NCBI GenBank assembly: GCA_015179125.1
Contig: WHVA01000229.1
Location: 62,001 to 126,000, forward strand
Origin: Gautieria morchelliformis
Lineage: Eukaryota > Basidiomycota > Agaricomycetes > Gomphales > Gomphaceae
Length of the DNA stretch: 64,000 nt
Direction of reading: 5' to 3'
In this document: positions 1 through 64,000 of the stretch, piece after piece
How positions within the stretch are numbered: position 1 is the stretch's first letter
Layout: every line of letters begins with the position of its first letter
The notes under the pieces: generated by a model
What the model was told of the DNA's origin: nothing
Databases searched by the model: none
The model's input: the letters and a program-made list of their open reading frames with translations, nothing else
Position numbers and translations under genes: made by a program

Positions 1-297
1 GACCCACTGCACTGGCTTCATTCCTTTGCCAGTGCGTGGCCTCGAGCTCCAGGCTCTCTGTTGTGGTCTCAGAGTCAGGCTCTGAGACAACTTGTTCCCT
101 GACGATCTGTTGGATTGTCTTGCAGCTGCTTGTTGGTGCAGGCGGCTCCGTGTGCGGTTCACTTCTGAATCGTGCATCTTGTTCAACAGGGGCGTCTGGC
201 GGCAGCATGCGTCATCGGTCCTGCTCCTGTCGTCGTTGGTCATCGGGGGGGCGAGCTTGTTTGCTCGCCGCGGTGTGGGGTGCGCTTCTGACGGCCG

Positions 298-903
298 CTA
301 TGGGCTCTTCATGTGAACGAAGGGCTTTTTGCATGTTTCTAGTGATGCAGCATCTCGTTGTTGGATCTCCCCCATTTGGTGGAGTTCCTTATTGAGCTGC
401 ATGAGGGATGTTGTGATATCGTTGAGATGCGACGAGATGTTTCTCATGCTTGTGCCTGTGAGCATGTTTCGGTGCAGTGCATCTTGTACTTGCTTGGCCA
501 ACGCGCCTGCAGTCTCGTCGTCGATGCTGTGCTTCCTTGAGCTTTTGCTGCTAAGCTCGAGTATTCCGAAGCTTGCCCGTCATCGTCGGGTGCTTGTCTT
601 TTGGTTGTCATTCCCCTTCGGGGTGACGGTTGTCGCTCAACTCCGTGAGCAGCGGGCTGAGTTCCTGCTTCAAGATGATATCGAAGCCTGCCCTGCTCTT
701 GAGGCTCTGCTGTTGGATGACAGTGAGATGTCTCTACCCTTGCCCTTGTCTCGGGGCCAGGGGGAGCGGGGCGGGGACACCGGATTATGGTCTATCGGTG
801 TCCCCTCTTCGGCCACACTGGGTGACATGTGGTCGGGTCCTTGCTCGTCCTCATTTGGGGGGATGAGCACGGTGAGATCTACTATCTCTCCATCTTGTGG
901 CAT
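298..903 (-). other. degenerate coding stretch of unknown function (possibly gag-like)
   Basis: Two minus-strand reading frames lie in this stretch. The upstream one (903-670) starts with an acidic, proline-rich segment containing EIVDLT and a KGKGRD basic patch. The downstream one (501-298) looks like a short coiled coil (leucine/glutamine/isoleucine heptads). An open frame continues toward the left window edge after a stop. I recognise no enzyme domain or zinc knuckle. The composition resembles non-enzymatic leader proteins of fungal retroelements, but it could equally be a decayed host gene. The two frames are out of phase with each other. Confidence 0.25.
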
Positions 904-1663
904 GCTGGACTCTTGATCCAGGTAGCATCAGCCGTTGTGTCGCTAGGCTGCACCTGGGGGTTGTCCGCGAGCTAGAGGCTCGCGTTCTTCTTCGACTGCG
1001 TGGAATCATCATGCTCGCAGCCGATGGTAGGGGGCCTACTGGATGTTGTTCGGCAGTAAACAGCCGTCAATGTCGCGATCTTTTGCAAGATCGCGTGGAT
1101 TTCCACAATTCAGTTGTTCGCCAAGCAAACAACTGCAGGAAGTTCAACAAGGTGTAAGATTGTGAATCTTAGGGCCTTGTGTCACAAGAGCAAGCGGAAC
1201 TTGACCAATATGTGGTAATTCCGTTTGCTACGTAGTCACAGTTGTATGGTAAGATCTGGGGAACCGCCGTGCTGTTCCCACGCAAGAACTGTACAGTGAT
1301 TATCTAAGCAGTCCAGTAGCGCGCATTGCCTTAAGGGAAATGCAGGTAAATAGTGTATTTACATTACCTGAACCTCCAAGAACTCGCCGCCCATATGACT
1401 TATTCCGTCACCATCACGTCACCCGTTCACAGCCATGAGATAAGACTGTGCATCGACAGAAAACGACATCAGCTATGATTTGCACCACCACATATGCCTC
1501 ACTCACGTCTCTCTCTGTCAGACATTCGAGGTACGCCAGCGCAACTGCTACCCAAAACCCAGGAATCCCAGGTTTGGTGCACAAGTAGGAATCACACCTC
1601 CACTTATGGTGCGGATGCACTGTCCACTGCCTCCCAGTACGGTCCAAATTCACCACAGCGAGT

Positions 1664-1797
1664 CCCACCCACAGGCCCGGGCTTTAGCCCGGCCGAGCCT
1701 GAGCCTGGCCGAGCCCTCGTCCTGGGGAGAGCAACCGGCCATTCACACGGCTTCCATGGACACATCTATGGATGTTCCATGGACCTGGTAACCCTAA
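1664..1797 (-). repeat. GC-rich dispersed repeat, copy a
   Basis: A run of alternating GGGCTCGGGC/GCCCGAGCCC-type blocks is followed by a CCATGGA/CATCTATGGATG segment and a TAGGGTT-like end. The same parts recur in copy b at 3136-3283. Related GC blocks recur at 5254-5384, 11280-11442 and 53730-53836. No coding capacity is evident. Confidence 0.6.
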
Positions 1798-1856
1798 TTC
1801 AATAGTAAGATGAGTGTACATGTGGGTGGCAGACAATAATAGATACATACCTTTGC

Positions 1857-2213
1857 CTCGTACAGGCGACTCGAGAACTCAGCCTTGTCGTTCCCCATAA
1901 TGTCACGCTTGCTGTTCGTTGGATACACGTCAGCCCTGAGCTCATGCCCGCCACAACCAGCCGCCTTAAGCCCCCATTCTGGAAAACGTTGACCTCACGG
2001 CGACCGTGTCGAAGGTTTCCCCGTATGACACATCGCACCGGCCCAGATCCCGGTGTCATTCTCACATACGACACATTCCTCACCTATGTCCTTTGCCGCC
2101 TTGTCTCCAATCCTTGTCGATGCCCTGACGACGTCTACTTTCAGTCCTGGTAGAGACACCTGAGCTAGCTGAGCTTCCATTTGACATTCTTGTAACCTTT
2201 GTAGACATGTCAA
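1857..2213 (-). other. possible exons of a decayed minus-strand host gene
   Basis: The minus strand between about 2213 and 1997 encodes a stretch with cysteine pairs (EECVVCEN and an AMCH motif). A second stretch ending near 1912-1850 reads NDKAEFSSRLYEAK and runs straight into GTATGT, a good fungal 5' splice site. The two stretches are in different frames, so either an intron or a frameshift separates them. I do not recognise the family. Upstream and downstream exons were not found with any certainty. Confidence 0.22.
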
Positions 2214-2269
2214 GCCACGTCTCTTGTGGAACCAACGCTCCCCAAATCACTGATCCCCAACACACTGCC

Positions 2270-3135
2270 TGTCAGCATCCAGTGCTTCATGCGCGACACG
2301 TTAGATATCATCGATGAACTCAGTAAGGTTTTGTGGGAGACATTGAAGGGGTTGCAGAACCAGAGGATAATATGAACAAGTGGCTCACGAAGAGGTCAGT
2401 ACAGCCAGGATACCGAGGCCCTGCTACCGTATGTGGAATGTGTCTCAAATATGTGTTGTGAGTCCGCATTGTCGTCCGTCTGTCCGCCAAACCCACCATT
2501 CTGCGATCTAGTTTAATGACACTTGCCATACAAACACAGCTTTGACGATCATAATACACCATGCCCACGTTTCTATGCCCCCTCTCATTCTTATTTGATG
2601 GCTTCAGCTGTTTGGCTGGATGAACTGCTCAAGGGAGGCATCTCCTTGGGAATCGCCATCTCTCAAATAGAGAAACTACATCATACATATCCGACTGGTG
2701 GCCATCTCATAACGGTTCTATACAGGTGCCTACCTCGCCCATGTCTGCAAATTATGCCCTAGGCCAATGGGTTTAGCGATGATTGCTGGAAAATGGTTGT
2801 AATGGGTTACTAGGACTCAGTTGTCGTTTATCGGTTTGAATATTGAATGGGACGACACGATGGTTCACTTGCATCCAAACAACTGCAATCAAAGGGAGGG
2901 AAAGACAAAATTTTAATCCAGCAGGTAGTATTACACAATTGGTCTAGATATGGGCATGGACATGTGGCAGACATCGTAATATCCTCGCGGTAAAAAGGGG
3001 GCATATGAAAATATGTTATTTCGCTGCTGGATACTCATCTGTCTATATATGGCAGATATGGACGCATTCTGGTGGTTCATGGGTGGGCATGGTTCGTGGG
3101 GTTCAGTGGGTGTTGAGGTCACATGGCTTTATGTT
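2270..3135. other. no supported gene
   Basis: Only short, overlapping open frames on both strands with no recognisable motif. I see nothing that I can call a gene or RNA here. Confidence 0.5.
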
Positions 3136-3283
3136 TTAGGGTTTGTGGGTCCATGGATGCATCCATAGATGTGTCCATAGACCGGGTGCGAGCAGCTGGG
3201 CCTTTCTGCATCCTGGGCCGGGCTTCAATTTTGGGAGGCCTCAGCCCTCAAAAGCCCAGCCCGAGCCTGGAGAACACTACCCG
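3136..3283 (+). repeat. GC-rich dispersed repeat, copy b
   Basis: It begins TTAGGGTTTGTGGGTCCATG, followed by the CATCCATAGATG segment shared with copy a. The GC blocks end in the reverse complement of TTAGTGTTCTCC, the end shared with copies c, d and e. Its left part also matches a 22-bp piece near 62502. Confidence 0.6.
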
Positions 3284-4120
3284 GGATCAACACCCAGCGG
3301 GTGCTCAATCCTCTTGTTGATCTCAAGCAAGCCTGTAGTAAGCACGGATAACGTTGGCATGCAGTCCGTGAAGGTTAAGAGTGGCACAGCCATATTTACC
3401 ACCTGGGGCGAGGAGGGTGCGAGCGTAAATGACGCCATCGATTGAATAGGAAGTGACGGTGTGACATAAGCTATCGCGTGAGAAAAGAAAGAGAACGGGG
3501 CTGGAGACAACGTAGTGGATGTAGGAAGGGGTAAGGAAGGGTAGAAGTCGAAATGTGTGACAGTGGTTGGATTCTGGGGCATGATTGTGTGTAGTTTTGC
3601 TTTGATTTCATGAGGGGATGGTACAGAGAGGGTCTGAGAGGAAGACAGTGATGGTGCAACAGGTGGTGTAGGCGGGTAGAAGTGTGTGTTAACATTGATG
3701 TGCACTTCGCCTGGTGAGGCTTTCTCTGGTGTAGGCCACCAAGTCCATACTGAAAACATGAGTGTTCCCTCGAGATTCTCAGGTGCCCTAATGGTTGGTA
3801 TAGCCCCCATGGCCACAGAAGCTGGGGTGGGCTTTGGGGCTGGTGGAATGAGAGGAATGAACGTGCTAGGTGGGAAGGATGGGGATTCGACTCGAAGATA
3901 CTAGCCATGTTTAGGACAGTGGATTGACCACCGCAGGGAGCTTGTTGCACTGTCCTGGGGAGGAGATGAACGTGAGGAGACTGCCACAGTGTACAACCTA
4001 CCGCCACACTCTCACCAATCTCGGCCTGCGTCATGACCCTTTCCTATACAAAAACGACATATCAATATGATACATGGGAAGAGTAAGTGGAGCACGTACA
4101 TGCCTTAAACCACAGGACAT
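3277..4120 (-). CDS. hypothetical spliced host gene
   Basis: The main minus-strand exon (about 3901 to 3277, roughly 200 codons) has a protein-like composition rich in Pro, Thr and Ser. It includes a conserved-looking stretch NLEGTLMFSVWTWWPTPEK. It is preceded by CTAG, with a CTAAAC branch-like site just upstream. An upstream mini-exon of 42 nt (near 4038-3997) and a further exon ending at a GTACGT donor near 4098 fit together in phase 0. That agreement supports a real multi-exon gene. The stop codon is supplied by the end of GC-rich repeat copy b, so the natural 3' end may have been replaced by that insertion. I recognise no domain. The start codon is not resolved. Confidence 0.35.
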
Positions 4121-4662
4121 TATCTGTTCCCGCTTCGAGGATATTCACTCACACTTTAGTGAGAACATCTGTGGTAACCGATCATCAATCAACGGTTACA
4201 CTGCTTCCATCTTAATGGTGTACTGTGGCAGGTGGGCTTTTGCTAATGGCGCAGCTGGCATCCTGTGGAGTTAGGCCAGCAATGGAGTTGGTTTCATTGG
4301 TTTTCCACTGCGAATGGTCATAGCCAACAAATTACGCCTGTCACATCCAGCAAAATCTGACAACAGTGTGGTGACACCTTCCATTCCGTTCCTTGATGTT
4401 AGGATTTGAAATTTCGACTTGGGTGGTCACTGGTTGCCAACTCCGCCAACACATTGCTCCAGGGCCTAGTAGCACAAGTCAACTTGCCTGACATTTCCCT
4501 TCAAATATTAAGGATCCTTGAGTTAATATATCCATATGCTGCAACTTGAGGATCACTCCGGTCGCCGGACCACAAAAGGTTACTTACTCAGCTCTATGGC
4601 GCTAACGCTGACACATGCACTCGCAGAGTCATCTTGTGTAATTTTCATTCCAAGGCCCTCTA

Positions 4663-5175
4663 AGGTAGAAGACACCAGGAACCAGCACCCCTTATGTAAG
4701 CTACCAGCCACCTTTTGACATTCTTAATTCCACCCACCCACATCACATTTTGGCATATCTAAGTCCTAAGAGGTTTTCTAAATATACCTAGCTTGAACTT
4801 GTAGGAAAGGATTTAGCCAAATAATGCATGATAGCTGAGTTATACTCCCTTGAAGTACATGTAAGAAAAAAAACTTTTTTTTACCAAATGCTTTATTTCA
4901 TCCTTTGAAACCATTTTGGACACTTTTAGTATTTTGTGAACTCAACATTTGGTGGATTGGTCAAACAATGGGCGAGTGCCTTGCCAATAACATATTAGCA
5001 AGTCAAATCAAAAGTAGAGTAACTATATACAAAATTTATTACAACTTCTATATATCAAAACTGATGGTCTGGCACACTTTTTGAAAAATCAACATCCAAG
5101 TCCTTCGATTTGGCGCATCACATGATCTAAGCGCTCGCTTATGTCATGGGTGCTGGTTCCTGGTGTCTTCTACCT
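4663..5175. mobile_element. MITE with perfect TIRs and TA target duplication
   Basis: A 513-bp AT-rich non-coding element. Its ends are perfect inverted repeats of about 27 bp starting AGGTAGAAGACACCAGGAAC (4663-4689, and reverse complement at 5149-5175). It is flanked by TA on both sides (4661-4662 and 5176-5177). TA duplication and small size suggest a non-autonomous Tc1/mariner-type element. No transposase frame is present. Confidence 0.75.
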
Positions 5176-5177
5176 TA

Positions 5178-5253
5178 AGAAAGCGGACACCAGGAACCAG
5201 CGACCTTTATGTAAGCAAGCAGGCCGCTTCCGACATCCTCAATTCCACCCACA
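5178..5253. mobile_element. partial second MITE copy
   Basis: Immediately right of the first MITE, the first ~75 bp of the same element recurs (GACACCAGGAACCAGC, then a CAATTCCACCCACA tail). It is then cut off by GC-rich repeat copy c. The second copy stands in direct orientation to the left end of the first. Confidence 0.6.
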
Positions 5254-5384
5254 TTAGTGTCTTCCGGACTCGGGCCGGGCCTGGACGGGCTCGGGCTCGT
5301 CAAATTCCAAGCCTGGCCATGAGCCCAAGCCCGACCAGGGCTCGGGCCAGGCTCGGGCTAAAGCCCAGGCCTGCGGGTGTGGGA
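5254..5384 (+). repeat. GC-rich dispersed repeat, copy c
   Basis: Starts TTAGTGTCTTCCGG and ends in CCTGCGGGTG. It consists of alternating GGGCTCGGGC-like and GCCCGAGCCC-like blocks. It is inserted in the partial MITE copy directly after CCACCCACA. Confidence 0.65.
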
Positions 5385-5409
5385 TCCGGGAAGTCATTGA
5401 AGGAGGATA

Positions 5410-5780
5410 ATCATAATGGTTATGTAATACAGCATATATGAGTATATAATATATACTATAAGAGTATTAATAACAACATATAGGAATATATAGTAGTATT
5501 TATAAGGAGAATAATAGATGTTATTAGACGATTCTGTATATATTTAAACATCTCAAAGATATATATACATATGAGAGAGTATTAGACTACAAGATAGAGT
5601 AACAGATACTTGGAGAGATACCTGTAACAGATATGAGTAGGAGTATTAGTATGACTAGTTATAATGAGAGAGTATTAGACTACCATATGGAGTAATAGTA
5701 GTTGTGTAGATATTTGTAATATATATGAATAGTTATAATGATATAGTGTATATTAAAAGTGGGTAGAAAAAATAAGAAGA
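5410..5780. repeat. AT-rich imperfect tandem repeat
   Basis: AT-rich sequence in which a segment starting ATGAGAGAGTATTAGACTAC occurs at 5571 and again at 5664 (93-bp spacing), with many further AGTATTAG/ATATA variants. No open frame of note. Confidence 0.5.
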
Positions 5781-6019
5781 GACGTAAAAATTGGCAGAGG
5801 CGTTCTCGTCGGCGGAGCAGCCGCTTGGGGAGGGACAAAATAAAAATTATTTATAGCCCAGCAATAAGATTGGCATATACTTTCGTCCTCTTCTTTTCTA
5901 TAATTTGAGAATAAAATGGGTGAAGCTACAGGTAATAAAAAGTTGTGAGCATCTGCCGAAGGGGATGCCGCACATGCATGTATTTATTACTTGAGCTTAG
6001 TATCATATTAAATTCAACT

Positions 6020-6054
6020 ACTAGACAACCTCCTCATCCAGGAGGTTGTCTAGT
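6020..6054. other. perfect 15-bp inverted repeat (hairpin)
   Basis: Arms ACTAGACAACCTCCT and AGGAGGTTGTCTAGT are separated by a 5-nt loop CATCC. It could form a stable stem in DNA or RNA. No neighbouring gene explains it. Confidence 0.6.
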
Positions 6055-6242
6055 TCTCTCACAGTCACTGTCGAAAATGCATAGTCAGTATGCTGTTCTG
6101 CGCAAGCTTGGCTTGCTTAATCGCATTTGGCAGTTTGTATAGTAAACCCAGTCTTAGAACACCACTCCTCGTATTGTGTAGTTAAATATCTAATGAGAAG
6201 GTTTGATGGACTAAAAAAGCACCTCATGCATTGACTGGAGGT

Positions 6243-9200
6243 TGTAAGGGCAACCCTGGCTAGTTGTGGAGATCACACTACCACACAACTGACAAGGGGA
6301 AATCCAAAGTATGTATAAATGAACGGAGTATACAAGAGAGGGGATTCTCACCTGAGTCTCCACTTCCGCTTCCATGATCCGCGCGGCGGGATAGGGCATC
6401 GGGCTTGCCCATGGTGCGGCCGGGGCGGTGGTGGAGCATGAAGTCAAACCGGGACAGGTGTAGGGACCACCGTGCTTGTTGTCGGTTTAGCTTCTTAGAC
6501 ATGCGGAAATACTCGAGGTTCTTGTGGTCTGTCCAGATCTCAAAAGGGCATAGAGTACCCTCGAGGAAGTGTCGCCACTCCTCCAGTGATCGGATGATTG
6601 CCAGCATCTCCTTGTCATGGATCTCATAGTTCCGCTCGACCGGACTAAGGCTCTTAGAGAAGAAGGCAATCGGATGCCACCCCCCACCATCTTCCGATGA
6701 CTGCTGTGACAAGACCGCTCTGGTAGCTGCGTTGGAAGAATCCGCCTCAACTCGATAAGGGCGAGAGTCGTCGGGAAAGATCAGGACCGGGGCGGAAGTG
6801 ATCAGCTCCTTGAGTTTGTCAAAGGAAGCCTGTTCCGGCTCTCCCCACCGCCATCCAACCTCCTTCTTGGTGAGGTCGAAGAGGGCACGGGCATGGCAGG
6901 AGAAGTCCTTGATGAACCGCCGGTAGAAATTGACAAACCCAATGAAGGACTGGACCTCTTTCCTGTTCCGCGGCACAGGCCAATCCGACACACCAGAAAC
7001 TTTGACTGGGTCCATTTACACCTTTCCTTCCGACACAATCACCCCAAGATACTCTATCCGCGTCCGCTCAAATTCGCACTTTTCCGGCTTGAGACACAGG
7101 TTGTACTCCCGGAGCCGTTCCAGCACTCTCCACACGACTTCCCGATGTTCGGACATTGTTTTTGTGAAGATGAGGATGTCATCGAGGTAGATGCAGACAC
7201 CCCTTCTGCTATCATGTCCCGGAAAATGTCATTCATCATCGTCTGGAACGTGGCGGGACTGATGGTGAGGCCAAAGAACATGACCTGTGGCTCAAAGAGT
7301 CCTCGGTTGGTGCGGAATGCGGCCTTCCACTCGCCTCCCTCCCGGATCCGGACATTGTTGAAGCCCCAGCGGACATCCAGCTTAGTGAAGTACCTCACCC
7401 CGTGGAGTTGTGTGATCAGTTCCGAAATGAGTGGAATGGGGTACCGGTTCTTGATCGTGATCACATTCAAGGCCCGGTAGTCCTGCACAAGTCTGAGCGA
7501 GCCGTCCTTCTTCTTGATGAAGAACACCAGAGATGCCATGGGTGACTTGGAGGGGCGGATCCTCCCTGTACGGAGGTTTTCCGCAAGGAATGCATCGAGC
7601 TCTACCTGTTCCTTGGGTGACAGCGGGTAGACTTTGCAGTTGGTGGGCTTTGACCCAGGCTCCAACTCGATGGCCTGGTCCCACAGCTTCCATGGAGGCA
7701 GGGTATCAAATGACTCCTTGGAAAAGACGTCCTCGAACTCTCGCAGGTACTCCGGAATTTCCGCCTCTACTCTATCATGCCTCTTGGAGGCTTCAGCAAG
7801 GTGTTGCGTAATATTTCCAGTGGCGCAGATGTGTTCCGCTTCCGGCGGAAGGTTTACGTACAGCAAGCGCTCCCCTTCCGCCAGAATGTCTTCCGGGCCA
7901 AGTCGGATGACGTCGGAGTCGGAATCTGAATCGGAATCGGAAGTGGGATCCGGTTCAAATTCCGCTTCCGAGGCTTCTTCTGCAAGCAGTGGATGGGGGC
8001 CAGAACGACATGTCTGTATGAGCCGTTCGGTCTTCCGCTGCTCCTGGCGCTCCTTCCGCACTTCCGACCTGCACATGTGACACTTGGCTGGACATCGACT
8101 CATCAGTACCTTCCGAGTCTGCCAATTGATCTCTGGGTTGTGCTCCTGAAGCCAGGTAAACCCGAGGATGATGTCCTGCTTCCCCAGGCTGGTGACTGCA
8201 AAGGAAGTGCGTTCTGAGTGTCCATCGTAGCGGAGAATTGTGTCTACTATCTCCGTGATGGACCCTGCCTCATTGGGGCTTCCATCCACATTGAACACCG
8301 GGATTGCACGTTGCAACTTCCGCGTGGTCAGTCGGTTCCGTTCCACATAGTCCCGATCCATAAACTGACCAGTGGCCCCGCAATCGACAAGGGCGGGTCC
8401 AGATTTGACTTCCGCCGTATCTGTCGTCTGGATCTCCACCTTAATGACTAGTGACTTTGGGCCAGGGGTGGCAGCAACAACATAGCGCTTCGGAAGGTGT
8501 TTCTCCCACGGGCGGATGCGGGATGGATGGGGTGTTGGATTTGGCTTTTGTGTGACTTTATCCGGTGGGTCTGTACGAAGTGAGGGGAATGGGGGCTGCT
8601 TTTCATTCTCTACTTCAGGACAGGCAAACCGGTTATGTACAGGCAGCAGGGGCACACATCTCACCCGCTGCGTGTCACAAAATCCGACGCATCTTCCACT
8701 TCCGGTGGACCATGTTCCGCATTTTCGGAAATCCCTTCCGCAGTGGGCACTCCGCTTATGTCCGCAAGTGCGAGGAACTCTGGAAGGAGCTCGAGTTTCT
8801 CCTCTGTGGTCATAAGCCGGATATCAAAGGCTTGGGGGCACTCGCGAGCTTAGTGGCCTGGTTGTCGACAGCGGAAGCAGGTGATAGTTCCGTGGCCTTT
8901 TCCGCGCATGCGGTCAACATCCATCAGGGCAGGGCCACTCTTCGAGGGAGGAGGGCTATGGTTCCTAATAGGAGCAGGCGGAGCAAGCATCGGAAATATT
9001 TTCCGTGTGGGAATGAATGCGCTTCCGGGTTTTGGCACATGTGGAGTAGGACGAGTGGAACTGCGTGTCATGTTCCGGCTCGTCTCCACGAAGGCCTCAT
9101 TTGCCTCTCTGTTCCGAGACACCTTCTGCGCAGATTGGTACCACCCTTCCGGGTCATCAAAATCCGGAGCTCCATCCCCAAGCAGCGCAACTTGGTTCTG

Positions 9201-10504
9201 GAGTGTCGGATCAAGTCCTCGTCGGAATTTGATGACGATCGTCTTGTCGTCGTCATATTCCGCAAGGTCGATGAGCTCCTGGAAGCGATCGATGTAGTCG
9301 TCGACCGGATCCTTGGCCTGGTACCAGCTTGTCCCCTCGAGCTTCGTAAGGGCTGTGAGCTGCTCGTTTTTCGGGCAGAACTGGTCGGAAAATGTCTTCT
9401 CGAATGCGTCCCAGTCCTGGAAGTAGTTCCCCTTGCCCTTTGCTTCATGTCGGATCACCTTGTTTGCAAAACGGGCTGCGCGGTCTGATTTGAAAAAGGA
9501 CAATGTCCAGTGAATCCGAGCCTGGTCGTTCGGAAAGAGGTCTCCGACAATTGCGAAGTAGATGCTGCATGTGTTGAAGAATGCACGTCCCTTCTCCCGA
9601 TCTCCATCAAAGTCCGCCGGAGTTGCGGGTTTGACCTTTGCTAACTTCGCGGACTTTCTCTCTTCCGCTAGTTCCGCTTTTCCGAAATCCGGATCATCCA
9701 GCATTTCATTTCCACCACTTTGTGGAATATCTAACTTAGCCAAAATTGCTTGTAAGGCTGTTTCAATTGCGTCGGTCTTCATCCGGTTCCACGTCAATTC
9801 CTCCTCCATATTCCGAAGACGATCATCCAGATCCATGTTGGAAGGAGAAATATGGGACGGGATTTCCGGGGTTGGGAGCTCGACGTAAGAAGAGGGGCTG
9901 TCGTATGCTGTGTGTGCGGAAGAGGTTGCGATCTCCGAGTCGCTGTCTCTGATTCCGAACGCACCTATGGCGAATGCAACGCGCAGTACGACCGCCGGTC
10001 CTCTAGGGGAGAGACTTTTCTGCTGTAAGGGCAACCCTGGCTAGTTGTGGAGATCACACTACCACACAACTGACAAGGGGAAATCCAAAGTATGTATAAA
10101 TGAACGGAGTATACAAGAGAGGGGATTCTCACCTGACAAGGGGAAATCCAAAGAGAAAAGTCTAAGGACCCCCAATGTCAGCGAGCCCGTATTATACTAC
10201 GCTGCGCAGCCAGGGACAACACTTGGCACCCGCCATCAACCCTGCATCCCCCTGACCCTTGATCGACCCTTGATGCCACCTATTATGCGAGTCGCTTGAT
10301 TTCCGACACTGTTCCGGGAGTGGAAGTCGGAAATTGGAGTGGAACTGGCAAGGCGAACAGAACTGGTGGAAGTTCTCCCAGAAGCGGAATCATTTCCGAA
10401 AGCGGAGGCGGAGATGGAATCGGAACCGGAAGCGGAGTCGGAAATGGAGTCAGAACTGGGTGTGGTGTCGGAACTGGAAATGGAAAACAGGGTGTCTCCT
10501 GACA
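6243..10504 (-). mobile_element. Ty3/gypsy family A copy 1 (chromovirus-type fossil)
   Basis: An LTR retrotransposon on the minus strand, flanked by the perfect 5-bp duplication GAGGT at 6238-6242 and 10505-10509. The 5' LTR is 10024-10504. The short 3' LTR remnant at 6243-6353 is identical to the matching part of the 5' LTR as far as I can read. Parts, in order on the minus strand, are gag (about 9.8-8.9 kb, with a CX2CX4HX4C knuckle region), protease (DCGAT motif), reverse transcriptase and RNase H (to about 6.4 kb). The element is broken, with several breaks. Its age appears comparable to the other family A copies. Confidence 0.88.
10024..10504 (-). repeat. 5' LTR of gypsy-A copy 1
   Basis: 481 bp, TG...CA ends (TGTCAGGAGACACC... 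to ...CCCTTACA on the minus strand). It matches the ~502-bp LTRs at 27948, 38698, 55080 and 60861. The first ~200 bp are made of TTCCGA/TTCCAG-type hexamers. A GGATTTCCCCTTGTCAG motif occurs twice near the other end. Confidence 0.85.
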
Positions 10505-10509
10505 GAGGT

Positions 10510-11279
10510 GGTGTCGCAAGGTACTGACATCGTTCACAAAACTGACCTTATACCATTCACGTTTTCTAGGTTCGGACAAATCAGCGATGATGAAATCCCT
10601 AGAGGCTGCCACATGCACCGACACAGCTTGCAGTCCATGATTTTCTTGGCTTCTTCCTGGCACCCCTTCTCAAAAAAGCACTATATATCTAATTTTTGAA
10701 TTGTCGGGTGAGACCTCGATACCATCCTAGATCTCTAAGCCACCCTTCCGGGTGGGTGACATCATGAGTGATAGTTGCGCAGGGGTAAGGCAATTTTAGA
10801 TGTATTAATAAAACCAATATAATGATAATATCAAATCACACACCGGGGACAGGCACTGGAACCTCGTTGTCCTTTTGCTTACCGGTAGGTTTTGCAACGG
10901 TATGTTTGGGTTTCTTCCTTTTAGGCTCCTCTGCTTCCCCCAGCCTCCTAGTGCCGTGAGGCCGCACTGGGACTTTCACCACATCATATACAGTAATATT
11001 ATTCTAATTATTAGGAGAACCTTTGTCTGGCAAAGTACAAGGGGATCCTTGTACTTTGCAGCCCTCCTTGTCTTTTATCTCCTTTACACCGGTACACGTC
11101 ACCTGCTTACATTAGTGCGCCAAAGTGCCGTTATGCCCTCTAGATCTCAACAATTAGACTGTGGGGAATAGGTGGAGGGACGAAGGAACAGGTGAGTAAT
11201 TCTACTTCAAAACCTTTTTGTAACTACAGTTAGTAACTCGTTTGGACTTCGCAAACGATCCACAATGGCGCCAGTGATC
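10510..11279. other. intergenic sequence, no supported gene
   Basis: Short open frames only. This is the right-hand flank of gypsy-A copy 1 and appears to be ordinary sequence interrupted by that insertion. Confidence 0.4.
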
Positions 11280-11442
11280 CCCACCCAAAAGCCCGGGCTT
11301 AAGGGCCGGGCTCAGGGCTTCTGAAAATGCAGCCTGGCCCTCCTCTTCGGGCTTTTGGAGGCCTGGGCCGGGCCGGGCTCTGGCTTTTTAGGGCTGGGCT
11401 CGGGCTCAGCCCGGGCCTGAGCCCAAGCCCGGAGAACACTAA
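11280..11442 (-). repeat. GC-rich dispersed repeat, copy d
   Basis: The longest copy. It contains alternating GGGCTCGGGC/GCCCGAGCCC blocks and ends GGAGAACACTAA, the reverse complement of the TTAGTGTTCTCC end. It adjoins the second MITE copy at the equivalent MITE position where copy c adjoins the partial MITE. Confidence 0.65.
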
Positions 11443-12212
11443 CCCATATACATTAAGTTCTGACTTATTTGAGTCCTAAGAGCTTCTCTCAATATGTCTA
11501 GTTTGAATTTGTAGGAAAGGGTTTAGCTAAAAATGCAGGGTAGCTGAGTTATATACTCTTGAAGTGCAGACTAAGAATTTTTTTCCGGATACTTTATTTT
11601 GTGTTTTGGAACCGTTTGGGACACATTTTGTATTTTCCAACTGCAACATTTGGCGCATCACGTGACATCATGTGTCAGCTTTCTCAGTGCTTGGACCTTG
11701 GCGCTCAGTGACGGATGACCATTCTGGGAGGTCACGTGCCACATGACACAGCAAATTGGTCAAACATGGGCAGAGTCCCTTGCCTGTTAGAGTTCAAGCG
11801 TGACCTATACGCGTACCAAACTCCGCTGGCGCGGTACTTGAGACACGTATCGGAGTTCACATCCTTTTCCTCAGTCTATCACAATCATCTGTGAGACTAA
11901 GGTAATGTGATCTCACTAGTTGCCGCTGTTTCATATGTATTGATACACCTGTACCTAGATCTAACCAGTCGGTACAGGTATACATAGTCTATCCCAATCA
12001 TCTGTGAGACTGAGATCTAACCAGTCGGTACAGATTCCAATATTGCCCAGTAACATATTAGCATGTCAATCAAAACTATAGTAATTAGATACAAACTTTA
12101 CACTTCTCTATATCAAAATTGAGATCCAAGTCTTTCTATTTGGAGCGTCACGTGATCTAAGCGCTCGCTTACGTCAGGGTGGCTCGTTCCTGGTATCCCC
12201 TTTCTTATCCTT
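11443..12212. mobile_element. second MITE copy, diverged and interrupted
   Basis: Colinear with 4740-5175: it shares GAGTCCTAAGAG, TTTGTAGGAAAGG, the GCTGAGTTATA stretch, GATCTAAGCGCTCGCTTA and a diverged right inverted repeat (TTCCTGGTATCCCC). Its left end abuts GC-rich copy d. A separate 258-bp element sits inside it at 11785-12042. Confidence 0.6.
11785..12042. mobile_element. small solo-LTR-like insertion inside the MITE
   Basis: 258 bp, starting TGTTAGAGTTC and ending GATTCCAATA, with imperfect inverted ends. It is flanked by the 5-bp duplication TTGCC (11780-11784 and 12043-12047). The uninterrupted site is seen in the MITE at 4.7-5.2 kb. Inside it, TCTATC-CAATCATCTGTGAGACT and AGATCTAACCAGTCGGTACAG each occur twice. 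Old LTR fossil of copia type, or a TRIM. Confidence 0.6.
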
Positions 12213-12624
12213 GGAAGTTCAATTATCTCGGCGTCTATGATGTTGGCCTTGGCAATTCCAGACGCAGGCGGTCCTCGTGCATCATCACTGGGAGTCCGCA
12301 CTGACCATGCACGACGGTTCCAATTACAGCAACTCTGTACAAAAACAGCGCGCTGTGTCATCCTAGTACATAAATAAATCATTGAGTCCGGCGCCCTGAT
12401 ATGTCGGGAGCTCGAATTGCGTTGGCCTCAGAATCTACGCGAGTAGTCTGAACTAGCGCTGGGAGATCGCTCCGCATCGAGATGTGGCGGTGGCGGTGTG
12501 ATCGGACAAGAACAAACTCAGTACTTTGCGCAGGGTGTGGCAAACAACCTACACACTCTGACTCGGAACTACAGATATACTTATTGATCTGAATTAGTAG
12601 GACAACTTGACTTCAAGAGCAAAG

Positions 12625-12686
12625 CGAAAGACAAAGGATCGTAACGGTCAACAATCACATTCCTTGTTACCACCCTTTGTCTTTCG
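12625..12686. other. inverted repeat around a short spacer
   Basis: Arms CGAAAGACAAAGG (12625-12637) and CCTTTGTCTTTCG (12674-12686) are perfect. Weaker pairing (GTAAC/GTTAC) extends inward. No gene is seen nearby. Confidence 0.45.
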
Positions 12687-12689
12687 ATA

Positions 12690-13660
12690 ACGTCTCAGCG
12701 GGCTTCGCTAACACAGAACTCTTGTCTCTGTCTCGCACCCAACGTTAGCAGATATTAACAGATATCTCACACCTAGCGTATTTAGTAGTGCACGATACAC
12801 GATACACTCTCCCGACACCCCGGCCACACCCCCACTCCAGTCTGTACGTAGTCTAGTCGAGCCGCGACGGCGGCACTTCCCTCGCCTCCCCACCTGAAAC
12901 GAATACAGACGACCCCCGGGCCGGTGCACGTACCCGGCATCACATAACGCTCCCGATTCTTTCAAATTGCTCTGCGCCTCATACCTCATCCCTCATACAT
13001 CATACGCATATACCCACACATCCCACGCATCCCAAGCCTTAGTAAATGGGCCTAATGCCACTGCACAGGCACCAAACTCGGCACCCCCGCACCAGCCCCA
13101 GGACCCACCGGGGTAGCTCTCACACCCACACCAGGACCCACGCCAGGACCCGTGACCGTAACAGCCCGCGGCGCAGGCGAGCCGAGCCAGGTAGGCATGC
13201 GAGTGCGGTGGGGACGGGGGGGGCGGGGGAGCATGTGCGCGGGGTACACATTGGGCGGGGGTCCTTTCGCGTTCCCATGTGGCATGATGGGTGGGTGCAC
13301 GAAGATGCGGCTCGTGCATTTGCCGGCGTGGCGGCGGCGGGGTTTGGGGGCTCTGGGAGGGGCGGATAAGGGCAAGGGTGCTGGTAAGGGTGCGGTGGCG
13401 GCGGCGGTGGCGGGCGCGGGTAATGGGACTTGCGGGGCGTGTGTGGCGCTGCGGGTGCGCCTGTAGTTCTTGTGGGCGGCGGCGGCGCGTGCGTGCGGGG
13501 GTGCGGGGATGTGCGGGTCGACACGCGTACGTGCTCCAGAGCGTCGCCAAGACACATCGACGTCTGTTGCGCTGTCCAGCCCCAGCCCCAGCCCGCTGCG
13601 CCGCTTCGCGGAGGCTCGTCCCGGTCCCCGTCGCGACAATCGCGCGCACGCGCTGGACCT
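12690..13660. other. GC-rich, low-complexity tract with no credible gene
   Basis: From about 12.8 kb, and strongly from 13.05 to 13.66 kb, the sequence is very GC-rich with CACACCCACA-, GGCGGCGGCGG- and CCAGCCCCAGCCCC-like runs. Long open frames exist on several frames of both strands, but all translate to Pro/Arg/Gly/Ala-rich noise. It ends abruptly against a gypsy-B pol fragment. Confidence 0.5.
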
Positions 13661-14138
13661 TCAAGGTAGTGTCTCCAAATTTTGAAGGCTTCGAAAATCG
13701 CAAGTAGTTCCTTATCGTGGATGTCGTAGTTGAGTTCCGGGGCGGAAAAGTTGCGGGAATGAAAAGCGATCGGATGAATTTCTCCGTCGTCGGGGGAAAT
13801 GATGGAAAGAATGGCGGCTAGTGCATAGTCGGAAGTGTCGGTTTCGAGTACAAGTTGGGCATCAGGAATCCAGAAACCAAGTATGGGAGCCGTGGTGAAG
13901 GCCGATTTGAGAGCTTCAAATGCGGAACGGCATTCCGGAGTGAAATTCCATGGGGCACCCTTCCTGGTGAGACGCGTGAGCGGAACAGTAATGTCGGAAA
14001 AGTTGTAAATAAAACGCCGGTAAAAGTTGGAGAAGCCAAGGAAAGACTGCACATCCTTAACACGTCGGGGTTCCGGCCATTCTTGAATTGCCTTGACTTT
14101 GTCCTCTGCCATGGTAAGACCTGTAGGAGAGAGGATGT
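13661..14138 (-). mobile_element. Ty3/gypsy family B pol fragment (fossil)
   Basis: Minus-strand sequence encoding the end of a reverse transcriptase and the start of its RNase H (SFLGFSNFYRRFI, then YDIHDKELLAI). It is only a fragment, lies directly against the copia-1 LTR, and is clearly different from family A. Old and incomplete. Confidence 0.75.
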
Positions 14139-14635
14139 TGTAGAGGACAGGAATTATAGGCAGTAGGTATGGACTTGTTGCTCAAAAGAATAGACTAGAA
14201 AACAATTCACTCTCTCAGTGAATTTAGTTGTCACTGTAAATATATTATACACTACCTAGAAAACAATTCACTACAGAGGATTTCTAGGTTAATAAATCGA
14301 AAGAATGCTAGACTAATTTACTTGCCTCTCTCAGTGAATTTAGTTGTCACTGAGAGAGGGGGAAACTGTTTCACTGCGCATGTACTACTACCCGGCCCTT
14401 TAGCGCCCAAGAGCTCGCGCGTCGAAGTCATTTCAGACTCCGCTGGGTGCAGCCGCTTGTGAAAGTAGGAATAACAAGATGAAATGGGGAGATAGGGAGT
14501 GAGTGGAAAATTTCGAAAATAACCAGAGAAATGGATGCATGATACAAGAACAATATGAGAAGAAATTGAGAAAGCACACAACAAATTGGATATATTATGC
14601 TTGATTTTGGTGCAGGAGCATCAATGCACCCAACA
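14139..14635 (-). repeat. 3' LTR of copia copy 1
   Basis: 497 bp. The plus-strand sequence begins TGTAGAGGACAGG and ends CACCCAACA. It pairs with 18898-19393. Confidence 0.88.
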
Positions 14636-14770
14636 CGCCCCCTCAAGCTTAATATATTCCGATTTGCTCGTTGAGGATCTTCACTCTAGGACTAGAAAGT
14701 CCTTTGGTGAGGATATCTGCCAACATTTGTTCGGTTGGCAAATAAACGAGCTTGGCTTGTTGATTTTTGA

Positions 14771-17700
14771 TTATATCTCGAAGGAAATATAATCTGATGT
14801 CGAAATGTTTGGTTCTCGTGTGTGTTGAGTGCCATACGTGATGGCAATGGCTGATTGATTGTCTGAATAAAATTTGATGGGTCTGTTCAGTGGTTGGAAT
14901 ATTTCAGAAATAAAATGGCGCATCCAAAGAGCCTCTTTGCCCGCATGGGTCAGGGCGACGAATTCGGCTTCAGTTGATGAGAGGGCTACTATCGACTGTT
15001 TCTGGCAACTCCATGAAACAGTGCCTCCATCAATCTGAAATAAGTATGCCGAATACGAACGCCTATGACTCTGTGAACCCCAATCCGCATCTGAATACCC
15101 TATCAAGCCGTCTCGATTTCTTCCAAGTGTGAGCTTGTAATGCTTCGTGCCTTTCAAATATTTGAAGACACGTTTGACTGCATTCCAATGTGTGCCACCT
15201 GGATTTTCGAGGAATTGCGAAAGCAATGACACCGCAAATGCAATGTCAGGTCGAGTGGCTACAGCTGCCCACATCAGTGATCCTATGGCTTGCCTGTATG
15301 GAAATTTCGACATGGCTTTCTTGCCTCTCTCTGTAGAAGGACACTGGTCTTTTGATAATTTAACAGCTGGATCAAGGGGCGTAGCATAAGTCTTTGCATC
15401 TTCGAGATTGAATTTCTTGATGATCTTCTCGATGTATGCAGGTTGTGAAATTGAAATAGTTTTCTTCTGCCAGTCTCTTTCGATTTTGAGATTCAATAGC
15501 CAATGAATCTCGCCTAGATCTTTCATACTGAAGATCTGAGCAAGATCTCGTTTGACTTCGTCCAGGATTGACTGATTCTCAGCTGTGATGGTGAGATCAT
15601 CCACAGCTGTTGCAATAATCACATGCCCCTTTCCGCCACGTCTATAAAATACAGCCCCATCTGTGGCTGACGTGGTGAATCCTAATTTGTGGAATTCACC
15701 ACTTAGACGTTTGTACCATTCCCTTCCAGATTGTTTGAGGCCATAGAGTGCTTTCTTCAAAAGTAGCACTTCGTCTTTGTCTCTAAACTCATATCCATAC
15801 GGCTGCTTCATGTAAATAGGTTCAGGTAGTGTAGCATTGAGGTATGCATAGTCCACGTCCATTTGATGGATAGGCCAGTCATTCCTAGCAGCAATGGCGC
15901 ATATGATCCGTAGGGAGGATAACCGAGCAACAGGTGAGTATGTCTCATCATAGTCGACTCCAAATTTCTGTGTGAAGCCTTGGGCGACCATTCTCGATTT
16001 AGGCATTATTGGTTTCCCTTCTGGATTACGCTTCCAAAGGTAGACCCATTTATTACCGACAATATTGGCTCCAGGAGGTGGTTTGGCTCGTTCCCACACT
16101 CCCTTGTCGATTAGGGCCTCATACTCTTTGTCCATTGATTTCTTCCATATAGGATTATTCAGAGCTTCGTCTGCATTGCTAGGTTCAATTTGACTCAAAT
16201 CCGGCGCCTTGTTATTGTTTTGACCGTCGGTTAGAAACGCACTGATGGCACACTCATAGCTACTGATGCCATCAATCTCGGAGGATAATTCTTGGTCGAA
16301 TAAAACTTCTTTATGGTCCTCAACGTCCTCGTAAGCTAGCGTAGTCATATGTGCGCCAGCTTGTCTCTGGGTTTGAGATCTTGTTACGGGACCTGATGGG
16401 GCCGGCTGCACTTGTTGTTGACGGATCCTTTCGCTTCTCCTTATCGGTTCAGCTTCTCTAGGTCTGTCATCAACTCCCTGAATAGGTTGCAGCTTTTCAA
16501 GATATTCCTCTGGTGCATTTTCATCAATTTCTTCGATCCTTGCCTCTTCGCTGACTAAGCGACCGGGCACAGGCACTGATGCCGGAATGGCCTTCTTCTC
16601 CTCTCTAGACGTAGGTAGCTTGGATTCCTCAATAGAAATGATTGGGACCTTTCCCTTCTTCATCTCTGAATCAAACACAACATTCCGCTCGACAGAAACT
16701 TTGTGCGAGTCAGGCCAATAAATATAATGACCATGGCTCTGCGCAGAAATTCCTATCCACCGAGCTCTCTTGGCACGAGCTTCCAATTTATCTCCCTGAG
16801 TGACCTTAACATAGACTTCAGTTCCCCACGCGTGAATGTCTTTGAGATTCGGTTTCTCATGGTGGATCATCTCGTAGGGCGTTTTATCCGGTAGAGCTCT
16901 TGTGTGTGTCCTGTTCCTAAGATAATTGGCATGCTGTATTGCATAGCCCCATAATATCTTAGGAAGGCCTGATTCTAACAGCATGGCACGAGTTCTCTCA
17001 GTGAGAGTTCGGTTCAGACGTTCGGCAACACCATTAGACTCTGGTGTGTCGTGTACCGTCAACTGATGCTTCGTGCCTTGTTTGGCTAGATGCTGTTCGA
17101 ATTCAGAGCTCGTATACTCGCCCCCTCGATCAGAAACAAGTGCCTTGATGTGCACATTTCTCTGTCGAAGCATTAAAGCCTCATAGAGCTTGTACTTTGA
17201 GAATGCTTCTGATTTGTTCGCCATGAGATAGATCACCGATTCTCTTGAGTAATCATCGATAAAGGAGACATAATATGACTTCTTATCGATTGTGAGGTGC
17301 CTTGCAGGTCCCCAGACATCAGAATAAATTCTGTCACCGAATTTTGACGTTCGGTCTCTGGGTTCTCGAGGAAGAGGTTTGCGTGCAATCTTAGCCTGAA
17401 TACACGCATCGCAGACAATTCTATCGCCTGTGGAGCTCAGTTCAATGCCCAATATCATGCCATGATTTAATAGATGTTGTAGGGACTTCTGTGAGATATG
17501 CCCCATTTTTTGATGAATTTCCATGGCAGACAAACACATATGGGCTTGAGCACTTGGTGACTGGAGGTCTAGTCGATATAAACCATTGACCTTCGGTGCT
17601 TGCATCAATACCTTTCCAACAGCGTTAGATATCGTGCATTTCTGGCCACCGAGTCGAATGTCGTAGCCAGCATCATCGCACCGACCGATCGAGACGAGGG

Positions 17701-18892
17701 TAGCAGCAATTTTTGGAGCATAATATGTATCTTGCAACGTGATTTCTACTGTTTTATCTCCAACCTTGTTGGATAATACAAGCAGTCCTGAACCGAAGGC
17801 ATCAAAAGTGCCTTTGTTGGCTGCTCGGATAGTCCTCGGCTGTGAGAATTGACAGTAGTTCCTCAATAAATTTTTGTGAGGAGTCATATGCGATGTCATT
17901 CCGGTGTCGAGTATAACTATAACTCCTGAGGATGTGCTCAGATTGAAATTAGAGCACTCGTCAAAATTGGTGAAGGCAAGATGCCCATCACCACTTTCCT
18001 CAGAAGTAGACTCTTCTTCGGCAACATTCGCTTTTGCTTCACCCTTCTTCTTCTTCTTGGCTTTGGCTTTTTTCTTCTGACGTGGTCCTTGACCTTCTTT
18101 ACCACCTCCTTTAGCCCAGCAATTTTCGATAGAATGTCCAGGCTTTTTGCAGTTGGTGCATACATGCGCCTTCTGCCCCTTCTGGTCCTTCTTAGTAGAT
18201 GAGCCAATAAACACCTGCTCTTCTTGCGGGAGTGTTTTCTTCCTGTCATACTGAGCCTTTAGTACCCTAATAATATTATCAGGGACCAATGGCATCCCGC
18301 ATTCTTCAAGCGAAGTGGTAAGGGCATTCATGACTGCCTCATAGGATGGTGGAAGTGACGCAAGGATGATGTCCATAAATTCTTCTTCGGAAACTCTGGC
18401 TCCCATCTCATTAAGACGAGCATATAGGTCTTGGGCCTTGTCCAAATGATCTCTCAAGTCTCCATCCTCAGGACATCTCATACTGCGGAGTTGTCTCTGC
18501 AGGCTGGTGAGGACCATCTTGGGCTTTTTGGTCATTTCATTGACCAATGCATCCCAAGTCTCTTTTGCTGTCTTCTGCTTCTGTAGCATCAGGGCTAATG
18601 ACTCTGACACTGAGACGATGATTTGGGTCTTGGCTTGTCCTTCTCTAGCAAGGTATCTCTCCAGCTTCTCCTCAGCCTTATCCATCTGAGTTTCCTCAGC
18701 TTCTGTAAGAATATGGCCTGGGGGCATAACTGGAGGATCAGGAGGTCGAGTGACTCTCCCTTCTACATGCTTGAGTAGATTTTTGGACTCGAAATAGCTG
18801 ATGAGAGTGGCTCGCCACAATGGCCAATTACTTCCATCAGTAGCAAGCTTCTCAACACCCAATAGCTTCTCAGAAGTGTGTCCGGGGCCCAT
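14771..18892 (-). CDS. copia polyprotein (gag-PR-IN-RT-RNase H)
   Basis: 1373-codon frame. Visible parts are: a UBN2-type gag region; a zinc knuckle CTNCKKPGHSIENC near residue 250; an aspartic protease DTGMTSHM near residue 325; an integrase zinc region (HQKMGH ... CDACIQAK) near 460-510, followed by its catalytic core; RT with AVDDL; and RNase H with SDADWGSQSHRR and STEAEF near 1260-1310. The order PR-IN-RT-RH is diagnostic of Ty1/copia. The start codon lies about five nucleotides inside the 5' LTR boundary, so it overlaps the expected primer-binding region. The same arrangement is seen in copy 2. Confidence 0.88.
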   Translation of the reverse strand: MGPGHTSEKLLGVEKLATDGSNWPLWRATLISYFESKNLLKHVEGRVTRPPDPPVMPPGHILTEAEETQMDKAEEKLERYLAREGQAKTQIIVSVSESLALMLQKQKTAKETWDALVNEMTKKPKMVLTSLQRQLRSMRCPEDGDLRDHLDKAQDLYARLNEMGARVSEEEFMDIILASLPPSYEAVMNALTTSLEECGMPLVPDNIIRVLKAQYDRKKTLPQEEQVFIGSSTKKDQKGQKAHVCTNCKKPGHSIENCWAKGGGKEGQGPRQKKKAKAKKKKKGEAKANVAEEESTSEESGDGHLAFTNFDECSNFNLSTSSGVIVILDTGMTSHMTPHKNLLRNYCQFSQPRTIRAANKGTFDAFGSGLLVLSNKVGDKTVEITLQDTYYAPKIAATLVSIGRCDDAGYDIRLGGQKCTISNAVGKVLMQAPKVNGLYRLDLQSPSAQAHMCLSAMEIHQKMGHISQKSLQHLLNHGMILGIELSSTGDRIVCDACIQAKIARKPLPREPRDRTSKFGDRIYSDVWGPARHLTIDKKSYYVSFIDDYSRESVIYLMANKSEAFSKYKLYEALMLRQRNVHIKALVSDRGGEYTSSEFEQHLAKQGTKHQLTVHDTPESNGVAERLNRTLTERTRAMLLESGLPKILWGYAIQHANYLRNRTHTRALPDKTPYEMIHHEKPNLKDIHAWGTEVYVKVTQGDKLEARAKRARWIGISAQSHGHYIYWPDSHKVSVERNVVFDSEMKKGKVPIISIEESKLPTSREEKKAIPASVPVPGRLVSEEARIEEIDENAPEEYLEKLQPIQGVDDRPREAEPIRRSERIRQQQVQPAPSGPVTRSQTQRQAGAHMTTLAYEDVEDHKEVLFDQELSSEIDGISSYECAISAFLTDGQNNNKAPDLSQIEPSNADEALNNPIWKKSMDKEYEALIDKGVWERAKPPPGANIVGNKWVYLWKRNPEGKPIMPKSRMVAQGFTQKFGVDYDETYSPVARLSSLRIICAIAARNDWPIHQMDVDYAYLNATLPEPIYMKQPYGYEFRDKDEVLLLKKALYGLKQSGREWYKRLSGEFHKLGFTTSATDGAVFYRRGGKGHVIIATAVDDLTITAENQSILDEVKRDLAQIFSMKDLGEIHWLLNLKIERDWQKKTISISQPAYIEKIIKKFNLEDAKTYATPLDPAVKLSKDQCPSTERGKKAMSKFPYRQAIGSLMWAAVATRPDIAFAVSLLSQFLENPGGTHWNAVKRVFKYLKGTKHYKLTLGRNRDGLIGYSDADWGSQSHRRSYSAYLFQIDGGTVSWSCQKQSIVALSSTEAEFVALTHAGKEALWMRHFISEIFQPLNRPIKFYSDNQSAIAITYGTQHTREPNISTSDYISFEI

Positions 18893-18897
18893 AACCC

Positions 18898-19393
18898 TGT
18901 AGAGGACAGGAATTATAGGCAGTAGGTATGGACTTGTTGCTCAAAAGAATAGACTAGAAAACAATTCACTCTCTCAGTGAATTTAGTTGTCACTGTAAAT
19001 ATATTATACACTACCTAGAAAACAATTCACTACAGAGGATTTCTAGGTTAATAAATCGAAAGAATGCTAGACTAATTTACTTGCCTCTCTCAGTGAATTT
19101 AGTTGTCACTGAGAGAGGGGGAAATTGTTTCACTGCGCATGTACTACTACCCGGCCCTTTAGCGCCCAAGAGCTCGCGCGTCGAAGTCATTTCAGACTCC
19201 GCTGGGTGCAGCCGCTTGTGAAAGTAGGAATAACAAGATGAAATGGGAGATAGGGAGTGAGTGGAAAATTTCGAAAATAACCAGAGAAATGGATGCATGA
19301 TACAAGAACAATATGAGAAGAAATTGAGAAAGCACACAACAAATTGGATATATTATGCTTGATTTTGGTGCAGGAGCATCAATGCACCCAACA
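18898..19393 (-). repeat. 5' LTR of copia copy 1
   Basis: 496 bp, TG...CA on the plus strand (TGTAGAGG to CCCAACA), almost identical to 14139-14635. It contains the direct repeat CTCTCTCAGTGAATTTAG twice and a TAAATATATTATACACTA stretch. Confidence 0.88.
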
Positions 19394-20246
19394 GATGGGA
19401 CTCACCAGACAGAGAGAGAAGGACCCATCGAAACTGAGGAAAACAAGGCCAGCGGAGAGACCGTCAATGAGGATGGGACAGCACGTGGTATGGCCCATGG
19501 CGATGCACAGGTTCCTAAGAGTAATCATGGGCCAGGAGCTGAGGTTCAAGGACCATGTCTCTTGTTAGTATTTGAAAATGATGTTGAAAGTGATATGATT
19601 TAATCTCTGAACGTGAGATAAATTGAGTGTGAATCAGAGATAGTAAAATATCTGCGCATATAACCAAGTATATGCGTCTGATGATATATGCTATCAAGAC
19701 TTAGCTATTGCGATGTAGAGCAAATAGTATCGGATTTCACCACTAGAATGTAGCGTACAAGTCGTGGTATTTAACTACTGAAGAAAACTCTTGGTTTTCT
19801 TGGATGTGATGCAACTGGAACAAAGGATAGATGCAAGGGAAATGTCAAGGTTAGTGTCGACATGTACATGTCGGTTAGGGGTTGAATTGTATCGATAAAA
19901 GGGGTGTAAGGCATGTGGGGAGGAATAGGGGAAGAGGTTCGAGATTTATACAGGGCTGACCCGTCAAGTCGCGTCCCTTGATTAGATCACGTGATCATAC
20001 AATCTGTAGGTCTTGGGACCGGGCTCAGCGTGCTTGTGTAGGGCGTATAGGGGAGTTCTGGACGGTGAGAGCATATGGTATGGCTTCCTGCATCATCGGA
20101 GTAATCTGGTGCGTGGATTGAGTAGGTTCGAACGTGTGTGTTGGAGTTCGGCAATCTCAGGGATGGGTTGGAGTGAGTATATGCATGTGCGGGTGTGGGT
20201 AGTTGGTTCTGTTTGATATCGACGAGTGTAGTAATGAGGATAGTGA
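19394..20246. other. unassigned sequence between copia-1 and the LINE fragment
   Basis: The first ~200 bp have a short plus-strand open frame rich in Glu/Gly, with no recognisable motif. The rest is AT-rich and non-coding. It does not continue the gypsy-B pol sequence found on the other side of copia-1. Confidence 0.4.
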
Positions 20247-21104
20247 TACGATACAGTATTTCTTCAGTGTTTCTAACAATGTCAACTACGCGTTGAAGAA
20301 GGGAGAGGTGTACATAGGACAATACAAAAGGCTAGCGAAGCCATCAAGGGGAATAGTATCTAAGTACATGAGGAACTATTACCTGACGGTCACGATACCA
20401 AGAATTCTGTAGACCGCTGACGTCTTCCTCACTCCAGCGACAGATAGAACCAAGGGCATGAAGGGGTTCTTGAACAAACTAGGAAGAATTCAGAGACAGG
20501 TCACGTTAGACATCACGGGTGCACTCAAAACCATGGCCACCGACACTCTTGACGCACATGCCAATCTCCTCCTGTTCCCACTAATGGTCACAAAAATAGT
20601 ACACAGGGCAGCTGTGCGATTGGCGTGCCTACCCCAAAGCCACCCGCTAGCAGAGAGGACAAGGAGAGCAGTGAAGAGGTACATCAAGCGCGACAGATCC
20701 CCCCTTCATGAGATGATGCATGCCTTCGAGCTAAACCTGGACACGATGGAAAAAATTTCATACGGTGGTGCTCGGCCCCAAATGGAAGCCAACATTCAGC
20801 ATGAGGATCCCGCTGACCAAAGGAAAAGCCAAAGAAGGAATAAACATGGACAGAGCAGACGTAGTGGTGTACATGGACGGGTCAAGCATGGAAGGTGGCA
20901 TAGGGGCGGCTGCAGTGTTGTACAGGAATGGGAGAGAGTGCAGATCAGCAAAGCTATACATGGGCCCGCAATGCGAACACACTGTATTCGAAGCCGAATT
21001 AGCAGCCACAGCTATCGGGGCTAAAATGCTGAACATGGAGAGGGGCGAGAGATACACAATAGCCCTGGACAGCCAAGCAGCAATCCAGACAACTAGGAGG
21101 GAGC
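20247..21104 (+). mobile_element. LINE 3' fragment (late RT and RNase H)
   Basis: Plus-strand remnant of a non-LTR retrotransposon ORF2. It contains the post-catalytic RT region (ALKKGEVYIGQY; RIQRQVTLDITGALKT; DTLDAHANLL; VHRAAVRLACLPQSHPLA), followed by an RNase H domain (VVVYMDGSSMEGGIGAAAVLY, then FEAELAA and ALDSQAA). This layout is typical of fungal Tad1/I-like LINEs with a C-terminal RNase H. It carries an in-frame TAG at about 20410 and a frameshift between the RT tail and RNase H near 20.76 kb. Its 5' part is missing, and LTR X cuts it off at 21105. Confidence 0.8.
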
Positions 21105-22343
21105 TGTCAAGATTGGTTTTTAGGCGTTAATATCGTGTATTAGTGAACACAGCGAATGCCCAAATAACTTGTGCGAATAAGTATGCCGTTCGGCGAATAG
21201 GTGAACCAACAAATGTTTACAAGATAAGAGGGTCGCCCGAACGGAGCATTCCCTATCTACAGTCGTAGCAAAATAGCCTGTGGCACTTGACGATGTAATG
21301 TACAAGGTGTCACGGAAGGGCTGTCTAAGTAGCGACAATTCCTTCGCCGACAGCACAGAAAATAGTTTGAAGGCTAAGGTAACGAAGGTGAAGTATGAGA
21401 GCTCACCAGTGATGCCTAAGTCCTCTTCTGGTCGAAGATAGAAATCTACAGGAGACGGCTCAAGACGATGATCACAGCGAGGTCAAGTTTGCACAAGATG
21501 GACATATGATAATTGAACTAAGGAATATACATGTGAATGTAAACTACTTATATTGAATGCTCGTAAGGTATCAGCGAATAGGAAAGAGGCCATCGTGAGT
21601 CAGGGTTGGATAGGGGTGCACAGCCATGATACAACATAGATGACATAAACATACAATAGAGTGAAGGAGGAGTGCGAACATGAAGCGATGGAGAGTAAAG
21701 GTGGCGAAGGAACTTATGTACGAAACCATGTCTTGGGACCTGCATACATGCTACCCTGCACGGACTCTTTGTCTACTGGGTTTATCCCACACAACCTATG
21801 GAAGGGACATCCGGCGAACACATCCTGGCCATATGAACACCCAAAAGGGTTGGATCGAGAAGCTGATGGGGGTAGTGACGAACCATCATACCGGGGAGGG
21901 GGCGTCGATCGTGTTTTGATGGCATGCCTGCTGGTGAATGATGCGAGCAGCGAATAGTCGTTCAGTGAAATGTGAGGAAGGGTGAACAAAGATGACATAA
22001 GGGAGGAGTGGTCGAAGTGGGGGGCGAAGCCGAGCGAACACGGGGGAGGAGTGGCGAAAGGGGAAATGGGGATAACAAGGTGCAGGAAATACACAAGTCA
22101 TGACAATCCCATCATAGGAACACCATCGAAAGATGGTTGAGCAGAGGAGGTGATAGGCCCAGTGATGACTACCAAGTCTGTCCAAAGACGTCGATTGTGC
22201 TTTGACGGTGTGGCTATGGTGAATGGCACAAACAGCAAAGATTGGTCGCCGAACACGGCAAGGGCGATTGGAGCGAACACGGAGGTGGAGTGGGGGATGG
22301 GAGAACAGAGCATCTGAGTATGGGAAATAAACACGTCATGACA
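21105..22343 (-). repeat. LTR 'X', left copy, minus orientation (fossil)
   Basis: 1239 bp, with ends TGTCAAGATT... and ...CGTCATGACA on the plus strand. It matches the reverse complement of 24804-26054 along its whole length. Directly beyond its right end, the minus strand reads GGAGGGGGGTAC, a polypurine tract. This marks it as a 3' LTR of a minus-strand element. The flanking 5-mers (GGAGC, GTACC) do not match. The U3-side ~230 bp are a diverged tandem duplication. Old, incomplete element. Confidence 0.7.
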
Positions 22344-22355
22344 GTACCCCCCTCC
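22344..22355 (-). promoter_or_regulatory. polypurine tract beside LTR X
   Basis: The minus strand reads GGAGGGGGGTAC immediately before the LTR end TGTCATGACG. This is the expected position and composition of a retrotransposon plus-strand primer. Confidence 0.6.
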
Positions 22356-22467
22356 TAGCTTCGGAGTCCAATGACATAGTGCTCTGGGATGGAGGGACGA
22401 GTCTGAGGACGTAATAGTGCCCCCGATATGATCTCTCACCGCCTGGTCGGTGCATGGCCCAGCCCTG

Positions 22468-22476
22468 GGATTTAAA
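22468..22476 (+). promoter_or_regulatory. TATA-like box for the spliced plus-strand gene
   Basis: A TTTAAAAGG stretch lies about 50 bp upstream of the ATG at 22525. The spacing is reasonable for a fungal core promoter. No other promoter element was identified. Confidence 0.35.
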
Positions 22477-22524
22477 AGGTGTTGCGGCATGAGGCAACGG
22501 GGTCATTTCACCATTCGACTCCTC

Positions 22525-23916
22525 ATGGCCTCCAACCAGTCTTCCTCTCTTTCTGTACTCATCGAGCAAATGCAGATCAAGCTGAAGGTTCGTCCTGACC
22601 TTCGGGGAGCCCTGCGTGAAGAGGTGGAGGAGTGGGTTGCCGAGGCTGAAGAACTCCAGGTAAGAGGGCCCCCCTATCAAGTGTTTCGCTGACCACCCTA
22701 TCACAGGCCAAGCTTCGAACCACTTTGCGTGTCGAAGCGATCGTGGACCCCGAGGTTGAACGTCTGTTGGATGTGGACGACCTGGTGAGGGAGGTGAAGG
22801 GAGCGAAAGAGTGGCTAGGGAGTTTGGGTTTCATAGTTAGCCCAGAGTTTCTCGATGTCGAGATGAACGCGGTGCCGGGGCCGACAATGTTGCTAGGCCC
22901 GTTGAAGGAGCCCGAGGTGGTGGGGGGTGCTGCGAAGGAGCCCGGAGCCGAGGGGGACAGTATGAGGGAGCCTGAAAGTACGTGACACATGTTTGTTCGC
23001 TGGCCATCCTGACTCAAAGCTCTCTCGAAGATCCCGCTACCTATTGCTGGATCACCTGGACAATTGGCCACAGTCCAGCCCGTGAGCACAAAATGACAAC
23101 CCATGTTCCTGTCAACTGAAGACGAGGGCGAAAATGCCCGAACACCGAAGAAGGCTTGGAAGGAATGCACCTGAACTCCTTCGTTAGAGATCGTCGGGGT
23201 CGAGCCGACGCCTGGCCATCGTCGCAAGGGCCAGGCGAATGCGCAGGTTACTGAGTCGGACAAAATTCCACAATCAGTGGCGAAGCATGGTTATCCCGAG
23301 CATGCGTACCTACTCAGGTGGAACATTTATAGCGGGGTAAGCAGCCTACTTCGTTGAAGCAATTCACCTGATGACTGTGTGCTTCTCCGTAGCATGAGGT
23401 ACTGATGAGGCCTGGGAAGTGTGGGTGATGCCTTCACTATGGTCATGCCTGCAGCAGCGAGGCGGGAAAGATGTGTGGGCGATGCATTCGCGATCGCCAG
23501 GGTTGTGTCGCGGCAGAGGGTAAGTTTCCACCTTTTCCATTCCTCCTGCACCATCCAAACTCATGTGGAGTCCTTTTTCCTCCTCTAGAGTATGTGGCGA
23601 AGGACAAGAAGGATGGTCGAGAGCCAGAGGTGAAGGAGCGAGGGTCGAAGGGAAAGAGTAAGGGGAAAGCGAAGGATAAGGGATCGACAACGGGTCCGTC
23701 CTCAATTTCGTGGAAGGGCGTCCTTGGGAAGCTTGTTGTGTCCTCCTTCCGAGTATCTTCGGCTGATTCTCAGATACCTCCGAAGGCACCTGAATGTCTA
23801 TGCTGGCCGGCGAGGAGAGGGTGGAGGAGCTGGTGGAGAGGTTGGAGGAGCTGATGAGGAGTGTGTCCCGGAAGTTGAACGATTTAAGCGGAGAGGTTTT
23901 GGAAGTTTTGTCTTGA
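22525..23916 (+). CDS. spliced gene with Zn2Cys6-like double cysteine cluster and coiled coil
   Basis: Exon 1 (22525-22659, exactly 45 codons) begins MASNQSSSLSVLIEQM and is a charged helix ending EEVEEWVAEAEELQ. A 47-bp intron (22660-22706, GTAAGA...CACAG, branch CTGAC) leads in frame into exon 2 (from 22707), rich in DPEVERLLDVDDLV-type acidic helix. GTACGT at 22978 is a strong further donor. A later exon carries two clusters spaced CX2CX6C-X7-CX2CX6C, the second reading CGRCIRDRQGC, before GTAAGT at 23520. It resumes at 23588 with a Lys/Gly-rich linker. The last segment (23800-23916) is a coiled coil (ERVEELVERLEELM). The spacing resembles Zn2Cys6 DNA-binding proteins and a cysteine-cluster family I believe is common in Agaricomycetes. 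At least one interruption is visible, so the copy may be dead. It runs antisense to the adjoining LTR X and may be cargo of that element. Confidence 0.5.
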
Positions 23917-24179
23917 AGCCCTCGATGGTTCCCTAAGCCCTAGGTTCCTTCAGGGACTTCACGTGAAGCTAGGCAAGTTCCTATGATGTTTCGGAGACCG
24001 TGGCCTATGAGGGATTTTGAATGGAGGTGATAGTGAATGGGAATGGAAAGTGAGGCCATGCGAAGGCTGCCAAAGCGATCATTAAGTCCTCCAAATGTAT
24101 GAGTTGTGGGGGTTTTTCCAATGCCCAAGCACCATCCCCCCCTTTATGGTACACGTCGCCCCGACGGGTAAAATGCGTG

Positions 24180-24310
24180 GGGGTGGTTCGGGACGCAGTT
24201 GGAAGATGGAATGGTTCGCCATCCACATTGAACGTCTGTTCGTAGCCAGAATGATTCGGGATAGGAGTGAGAGAAGAAAAGAAACGACACCTGGTGGAAG
24301 GACCGAGGTG
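24180..24310. repeat. first part of a ~217-bp tandemly repeated unit
   Basis: The segment with CATTGAACGTCTG and GACACCTGGTGGAAGGACC recurs, diverged, at 26.65-26.96 kb. Element R (24316-26640) splits the array. Confidence 0.5.
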
Positions 24311-24315
24311 TAATA

Positions 24316-26640
24316 TTTTGGAATATGATGTCAACCAGTGCCTTTGAGAAAATGAAATGTATTGCTTAGTGGTCGAAACCACTGTATTCGCCTCTCTTCC
24401 GTGTGCTGACTAAGCCTATTGAGGCGCATCCAGCACTGATGAAAGAGAGTCACGTGACCGTGTCGACAGAAGATTGGTATCGACCCGAGCAATAGTCAGA
24501 TCAAAAGCGTTCGCTTTTGAGGTAGTATAGAGTAAACAGTGATAATAAACTCTCGACGAAGATTTGGAATAAACTATCAAGATCTGAGCTCTGTAGCTAT
24601 CAAACAAGACTACAGTGGTTTCAGGAGGCAGAATAATTGATTCTGGATGATTTCGTTCATACATTCGTACTAGCTATTTATACTATATTAATAGTAACTA
24701 CCAGTACTCAAGATATTGGACAGATGGGTCGAAAAGCTGCTTGTAACTAAGGGGTGACTAATTTATAGTCATAAAGTCATGGGGTGATGGGGATGGTGTT
24801 AGGTGTCATGACGCGGTTATTTCTCATATTCAGGCGCTCTGTTCTCCCGTTTCTCACTCCATCTCCATGTTCGCTCCGATCGCCATTATCATGTTCGGCA
24901 ACCGATTCTCATCATTCGCGCCAATTCCCATAGCCACACCGTCAAACGCGCGATTGACGTCTTTGAACTGACTTGGCAGTCATCGCTGGGCCTATCACCT
25001 CCTCTGCTCGACCCCCTTCCGATGGTGTTCTGACAAAATCGGATTGTCATGACCTGTGTATTTTTTGCACCTTGTTATCCCCATTTCCCTGCTCGGCTTC
25101 GCCCTCCACCTCAACCTCTCCTACTCTATTTTACCTCTGTTCGCCCTCCCCCGCATTTCACCAAACCACCATTCGCTGCTCGCATCATTTGCCAGCAGGC
25201 ACGCCATCAAATCACGATCGATATCCTCACCCGGCATGATGGCTCATCAGTAGCTCCATCGGCTTCTCAATCCAACCCCTTTTTGGTGTTCATATGAGCA
25301 GGGCGCATTCGCAGGACGTCCGACCCGTAGGTCGTGTGGGATCAACCCAGTAGATGAAGAACCCGTGCAGGGCAGTGTATATGCGGGTCCCAAGACATGG
25401 TTTTGTACACAGGTGTCTTTGCCACCTTCACTCTCCGTCGTTTCATGTTCCCCCTCTTCTCCCATTCTATTGTATGTTTATTTCATCTATGCTGTATCAT
25501 GACTGCGCACCCCTATCCAACCCTGACTCATGACGGCCTCTTTCCTATTCGCTGATACCTGACAAGCATTCGGTATAAGTAGTTTACACTCGCATGTATA
25601 TTCCCCAGTTCAATTATCATATGTCGTCCATCTTGTGCAAACTTGACCTCGCTGTGATCATCGTCTTGAGCCTCCTCTTGGAGATTTCTATCTTCGACCA
25701 GCAAAGGACTTAGGCATCACTGGTGAGTTCTCATACTTCATCTTCGTTACCTTAGCCTTCAAACTACTTTCTGTGCTGTTGGCAAAGGGCTCCGAAGGAG
25801 CACCTTCGCCAGCAAAGGGACCGTCGAAACTTAGACAGCCCTTCCGTGATATCTTGCACGTTACGTTGTCAAGTGGCACGGGCTATTTTGCTATGACTGT
25901 AGATAGGGCGAGCCCCGTTCCGGCAACCCTCTTGTTTCATGAACATTCATCGGTTCACTTATTCACCAAACGGCATACTTATTCGCACAAGTTATTCAGG
26001 CATTCGCTGTGTTCACTAATACACGATATTAACGCCTAAAAACCAATCTTGACATTAGGATTGTCTGGGCTTTGGAATAGAGATCTGTACCTAGTATACA
26101 AAGCCCCTGTCCACATGATGTTGAGAGAGTAATCAGTCAGTCGTGTCATGGAGCTCAAATAGAAAAATGGAGCTGTATCTGCCCTGCCTAGCATAAATGC
26201 TAGGCTTGGTGATGGGGCCGCTGTCTCTGTGCCTTTTCTGTGGGGCAGCTAATTGAGTATGTGTACTGTGGATGACTTCTCAAGTCGCTCCACAGTACCC
26301 TATATTCCAGCGCAGTCTATTGTCCTCTGCAGCGTTTGGTGCCCGTACCCACTCGGTGCCTGTGGCCTGGCGCCTGTCGACGTCATGGCCGATGCCATCA
26401 CTCGATAGGTGCGCCGTCCCTGATCGACTGCACGTGGTCGATGCCCGAACTCCTGTACATTGCCCAATCTATAGGTAATATAGCATGTCATAATTTCATA
26501 TGATCGTTGTCTGTGCCGACGTCCATCGTAAATATTATTTCTGTTTCTTTTCGACCTTTTCTTGTTTCTTTTTCTTTCTTTATTAGTTTTTCTTGTATAT
26601 ATAAAAGATTTGAGGTGGGATAATTGCATTTCACACAACA
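24316..26640. mobile_element. solo-LTR-like element 'R', copy 1, with LTR X nested inside
   Basis: Starts TTTTGGAATATGATG, ends TTTCACACAACA, and is flanked by TAATA on both sides (24311-24315 and 26641-26645). Its left part (24316-24798) and right part (from 26060) match, in order, the element at 52578-53515. The span between is a separate LTR X with its own target duplication. It shares with the other copy a near-palindrome TCAAAAGCGTTCGCTTTTGA at 24501-24520. Non-coding, old. Confidence 0.6.
24804..26054 (+). repeat. solo LTR 'X', right copy, plus orientation
   Basis: 1251 bp, TGTCATGACG... to ...AATCTTGACA, flanked by a perfect 5-bp duplication TTAGG (24799-24803 and 26055-26059). With no internal region on either side, it is a solo LTR inserted in element R. 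It is the inverted counterpart of 21105-22343. Confidence 0.75.
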
Positions 26641-26645
26641 TAATA

Positions 26646-26960
26646 GAGTGGTCCAATCGCCGTGTTCAGGACATAGCCCAAGGATAGCGGGGACGAATAT
26701 CGAGCAGCGATATGGAGGACTCGGCAGAGTGATGCTTGATAGGCTTTGCTGAGGTAGGAAATAGTGTGCCGTCCACATCGAACATCTGCGCGAAAACAGA
26801 AATATTTGGGATAGGAAAGGGCGAAGCAGTGACACCTGGTGGAAGGACCAAGATGTTGGGGGAAAGTCCAATCGCTGTGTTCGGGAAGTAGCCCGAAGAT
26901 AGCGGGGACGAGGATTCGGAATGTGTGTTGAAGGTAACTGAAGAGTGCAACTTTGTTCCA
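26646..26960. repeat. tandem ~217-bp units, right part
   Basis: GTCCAATCGC-GTGTTC-GG-A-TAGCCC-A-GATAGCGGGGACGA occurs at about 26651 and again at about 26868. Between them lies the GACACCTGGTGGAAGGACC block also seen at 24290. Open frames exist on the minus strand (for example PIPNISVFAQMFDVDGTLFPT), but I do not recognise a protein. Confidence 0.5.
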
Positions 26961-27247
26961 AGTGGCAAAAATATCCATTGAAGGAGAGTTGCTGAATGAG
27001 ACGAATAACTACATGTTCAGCGAACGATATGTGTAGTGGCTAGTGTACTAGGAAGGAAGGGGAAAGGCAGAGACATCGTTTGTTAATTGGGGCAATGTAT
27101 TTTTTTTAAAAAACCAGGATGAGAGGGGGAAGGGTTGGGGAGACCAAGAAGGTGCACATGAGTGATGATAGATGAATCAGGACAGGATAGTCAAAGCGAA
27201 CAGATACAGGGATTGTACAGAGCGGGTAGGGATAAAGTGATCCATTG
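26961..27247. other. short intergenic stretch
   Basis: Contains a T8/A6 homopolymer near 27110. No gene seen. Confidence 0.4.
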
Positions 27248-27947
27248 TTAACACCACAGAGGGATCGCGAGCGAATCTTCCGCGGGGGAGCTTTGGCTAT
27301 CTTCGGGGACCTCTTTGAGCATCACAACCTGAGGGTCGCCTTCGAGGGTGAAGATAGCCCTGCCAGTGGTTGAGGCAGGCTCCAGAAAGCGGCACCCCTT
27401 TGCATGATGTGTGGGGGGTTCGCCGCAATAAGGGCAAAGGCCTTTGGTTTTTGGTTGCTCTTTCTTGGCTTCAGTAAGACGTCCGGTGGCATAGAGGATG
27501 CCGGAAAGACCTTTCTGTTCATCGGGCTTAGCTGTGGCAGAGGGTCTGGGTCGAGCGTTAGCACGCGGTGTGGAGGAAGGTTCAGAAGAGGAAGGGGGAC
27601 CAATAGGGGTTGTAATCTGCTTTTCGCCTTGGCGCTCCCAGTAGCGATTGTCGATGCGAAGAACCTGACGTTTGAGATCGTCGAGGCATTTGGGACGTTC
27701 GTAGGAGAGCATGTGGTCTTTGATGCGCTCGGCGAGGCTGTTGTAGAAAGTGTCGTAAAGGGCAACATCGTTCCTAAGAGGACAACTCAGTGAATGTGGT
27801 CATGTGGCGATTGACACGATGGGTGTCGAGCATCTTGAGTCTGTGAATAGCTCGCTCGGACACCTGGATGATGTCAGCCTGGCCGAAAAGACGGTTAAGT
27901 TTGTCGACAAAGATAAGCCAGTTGCTCCGAATGGGAGGGTCTGGGAC
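27248..27947 (-). mobile_element. Ty3/gypsy family B gag remnant (fossil)
   Basis: Minus-strand gag sequence with a zinc-knuckle-like CPYCGEPPTHHAKGC and an upstream capsid-like region (SNWLIFVDKLNRLF). It is cut off directly by the 5' LTR of gypsy-A copy 2. Broken, with a few breaks. The family is distinct from A. Confidence 0.7.
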
Positions 27948-28449
27948 TGTCAGGGGACACCCTGTTTTCCATTTCCAGTTCCATTTCCAGTTCCGACACC
28001 ACACCCAGTTCCGCCTCCATTTCCGACTCCGCTTCCGGTTCCGATTCCATCTCCGCCTCCGCTTTCGGAAATGATTCCGCTTCTGGGAGAACTTCCACCA
28101 GTTCTGTTCGCCTTGCCAGTTCCACTCCAATTTCCGACTTCCACTCTCGGAACCGTGTCGGAAATCAAGCGACTCGCGTAATAGGTGGCATCAAGGGTCG
28201 ATCAAGGGTCAGGGTGGTCAGGGAGATGCAGGGTTGATGGCGGGTGCCAAGTGTTGTCCCTGGCTGCGCAGCGTAGTATAATACGGGCTTGCTGACATTG
28301 GGGGTCCTTAGACTTTTCTCTTTGGATTTCCCCTTGTCAGGTGAGAATCCCCTCTCTTGTATACTCTATGCATTTATACAGACTTTGGATTTCCCCTTCT
28401 CAGTTGTGTGGTAGTGTGATCTCCACAACTAGCTAGGGTTGCCCTTACA
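27948..28449 (+). repeat. 5' LTR of gypsy-A copy 2
   Basis: TGTCAGGGGACACC to GCCCTTACA. Matches 38698-39199. Confidence 0.88.
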
Positions 28450-30757
28450 GCAGAAAAGTCTCTCCCCTAGAGGACCGGTGGTCGTACCGCGCGTTGCATT
28501 CGCCATAGGTGCGTTCGGAATCGGAGACAGCGACTCGGAAATCGCAACCTCTTCCGCACACACAGCGTACAACAGCCCCTCTTCTTGCGTCGAGCTCCCA
28601 ACCTCGGAAATCCCGTCCCATATTCCTCCTTCCGACATGGATCCGGACGATCGTCTTCGGAATATGGAGGAGGAATTGATGCGGAACCGGATGAAGACCG
28701 ACGCAATTGAAACAGCCTTACAAGCGATTTTGGCTAAGTTAGATATTCCACAAAGTGGTGGAAATGAAATGCTGGATGATCCGGATTTTGGAAAAGCGGA
28801 ACTAGCGGAAGAGAGAAAGTCCGCGAAGTTAGCAAAGGTCAAACCCGCAACTCCGGCGGACTTTGACGGAGATCGGGAGAAGGGACGCACATTCTTCAAC
28901 ACATGCAGCATCTACTTCGCAATTGTCGGAGACCTCTTTCCGAACGACCAGGCTCGGATTCACTGGGCATTGTCCTTTTTCAAATCGGACCGCACAGCCC
29001 GTTTTGCAAACAAGGTGATCCGACATGAAGCAAAGGGCAAGGGGAACTACTTCCAGGACTGGGACGCCTTCGAGAAAACATTTTCCGACCAGTTCTGCCC
29101 AAAAAACGAGCAGCTCACAGCCCTTACAAAGCTTGAGGGGACCAGCTGGTACCAGGCCAAGGATCCGGTCGATGACTATATCGATCGCTTCCAGGAGCTC
29201 ATCGACCTTGCGGAATATGACGACGACAAGACGATCATCATCAAATTCCAACGAGGACTTGATCCGACACTCCAGAACCAAGTTGCGCTGCTTGGGGATG
29301 GAGCTCCGGATTTTGATGACCCGGAAGGGTGGTACCAAGCTGCGCAGAAGGTGTCTCGGAACAGAGAGGCAAATGAGGCCTTCGTGGAGACGAGCCGGAA
29401 CATGACACGCAGTTCCACTCGTCCTACTCCACATGTGCCAAAACCCGGAAGCGCATTCATTCCCACACGGAAAATATTTCCGATGCTTGCTCCGCCTGCT
29501 CCTATTAGGAACCATAGCCCTCCTCCCTCGAAGAGTGGCCCTGCCCCGATGGATGTTGACTGCATGCCCGGAAAAGGCCCCGGAACTATCACCTGCTTCC
29601 GATGTCGGCAACCAGGCCACTACGCTCGCGAGTGCCCCCAAGCCTTTGATATCCGGCTTATGACCACAGAGGAGAAACTCGAGCTCCTTCCAGAGTTCCT
29701 CGCACTTGCGGACATAAGCGGAGTGCCCACTGTGGAAGGGATTTCCGAAAATGCGGAACATGGTCCACCGGAAGCGGAAGATGCGTCGGATTTTGTGACA
29801 CGCAGCGGGTGAGATGTGTGCCCCTGCTGCCTGTACATAACCAGTTTGCCTGTCCTGAAGTAGAGAATGAAAAGCAGCCCCCATTCCCCTCACTTCGTAC
29901 AGACCCACCGGATAAAGTCACACAAAAGCCAAATCCAACACCCCATCCATCCCGCATCCGCCCGTGGGAGAAACACCTTCCGAAGCGCTATGTTGTTGCT
30001 GCCACCCCTGGCCCCAAGTCACTAGTCATTAAGGTGGAGATCCAGACCACAGATATGGTGGAAGTCAAATCCGGACCCGCCCTTGTCGATTGTGGGGCCA
30101 CTGGTCAGTTTATAGACTGGGATTACGTGGAACGGAACCGACTGACCACGTGGAAGTTGCAACCTGCAATCCCGGTGTTCAATGTGGATGGAAGCCCCAA
30201 TGAGGCAGGGTCCATCACGGAGATAGTGGACACAATTCTCCACTACGATGGACACTCAGAACACACTTCCTTTGCAGTCACCAGCCTGGGGAAGCAGGAC
30301 ATCATCCTCGGGTTTACCTGGCTTCAGGAGCACAACCCGGAGATCAATTGGCAGACTCGGAAGGTACTGATGAGTCGATGTCCAGCCAAGTGTCACATGT
30401 GCAGGTTGGAAGTGCGGAAGGAGCGCCAGGAGCAGCGGAAGACCGAACGGCTCATACAGACATGTCGTTCTGGCCCCCATCCACTGCTTGCAGAAGAAGC
30501 CTCGGAAGCGGAATTTGAACCGGATCCCACTTCCGATTCCGATTCAGATTACGACTCGGCCCGGAAGACATTCTGGCGGAAGGGGAGCGCTTGCTGTACG
30601 TAAACCTTCCGCCGGAAGCGGAACACATCTGCGCCACTGGAAATATTTCGCAACACCTTGCTGAAGCCTCCAAGAGGCATGATAGAGTAGAGGCGGAAAT
30701 TCCGGAGTACCTGCGAGAGTTCGAGGACGTCTTTTCCAAGGAGTCATTTGATACCCT

Positions 30758-31255
30758 TGTAGAGGACAGGAATTATAGGCAGTAGGTATGGACTTGTTAT
30801 TCAAAAGAATAGACTAGAAATCAATTCACTCTCTCAGTGAATTTAGTGGTCACTCTAAATATATTATACACTACCTAGAAATCAATTCACTACAGAGGAT
30901 TTCTAGGTCAATAAATGCAAAGACTACTAGACTAATTTACTTGCCTCTCTCAGTGAATTTAGTGGTCACTGAGAGAGGGGGAAATGTGTTCCACTGCGCA
31001 TGTACTACTACCCGGCCCTTTAGCGCCCAAGAGCTCGCGCGTCGAAGTCATTTCAGACTCCGCTGGGTGCAGCCGCTTGTGAAAGTAGGAATAACAAGAT
31101 GAAATAGAGAGATAAGGAATGAGTGGAAAATTTCGAAAATAACCAGAGAAATGGATGCATAATACAAGAACAATGTGAGAAGAAATTGGAAGGCCACACA
31201 ACAAATTGGATATATTATGCTTGATTTTGGTGCAGGAGCATAAATGCACCCAACA
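30758..31255 (-). repeat. 3' LTR of copia copy 2
   Basis: TGTAGAGGACAGG to CACCCAACA on the plus strand. The purine tract (reverse complement of CGCCCCCTCAAGCTT) follows at 31256. Confidence 0.9.
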
Positions 31256-34200
31256 CGCCCCCTCAAGCTTAATATATTCCAATTTGCTCGTTGAGAATCT
31301 TCACTCTAGGACTAGGAAGTCCTTTAGTGAGGATATCTGCCAACATTTGTTCGGTTGGCAAATAAACGAGCTTGGCTTGTTGATTTTGATTATATCTCGA
31401 AGGAAATATAATCGGATGTCGAAATGCTTGGTTCTCGTGTGTTGTTGGGTGCCATACGTGATGGCAATGGCTGATTGATTGTCTGAATAAACTTGGATGG
31501 GTCTGTTCAGTGGTTGGAATATTTCAGAAATAAAATGGCGCATCCAAAGAGCCTCTTTGCCCGCATGGGTCAGGGCGACGAATTCGGCTTCAGTTGATGA
31601 GAGGGCTACTATCGACTGTTTCTGGCAACTCCATGAAACAGTGCCTCCATCAATCTGAAATAAGTATGCCGAATACGAACGCCTATGACTCTGTGAACCC
31701 CAATCCGCATCTGAATACCCCATCAAGCCGTCTTGATTTCTTCCAAGTGTGAGCTTGTAATGCTTTGTGCCTTTCAAATATTTGAAGACACGTTTGACTG
31801 CATTCCAGTGTGTGCCACCTGGATTTTCAAGGAATTGCGAGAGTAATGACACCGCAAATGCAATGTCAGGTCGAGTGGCTACAGCCGCCCACATCAGTGA
31901 TCCTATAGCTTGCCTGTATGGAAACTTCGACATGGCTTTCTTGCCTCTCTCTGTAGAAGGACATTGGTCTTTAGATAATTTTACGGCTGGATCAAGAGGC
32001 GTAGCATAAGTCTTTGCATCTTCGAGATTAAATTTTTTGATGATCTTCTCGATGTATGCAGGTTGTGAAATTGCAATGGTCTTCTTCTGCCAGTCTCTTT
32101 CGATTTTGAGATTCAATAGCCAATGAATCTCGCCTAGATCTTTCATGCTGAAGACCTGAGCAAGATCTCGTTTGACTTCGTCCAGGACTGACTGATTCTC
32201 AGCTGTGATGGTAAGGTCGTCTACAGCTGTTGCAATGATCACATGCCCCTTTCCGCCACGTCTATAAAATACAGCCCCGTCTGTGGCTGACGTAGTGAAT
32301 CCTAACTTGTGGAATTCACCACTTAGACGTTTGAGGAGGATAACCGAGCAACAGGTGAGTATGTCTCATCATAGTCGACTCCAAACTTCTGTGTGAAGCC
32401 TTGGGCGACCATTCTCGATTTAGGCATTATTGGTTTCCCTTGTGGATTACGCTTCCAAAGGTAGACCCATTTATTACCGACAATGTTGGCTCCAGGAGGT
32501 GGTTTGGCTCGTTCCCACACTCCCTTGTCGATTAGGGCCTCATACTCTTTGTCCATTGATTTCTTCCATATAGGATTATTCAGAGCTTCGTCTGCATTGC
32601 TAGGTTCAATTTGACTTAAATCCGGCGCCTTGTTATTGTTTTGACCGTCGGTTAGAAACGCACTGATGGCACACTCATAGTTACTGATGCCATCAATCTC
32701 GGAGGATAATTCTTGGTCGGATAAAACTTCTTTATGGTCCTCAATGTCCTCGTAAGCTAGCGTAGTCATATGTGCGCCAGCTTGTCTCTGGGTTTGAGAT
32801 CTTGTTACGGGACCTGATGGGGCCGGCTGCACTTGTTGTTGACGGATCCTTTCGCTTCTCCTTATCGGTTCAGCTTCTCTAGGTCTGTCATCAACTCCCT
32901 GAATAGGTTGCAGCTTTTCAAGATATTCCTCCGGTGCACTTTCATCAATTTCTTCGATCTTTGCCTCTTCGCTGACTAAGCGACCGGGCACAGGCACTGA
33001 TGCCGGAATGGCCTTCTTCTCTTCTTTAGACGTAGGTAGCTTGGATTCCTCAATAGAAATGATTGGGACCTTTCCCTTCTTCATCTCTGAATCAAAGACA
33101 ACGTTCCGCTCGACAGAAACTTTGTGCGAGTCAGGCCAATAAACATAATGACCATGGCTCTGCGCAGAAATTCCTATCCACCGAGCTCTCTTGGCACGAG
33201 CTGCCAATTTATCTCCCTGAGTGACTTTGACATAGATTTCAGTTCCCCACGCGTGAATGTCTTTGAGATTCGGTTTTTCATGGTGAATCATCTCGTAGGG
33301 CGTTTTATCTGGTAGAGCTCTTGTATGCGTCCTGTTCCTAAGATAATTGGCATGCTGTATCGCATAGCCCCATAATATCTTAGGAAGGCCTGATTCTAGC
33401 AGCATGGCACGAGTTCTCTCAGTGAGAGTTCGGTTCAGGCGTTCCGCAACACCATTGGACTCTGGTGTGTCATGTACCGTCAACTGATGCTTCGTGCCTT
33501 GTTTGGCTAGATGCTGTTCGAATTCAGAGCTCGTATACTCGCCCCCTCGATCAGAAACAAGTGCCTTGATGTGTACATTTCTCTGTCGAAGCATTAAAGC
33601 CTCATAGAGCTTGTACTTTGAAAATGCTTCTGATTTGTTCGCCATGAGATAGATCACCGATTCTCTTGAGTAATCATCGATAAAGGAGACATAATATGAC
33701 TTCTTATCGATTGTGAGGTGCCTTGCAGGTCCCCAGACATCAGAATAAATTCTGTCACCGAATTTTGATGTTCGGTCTCTGGGTTCTCGAGGAAGAGGTT
33801 TGCGCGCAATCTTGGCCTGAATACATGCATCACAGACAATTCTATCGCCTGTGGAGCTCAGTTCAATGCCCAATATCATGCCATGATTTAATAGATGTTG
33901 TAGGGACTTCTGCGAGATATGCCCCATCTTTTGATGAATTTCCATGGCAGATAAACACATATGGGCTTGAGCACTTGGTGACTGGAGGTCTAGTCGATAT
34001 AAGCCATTGACTTTCGGTGCTTGCATCAATACTTTTCCAGCAGCATTAGATATTGTGCATTTCTGGCCACCAAGTCGAATGTCGTAGCCAGCATCATCGC
34101 ACCGACCGATCGAGACGAGGGTAACAGCAATTTTGGGTGCATAGTATGTATCTTGCAACGTGACTTCTACTGTTCTATCTCCAACCTTATTGGATAATAC

Positions 34201-35318
34201 GAGCAGTCCTGAGCCGAAGGCATCAAAAGTACCTTTGTTGGCTGCTCGGATAGTCCTCGGCTGTGAGAATTGACAGTAGTTCCTCAATAAATTTTTGTGA
34301 GGAGTCATATGCGATGTCGTTCCGGTGTCGAGTATGACTATAACTCCTGAGGATGTGCTCAAATTGAAATTAGAGCACTCGTCGAAATTGGTGAAGGCAA
34401 GATGCCCATCACCACTTTCCTCAGAAGTAGACTCTTCTTCGGCAACATTCGCTTTTGCTTTACCCTTCTTCTTCTTCTTGCCTTTGGCTTTCTTCTTTTG
34501 ACGTGGTCCTTGACCTTCTTTACCACCTCCTTTAGCCCAGCAATTTTCGATGGAATGTCCAGGCTTCTTGCAGTTGGTGCATACATGCGCCTTCTGCCCC
34601 TTCTGGTCCTTCTTAGTAGATGAACCAATAAACACCTGCTCTTCTTGCGGGAGTGTTTTCTTCCTGTCATACTGAGCCTTTAGTACCCTAATAATATTAT
34701 CAGGGACCAATGGCATCCCGCATTCTTCAAGCGAAGTTGTAAGGGCATTCATGACTGCCTCATAGGATGGTGGAAGTGACGCAAGGATTATGTCCATGAA
34801 TTCTTCTTCAGAAACTCTAGCTCCCATCTCATTAAGACGAGCATATAGGTCTTGGGCCTTGTCCAAGTGATCTCTCAAGTCTCCATCCTCAGGACATCTC
34901 ATACTGCGGAGTTGTCTCTGCAGGCTGGTGAGGACCATCTTGGGCTTTTTGGTCATTTCATTGACCAGTGCATCCCAAGTCTCTTTTGCTGTCTTCTGCT
35001 TCTGTAGCATCAGGGCTAATGACTCTGACACTGAGACGATGATTTGGGTCTTGGCTTGTCCTTCTCTAGCAAGGTATCTCTCCAGCTTCTCCTCGGCCTT
35101 ATCCATCTGAGTTTCCTCAGCTTCTGTTAGAATATGGCCTGGGGGCATGACTGGAGGATCAGGAGGTCGAGTGACTCTCCCTTCTACATGCTTGAGCAGA
35201 TTTTTGGACTCGAAATAGCTGATGAGAGTGGCTCGCCACAATGGCCAATTACTTCCATCAGTAGCAAGCTTCTCAACACCCAATAGCTTCTCAGAAGTGT
35301 CTCCGGGGCCCATAACCC

Positions 35319-35816
35319 TGTAGAGGACAGGAATTATAGGCAGTAGGTATGGACTTGTTATTCAAAAGAATAGACTAGAAATCAATTCACTCTCTCAGTG
35401 AATTTAGTGGTCACTCTAAATATATTATACACTACCTAGAAATCAATTCACTACAGAGGATTTCTAGGTCAATAAATGCAAAGACTACTAGACTAATTTA
35501 CTTGCCTCTCTCAGTGAATTTAGTGGTCACTGAGAGAGGGGGAAATGTGTTCCACTGCGCATGTACTACTACCCGGCCCTTTAGCGCCCAAGAGCTCGCG
35601 CGTCGAAGTCATTTCAGACTCCGCTGGGTGCAGCCGCTTGTGAAAGTAGGAATAACAAGATGAAATAGAGAGATAAGGAATGAGTGGAAAATTTCGAAAA
35701 TAACCAGAGAAATGGATGCATAATACAAGAACAATGTGAGAAGAAATTGGAAGGCCACACAACAAATTGGATATATTATGCTTGATTTTGGTGCAGGAGC
35801 ATAAATGCACCCAACA
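35319..35816 (-). repeat. 5' LTR of copia copy 2
   Basis: Identical as read to 30758-31255. On the minus strand, GGGTTATGGGCCC follows, and it already contains the polyprotein start codon. Confidence 0.9.
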
Positions 35817-38697
35817 ACCCTGCCTCCATGGAAGCTGTGGGACCACGCCATCGAGTTGGAGCCTGGGTCAAAGCCCACCAACTGCAAAGTCTACCCGCTG
35901 TCACCCAAGGAACAGGTAGAGCTCGATGCATTCCTTGTGGAAAACCTCCGTACAGGGAGGATCCGCCCCTCCAAGTCACCCATGGCATCTCTGGTGTTCT
36001 TCATCAAGAAGAAGGACGGCTCGCTCAGGCTTGTGCAGGATTACCGGGCCTTGAATGCGATCACGATCAAGAACCGGTACCCCATTCCACTCATTTCCGA
36101 ACTAATCACACAACTCCGCGGGGCGAGGTACTTCACTAAGCTGGATGTCCGCTGGGGCTTCAACAATGTCCAGATCCGGGAGGGAGACGAGTGGAAGGCC
36201 GCATTCCGCACCAACCGAGGACTCTTTGAGCCACAGGTCATGTTCTTCGGCCTCACCAACAGTCCCGCCACATTCCAGACGATGATGAACGACATTTTCC
36301 ATGACATGATAGCAGAGGGGGTCGTCTGCGTCTACCTCGATGACATCCTCATCTTCACAAAAACAATGTCAGAACATCGGGAAGTCGTGCGGAGAGTGCT
36401 GGAACGGCTCCGGGAATTCAACCTGTGTCTCAAGCCGGAAAAGTGCGAATTTGAGCGGACGCGGATAGAGTATCTTGGGGTGATTGTGTCGGAAGGAAAG
36501 GTGGAAATGGACCCAGTCAAGGTTTCTGGTGTGTCGGATTGGCCTGTGCCGCGGAACAGGAAAGAGGTCCAGTCCTTCATTGGGTTTGTCAATTTCTACC
36601 AGCGGTTCATCAAGGACTTCTCCTGCCACGCTCGTGCCCTCTTCAACCTCACCAAGAAGGAGGTTGGATGGCAGTGGGGAGAGGGGGAACAGGCCTCCTT
36701 TGACAAACTCAAAGAGCTGATCACTTCCGCCCCGGTCCTGATCTTTCCCGATGACTCTCGCCCTTATCGAGTCGAGGCGGACTCTTCCGACACAGCTACC
36801 GGAGCGGTCTTGTCACAACAGGCATCGGGAGATGATGGGGGATGGCGTCCGATTGCCTTCTTCTCTAAAAGCCTTAGTCTGGTCGAGCGGAACTATGAGA
36901 TCCACAACAAGGAGATGCTGGCAATCATCCGAGCGCTGGAGGAGTGGCGACACTTCCTCGAGGGTGCTCTATGCCCATTTGAGATCTGGACAGACCACAA
37001 GAACCTCGAGTATTTCCGCACATCTAAGAAGTTGAACCGACAACAAGCACGGTGGTCCCTACACCTGTCCCGGTTCGACTTCCTGCTCCGCCACCGCCCC
37101 GGCTGCACCATGGGCAAGCCCGATGCCCTATCCCACCGTGCGGATCATGGAAGCGGAAGTGGAGACAACGCGGATATGACACTGCTCCGCCCGAGTCTCT
37201 TTGCGATCCGTGCCCTAGAGGGAGTGACTGCAGTTGGGGCGGAAGTGGAAATGCTCCGGGACATCCGGAGGCAGTACCGGAATGGAGAGAAGGAGGAGTT
37301 GGTGGTGAAGGCAGTGGAGGAACTTCGGAAAGGGCACTCGCGGTCTGTATGGGCAGCGGAATGGTCGGAATGTGATGGACTGCTCCACTTCAGAGGCAAG
37401 GTCTATGTTCCAGGTGGGGCGGACCTCCGCCGCCGCATTGTGTCCCAGCACCATGACACACGGGTCGCTGGGCATGCTGGCAGGTGGAAGACGCTGGAGT
37501 TAGTGGCTCGGAATTACTGGTGGCTTCAGATGTCCCACTACATCGGACAGTATGTGAAGACATGTGACCTTTGTCTCCGAACCAAAGCGCAACGACATCC
37601 GCCCGTCGGAGAACTTGTTCCGCTTCCGATTCCCGAGTCCCACTGGGACACCATCAGTGTCGACTTCATCGTTGAACTCCCAGAGTCTCATGGCTACGAC
37701 GCGATCATGAATGTCGTGGATTCGGTAAGCAAGGTGCCCCACTTCATTCCGACGCACACGACGATCACAGCCCTCGGAGCGGCCCGCCTGTTCCTTGCAC
37801 ATGTCTGGAAGTTGCATGGGCTCCTGAAGCAAGTTGTTTCCCACCGAGGTCCGCAGTTTGTCGCGGAACTGACTCGGGAGCTCTACCGACTGCTCGGCAT
37901 AAAGCTGGCTACCACCACAGAGTACCATCCGCAGGGTGACGGACAGACGGAACGGGTCAATCAGGAGTTGGAGCAATATCTCCGCCTCTTTGTCAATGAG
38001 AGGCAGGATGACTGGGACGAGCTACTTCCACTGGCGGAATTTCAATACAACAACCATGTACATTCCGCCACACAACAGACTCCCTTGATGCTTGACTCCG
38101 GACGACATCTGCGGATGGGCTTCAAACCACGCCAGGCTGAGTCCCGACTCGAGACAGTCAATGAGTTCCGAGACCGCATGGACTCCACCCTTTCGGAAGC
38201 CAAGTCGGCCCTTGCGAAGGCCAAGGATGACATGGCAATGTACTACAACCAACGCCGGGTTCCTGCCCCAGAGTACCAAGTCGGAGACAAGGTGTATCTA
38301 GATGCAAGTGACGTCCGCACCACACGCCCTTCGCAGAAGCTTGCCCACTGCTACCTTGGTCCCTTCACAGTGACGCAGAGGGTTGGACGGAATGCATACC
38401 GCCTCTAACTTCCGATGTCCATGTCCCGCCTCCACCCCGTCTTCAATGTGGTGAAGTTACTCCCTATGCTTGAGGACCCAATTCCAGGTCGGAAGGCTCG
38501 TCCGCCACCTCCGCCGGAAATTGTAGATGGGGAAGAGCACTATGTGGTGGAAAGGATCCTGGACAGCCGGTTTATGCAAGGACAACTCCAATTCCTCGTG
38601 AAATGGGAAGGGTATGGGTACGAGGAGAATTCGTGGGTCCTGGAGCAAGATGTTTCCGCTCCAGACAAACTCACGCAGCACGCTAGAGGGGGGGTGA

Positions 38698-39199
38698 TGT
38701 CAGGGGACACCCTGTTTTCCATTTCCAGTTCCATTTCCAGTTCCGACACCACACCCAGTTCCGCCTCCATTTCCGACTCCGCTTCCGGTTCCGATTCCAT
38801 CTCCGCCTCCGCTTTCGGAAATGATTCCGCTTCTGGGAGAACTTCCACCAGTTCTGTTCGCCTTGCCAGTTCCACTCCAATTTCCGACTTCCACTCTCGG
38901 AACCGTGTCGGAAATCAAGCGACTCGCGTAATAGGTGGCATCAAGGGTCGATCAAGGGTCAGGGTGGTCAGGGAGATGCAGGGTTGATGGCGGGTGCCAA
39001 GTGTTGTCCCTGGCTGCGCAGCGTAGTATAATACGGGCTTGCTGACATTGGGGGTCCTTAGACTTTTCTCTTTGGATTTCCCCTTGTCAGGTGAGAATCC
39101 CCTCTCTTGTATACTCTGTTCATTTATGCATACTTTGGATTTCCCCTTGTCAGTTGTGTGGTAGTGTGATCTCCACAACTAGCTAGGGTTGCCCTTACA
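38698..39199 (+). repeat. 3' LTR of gypsy-A copy 2
   Basis: Preceded by the purine tract AGAGGGGGGGTGA. The chromodomain reading frame runs through the tract and about 290 bp into this LTR as a Ser-rich tail. Confidence 0.88.
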
Positions 39200-39204
39200 G
39201 CGCC

Positions 39205-40629
39205 TCCCCTTCCCCCAATGACAACATTGATTTCGCATATGCCTCTATAATCAGTAGCCTCACCTATTGCACCGTATGGACCAGACCTGACGTCGCCTAC
39301 GCTGTCGGCGAATGCGCGCAATACGCATCCAAACCAAACGCCACTCACTGGGAGGCGGCAAAACGAATCGTCCGCTACCTCCTGTGTATGAGGGAGTATT
39401 GCATAGCATACATGAGGGAGGGCGATGGGGCTATGGGCTTCGCCCATAACCTTGCAGGCTTCGCAGACGCCAATTTCACCAGCGACAGGGATGATCGTAA
39501 GTCCATCACCAGATGGCTCTTCACCTTCAACGGCGCACCCATATGCTGGGCGTCGAAGAAGCAGAGTCTGGTCAGCAGATCCACTATGGAATCGGAGTTG
39601 GTGGTGAGTTCATTCGCAACGGCAGAGGGCATATGGTTGATTAGACTCGGGAAGGACTTCAGACACGACTTCATCCCCATCCCCATCTTCACCGACAACC
39701 AGTCGTCGATCGCATTCTCAAAGGACAGAACGCGCAGCGGAAGGACCAAACATATCGACGTGCATTACCACTACACCAAAAGATCAAATAGCCACAGGGA
39801 ACATCAGACTACACTACATTAAAACCCTCGAAAACCCCGCCGACATCCTGATGAAACCATTATCACCACGCAAACACATCCACATCCTAGGAATCCTAGG
39901 AGTGCGTCATGATTGAGGATGAGTGTCACAAATATCACATACTCACACAGTCTCCCCTCCTTTTCGTCTACATCTTCACAACAGTCTCCCGTCCTTCCGT
40001 CAGTGCCGCGCGCACACTCTTACAGTCCTTACCTGATAATCCACCAGTCCACACACGTCTACCCAAGTCCACACATGCACATCCACATAGCCCACGTACA
40101 CCATCAAATATCGACACCCGATGTAACACCCGCGGACCCATCCCTGAGCCCGAGAGCAGCCCGAGAACGAGTGATCCACGGAGTGGCACGGCGGCTGAGC
40201 CACTATGTATGGACCTTTCCTTTTTCCCATTTCTCTTCCCCCAAACATCACATATTTCTGATATCCCATTCCTATGTCTCCATTCCCATTCAATAGGTAG
40301 AATACACACGCGTAACAGCAACCGGCACTCCAACCCCCGTAGCACATGCCTCACACATCTATCTACCGGCGCCGGTAACATCCCTTTCGACCTAGCACAT
40401 CACACATAGAGGTTAAATAGCTGCCGCATGTATACTAGAACACCAGTCAATCGAACTCACCGTTTTCTAAAGGATTCTCTCGAAGCGTAGCTACACCTGC
40501 GACGACTCTATCAACAAGCACATATTTCTCATATACTCTCAGTCACTCGACTCTCGGACACAGCTCGATTCGGTTTCACTTGGAACCTGAATTATATTTC
40601 TATCGAATCAAAACATTCACATCCAAACA
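39205..40629 (+). mobile_element. third copia lineage ('copia-C'): RNase H end plus probable 3' LTR
   Basis: The plus strand encodes the late RT/RNase H of a different copia family (SKKQSLVSRSTMESELV, TDNQSSIAF, RTKHIDVHYH). Its 5' part is absent next to gypsy-A copy 2. Purine-rich GATTGAGGATGAG precedes a TGTCACAAATATC sequence, which I take as the 3' LTR (39924-40629, ending ATCCAAACA). It abuts the LINE ORF1. Broken, with few breaks. The LTR limits are inferred because no second LTR is present. Confidence 0.6.
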
Positions 40630-40634
40630 TCTTA

Positions 40635-42060
40635 TTACTCCGCATATACCCGCTTCTGGCATATGGTTAGGACTCTGTTGGCTGTTTCTGCGCTGTTGAG
40701 GGTGATAAGCACGTGCCCGCAGGTTTGGTTGGGCGAGCGACGGTTTGCAGGTTTGATCCACTTAGCCCTGTCGATCGCTCCATTCGGGAGCCTGTTGGTG
40801 CCCTCGATGTGCCTTAGCTCGTTGTCCTTGTCGGGGCCGAAGTGGAGGGGGACGAATTGGATCACGAGAGGGTATAACCTGGTCTTGATTCTTGCCTCAG
40901 GTGCCAGCGCAGCAGTGAACTGGATTCTGTGCTGTGCCTCGTTGATCCACGTGACGGCTGCTTCAGAGTCCAGCTCGAGTAGGATCCCTCCGTTGTTCAG
41001 TCGCCTTGCGCTGATCACGGAATGCCTAGTGTCGGCGTCTATGGCGCGCAGAGCCTCATCGGCTTTTTTGGCCAGCTCCATGTTGTCCAGTTCCTTGAGG
41101 ACCTGTGTGCCAGCCTCCGCGGCGTCCACTAGGACTTGACGCTGCTTGACCCCCTCTCTTGCTCGGACTCTGACGTTGAGGGTGGCCGATGTGGGGGGGG
41201 CGCTGAGTGTGAGCTGGGGTTGGGCCATCGCCCTTTTTACTGCGTCTCGGTATGTGGCCGTGGTTTCGTTGAGCTGCGTGGCCGTAGCGGTGACTGTAGA
41301 CGTGGCGCCTTTTACATGGCCCTTTGGGAGGTGCGGGCTGCCGACTCTGCCACGGTCGCGGCCTTGTCGATGAGGCCCGCGGCATCCTTTATCCTCTCCG
41401 CCAGCGCCCCCTCTCTTTAAGCTGTTCCCTCACTCTGCTGGCGATCCGATCTCCTCTGTTGTCGTCTCCTATCTGTTCTAGGACGAACGCTATGGACCTT
41501 AGAGCGTTCGTCGTCTGCCGCGTCATTCCCTTGTATTGGGTGACTTGTAGGATGGCCGTGGACAGGGCTTCGGCCGTCCAGGCCATCCCCGGGACTGTTA
41601 GCAAAGTGCGTTCTAAATAAAGCTTACCTTCTTCCACTCCCGTTATATCCTTCCCGGGCAGGTCCCTGATCTCTTCGCGCGTGAGGGTTCCCGGGTCTGT
41701 AGCTGTGCCCCTAGTGGTGGGTCGGTTGGTGGAGGGTCTTTTCTCGCTCGGGGGGTCCATCTCCTTCCCGCGTCCTACTTGCTTTTCTTTCTCCTGACTA
41801 GCTGGTGTTTTTTGTCGTATCCTTCCCTGGTTGTCTATCTTAGTTTGCGACAGGGTAGGGGTGTGCGTCATCCTGGTGGTGGGCGTGGCGCGGCCCCCAG
41901 GCCCACTTGTCGACGATCCGGTCGACATTACGGGGTGGTGTCGACTGGATGCTTCTTTGGGGCTATAGGTGGGGTATAGAGGTGTGCGTGTGTGAGATAT
42001 CCGCGAAAAGTATAGGAAGGGTCCTTAAGCGCCCAGGCGATGGTGGTGGTCGGAGTGCAA
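40635..42060 (-). mobile_element. LINE ORF1 (gag-like) with 5' leader, inserted in a NACHT-WD40 gene
   Basis: ORF1 begins at 41928 (MSTGSSTSGPGG). It runs through a coiled, alanine-rich region, then a conserved C-terminal part (RRLNNGGILLELDSEAAVTW, GHVLITLNSAETANRVL, ending RVYAE) where the cysteine-rich knuckles would normally follow. Three frames are used: shifts lie near the AGAGGGGG run at about 41.40 kb and near 41.30 kb, and there is a TAA just before the latter. The part after RVYAE is missing, cut by copia-C at 40630. The ~130 bp upstream of 41928 are probably the LINE leader. Fungal Tad1-like ORF1 is the best fit. The 20.2-21.1 kb LINE fragment may be the same superfamily. Confidence 0.75.
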
Positions 42061-42064
42061 AAGG

Positions 42065-45000
42065 AGTCCCATCCCCGGTGTCTGTATTCCACACACGGAC
42101 TGTGTTGTCACGAGACCCGGAGACGATGCGGTTGCCATCCTGCGAGAATGCCACCGACGTGACGGCGTTAGTGTGGCCCACTAGCACGGTTTGAATAGGT
42201 GGACACATCGTCGCTCTCCCGGTCTCGATGCGGAGTAGTCGTGGAAATCGTGGGAGGTAAATCTCGCATAGTTTCGACCTTTCAGGTGCAAACGGGAGTG
42301 CCGACAAATAGAGATGTGGAGCACTCTGAGAGATCACACTCCCAAACGCACGTACAAAATGCCGGGTATCCGTTACGAATGATGCAATGTCATCATCGTT
42401 ATCCTGAAGTTCATTAGACTCACGTCGGATCTCATAACAACTTGGGAACTCACCTGACTCCAGTCGATTATTGAGGAGAGCGCTGCTGAAGCATCGGGTA
42501 CCTTCTTGATCAGACTCAAAACTTCAAGCCAGTAGAGTAGCATAGTCTCGAAGAACTCCTTGACCTTTTCACCTGCTCCCGGCGTAAAGGTGGTGGCGCG
42601 AACGTGATCTACCCAAAAACGGCAAGCGTAAGAACGTGAGGATATATACCTCTTGGTCCGTGTCGCCAAGTCGACAACATCATCGTTACACACATGTGAA
42701 GTTTCAAGGTAGCAAATGTTGAAACAGAGTTCATCTTTCATCACGCGCAAGGATGAGAGCGCAAGGCCGTCGTGGTGTAAAGATGTGTCGATGTAGAATG
42801 CTTCACTGCGGTCGCGATCTGTCAAGAAGTCACGAAAAGACGTGTGCAGCAGACTGATTGGCTCAGATTCTCGAATAGGAAGGCTCAAGAGAGCATGGGC
42901 CCAACAATAGCATCAACCTCGGTACCCGACTCGACTCCATGGCACAGCTTCTGCAGGGCAGACATCGAGAGCGGTTCTCTGGCAGTCAACAGGCAGCCCA
43001 TCACCAAGCGAAAGCGACACTTGACATCGTCCGTCAAGTCTTTGCTATCCCCGAATATCTGCTCGAGAATACCGAGATACAGATTATCCATCCCACCAAG
43101 TTTCTTACTAAAATTTCCGCCAGTTGCTTAACAGGAAGGTGACCACTCTTCCCACCTCCTTTAACAAATAGACAAGCCGTGGACGCCCACTGAAAGTGAC
43201 CTTCAGATTTATCGACTAATAATTGACACCAGCCCTCGTTGGGCCATTTGCGCTAGAGGTCTATACTGTTACCTAATTGGTCTTTCACAAAGTGGGTGGC
43301 AGCATCGGCAGGGTTCGGGTCAATATCCTTTAGGGACCTGGAAAGCACGTGCTTCTTCCCAAGAAGGGCGCCCTGGATGTCCTGTTCGGCACGGGAGGTG
43401 ATAAGAACGCGGAAGTTAGGCGGCAGTTCCGCAGCTTCGTTGCCAAGGACAGACAAGAGAGCCTGGCGAGATACCTGGTCTCCGCTCTCATCTAATGCAT
43501 CAATGACGATCACCGTCGGTCCAACGGTGGTTAGGCCCTGGGCGGGATCTAGAATGAACCTCTTGAACTGCTCACTAGGCACGATTGTGGTCCGAAGTTC
43601 TCGATTATCCCGAACCACATTCAATAACGATGCTTTGCGTTCTGGATCTAGATCAGCCAGACCACGAGCAATTGTACTGAAGAAATTTTTGGGGGAGAGC
43701 GTTCTGCCTGATGATCGCGGTCAAAACAATATGACGATCCGAGACGTTTGAGCGAGTCAAATCGTTTAGCGACCTCGTGAGCAATTGCAGACTTGCCGGC
43801 ACCCGCAACATCGGGCAAGAAGAATATCCGGGGGGTGTCGTCGCTATCCTCCTGGTTGACCCACTCACATATCTGTGCGACAACCTTCTCCCGAGTACCG
43901 GGTAGACATCCCTTATTAGGATTGAAACGAGCTCCCTGTGCGTGGGGCATGTCATTAAGTTGAACTTCCCCGGCTGGTTGCAAGGTGTATTAGCCTGGGG
44001 AAAGGTCCCAAATCAGAAAACTCGCCGATTTCCTCGACAACATTCAGAACACGCAGTACAATGATTTCAGTATGAATCACGGCATGCTGTTGTAACTCCA
44101 ACTTGAGTTTGCTGAAATATTCCTGATATTGTTTGACCTTGCTGTCGACATCCGACACTAAATTTTTGGCAGTTCTTTTCCCTGAATGATGGTCATCAGC
44201 TATGGCCCCCTGGCAGTGGGTCCAACATACAAAAACCCTCTGTTTCTGCGTAGGCGCGGACAAAGTAGCTGCACTCTAACGTCTGTTGCGCCAAGGCTAA
44301 GATAATTGGCTTCTGCGATTCAATTTTCTTCGACGGCTCTGCCGGATGGACGAATGCATACGTGTCTCCAATAATTTTCGCCAGACGATGGATGCTATCG
44401 TCGCGGTCCATCTGAGCAATGATAACCTAAATAGATTCAACCCCAGATGTCAGCTATATCTATCTGATTGGTGTATGTCATAGACGTACCTTGTGTGCAA
44501 GAGACAGAATAGACCATGCCATGTTTGCATAAGGATGGGCCTAGAATAAAGCAAACCGTGTCCATGAGATGACCTGGGAGACCCCCGGCATTTGAACCAT
44601 ACCTCTGAGGTCTTATCCACGATCTCGGTAAACAGCCTGATATTGTTCAGGAGGAGAGCCCAAGACGCCGATATTGTATTGAAGGTGTCGACGGCGGAAG
44701 TGTCGACATCGACCCCAACCGCTGCATCAACGATTAGGGACTGCACCGGGTTCATATTATCGACCTCTTTCGTTCCGCTGACTGCTTCGCTCAACTCGGC
44801 CTCCTGTGCCTCGTCGGACGTCGCGAAAGACGAAATGGTGAACTCTAGGACAGTCTGAACCTCATGCATCTTCCCTGCCTTATCGGGTTTTTGCAGTTTG
44901 CGAGCAACGGCTGCCGTGTTCGATGATTACACGTGTATTCCGCCGATGAGCGAAAAGGACTGACCTCCGGTTGCTCCTTCCGCAAGCAGCAACTGAATCC

Positions 45001-45340
45001 TTTCCTTCGTACCTATGTAATCATCACGTCCGATAGTATGACGCCCATATACTTCAATTTCCAACACAGAAGACCCATTCAAGTGGTAGCTATGTATGGA
45101 TTTAAGATCATATTGAGACAATATCACTGGAATTAAACGCACAAATAGAATGGCTCATTCCACGAGGCAGTATTGCCTCTAGCAGCTGACGCAGCTTTCT
45201 GGAATATCCCTATCGACGAAGAGTTTCACGAAGCAGCGACTGGGACGCTTGCCGAACAGTTCGACGTTGGGAATATGGGAACATTTCAAGTCTGTTGTCG
45301 ATGGCCAAGAGTCAGTATACAATGCATAGCGCAAATGAAA
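42065..45340 (-). pseudogene. NACHT-WD40 (NLR-like, STAND) receptor with C2-like front, decayed
   Basis: Order on the minus strand: a C2-like region (CFVKLFVDRD ... NEPFYL ... SSVLEIEVYGRHTIGRDDYIGT); a helical region; an NLR-associated helical block (AHPYANMAWSILSLAHK); a NACHT ATPase with P-loop VAGAGKSAIAHEVAKRF, Walker B VIVIDALDESG and NFRVLITSRAEQD; a winged-helix-like part (SEPISLLHTSFRDFLTDRDR); and one WD40 repeat ([16 protein letters not shown] ... [14 protein letters not shown]). Introns that restore frame: 42404-42453, 44183-44230, 44427-44489, 44541-44602, 44911-44964 and 45090-45142 (48-63 bp). Damage: TAG at 43251-43253, and frameshifts near 45.20, 43.69 (a C/A homopolymer), 43.09 and 42.89 kb. 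The LINE cuts off the remaining WD40 repeats. Such proteins act in fungal self/non-self and intracellular sensing. Confidence 0.88.
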
Positions 45341-45553
45341 TAGCCTTTCCTGCAACTTTGATTGCTGCAGCAATCCTTCGGGGTGGAGAGTGAACACTTG
45401 GCTCACTAGAAAAGTGATCGTGGACTACTGTGCCCTTATCGTTGCCCTTAACGTTGTTCATTGTTCAGTGTGGTGGGTGGTAGGTGGTAGACAGAAAAAC
45501 GACGAGAGGCACCGCATGGCACTCCGTACTTCGGACCTGTCATCGAAGCGAAG

Positions 45554-45620
45554 GTGAGTGCCGTGGGAGCTGCAGCCTACGATGTGAGTGCCGTGGGAGC
45601 TGCAGGCTTCGATGTGTGTG
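45554..45620. repeat. 30-bp minisatellite, about 2.3 units
   Basis: GTGAGTGCCGTGGGAGCTGC plus ten more bases repeats at 45554 and 45584, with a partial third unit GTGTGTGCCATGTG. Units differ at three positions. Confidence 0.6.
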
Positions 45621-46018
45621 CCATGTGTTCCTGATATCAAGAATGTGAGAACTTGATCATATGTGTACAGCGCACAGTCGTGGGAAACTGTACTGATGCA
45701 GTGACGTAACATTTTCCCACGGGGTGAGTGACTTGCCATCATGGCAGAGCATGTCTGACACACATTATTGTTGCATCACAACCAAAAGCTGTGTACGCCT
45801 CGGACAGTAGGTCAATTTAACAAGCGCGGGGACCAAAGCCGATAGGCAAGTTACAGAACCATTTCATGAATGGTATGCTGAATCATAGCCCGGAGAGCCT
45901 CGTATTGCACTCGCCAATCGGTACATCCAACCGTGCGAGTCAGATGTGGATAAAGTATATCTGCTTACTGTTCAAACAAGAAGTAGCCTCTTTGCCGGGT
46001 ACGGAAGTTAGGGAACTG

Positions 46019-46756
46019 CTACACCTGCCTAATTCTATCGGGTGACAACTCCTCGGGTGCATAACCCTCCCCGTCCGACCCACTACTCGCATTAAATCGG
46101 CTTGGCGCTACGACTTGCATTTGAAGTGGAGATTTGAATGGCACATGCTCAGGATCCATGAATGGGTTTGGATCCCGAAAGACAATGGGTGCGTCAGCGT
46201 GAAAGGCATGAAAATATTTCAAAGAGTGCATGTGGTGGTGATGCGAAGGTGTGCCGTCTGTAAGGCAGGGCGCTGGATCGCCCCGTGCTACAGCATTTCC
46301 CGCAGGCATGAAGTGGGCTGCCTGCACGGCCTGGGCAAGTTGCATGGATCCGTTGTCGCGCCCACGACACGCATCACCGCAAGGAAGATCGAGGATTTCA
46401 CCCACGCGGCTGCCGCCTTTCGATTCTCCAGACCCCTTCCCGCAGCAACATCTGCCGCCCTACCCCCCCACCCAGTGTGCAGCTGCTCCAGGACGACGCG
46501 TAACGGCACATGCTGTCCGAGTCGCGTAGCATCCGCCCTGTCGGTCCGGGGTCGCGACCCATGTCGAAGGCACTACCGCCGTGACCCGTTTATTTTCCGC
46601 GAAACTCGGGTGGTGCTGTCCCTGCAAGTGTAGTCCCGCGCCCGCTGTGGCACAGCCCCCTGCACCGCGGTACACACCCCCTTGCTCAGCAGAGGCTGCC
46701 GCCGTCCCCTGGCCCCCTACCTGCCGCGCCATTCCCGACACTGTCATCCATGCCAA
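46019..46756 (-). CDS. hypothetical open frame, possibly a host gene
   Basis: A single minus-strand frame is open from 46756 to a stop near 46460, and again from 46405 to 46019. The second part has a plausible globular composition (HSLKYFHAFHADAPIVFRD, then an acidic C-terminus). The first part is Ala/Gly-rich. I recognise no domain. An intron could remove the intervening stop, but I found no convincing pair of splice sites. The opposite strand is also open, so this may be chance. Confidence 0.22.
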
Positions 46757-48641
46757 ACGTGATGGACACTGTTAGAATGATGTCAGAAGTAATCGGAGAA
46801 GGCGCATTAACTCGAGCACAGAGGCAGACTCGACTCGACTCGCGGTGCGCATTGAATCGAGCGCAGGACAAGACCGATAGAAGCCCATATCTCTTCTGTA
46901 AGGCTTCCAAATCCAACCCAAGCGCCTCTGCGCCTATCCTCGACGGCGTGTTAACGCGTGCTCCAGCTGCTCTCAAAGCTCCAGCGGTACGCGGCACCGG
47001 ACGCGCTCAGCCTGCGCAGTTTGCCCGTGAACTCAAAGCGGTTCATCATGTCGTTCTCAGGGCGAGGTCGAGCGTCAGAACCTGAGAAAGCGTGGTTCGG
47101 CTCGTCGACGTCGACTTTGTTGGCGCCGTCGTGGGAGACAGCGCGAAAGGTGAGTGAGGGGGCCTAGACTGGGGTATGGAGAGCGGCCAGGCTGGTCTCC
47201 GGCTGGCGAGGGCGAGGGCTCCGGAAACGGAGAAAATCAGGGATCGGCGGCGACGGCTCCATGGACTGTGAATATGCTTGTGACCCAGTACTATGATACC
47301 TGCCACACGCAAGGGGAACGTGGGAGTAGACGTTGACGTCGAAGGAGATGTTGATCTGGAAGGACCACAAAGCTGAATCAGGCCTGATTCACTGATGAAC
47401 CGCAATCATACCACTGTTGCTGGAAATGAGTACTACAACAAATATCGCCCTTCGCCGTGCCTATGGTGCTGTAGCGACCCCCATTTCGAGGGGTTGGCAT
47501 TAGGCACAACGGAATGTACACTTCGGTAGAATTTACGGAAAAAGTGATCACCGAGGACGTTGACATTGATCCACGATTGGGACATCCATGGTGCATGTGG
47601 GGGGATAGTCACGCTGCTATTGTGACATCCCCTCGAGTCTTCCTTTATCTGGGATTGTTTGAGCTGTGGTGTGGAACGTTGCTTCGGGCCCACTCTTTTA
47701 GGCGTACCCATGGTACTGTGCTGCTGCCCTGTTCAGGATTGCCCGATTTCGGTGCGGCGGCGCGTACACAGCCTTCGGTACGGCATACGTACTAACTTGG
47801 AGTCACTCCCGTGGTCCCCGTGAGCCTGGGATAGGGAGCGGGGTGGGTCGGGGTGACAGAATGGTCAAGGATATGTGGGTCGGATGTGGTTTGAGTCCTG
47901 CGTGCTGGGATGCCCGGCGACGTGGCTTCCATAATTCTGCGAGCTTCGGCCGGACTGAATCAGTTGTGAGATCTGGGCGCGTACGCGCCCAGTATCCACA
48001 AACCCAACCGTTTCACCGGCGTGCTGGATGCGACGCCTGTCTGCGCATGGTACAGCGAGGGCCTGAGAAACGCGGTGATGCTGCTTGCGCGAGGGAGTGA
48101 TGGCTAGATCAGGCAGAAGACGTTTCGGAATAAGTGGGCCCTTCAGGGAATGAGCCAAATGTATCAGGTGAATGTCTATCCGCGAAACACAATCGGCGTC
48201 TACCGAACCGTGGATGTACTTATGATCAACGTCCATCGGGTGACTGAGGAGTTACGTGCAGCGGTCCTTTGCGGCTGGTCGCTTTGCTTGTGTGTCGAGG
48301 GTTAACGGTTGGGACTGGCATGGGGCGTTCCGCCAGCATCACACACCGTTACAGCAACGCAAAACCAGCACACGGTACGTGGTTTGGAAATGGGGCTTGT
48401 TATGAAAGACGCAGGACGCAAGGATTCAGGCACAAGCCACGTACGATCCAGTACTCAAGTACTCACCAAGGTCGAAGGAACCAACACCATATATCCTCTA
48501 ACGTGCCTTCCTCTCTGACTTGCCCCATCCACCCCTGGCCTCTAATTCATATACTCCTCGACGACGTCACTGTATCAATTTAACCTTTGGCGAACGAATC
48601 TACGCCGTATCGTCACCCTTTTACTAGCGTGTGCTTCCAAC

Positions 48642-48687
48642 GAAAGAGTTCGAGAGCAAAGACAAGCTTTGCTCTCAAAACTCTTTC
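48642..48687. other. inverted repeat, 20/21-bp arms, 5-nt loop
   Basis: GAAAGAGTTCGAGAGCAAAG, then ACAAG, then CTTTGCTCTCAAAACTCTTTC. The arms pair with one mismatch and one bulge. Strong potential hairpin. Confidence 0.6.
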
Positions 48688-49875
48688 ATTTCGTCCCCCA
48701 AGCTCAGACATGAGAGTATTATTTTGCCCCGCTTCCGAAGCAGAGTTAGTGCTGCGTCGTTGCTTACACTCCCCTATGATTTCGGACATATTATTGCAGG
48801 CGAACATCACGCGTGGTACGGGTGTTGTGATTTTGACTTGCGCTCCCCGGGGCTGTTAGATAGTGACAGTTGGGGTCATGGAGTGGTGCCAGGGAGACTT
48901 CTCGCGGACATTTGAGTCGCAGGCTTGCCGTCAGTCGCCGTGATTATTCGGAATGGGCTCGGACGTGGGATCTGGTGACATGCGATGGAAGTAACTACTG
49001 CTGGTGTGGCTGGCTACACTTATAGACGTCCGTATGGTGGGAGTGTGGTGTGACGGGACGTGGATGGTAATGGCCGCTAATGTTATATGTATGTCCGTCT
49101 CGCGGGTGTGCAATGATGGGTCAGCAAAGCAGATAATCTCCCGCAGGCTGGGAGCCTGGGGATGGTGATGTCACGGAAGGAGTCAGGATCTGGGCCAGAC
49201 ACGGAAGGGCGAAGGGGAAGATATATGACAGAAGATCTGGATGCGGTGTAGAGGGTGGCCGGGCGGTGTACGGTATTTCCGCGAAAAGGAATTGATTGCT
49301 CACGCGCATGTGGAAACGCCGATTTTCAGGCCCACGTTATCTCTGACGCGCGTCTTACCTGACTGGGTGGAGATTGCGTTGAGTATTGCGCGTGGATTAT
49401 GCATGCTACGCGTTGGTGTGGACAAGTCTTGGCACGAATCATCAGAATAGCGCTTGGGTCGTGCTCTTGTAGGTGGTTGTGAGACAACTAGGACGCGAGT
49501 CGCGACGCACTGTACAGTTACCCAGAACGTGACTCCTCAGAAGCCACTGCCACCATAAGAGCCCGTGGAGAACCGGCTACTTATCACGGTTGTGTATATA
49601 AATAGACAGATCACGCCGCGTATCACCGCAGCACCCACTCGCGCACCCTAGACTAAAGTCCCCGATCCCGACGCTAAATCCGAACATTCCATAATAAGAA
49701 TCTCCACCTCGGCCTCGGGCCTCTGTGCGCTGCGCGCTACTCACATGAACACGTCACTGCTTCGACGGAAGCAGCGATCAATGGAAGCATCCAGCGCCAA
49801 TCTCCAACTGACAACAGAAGCACAGACAGCGGCAAGTTGCCAAGATCAGGGGGAAGAAGCGCAAGAAGTGAAGTA

Positions 49876-49947
49876 GTCAGGAACCCGAAGCTAGGAACCC
49901 GAGGCCAGGAACCCGAACTTAGGACCCAGCAGTCAGGAACCCAAAGT
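49876..49947. repeat. 14-15-bp minisatellite, five units
   Basis: Units of the type TCAGGAACCCGAAG / CTAGGAACCCGAGG / CCAGGAACCCGAAC / TTAGGACCCAGCAG / TCAGGAACCCAAAG. Confidence 0.65.
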
Positions 49948-52068
49948 CGAAGCAATGCGCTAAGCGACACGTGGCGCCATGCGGACAATTCATCTCTCAA
50001 GCGCCGGAACAGTCACGTGGGAGAAACCGTCGTCTGGGGGACACAGCAGAACCTCGGATACGCAGAGCAGAGAGGACAACGCGGTATGTGTCTGCCTCCT
50101 CATAGCGCATCCATCCCGACACAGCACTGCCCACGCCCATCCACTACACGCTGCGTGGCACGTAGATAGACAGGTTGCGGCCCCGCGGCCCCGGGGGGTT
50201 GAGGGCCGACGCACAGGCTCTTGAAGAGGCCGGAAAGAACGGCCAATGGAAGGCAAAGGTGGGTGGGTCAGAACATGTCGCGCATGGTTATGTAAGGTGA
50301 CGACAGAAAGAGGAAACCAAACGGGCTCATCGAGTCTCGCCTTCACCCTGCATCCACTGCCAAGCCACCCGTTTCTAGACGGTCGGTCACCCAGCTCGGT
50401 TCACCCAGTGGAAGAACCCATCTGACGAAAAGGGTAATAGCTATGCACCGTCCTCAGACGGGGGATGCGCACTCACTCCCCCACTCTGAAACCATCCATC
50501 TCGACACGAGACAGGGACCATGCAGCATGAAAAGATAAGAAACGACGACGACGCTAATGCCGGAGGCACGAGTCAAATTCCCTCCGAGAGAAGAAGAAAC
50601 ACTCCCTGAGAATGCGAGCACGAAGCACACGACAAACATGACGAAGGAACACTCACCCCAGCGGCGTCCTCAAATCAACCCACCCTATCCTTCTCCAGCC
50701 ACAACCTGTCCTCACACGAATTGCCCATACCCTCAGCGTCGCCAGCAACCTCCTCCCTGTCATCAACGTCCTACTCGGCCGCCGTGGGGTACACGGAACG
50801 GGCGCCATATGCCAGCATAGGCGTTGAGGGTAGCCATTTTATGCTGGGACTGCTGGCCGTTGTGGGGAGGGCCCGGTCGAATTGACGGAGGTGGACCCAG
50901 GTGACGCCGTGGTGATGGAGCAGTGGGTGAAGGGGAGACGTGGACGGGGACTTTAAAAATTGGCTTCGGTGCCATTTTGTGGAAGCAGCAGCGCTGCGGC
51001 AGTTTTTTTTTTTTTTGGTGCTGATCCTGGGCTCGGGTTCTGCACGGTGCCGACGGAATCACTACCGTCCTGACCCCCTCGCGGTCAAATTTAAGGTATC
51101 CGCCTCAACGAAGGCCTCCCTCCAAGCATGTGTCGAACGCGAGCTGTTTACGCTCAACACTAGCCATGCCACGGCCGCATGCGTCAGACTCACGCCGGCT
51201 GGGTTAGGATGAGTGTGAGCCGAATTGACTCAGGATCGACTCATTGACTCCTTGACGCACTGAAGTCTCGATGTGTCATCCACCATACTCATTGAATGAG
51301 GTTTCGTCCGTCATTCATCGGTCGTGCCAGGCATTGTCTTGCCGTTTCATCGTCTCATGTCGTTCTCTCATCCTTCCATCTCATTTTCATCCTGTCGTCC
51401 TCTCATCTCATCGTCACACCCCCGTCATTCTCCCCTGTCTCAGAGTCCATGTGGGTGTGCGAGCGTGGACGCTCGTCATTCCGAGTCGTCCCACTCCGCT
51501 CATTGCATCCTATTGTCCTCTCACCGTCGCCTGCATCACATCCTCTAGCTCCAGCGACACCCAACGGCACCATTTAACCCTCCTCAACTCCAAGGGCCAA
51601 GAGAAACGAGGGACCCAAGAACAGCACGACATTCCCGACACATGGCGTAGACTGCGCACGTGGGCGTTCGACAGGTAGATGTGATGATGTCATGTGGTGT
51701 AGGAGTGGGTGAAGGCAAGAGTACTGTTTATATGGAGAGGAGTTGTGTGATGGAACGGGAGGCAGAACAGCAAGCGGAATGGAAAGAGACAGGAAGGAAA
51801 CGACAACGATGGAACAACAGGAAAGGTGAAGTGCCAACAAGCAGTCGGTACTAGCTCAGGGAGAACAAACCCGCACACGGACACGGTGCGGCACACCACC
51901 AGGGGTCCGAACTTAGTGGGAAGAGGGAGAAACCGTGGAAAGTGGATGAAGAGTGGCCCAGGACAGATATAAGCTAGGGTCGGAGGGTGGATAGAAAGAC
52001 TCTAGCAATAGACAGTTATTGAGAATCGCCAGTTACGCCACACATGACAGCCCCGATCAGGCACGCGC

Positions 52069-52190
52069 CACGGGATCACGATTACGTCACACATCGATTA
52101 CGCTATGGGATCACGATCACGCCACACGATCAAGATCACCCCTCGGTCATCAATAATGCCACGGGATCACGATCACGCCACGATCATCAA
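52069..52190. repeat. GATCACG-based minisatellite
   Basis: CACGGGATCACGAT and GGGATCACGATCACGCCAC recur at irregular spacing about four times, mixed with GATCATCAAT blocks. Confidence 0.55.
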
Positions 52191-52384
52191 TGGGTGCCCT
52201 GATCGGCGTGGTCCTGAGCGCTCTCGGTATATATATATATCGGCTACTCAAGCTCGGTGATATAAGAAAGAAGTATTGAGAGTACCGACTTGGTCAACCA
52301 TTGTCAGGATGGTAGGAGAATTAATCGTACCTTTCAGGCGCTCCATATCACGCCTGACATGTATATTCGAGTATTTCCCTGAAT

Positions 52385-53730
52385 AGCCCTGAAATGACGT
52401 TGCCGGTCGTTACATCCCATACCCGAATAGTCCTGTCTACGATCCCGACACAGTCCCTTTGCCGTGCTGCAACAACGCTACAGAGCTGACCGCGTTGGTG
52501 TGGCCCTCGAATGGTCCAGAAACGACCTCGCCGGTTGTGGTATCCTTCGCCAAGATCATGTCGTCAACCCCCGAGACTTTTGGGAATAATATATCAGATA
52601 TATCAGAACAGATATATTTGATGACTCAGGGAGTTGGGACTCTTCGTGCACCCCTGTGCACGGTATATGCGCGAGCTGACTAAGCTCTGTGGAGCGAGTG
52701 CGTCACTGATTGATGTAGGTCACGTGACCGAGTCGATAGAAGATTGGTGTCGATCCGAAGAACAGTCAGATCAAAAGCGTTCGCTTTTGAGATAGTATAG
52801 AGTAAACAGTGATAGTAGACTCTCAACCAAGAATTGGAATAAACTATCAACAAATGAGCTCTGTAGCTATCAAACAAGTCTACAGTTACTTCAGGAGGTG
52901 AAACAGCAATTCTGGATTGTTCTGGGTAATATTCTGGATTTTTTGTTCATACATTTATGGTAGCTACTTATACTAAAATAGTAGTGACTACCAGTGTTCA
53001 AGATAGTAACAGAATGGGTCAGGATAATGTGGAAATGCTCTACAGGCTGCATACAGCTGTGGAGCAGGAACAATGATGGGGATACTTGTCCTACTGACAA
53101 GTATCTAAGATGGGACCTTGGAGCAATGTACAAAGCCCCTTTCAAAATGTAATACAGCTCGTAATCAGTGGAGCTGGTCAGGGGAATAGAATAGAAAAGA
53201 AATCATGTGTGTCCTGTGCTGTGTGCCTACAGCAGCCTTGGCAAGGCATTTGCCATCTCTGTACCTCTCTCCTGAGGTAGCTATTCAGTACATCCATAGA
53301 TAGGACAGTGTACTGTAATCTCCATCGTGTCCGATGTCTCTGTATGGGTCTATTAGTCCCATAGCAATATTTCTTCTGACCAGGGCCCAGGTGCCTGCTT
53401 TCCAGGGCAGGCACTGCTACTGGTGCATGGATTATTTCTCCCAGATGTTAGCTCAGTTAGACGATTGTATAGACCTTAGAATAATGCTTGATATAGCTAT
53501 CCATTTATTCTAACAGAGACGATCCGTCCTCCGTCTTGACAGAACACCACAGAGTAAACAGACAGATGAATTGTGGTTGAAAGGTCCTGAAACGAGGCAG
53601 ATCGTGTTGGGATCTGCGGACAGCATGACCCAGAGTATAGGATGCAGAGACTCGCCTTACCATCAGGAATGGGTGTAACCTTCGAATCACTTTGAAACTG
53701 CATTGTCAGTCTCTGGGTGCCACACCCGGT
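52385..53730 (-). pseudogene. WD40-repeat gene remnant split by element R
   Basis: On the minus strand, 53730-53521 encodes the end of one WD40 repeat (RVWHPETDNAVS) and the start of the next (SVYSVVFCQDGGRIVS). From 52572 downward, it continues in register with DTTTGEVVSGPFEGHTNAVSSVA and a further repeat ending IRVWDVTTGN. At least one frameshift lies in the last repeat. The join across the insertion falls inside one WD40 blade and is marked by GAGAC on both sides. It is probably part of a second NACHT-WD40 gene, since the repeats resemble those in the 42-45 kb gene. Confidence 0.7.
52578..53515. mobile_element. solo-LTR-like element 'R', copy 2
   Basis: 938 bp with imperfect inverted ends (TTTTGGGAATAAT... 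/ ...ATTTATTCTAACA). It is flanked by the 5-bp duplication GAGAC (52573-52577 and 53516-53520) inside a WD40 repeat. It matches the split copy at 24316-26640. The near-palindrome TCAAAAGCGTTCGCTTTTGA is at 52771-52790. Consistent with an old copia-type solo LTR. Confidence 0.7.
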
Positions 53731-53836
53731 TAGTATTCTCTGGGCTCAGGCTGGGCCCAAAAGCGTGGGGTTGGGCTCGTCAAATTCCGAGGCCCGCCCT
53801 GACCCGAGCCCTGGTCGGGCTCGGGCCTGCGTGGGA
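53730..53836 (+). repeat. GC-rich dispersed repeat, copy e
   Basis: Starts TTAGTATTCTCTGGGCTC and ends CGGGCCTGCGTGGG. It lies between the WD40 remnant and the ankyrin remnant. Confidence 0.6.
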
Positions 53837-53862
53837 AGTAGATACCGCACACGCACACCTTC

Positions 53863-54034
53863 TCCACCGTTTGGGTTAGTATTCGCGCCATGTTCCAATA
53901 TCAGCCGAATGACGTCAACGTTACCACCATACGAAGCCGCTGACAATGCAGTGCCATGGTGGCGGACCCGTGTGAGGAGGACATACCTATTGCGTGCTAA
54001 GATGTGTGTCAGAAGACTGCTGTCAAGAAGCACG
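53863..54034 (-). pseudogene. ankyrin-repeat gene fragment
   Basis: The minus strand encodes one clear ankyrin repeat (GTALSAASYGGNVDVIRLIL, then EHGANTN). The preceding sequence near 53.98 kb, GGTATGTCC, could be an intron donor. Fungal NACHT-ankyrin receptors have this GTALSAASYGGN-type repeat. The rest of the gene is not recognisable. GC-rich repeat copy e truncates it on its downstream side. Confidence 0.6.
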
Positions 54035-54541
54035 GCAAGTATCTTTCACAATGCTCATTATGGCTCCAATGTCGGCGCAACAGAGATCGTGCAGCGAATG
54101 CCAGGCTCTGTACATCGTCGGCGCTGGCCGCGCCCGCGGCTCGGGTCTGCGTGCCTGGGATCGCCGTTTTCACATGCCCCGTCATTTCATTTCCTGTCAC
54201 ACGTGGCAGTCCGAATCCCCCACCCATGGACCCACTAACCTAAAATATTTTACATCACGTGATATTACCACCATGTCAACCCACAACGAACAAGGATGCG
54301 TCCACAATATATCTAAATTTACTTACTACTCTAAAAAAATTTCTTTTTCCTTGTCTCCTCACGCTGAGTTGCATGCAAGTCAACAACAGTGTGGTTCCAT
54401 TTACTCTTCACGACACTCGGCAGCTACCTTCGTCTCATCCCCTGATCCGGCCGCTGCGACCGCCAGCACGCTCCTCAAGACAGGAGGTAGAGTGAGCGCA
54501 CGCCCGCGGTGCACGTCGATGACACTGCAGGCATTGAAAGG

Positions 54542-54899
54542 TTTTCTGGTCTGAAAAACTGCCAAAAAAACTGTAAAGATTCTCCTAATATTTTTAGGGT
54601 TTTTTATGTAAAAAAACTATAATAAAATTTTATGTTTTTATTAGAATTTGTCGATCAAGAAAATTGTAAAAAATTCAAAGTTTTTTGCAGGGATTTTTAT
54701 GGGTTTCTTTGGGTTTTCACAAAGAAACTTATAAAAACATATAAAAAACCCTGGAAAAACTTTAAACTTTTTTACAGTTTTCTTGCTCAACAAATTCTAA
54801 CAAAAACACAAAAGTTTATTAAAGTCTTTTTACATTAAAAACACTAAAAAAATTTGGAATATCTTTACAGTTTTTTTGACAGTTTTTCAGACCAGAAAA
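54542..54899. mobile_element. fold-back palindromic element (MITE-like)
   Basis: The whole ~358-bp AT-rich segment is one imperfect palindrome. It starts TTTTCTGGTCTGAAAAACTG and ends with the reverse complement. The inner sequences (GTAAAGAT, TTAGAATTTGT, CAAGAAAA, TTTCTTTG) pair throughout with only scattered mismatches and a minimal central loop. It has no coding capacity. The exact target duplication is not clear. It would transcribe into a long hairpin RNA. Confidence 0.75.
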
Positions 54900-54909
54900 T
54901 TTTTATATG

Positions 54910-55079
54910 CCTCCACTGTGAGTGGCAGTCTGCCCACGGAATGGGGACTCGGCATCTCCTTCTTCCTGCCAGCTGCACTTGCCGGGAATTCGACAAGCTC
55001 GCCGACGGCATGCCCAGCCAGCAGGGGCTCAAGGCCGTGCCCAAAGAGGACTTGGACAAGAAGCACAAGGGGAAAAAGC
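54910..55079 (+). other. GC3-rich coding-like exon fragment left of gypsy-A copy 3
   Basis: Plus-strand open frame in which most third positions are G or C (…FDKLADGMPSQQGLKAVPKE, then DLDKKHKGKK). It suggests a host exon interrupted by the gypsy element. I do not recognise the family. Confidence 0.3.
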
Positions 55080-55581
55080 TGTCAGGGGACACCCTGTTTT
55101 CCATTTCCAGTTCCATTTCCAGTTCCGACACCACACCCAGTTCTGACTCCATTTCCGACTCCGCTTCCGGTTCCGATTCCATCTCCGCCTCCGCTTTCGG
55201 AAATGATTCCGCTCCTGGGAGAACTTCCACCAGTTCTGTTCGCCTCGCCAGTTCCACTCCAATTTCCAGCTTCCACTCTCGGAACAGTGTCAGAAATCAA
55301 GCAACTCGTGTAATAGGTGGCATCAAGGGTCGATCAAGGGTCAGGGTGGTCAGGGTGGTGCAGGGTTGATGGCGGGTGCCAAGTGTTGTCCCTGGCTGCG
55401 CAGCGTAGTATAATACGGGCTCGCTGACATTGGGGGTCCTTAGACTTTTCTCTTTGGATTTCCCCTTGTCAGGTGAGAATCCCCTCTCTTGTATGCTCTG
55501 TTCATTTATACATACTTTGGATTTCCCCTTGTCAGTTGTGTGGTAGTGTGATCTCCACAACTAGCCAGGGTTGCCCTTACA
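55080..55581 (+). repeat. 5' LTR of gypsy-A copy 3
   Basis: TGTCAGGGGACACC to GCCCTTACA, 502 bp. Confidence 0.87.
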
Positions 55582-58500
55582 GCAGAAAAGTCTCCCCTCT
55601 AGAGGACCGGCGGTCGTACTGCGCGTTGCAGCCGCCATAGGTGCGTTCGGAATCGGAGACAGCGACTCGGAGATCGCAACCTCTTCCGCACACACAGCGT
55701 AGGACAGCCCTTCTTCTTACGTCGAGCTCCCAACCCCGGAAATCCCGTCCCACATTTCTCCTTCCGACATGGAACCGGACGATCGTCTTCGGAATGTGGA
55801 GGAGGAATTGACGCGGAACCGGATGAAGACCGATGCAATTGAAACAGCCTTACAAGCGATTTTGGCTAAGTTAGATATTCCACAAAGTGGTGGAAATGAA
55901 ATACTGGATGATCCAGATTTCGGAAAAGCGGAACTGGCGGAAAAGAGGATGTCCGCGAAGTTAGCAAAGGTCAAACCCGCAACTCTGGCGGACTTTGACG
56001 GAGATCAGGAGAAGGGACGTGCATTCTTCAACACATGCAGCATCTACTTCGCAATTGTCGGAGACCTCTTTCCGAACGACCAGGCTCGGATTCACTGGAC
56101 ATTGTCCTTTTTCAAGTCGGACCGCGCAGCCCGTTTTGCAAACAAGGTGATCCGACACGAAGCAAAGGGCAAGGGGAACTACTTCCGGGACTGGGACGCC
56201 TTCGAGAAAACATTTTCTGACCAGTTCTGCCCGAAAAACGAGCAGCTCACAGCCCTTACAAAGCTCGAGGGGACCAGCTGGTACCAGGCCAAGGATCCGG
56301 TCGATGACTACATCGACCGCTTCCAGGAGCTCATCGACCTTGCGGAGTATGATGACGACAAGACGATCGTCATCAAATTCCGACGAGGACTTGATCCGAC
56401 ACTCCAGAACCAAGTTGCACTGCTTGGGGATGGAGCTCCGGATTTTGATGACCCGGAAGGGTGGTACCAAGCTGCACAGAGGGTGTCCCGGAACAGGGAA
56501 GCAAATGAGGCCTTCGTGGAGACGAGCCGGAACATGACACGCAGTTCCACTCGTCCTACTCCACCTGTGCCAAAACCCGGAAGCGCATTCATTCCCATGC
56601 GGAAAGTATTTCCGACGCTTGCTCCGCCTGCTCCTATTAGGAACCATAGCCATCCTCCCTCGAAGAGTGGCCCTGCCCCGATGGATGTTGACCGCATGCG
56701 CGGAAAAGGCCGCGGAACTATCACCTGCTTCTGATGTCAACAGCCAGGCCACTATGCCCGCGAGTGCCCCCAAGCCTTTGATATCCGGCTTGTGACCACA
56801 GAGGAGAAACTCGAGCTCCTTCCAGAGTTCCTCACACTTGCGGACATAAGCGGAGTGCCCACTGCGGAAGGAATTTCCGAAAATGCGGAACATGGTGCAT
56901 CGGAAACGGAAGATGCGTCGGATTTTGTGACACGCAGCGGGTGAGATGTGGGCCCCTGCTGCCTGTACATAACCGGTTTGCCTGTCTTTAAGTAGAGAAT
57001 GAAAAGCCCCCACTCCCCTCACTTCGTACAGACCCACCGGATAAAGTCACACAAAAACCAAATCCGACACCCCGTCTATCCCGCATCCGCCCTTGGGAGA
57101 GACGCCTTCCGAAGCGCTATGTTGTCGCTGTCACCCCTGGCCCCAAGTCATTAGTCATTAAGGTGGAGATCCAGACGACAGATACGGCGGAAGTCAAATC
57201 CGGACCCGCCCTTGTCGATTGCGGGGCCACTGGTCAGTTTATAGACCGGGACTATGTGGAACGGAACCGACTGACCACGCGGAAGTTGCAACGTGCAATC
57301 CCGGCATTCAATGTGGATGGAAGCCCCAATGAGGCAGGGTCTATCATGGAGATAGTAGACACAATTCTCCGCTACGATGGGCACTCAGAACGCACTTCCT
57401 TTGCAGTCACCAGCCTGGGGAAGCAAGACATCATCCTCGGGTTTACCTGGCTTCAGGAGCACAACCCGGAGATCAATTGGCAGACTCGGAAGGTACTGAT
57501 GAGTCGATGTCCAGCCAAGTGTCACATGTGCCGGTCGGAAGTGCGGAAGGAACGCCAGGAGCAGCGGAAGACCGAACGGCTCATACAGACATGTCGTTCT
57601 GGCCCCCATCCACTGCTTGCAGAAGAAGACTCGGAAGCGGAATTTGAACCGGATCCCACTCCCAATTCCGATTCCGATTCCGATTCCAATTCCGACTCCG
57701 ACGTCATCTGACTCGGCCCGGAAGACACTCTGGCGGAAGGGGAGCGCTTGCTGTACGTAAACCTTTCGCCGGAAGCGGAACACATCCGCGCCACCGGAAA
57801 TATTTCACAACGCCTTGCTGAAGCCTCCAAGAAGCATGATATAGCGGAGGCGGAAATATGGGAGTACCTGCGGGAGTTCGAGGACGTCTTTTCCAAGGAG
57901 TTGTTTGATGCCCTGCCTCCACGGAAGCTGAGGGACCACACCATCGAGTTGGAGCCTGGGTCAAAGCCCACCAACTGCAAAGTGTACCCACTGTCACCCA
58001 AGGAGCAGGTAGAGCTCGATGCATTCCTTGCGGAAAACCTCCGTACAGGGAGGATCCGCCCCTCCAAGTCACCCATGGCATCTCTGGTGTTCTTCATCAA
58101 GAAGAAGGACGGCTCACTCAGACTTGTGCAGGATTACCGGGCCTTGAATGCGATCCCGATCAAGAACCGGTACCCCATTCCACTCATTTCTGAACTAATC
58201 ACACCACTCCGCGGGGCAAGGTACTTCACTAAGCTGGATTCCGCTGGGGCTTCAATAATGGATCCGAGAGGGAGACGAGTGGAAGGCCGCATTCCGCACC
58301 AACCGAGGACTCTTTGAGCCGCAGGTCATGTTCTTCGGCCTCACCAACAGTCCCACCACATTCCAGATGATGATGAATGACATTTTCCGTGACATGATAG
58401 CAGAAGGGGTTGTCTGCGTCTACCTCGATGACATCCTCATCTTCACAAACACAATGTCTGAACATTGGGAAGTCGTGCGGAGAGTGCTGGAATGGCTCCG

Positions 58501-60860
58501 GGAGTACAACCTGTGTCTCAAGCCGGAAAAGTGCGAATTTGAGCGGATGCGGATAGAGTAGCTTGGGGTGATTGTGTCGGAAGGAAAGGTGGAAATGGAC
58601 CCAGTCAAAGTTTCCGGTGTGTCGGATTGGCCCGTGCCGCGAACAAGAAGGAGGTCCAGTCCTTCATTGGGTCTGTCAATTTCTACCGGCAGTTCATCAA
58701 GGACTTATCCTGCCACGCCCGTGCCCTCTTCGACCTCACCAAGAAGGAGGTTGGATGGCGGTGGGGAGAGCCGGAACAGGCCTCCTTCGACAAACCTGAT
58801 CACTTCTGCCCCGGTCCTGATCTTTCCCGACGACTCTCGCCCTTACCGAGTCAAGGCGGATTCTTCCGACACAGCTACCGGAGCGGTCTTGTCACAGCAG
58901 TCACCGGAAGATGGTGGGGGGTGGCATCCGATTGCCTTCTTCTCTAAGCGCCTTAGTCCGGTTGAGCGGAACTATGAGATCCACGACAAGGAGATGCTGG
59001 CAATCATCCGAGCGCTGGAGGAGTGGCGACACTTCCTCGAGGGTGCTCTATGCCCATTTGAGATCTGGATAGACCACAAGAACCTCGAATATTTCTGCAC
59101 ATCTAAGAAGTTGAACCGACAACAAGCACGGTGGTCCCTACACCTGTCCCGGTTCGACTTCATGCTCCACCACCGGCCCGGCCGCACCATGGGCAAGCCC
59201 GATGCCCTATCCCACCGTGCGGATCATGGAAGCGGAAGTGGAGACAACGCAGATATGACACTGCTCCGCCCAAGTCTCTTTGCAATCCGTGCCCTAGAGG
59301 GAGTGACTGCAGTTGGGGTGGAATCGGAAATGCTCCGAGATATCCGGAGGCAGTACTGGAATGGAGAGAAGGAGGAGTCGGTGGTGAAGGCAGTGGAGGA
59401 ACTTCGGAAAGGGCACTCACGGTCTGTATGGGCAGCGGAATGGTCGGAAAGTGATGGACTGCTCCACTTCAGAGGCAAGGTCTACGTTCCAGGTGGGGTG
59501 GACCTCCGCCGCCGCATCATGTCCCAGCACCATGACACATGGGTCGCTGGGCATTCTGGCAGGTGGAAGACGCTGGAGTTAGTGGCTTGGAATTACTGGT
59601 GGCCCCAGATGTCCCACTACATTGGACAGTACGTGAAGACATGTGACCTTTGTCTCCGAACCAAAGCACAACGACATCCGCCCGTCAGAGAACTTGTTCC
59701 GCTCCCGATTCCCGAATCCCGCTGGGACACCATCAGTGTCGACTTCATCGTTGAACTCCCAGAGTCTCATGGCTACGACGCGATCATGAACGTCGTGGAT
59801 TCGGTAAGCAAGGTGTCCCACTTCATTCCGACGCACACGACGATCACAGCCCTCGGAGCGGCCCGCCTGTTCCTTGGACATGTCTGGAAGTTGCATGGGG
59901 TCCCGAAACAAGTTGTTTCCGACCGAGGTCTGCAATTTGTCGTGGAACTGACTCGGGAGCTCTACTGCCTGCTCGGCATAAAGCTGGCTGCCACCACAGC
60001 ATACCATCCGCAGGGTGACGGACAGACGGAATGGGTCAATCAGGAGTTGGAGCAATATCTCCGCCTCTTTGTCAATGAGAGGCAGGATGGCTGGGATGAG
60101 TTACTTCCACTGGCGGAATTCCAATACAACAACCATGTACATTCCGCCACACAACAGACTCCCTTCATGCTTGACTCCGGACGACACCCGCGGATGGGCT
60201 TCGAGCCACGCCAGGCTGACTCCCGACTCGAGACGGTCAATGAGTTCCGGGACCGCATGGACTCCACCCTTTCGGAATCCAAGTTGGCCCTTGCGAAGGC
60301 CAAGGATGACATGGCAATGTACTACAACCAACGCCGGGTTCCTGCTCCAGAGTACCAAGTTGGAGACAAGGTGTATCTAGATGCAAGTGACATCCGCACC
60401 ACATGCCCTTCGCAGAAGCTTGCCCACCGCTACCTTGGGCCCTTCACAGTGACGCGGAGGGTTGGACGGAATGCAGACCGCCTCCGACTTCCGATGTCCA
60501 TGTCGCACCTCCACCCCGTCTTCAACGTGGTGAAGTTACTCCCTATGCTTGAGGACCCGATTCCAGGTCGGAAGGCTCGTCCGCCACCTCCGCCGGAAAT
60601 TGTAGATGGGGAAGATCACTATGTGGTGGAATGGATCCTGGACAGCCGGTTTGTGTGAGGACGACTCCAATCCCTCGTGAAATGGGAAGGGTATGGGTAC
60701 GAGGAGAATTCGTGGGTCCTGGAGCAAGATGTTTCCGCTCCAGACAAACTGCGTGAGTTCTATAGGACACACCCCAGTGCCCCTCACCGAATCCGCTCCC
60801 TGGCATTTCAATCCCTCGTGTCCCATGCTTTGAGGATGCAGCACGCTAGAGGGGGGGTGA

Positions 60861-61367
60861 TGTCAGGGGACACCCTGTTTTCCATTTCCAGTTCTGACAC
60901 CACACCCAGTTCCGACACCACACCCAGTTCCAACTCCATTTCCGACTCCGGTTCCGGTTCCGATTCCATCTCCGCCTCCGCTTTCGGAAATGATTCCGCT
61001 TCTGGGAGAACTTCCACCAGTTCTGTTCGCCTCGCCAGTTCCACTCCAATTTCCAGCTTCCACTCTCGGAACAGTGTCAGAAATCAAGCAACTCGTGTAA
61101 TAGGTGGCATCAAGGGTCGATCAAGGGTCAGGGTGGTCAGGGAGATGCAGGGTTGATGGCGGTGCCAAGTGTTGTCCCTGGCTGCGCAGCCTAGTATAAT
61201 ACGGGCTCGCTGACATTGGGGGTCCTTAGACTTTTCTCTTTGGATTTCCCCTTGTCAGGTGAGAATCCCCTCTCTTGTATACTCTGTTCATTTATACATA
61301 CTTTGGATTTCCCCTTGTCAGTTGTGTGGTAGTGTGATCTCCACAACCAGCCAGGGTTGCCCTTACA
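60861..61367 (+). repeat. 3' LTR of gypsy-A copy 3
   Basis: 507 bp, same ends. The open frame from the chromodomain again continues into it as a Ser-rich tail (to 61156). Confidence 0.87.
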
Positions 61368-61368
61368 G

Positions 61369-61558
61369 TCATGTCCTTCGCGTGCAATGCCTCTGCCGCC
61401 TCGGCCAGGTGCATGGTCATCCCAACACTATCGTCGATGCCGACACCAATGCGCGCATCACCCGCTTCCACAAATGCAGGCTCGCAATCGTGGACCTCGC
61501 GCTGCTCGAGGACACGGAGGTGTGGTTCAACAAGGATGGCACGCCACGCGCGCATCAG
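61369..61558 (+). other. GC3-rich coding-like exon right of gypsy-A copy 3
   Basis: Plus-strand open frame with strong G/C third-position bias (NTIVDADTNARITRFHK, then LAIVDLALLEDTEVWF). It ends at GTAGCA, with CTGCAG about 50 bp on. Likely a host exon. The minus strand is also open (MRAWRAILVEPH...), so the coding strand is not certain. No known domain. Confidence 0.35.
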
Positions 61559-61601
61559 GTAGCATGAGACTGGAGTTCTTTCCTATAAAAGCATCACTCA
61601 C

Positions 61602-62179
61602 TTCTGCAGAGAAAGGAGTAGTTATAGCCTGGCAGCGCTCCATAGTCGTTAGTGAGGACTGCAGCTGCAAACTTGATTGGCTCATGAAGTTCTTGGAGCT
61701 TCGTGTCTACACCGGCCATTATTCGGCTAGTACAGGCCATATTAATGCACGTCCAATGAGGAGGGTAGAATTCATAAAATGCTGTGAGCCGAAAGCTTCA
61801 ATGATTATTTAGTACAGGGAAATGTTGAGAGAAACTCACCGACACCGTAAGTTGGACCGTATCTCAAGAATAGCGGAAGCAGTGCCACTTGCCTCATCCT
61901 CAACTGTAGGCGATTGTCAGCCTGTTCAATCCATCCGATCCCCTTGAAAACATCCCACACAATCTTGGTGTTATCATTGGAGAGATCGAGAGAATCTCGT
62001 ATGAAACGATGGATGCTGCCGGGGAGGGTATCGGGTGGATCTGTGAGCTCAAAGTGGTGGCTCCAGAGTATTCGTTCCTTAAGGAGGTGTATGAGATTGA
62101 TGAATGTCACGAGAGTGTCGAACAGGAGCCATGTGAGTGCCGGATACTGCAGGAAAATTGCTAGGAGATCATGGCCCAT
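61602..62179 (-). CDS. CxC5-domain 5' part of a KDZ-type transposase gene
   Basis: Exon 1 (62179-61840) starts MGHDLLAIFLQYPALTWLLF. A 58-bp intron (61839-61782, GTGAGT...ACAG) joins in frame to exon 2 (61781-61602), giving YGVAFYEFYPPHWTCINMAC. The pattern matches the CxC5 domain associated with KDZ (Kyakuja-Dileera-Zisupton) transposases: LPGSIHRFI, a helical DSLDLSNDNTKIVW segment, an LFLRYGPTYGV core, YPPHWTC-x4-C, then a GALPGYNYSFLCR hairpin. A GTGAGT donor at 61601 ends exon 2. The CxC6 and transposase domains do not follow, because the next sequence is an unrelated exon and gypsy-A copy 3. So only the N-terminal ~170 residues remain here. An in-frame upstream ATG at 62191 is an alternative start. 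Confidence 0.72.
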
Positions 62180-62501
62180 GGTGAGCGGCATATTTGTGTT
62201 TGCATACAACGTAATCTAAGTCGAGTCAAGGTCCATGTCCTCATGTGTGCGGTGACCGGTCTATATCCACAGGATGGATGGTGAGGCTGGGAGCGGCTGC
62301 AAAGGACTCGATAACCGAGGGTGGTTGTCTGTGGTCATGAGATCTGTTACGGTAGCGATGCACTGATCTATATCCACCCGATGTATCCGGTGAGCATGGC
62401 CAATGACGAGCAGAGTTATCGGTTCCCGAGTTCTATATAATAATTGAATAATAATTGAATTATAATTTGTTGTGGGTGTATGTGCCCACAATTACTGCAC
62501 A

Positions 62502-62523
62502 TTAGGGTTTAGCGGTCCATGGA
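62502..62523 (+). repeat. fragment matching the left end of GC-rich repeat b
   Basis: TTAGGGTTTAGCGGTCCATG is shared with 3136 except for three or so bases. The GC blocks are absent. Confidence 0.35.
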
Positions 62524-62639
62524 CGAGTTGTGAACGGCCAGGTCGTTCTCGCGAGGGGTTGCTACCAAATTCTCGGAATTCTCGGATGCCGCTTATATCA
62601 TCATACCTCCAGGGCCAAATAGGGATGGGTCGCAGTTGC

Positions 62640-62678
62640 AGTGCTCATCGGGTCTTTCTGAAAGACCCGATGAGCACT
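62640..62678. other. perfect 19-bp inverted repeat with 1-nt centre
   Basis: AGTGCTCATCGGGTCTTTC, then T, then its exact reverse complement. Pairing continues outward with mismatches (GCAGT/ACTGC), and a second small hairpin (GGGGTT/AACCCC) follows at about 62695. No gene explains it. Confidence 0.7.
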
Positions 62679-63039
62679 GGTACTGCAATATGTTGGGGTT
62701 CTAGCAACCCCACATACGGTACGGATGAGGTGGCCGTAATGCCACTGTACAATGTACGGCTGTACACGTATACGGTGCGGCACCGAGCCCTACTCTTTCA
62801 CTGCCTTCTCACTGGGTCAGTTTGCACTTGGGATGCTCAGACCATTGAATGACACTTGGACGATGCGGTATCTTTCTCAGCAGCTAAGGGTGGCTGCGGC
62901 CTTACCTGACCGACATATCAAAATTCTTGTGTGTGTGCCATTACAGCTATTTTGGGTACACAAGGCGGAGTCCGAAATACATGCTGCCTGCTGCCCCCTG
63001 CAAAGATTGACCTGTATCTCCCCTACCATTGACGATTAA

Positions 63040-63480
63040 GGGTTTATACCTTGTATATGTACTTTTATATGTAGTAGCTACCATTTGGTATAGAAAAGGT
63101 GGCTTATTCTGACATATTTAATATTAAAATAATTGTGCTTATATGCATCATTATGCCCTCAAATTATTTCAATGAGGGCTATCCTTTAGTCAGATTATAG
63201 TAATGTATATGTATAGATGTTTGAAACATAAAACAAGCCTGTAATCTGCTGGCTATGGAAGGGGGGGAGGCTAAAAAGGCTGGGAGCAGGCAAAGAGACA
63301 TGCACCTTCTACATGGCCAAAACCTCAGCTTTAAGGATTCAAATATAATATAAAGTCAACATATACTCCAATTACAATGATGTGACATTACGTTTCTTCA
63401 TTTGCAAGTCTTGCCGGGATGATGTTGTGACATCATGTTGTGTGGCACATCACATGACTGTTACGCACCGTGCGGACTTG
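63040..63480. other. AT-rich intergenic sequence
   Basis: No open frame or repeat that I can support. It precedes the gene at 63538. Confidence 0.4.
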
Positions 63481-63537
63481 ACCTCCATCACTGCGTCTAC
63501 GATTATATCTGCTGAGCTTCGTTCTAATCTCTTCCTT

Positions 63538-64000
63538 ATGGCTGGTAAAAACAAAAAAACTGCTAAAGCTATAGTTCCTGTGGAGCCACCCGCAGCAAAC
63601 AAGCCCAGGTCTCGTCAGCGTGACACGCTTGACCCCGCCCTCATTGTCGAAGGGAGGCGCCGCCGTACCCCCTCCTCTCGAATGCGTGAGGACAGCATAC
63701 CGCCCATCAGGATCCCTCGCGCATCAAAGAGGAAGGACGCATCCACCGACAAAGATGGTGCCCGATCCAAACCTCCGTCCATTACCAAATCCAAACTGCT
63801 GTCCATCAATTCCAGTGCCTCTGCCAAGGATGGACCCACTACCAATATCCTTTCTACTACCCTCTCCACCACATCCACGATGTCCAAAACCCTCCTCATA
63901 GCCAAAGTACCCACATCCACGAAAACGCACCTGGCCAATGACGTCACAGATGCGCCGCCAGTGTTGGAATATCGATGTCATTCACTGATATGCGTCCACA
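63538..64000 (+). CDS. 5' part of a basic, Ser/Thr/Pro-rich protein, open at the window edge
   Basis: The frame begins ATGGCTGGTAAAAAC (MAGKNKKTAKAIVPVEPP) and stays open for 154 codons to the right edge. It is lysine- and arginine-rich at the front (GRRRRTPSSRMRED), then Ser/Thr/Lys-rich, and looks disordered. An ATTATATCTGC stretch about 25-35 bp upstream could be core promoter. Codon use and the uninterrupted frame favour a real gene. The N-terminus alone gives no family. Nuclear or nucleic-acid-binding function is possible from the charge, but that is inference only. Confidence 0.55.
   Translation, partial: MAGKNKKTAKAIVPVEPPAANKPRSRQRDTLDPALIVEGRRRRTPSSRMREDSIPPIRIPRASKRKDASTDKDGARSKPPSITKSKLLSINSSASAKDGPTTNILSTTLSTTSTMSKTLLIAKVPTSTKTHLANDVTDAPPVLEYRCHSLICVH

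What the first reader, a model, noticed from the sequence alone, without database searches (positions are those of the whole stretch)
21105..26054. Spliced cysteine-cluster gene lying antisense to an LTR, between two opposed copies of that LTR
LTR X (21105-22343) has its polypurine tract on the minus strand, so the internal side starts at 22344. Within 200 bp of that tract, a plus-strand gene begins (ATG 22525, TATA-like box ~50 bp upstream), with a perfect-phase 47-bp intron, a CX2CX6C-X7-CX2CX6C cluster and a C-terminal coiled coil. No RT, integrase or gag is seen on the minus strand before 24.3 kb. This looks like a non-autonomous LTR element or remnant carrying an antisense, spliced DNA-binding-like gene. 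If the arrangement recurs elsewhere, it would be an LTR element with a regulatory cargo gene.
Basis: partly seen in the sequence, partly recalled or inferred. Interest (0 to 1): 0.72.

Follow-up and report, generated by a model that had tools for sequence, protein, structure and literature searches.

The report
Gag-only retrotransposon with antisense spliced gene
A mobile element in what looks like a fungal genome carries, back to front beside its end repeat, a six-exon gene of its own, and it appears to be the gag half of a retrotransposon family whose pol half sits in separate elements.

Summary
In 17 of 19 further copies read, LTR X abuts the same internal region at the same base. That region holds a plus-strand gene, antisense to the element, with six exons and five introns: GT..AG is kept in 97 of 100 introns over 20 copies, codon periodicity follows the splice phases, pooled dN/dS is 0.32, and 3 of 20 copies read open for 386 aa. 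The window copy is dead (frameshift, stop, lost donor, truncated end). The opposed LTR is an unrelated solo insertion with its own TTAGG duplication. Two complete elements bounded by target duplications have gag but only scraps of pol. Related elements with 84-90% identical LTRs and the same leader have pol, no gag match, and a shorter antisense gene. Antisense accessory genes by the 3' LTR are known (Grande, Retand, Boty brtn), gag-only elements too (TR-GAG); the multi-intron cysteine-cluster gene and the gag-only/pol-only pair are the parts I found no report of. Likely role, inferred only: a nuclear DNA-binding regulator of the element.

The parts
21105..22343 (-). LTR X, 3' LTR of the minus-strand element
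   Evidence: TGTCA..TGACA ends; 56 matching stretches in the genome, 40 best candidates scored, a lower bound
21509..21521 (-). candidate self-primer (TTAGTTCAATTAT in element sense), 31-33 nt after TATAAG
   Evidence: perfect complement of at least 11 nt to the leader after the 5' LTR in 13 of 13 LTRs examined
22344..22359 (-). polypurine tract
   Evidence: same start of the internal region in X copies, P elements and C138
22471..22479 (+). TATA-like box of the antisense gene
   Evidence: TTTAAAAGG or TTAAAAAGG in the copies that cover it
22525..22659 (+). exon 1 of the antisense gene
22707..22977 (+). exon 2
23031..23336 (+). exon 3; 11-nt deletion in this copy after 23038; basic, NLS-like stretches in open copies
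23393..23519 (+). exon 4, six-cysteine cluster; TGA at 23426-23428 in this copy
   Evidence: 119 of 120 Cys codons kept over 20 copies
23589..23726 (+). exon 5, lysine-rich; the following donor is GG in this copy
23774..23905 (+). exon 6, possible coiled coil (by eye); 3' end deleted in this copy
23906..24315 (.). rest of the element's internal region before the nested insertion
24110..24274 (-). two 26-aa scraps of pol (RNase H-integrase linker and protease-RT linker)
   Evidence: tblastn with P pol, L009 3267-3344 and 3354-3431, E about 1e-5
24316..26641 (.). nested insertion absent at this place from other copies
   Evidence: internal sequence jumps from 24315 to 26642 in copies
24804..26054 (+). 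solo LTR X inside the nested insertion, TSD TTAGG
   Evidence: flanks; 84.8% identical to 21105-22343; LTR-free copy of the insert in L032
26642..27947 (-). tandem-repeat remnant and C-terminal part of gag (ORF 27248-27712)
   Evidence: gag match C259:89455-89947
27948..39199 (.). Gypsy element (with a nested Copia element) that ends element X in the window

Best explanation
The window holds a decayed, interrupted copy of a non-autonomous chromodomain-Gypsy-type (Tf1/sushi-like) LTR retrotransposon. Its complete form is 7.3-7.6 kb: 5' LTR, gag, tandem repeats of about 220 bp, an antisense six-exon gene with its own TATA-like box, polypurine tract, 3' LTR; of pol only scraps are left. Shown: recurrence, boundaries, gag, loss of pol domains, splice structure, and past purifying selection on the protein. 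Inferred: (1) the gene makes a nuclear protein (basic NLS-like stretches, zinc-cluster-like six-cysteine block, C-terminal coiled coil) that binds DNA and tunes the element's own LTR transcription or its escape from silencing. (2) Its introns survive retrotransposition because the genomic RNA is the opposite strand, where the splice sites are not read. (3) Pol is supplied in trans by relatives with similar LTRs and the same leader and polypurine tract.
For: Recurrence: 17 of 19. Complete copies: C826:86119-93704, TSD ATTAC, LTR pair 98.1%; C149:324681-331949, TSD CACGG, LTR pair 99.1%. Gag ORF of 662 codons in C826 (650 from the first ATG), PF03732 E 1.7e-7. Between the LTRs of these two copies a distant Gypsy pol finds nothing and the close P pol finds only repeated pieces of the protease-RT linker. 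Gene: GT..AG in 97 of 100 introns; in the spliced frame third positions vary most in all six exons; dN/dS 0.32 against 0.87-1.13 in four other frames (0.425 in the antisense frame that shares third positions); 119 of 120 Cys codons kept; 3 of 20 copies fully open. C138: gag, pol and the same gene between chromodomain and 3' LTR. Possible pol donor C171: TSD GCTAG, LTR pair 98.2%, RT-RNase H-IN-chromodomain, no gag match. Shared leader and self-primer.
Against: No transcript or protein data. Only 3 of 20 copies are open; of 23 distinct exon 1-5 indels 20 are not multiples of three, no better than in introns (13 of 15), so copies decay freely after insertion. N/S is only moderately lower for changes shared by three or more copies (113/105) than for singletons (159/104). 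No Pfam, NCBIfam or PDB relative of the protein at the thresholds used; Zn_clus on exon 4 alone scores 12.9 bits, cutoff 21. That pol acts in trans was not tested.
Confidence: 0.72

Rival explanations
1. A host gene that merely lies next to an LTR; the neighbourhood is chance.
For: The gene has a TATA-like box, introns and a zinc-cluster-like block like a cellular gene.
Against: The same junction, to the base, in 17 of 19 other copies; gag on the opposite strand within 7 kb in 41 of 71 listed gene loci; two complete TSD-bounded elements contain it.
Confidence: 0.02
2. The antisense transcript, not the protein, matters: it forms double-stranded RNA with the genomic RNA and dampens the element; the reading frame is a relic.
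For: Antisense layout; 17 of 20 copies broken; frameshifts not depleted. dsRNA control is suggested in PMC7264820 (parts 1-2 of 3 read).
Against: dN/dS 0.32, conserved splice phases and 119 of 120 cysteine codons point to a protein.
Confidence: 0.15
3. X is an ordinary parasite of a still intact full-length gag-pol element not seen in this assembly; there is no division of labour.
For: Three loci hold both gag and integrase (C138, C426, C243). C243 has X-type gag and pol 91-96% identical to the pol-only type in four larger pieces (82-87% in two short ones). The assembly is in 1113 contigs. X copies keep scraps of pol, so X came from a full-length parent.
Against: 3 of 115 listed integrase loci have gag, and all three as read are broken: interrupted frames in C138 and C426, gaps and an inserted LTR X copy in C243.
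Confidence: 0.4
4. The protein helps nuclear entry or target choice of the pre-integration complex rather than transcription.
For: Basic stretches and cysteine cluster; a role in nuclear steps is discussed for antisense accessory ORFs in PMC7264820.
Against: P pol already carries a chromodomain, which in such elements serves targeting (recalled); no test either way.
Confidence: 0.2

Closest known systems
Antisense accessory ORFs near the 3' LTR (aORF-3R): maize Grande gene23, rice RIRE2, Silene Retand (review PMC7264820, parts 1-2 of 3 read)
   Same: Gene antisense to gag-pol, next to the 3' LTR, own promoter (Grande), in most copies of a family; long 3' region, often with tandem repeats (Retand, PMC11963269 abstract and passages)
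   Different: Here in a probably fungal gag-only element, with five introns and a six-cysteine cluster; Pfam finds neither of the domains named there (TRP28, SMC)
brtn of Boty-like elements in Botrytis cinerea (Zhao 2011; seen only as cited in PMC8365987 and PMC7264820)
   Same: A fungal LTR element with an additional antisense gene
TR-GAG elements (PMC8704663, abstract and passages)
   Same: LTRs plus gag, no pol, evidence of transposition
   Different: Those described there hold a single ORF for Gag; here an antisense gene is kept as well
Tf1/sushi chromoviruses (PMC10085805, passages)
   Same: Chromodomain and Tf2-1-like SH3 in the pol-bearing relatives (PF00385, PF24626); LTR-derived self-primer
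   Different: I recall no antisense gene in Tf1; gag and pol lie in one element there (recalled)
HTLV-1 HBZ (recalled; mentioned in PMC11963269 and, as an antisense promoter in the 3' LTR, in PMC7264820)
   Same: Antisense, spliced gene starting at the 3' LTR side, nuclear regulator (partly recalled)
   Different: bZIP protein, promoter inside the LTR (recalled); no sequence relation claimed

Membership tests
LTR retrotransposon (element X) | Two direct LTRs, 5-bp target duplication, polypurine tract | tested here: met
   C826 (ATTAC) and C149 (CACGG); C755 CTGCA/CTGCG, one base apart
aORF-3R class | Conserved ORF antisense to gag/pol next to the 3' LTR in most copies | tested here: met
   17 of 19 copies read; gag on the opposite strand
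aORF-3R class | Transcribed from its own promoter | not testable with these tools
   TATA-like box conserved; no RNA data
TR-GAG | LTRs, gag, no pol genes | tested here: met
   only scraps of pol left
TR-GAG | Gag as the single ORF | tested here: not met
   a second, antisense gene is present; so TR-GAG-like, not filed as a typical member
Tf1/sushi chromovirus | Chromodomain at the end of pol | tested here: met
   PF00385 E 3e-11 in the pol-bearing relatives L041 and L045; X itself has no pol
Tf1/sushi chromovirus | Self-primer in the LTR complementary to the leader | tested here: met
   11 nt or more in 13 of 13 related LTRs at one place; 100 shuffles per LTR reached 10-13 at most, mean about 7.3; opposite strand 9 and 6 in two LTRs; priming itself not tested
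Tf1/sushi chromovirus | Place in an RT tree | not tested
   no tree was built
Fungal Zn2Cys6 transcription factor | CX2CX6CX5-12CX2CX6-8C spacing (recalled) | tested here: met
Fungal Zn2Cys6 transcription factor | Match to the family profile PF00172 | tested here: not met
   12.9 bits, cutoff 21, E 0.12, partial; not filed as a member

The most novel reading that the evidence does not exclude
A two-part LTR retrotransposon: X elements supply Gag and P elements supply Pol; both share LTR ends, self-primer, leader and polypurine tract, and each keeps its own antisense spliced accessory gene (386 aa with cysteine cluster in X, a shorter form in P), so the family moves as a segmented, mutually dependent pair while its full-length parents have gone to ruin.
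Probability: 0.3. Interest if true: 0.82.

Novelty: new variant of a known kind. Interest (0 to 1): 0.62.

Why it matters
The function of antisense genes in LTR retrotransposons is an open question (PMC7264820). This family offers an internal contrast: gag-only and pol-only relatives with similar ends each keep an antisense gene, in two lengths, which separates what the gene does from gag and pol. The multi-intron structure gives a direct RNA test, and the antisense position would explain how introns outlive retrotransposition. If the two halves depend on each other, this would be a division of labour between LTR elements that my searches of the paper library (listings only) did not turn up.

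Tried and rejected
Rejected: the opposed LTRs as one unit (own TSD of the second; LTR-free copy of the insert). Rejected: L032 3425-4446 as the partner LTR of C394; it is a solo LTR with TAGTG on both sides. Rejected: filing the protein as Zn2Cys6. tRNA primer: by eye no TGG-type site after the 5' LTR; the self-primer was found instead. Also mended: C266 was first said to have the gene next to a 3' LTR, but no LTR is matched on that side. Protein families: no Pfam, NCBIfam or PDB relative for the 386-aa protein (NCBIfam's one match had E 0.73, 8.4 bits against a cutoff of 450). Papers: searches; in these listings I saw no title or abstract start on a basidiomycete LTR element with an antisense multi-intron gene or on a gag-only/pol-only pair. 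The organism was not identified; fungal is my inference from element types and intron sizes. The co-occurrence count was typed by hand from the printed lists, which are capped (107, 150 and 150 candidates scored of 529, 4056 and 1311): second pieces and other families (integrase at or below 53%, gag below about 60%) were dropped; two short gag rows on C249 were missed, two gag rows on C193 may be one locus, and not all gene rows were printed. Structure prediction was not run.
Full report
What is in the window. LTR X (21105-22343) begins TGTCA and ends TGACA; on its inner side the minus strand carries the polypurine tract, so it is the 3' LTR of a minus-strand element. The opposed copy (24804-26054) is 84.8% identical, is flanked by TTAGG on both sides, and lies within 24316-26641, a stretch that other copies lack at this place: their internal sequence runs from the equivalent of 24315 to that of 26642. 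A copy of this insert without the LTR is seen at L032 5675-6750. The opposed LTR is a later solo insertion, not the partner. The element continues with its gag region at 26642-27947 and is cut at about 27948 by a Gypsy element with a nested Copia element; the gag N-terminus and 5' LTR, as known from L032, are not matched elsewhere in the window.

Recurrence. The window lies in a 122-Mb genome of 1113 contigs. LTR X gives 56 matching stretches (only the 40 best candidates scored, so a lower bound). The internal stretch 22344-24803 matches 39 other places (40 candidates scored, the window among them). Of 19 other loci read (L010-L028), 17 have LTR X ending at the same base as the internal region begins; the exceptions are L016 (no LTR match) and L028 (truncated).

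Complete elements. Distal stretches were fetched for 8 copies. A second, direct LTR was found in C826, C149, C755 and C238 and partly in C394, not in the other three. C826:86119-93704 (7586 bp) has ATTAC on both sides and LTRs 98.1% identical; C149:324681-331949 (7269 bp) has CACGG on both sides and LTRs 99.1% identical; C755 has CTGCA and CTGCG. The minus strand of C826 holds a 662-codon gag ORF (Retrotrans_gag, E 1.7e-7 over the 650 aa from its first ATG) that stops before a CCHC-like knuckle. A scan with a distant Gypsy pol found nothing between the LTRs of C826 and C149. A scan with the close P pol found no RT, RNase H or integrase domain in the X copies, but scraps: repeated pieces of the protease-RT linker in most loci, part of the protease in some (L010, L012, L013, L020, L024), and 26-32 aa of the RNase H-integrase linker in the window, L010 and L024 (longer pol matches in L033, L034 and L036, and a short one at the end of L028, lie outside the X element). 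In C826 the linker pieces fall in the 2.9 copies of a 220-bp tandem repeat between gag and gene. X is thus a deletion derivative of a gag-pol parent.

The antisense gene. An alignment of the window and 19 copies gives exons 22525-22659, 22707-22977, 23031-23336, 23393-23519, 23589-23726 and from 23774. Introns of 46-69 bp keep GT..AG in 97 of 100 cases; the failures are intron 1 of L016, intron 2 of L025 and intron 5 of the window. In the spliced frame every exon varies most at third positions; if the frame of exon 1 is run on unspliced, the peak rotates in exons 3, 4 and 5 (exon 2 cannot tell, since intron 1 is 48 bp in the reference copy). Pooled pairwise dN/dS is 0.32, against 0.87 and 0.91 in the other sense frames and 1.04, 1.13 and 0.425 in the antisense frames, the last of which shares third positions. 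Three of 20 copies (L014, L019, L021) read open through all six exons for 386 aa; the window copy does not. Results against ongoing constraint in single copies: 20 of 23 distinct indels in exons 1-5 are not multiples of three, as in introns (13 of 15), and N/S falls only from 159/104 for singletons to 113/105 for changes shared by three or more copies. I read this as selection on the lineage that makes new copies and free decay afterwards.

The protein. By eye it has basic NLS-like runs (KRRP, KKARKER, RRKGR), the block CX2CX6C-X7-CX2CX6C, a lysine-rich stretch and a possible C-terminal coiled coil. 119 of 120 cysteine codons are kept. Pfam, NCBIfam and the PDB give no relative; PF00172 reaches 12.9 bits on exon 4 alone, cutoff 21, so it is zinc-cluster-like in spacing but not filed as a member.

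Relatives with pol. Three of the more distant gene matches were read. C138 (L039) has LTRs 78-79% like X, gag (83% over 237 aa), and matches to protease, RT, RNase H, integrase (PF17921 E 8.7e-17) and chromodomain, all on the minus strand, with the antisense gene at 1357-2780 between chromodomain and 3' LTR. C266 (L040) has pol pieces, chromodomain and the gene in the same order, with a reversed LTR X copy inserted, but no LTR was matched on the gene side. At C310 (L038) the gene lies beside a 76% LTR but no gag or pol was matched.

A second, complementary type. From the printed, capped lists, integrase of this family was taken at 115 loci, gag at 106, the 386-aa gene at 71 (choices told under Tried and rejected). 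Of 115 integrase loci 3 have gag on the same strand within 7 kb and 2 have the long gene on the other strand; 41 of 106 gag loci have the gene on the other strand within 7 kb; 29 of 71 gene loci have neither partner in the lists, among them C705 and C498, where LTR X was seen by DNA match, and C266, where pol pieces were seen, so the lists miss fragments. Four pol-type loci were read (L041, L043, L044, L045): none matches gag. C171 (L045) is complete: GCTAG on both sides, LTRs 98.2% identical, 7608 bp, a 607-aa ORF with a proline-rich stub and a protease match (PF13650, E 2.4e-4, below its cutoff) but no Retrotrans_gag, then 891 aa of RT, RNase H, integrase, Tf2-1-like SH3 and chromodomain. 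LTRs of the four are 84-90% identical to LTR X in the aligned pieces. The 33-nt leader after the 5' LTR is the same in two X elements, two P elements and C138, and differs by one base in C426. Near the 3' LTR the P elements also hold an antisense gene, shorter: exons 1 and 2 are open in 3 of 3 copies read (L041, L044, L045), with a GT..AG intron, dN/dS 0.43 (other sense frames 1.02 and 0.60; 134 changes, three related copies); no cysteine-cluster exon was seen. The three loci with both gag and integrase are broken as read: frames interrupted in C138 and C426, and C243 holds an LTR X copy within integrase and another gap within RT, while its pol is 91-96% identical to P in the four larger pieces.

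Priming. All 13 LTRs examined carry AGTTCAATTAT 33 nt after TATAAG in element sense, a perfect complement of leader bases 3-13. One hundred shuffles of each LTR reached at most 10-13 (11 or more in 5 of 13 LTRs) with a mean near 7.3, and the LTRs are related, so the constancy of place and its distance from the TATA box carry the weight. This fits the self-priming of the Tf1/sushi group (PMC10085805, passages).

Mechanism proposed. The LTR drives the genomic RNA for gag; a separate promoter just inside the 3' LTR drives the antisense gene. Because the splice sites lie on the other strand of the genomic RNA, the introns are carried intact through reverse transcription (inference). The protein most likely acts in the nucleus on the element's own DNA (inference). 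Its retention in gag-only elements, with pol lost, suggests that gag and this gene serve the element that bears them while pol can be borrowed (inference).

Place among known things. Antisense accessory ORFs next to the 3' LTR are known in plants and in Boty of Botrytis, function unknown (PMC7264820, parts 1-2 of 3; PMC11963269 and PMC8365987, passages). Gag-only elements are known (PMC8704663, passages). The combination, the five introns, the cysteine cluster and the complementary pol-only partner with its own antisense gene did not appear in the listings of my searches; most subscription papers are not in that library.

Noticed in passing
L045 1226-2290; L041 2841-3900; L044 (reverse strand) 1276-2345: The pol-only P elements carry their own shorter antisense spliced gene; no cysteine-cluster exon seen.
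   Followed up: partly
window 24316-24803 + 26055-26641; L032 5675-6750; window 52670-52898: The nested insert is itself a repeat: an LTR-free copy lies in C394 and a partial relative (83%) at 52670; not identified.
   Followed up: partly
L021 3433-4076 and other X copies: The 220-bp tandem repeats of X seem to be built from the protease-RT linker of the lost pol.
   Followed up: partly
window 20458-21104: LTR X is inserted in an RNase H-like stretch, probably a LINE (by eye); the far side with the matching target duplication was not seen.
   Followed up: no
G000:C69:206158-209755; L002; L007; L008: Several LTR X copies lie nested or end to end at one place.
   Followed up: no
window copy and L010 (C755), around 23905: Both lack the same 3' end of exon 6 at the same join, suggesting a shared deleted sublineage.
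   Followed up: no
window 27948-39199: The Gypsy element that cuts element X shows no matching target duplication at its two ends (GGGAC and GCGCC).
   Followed up: no
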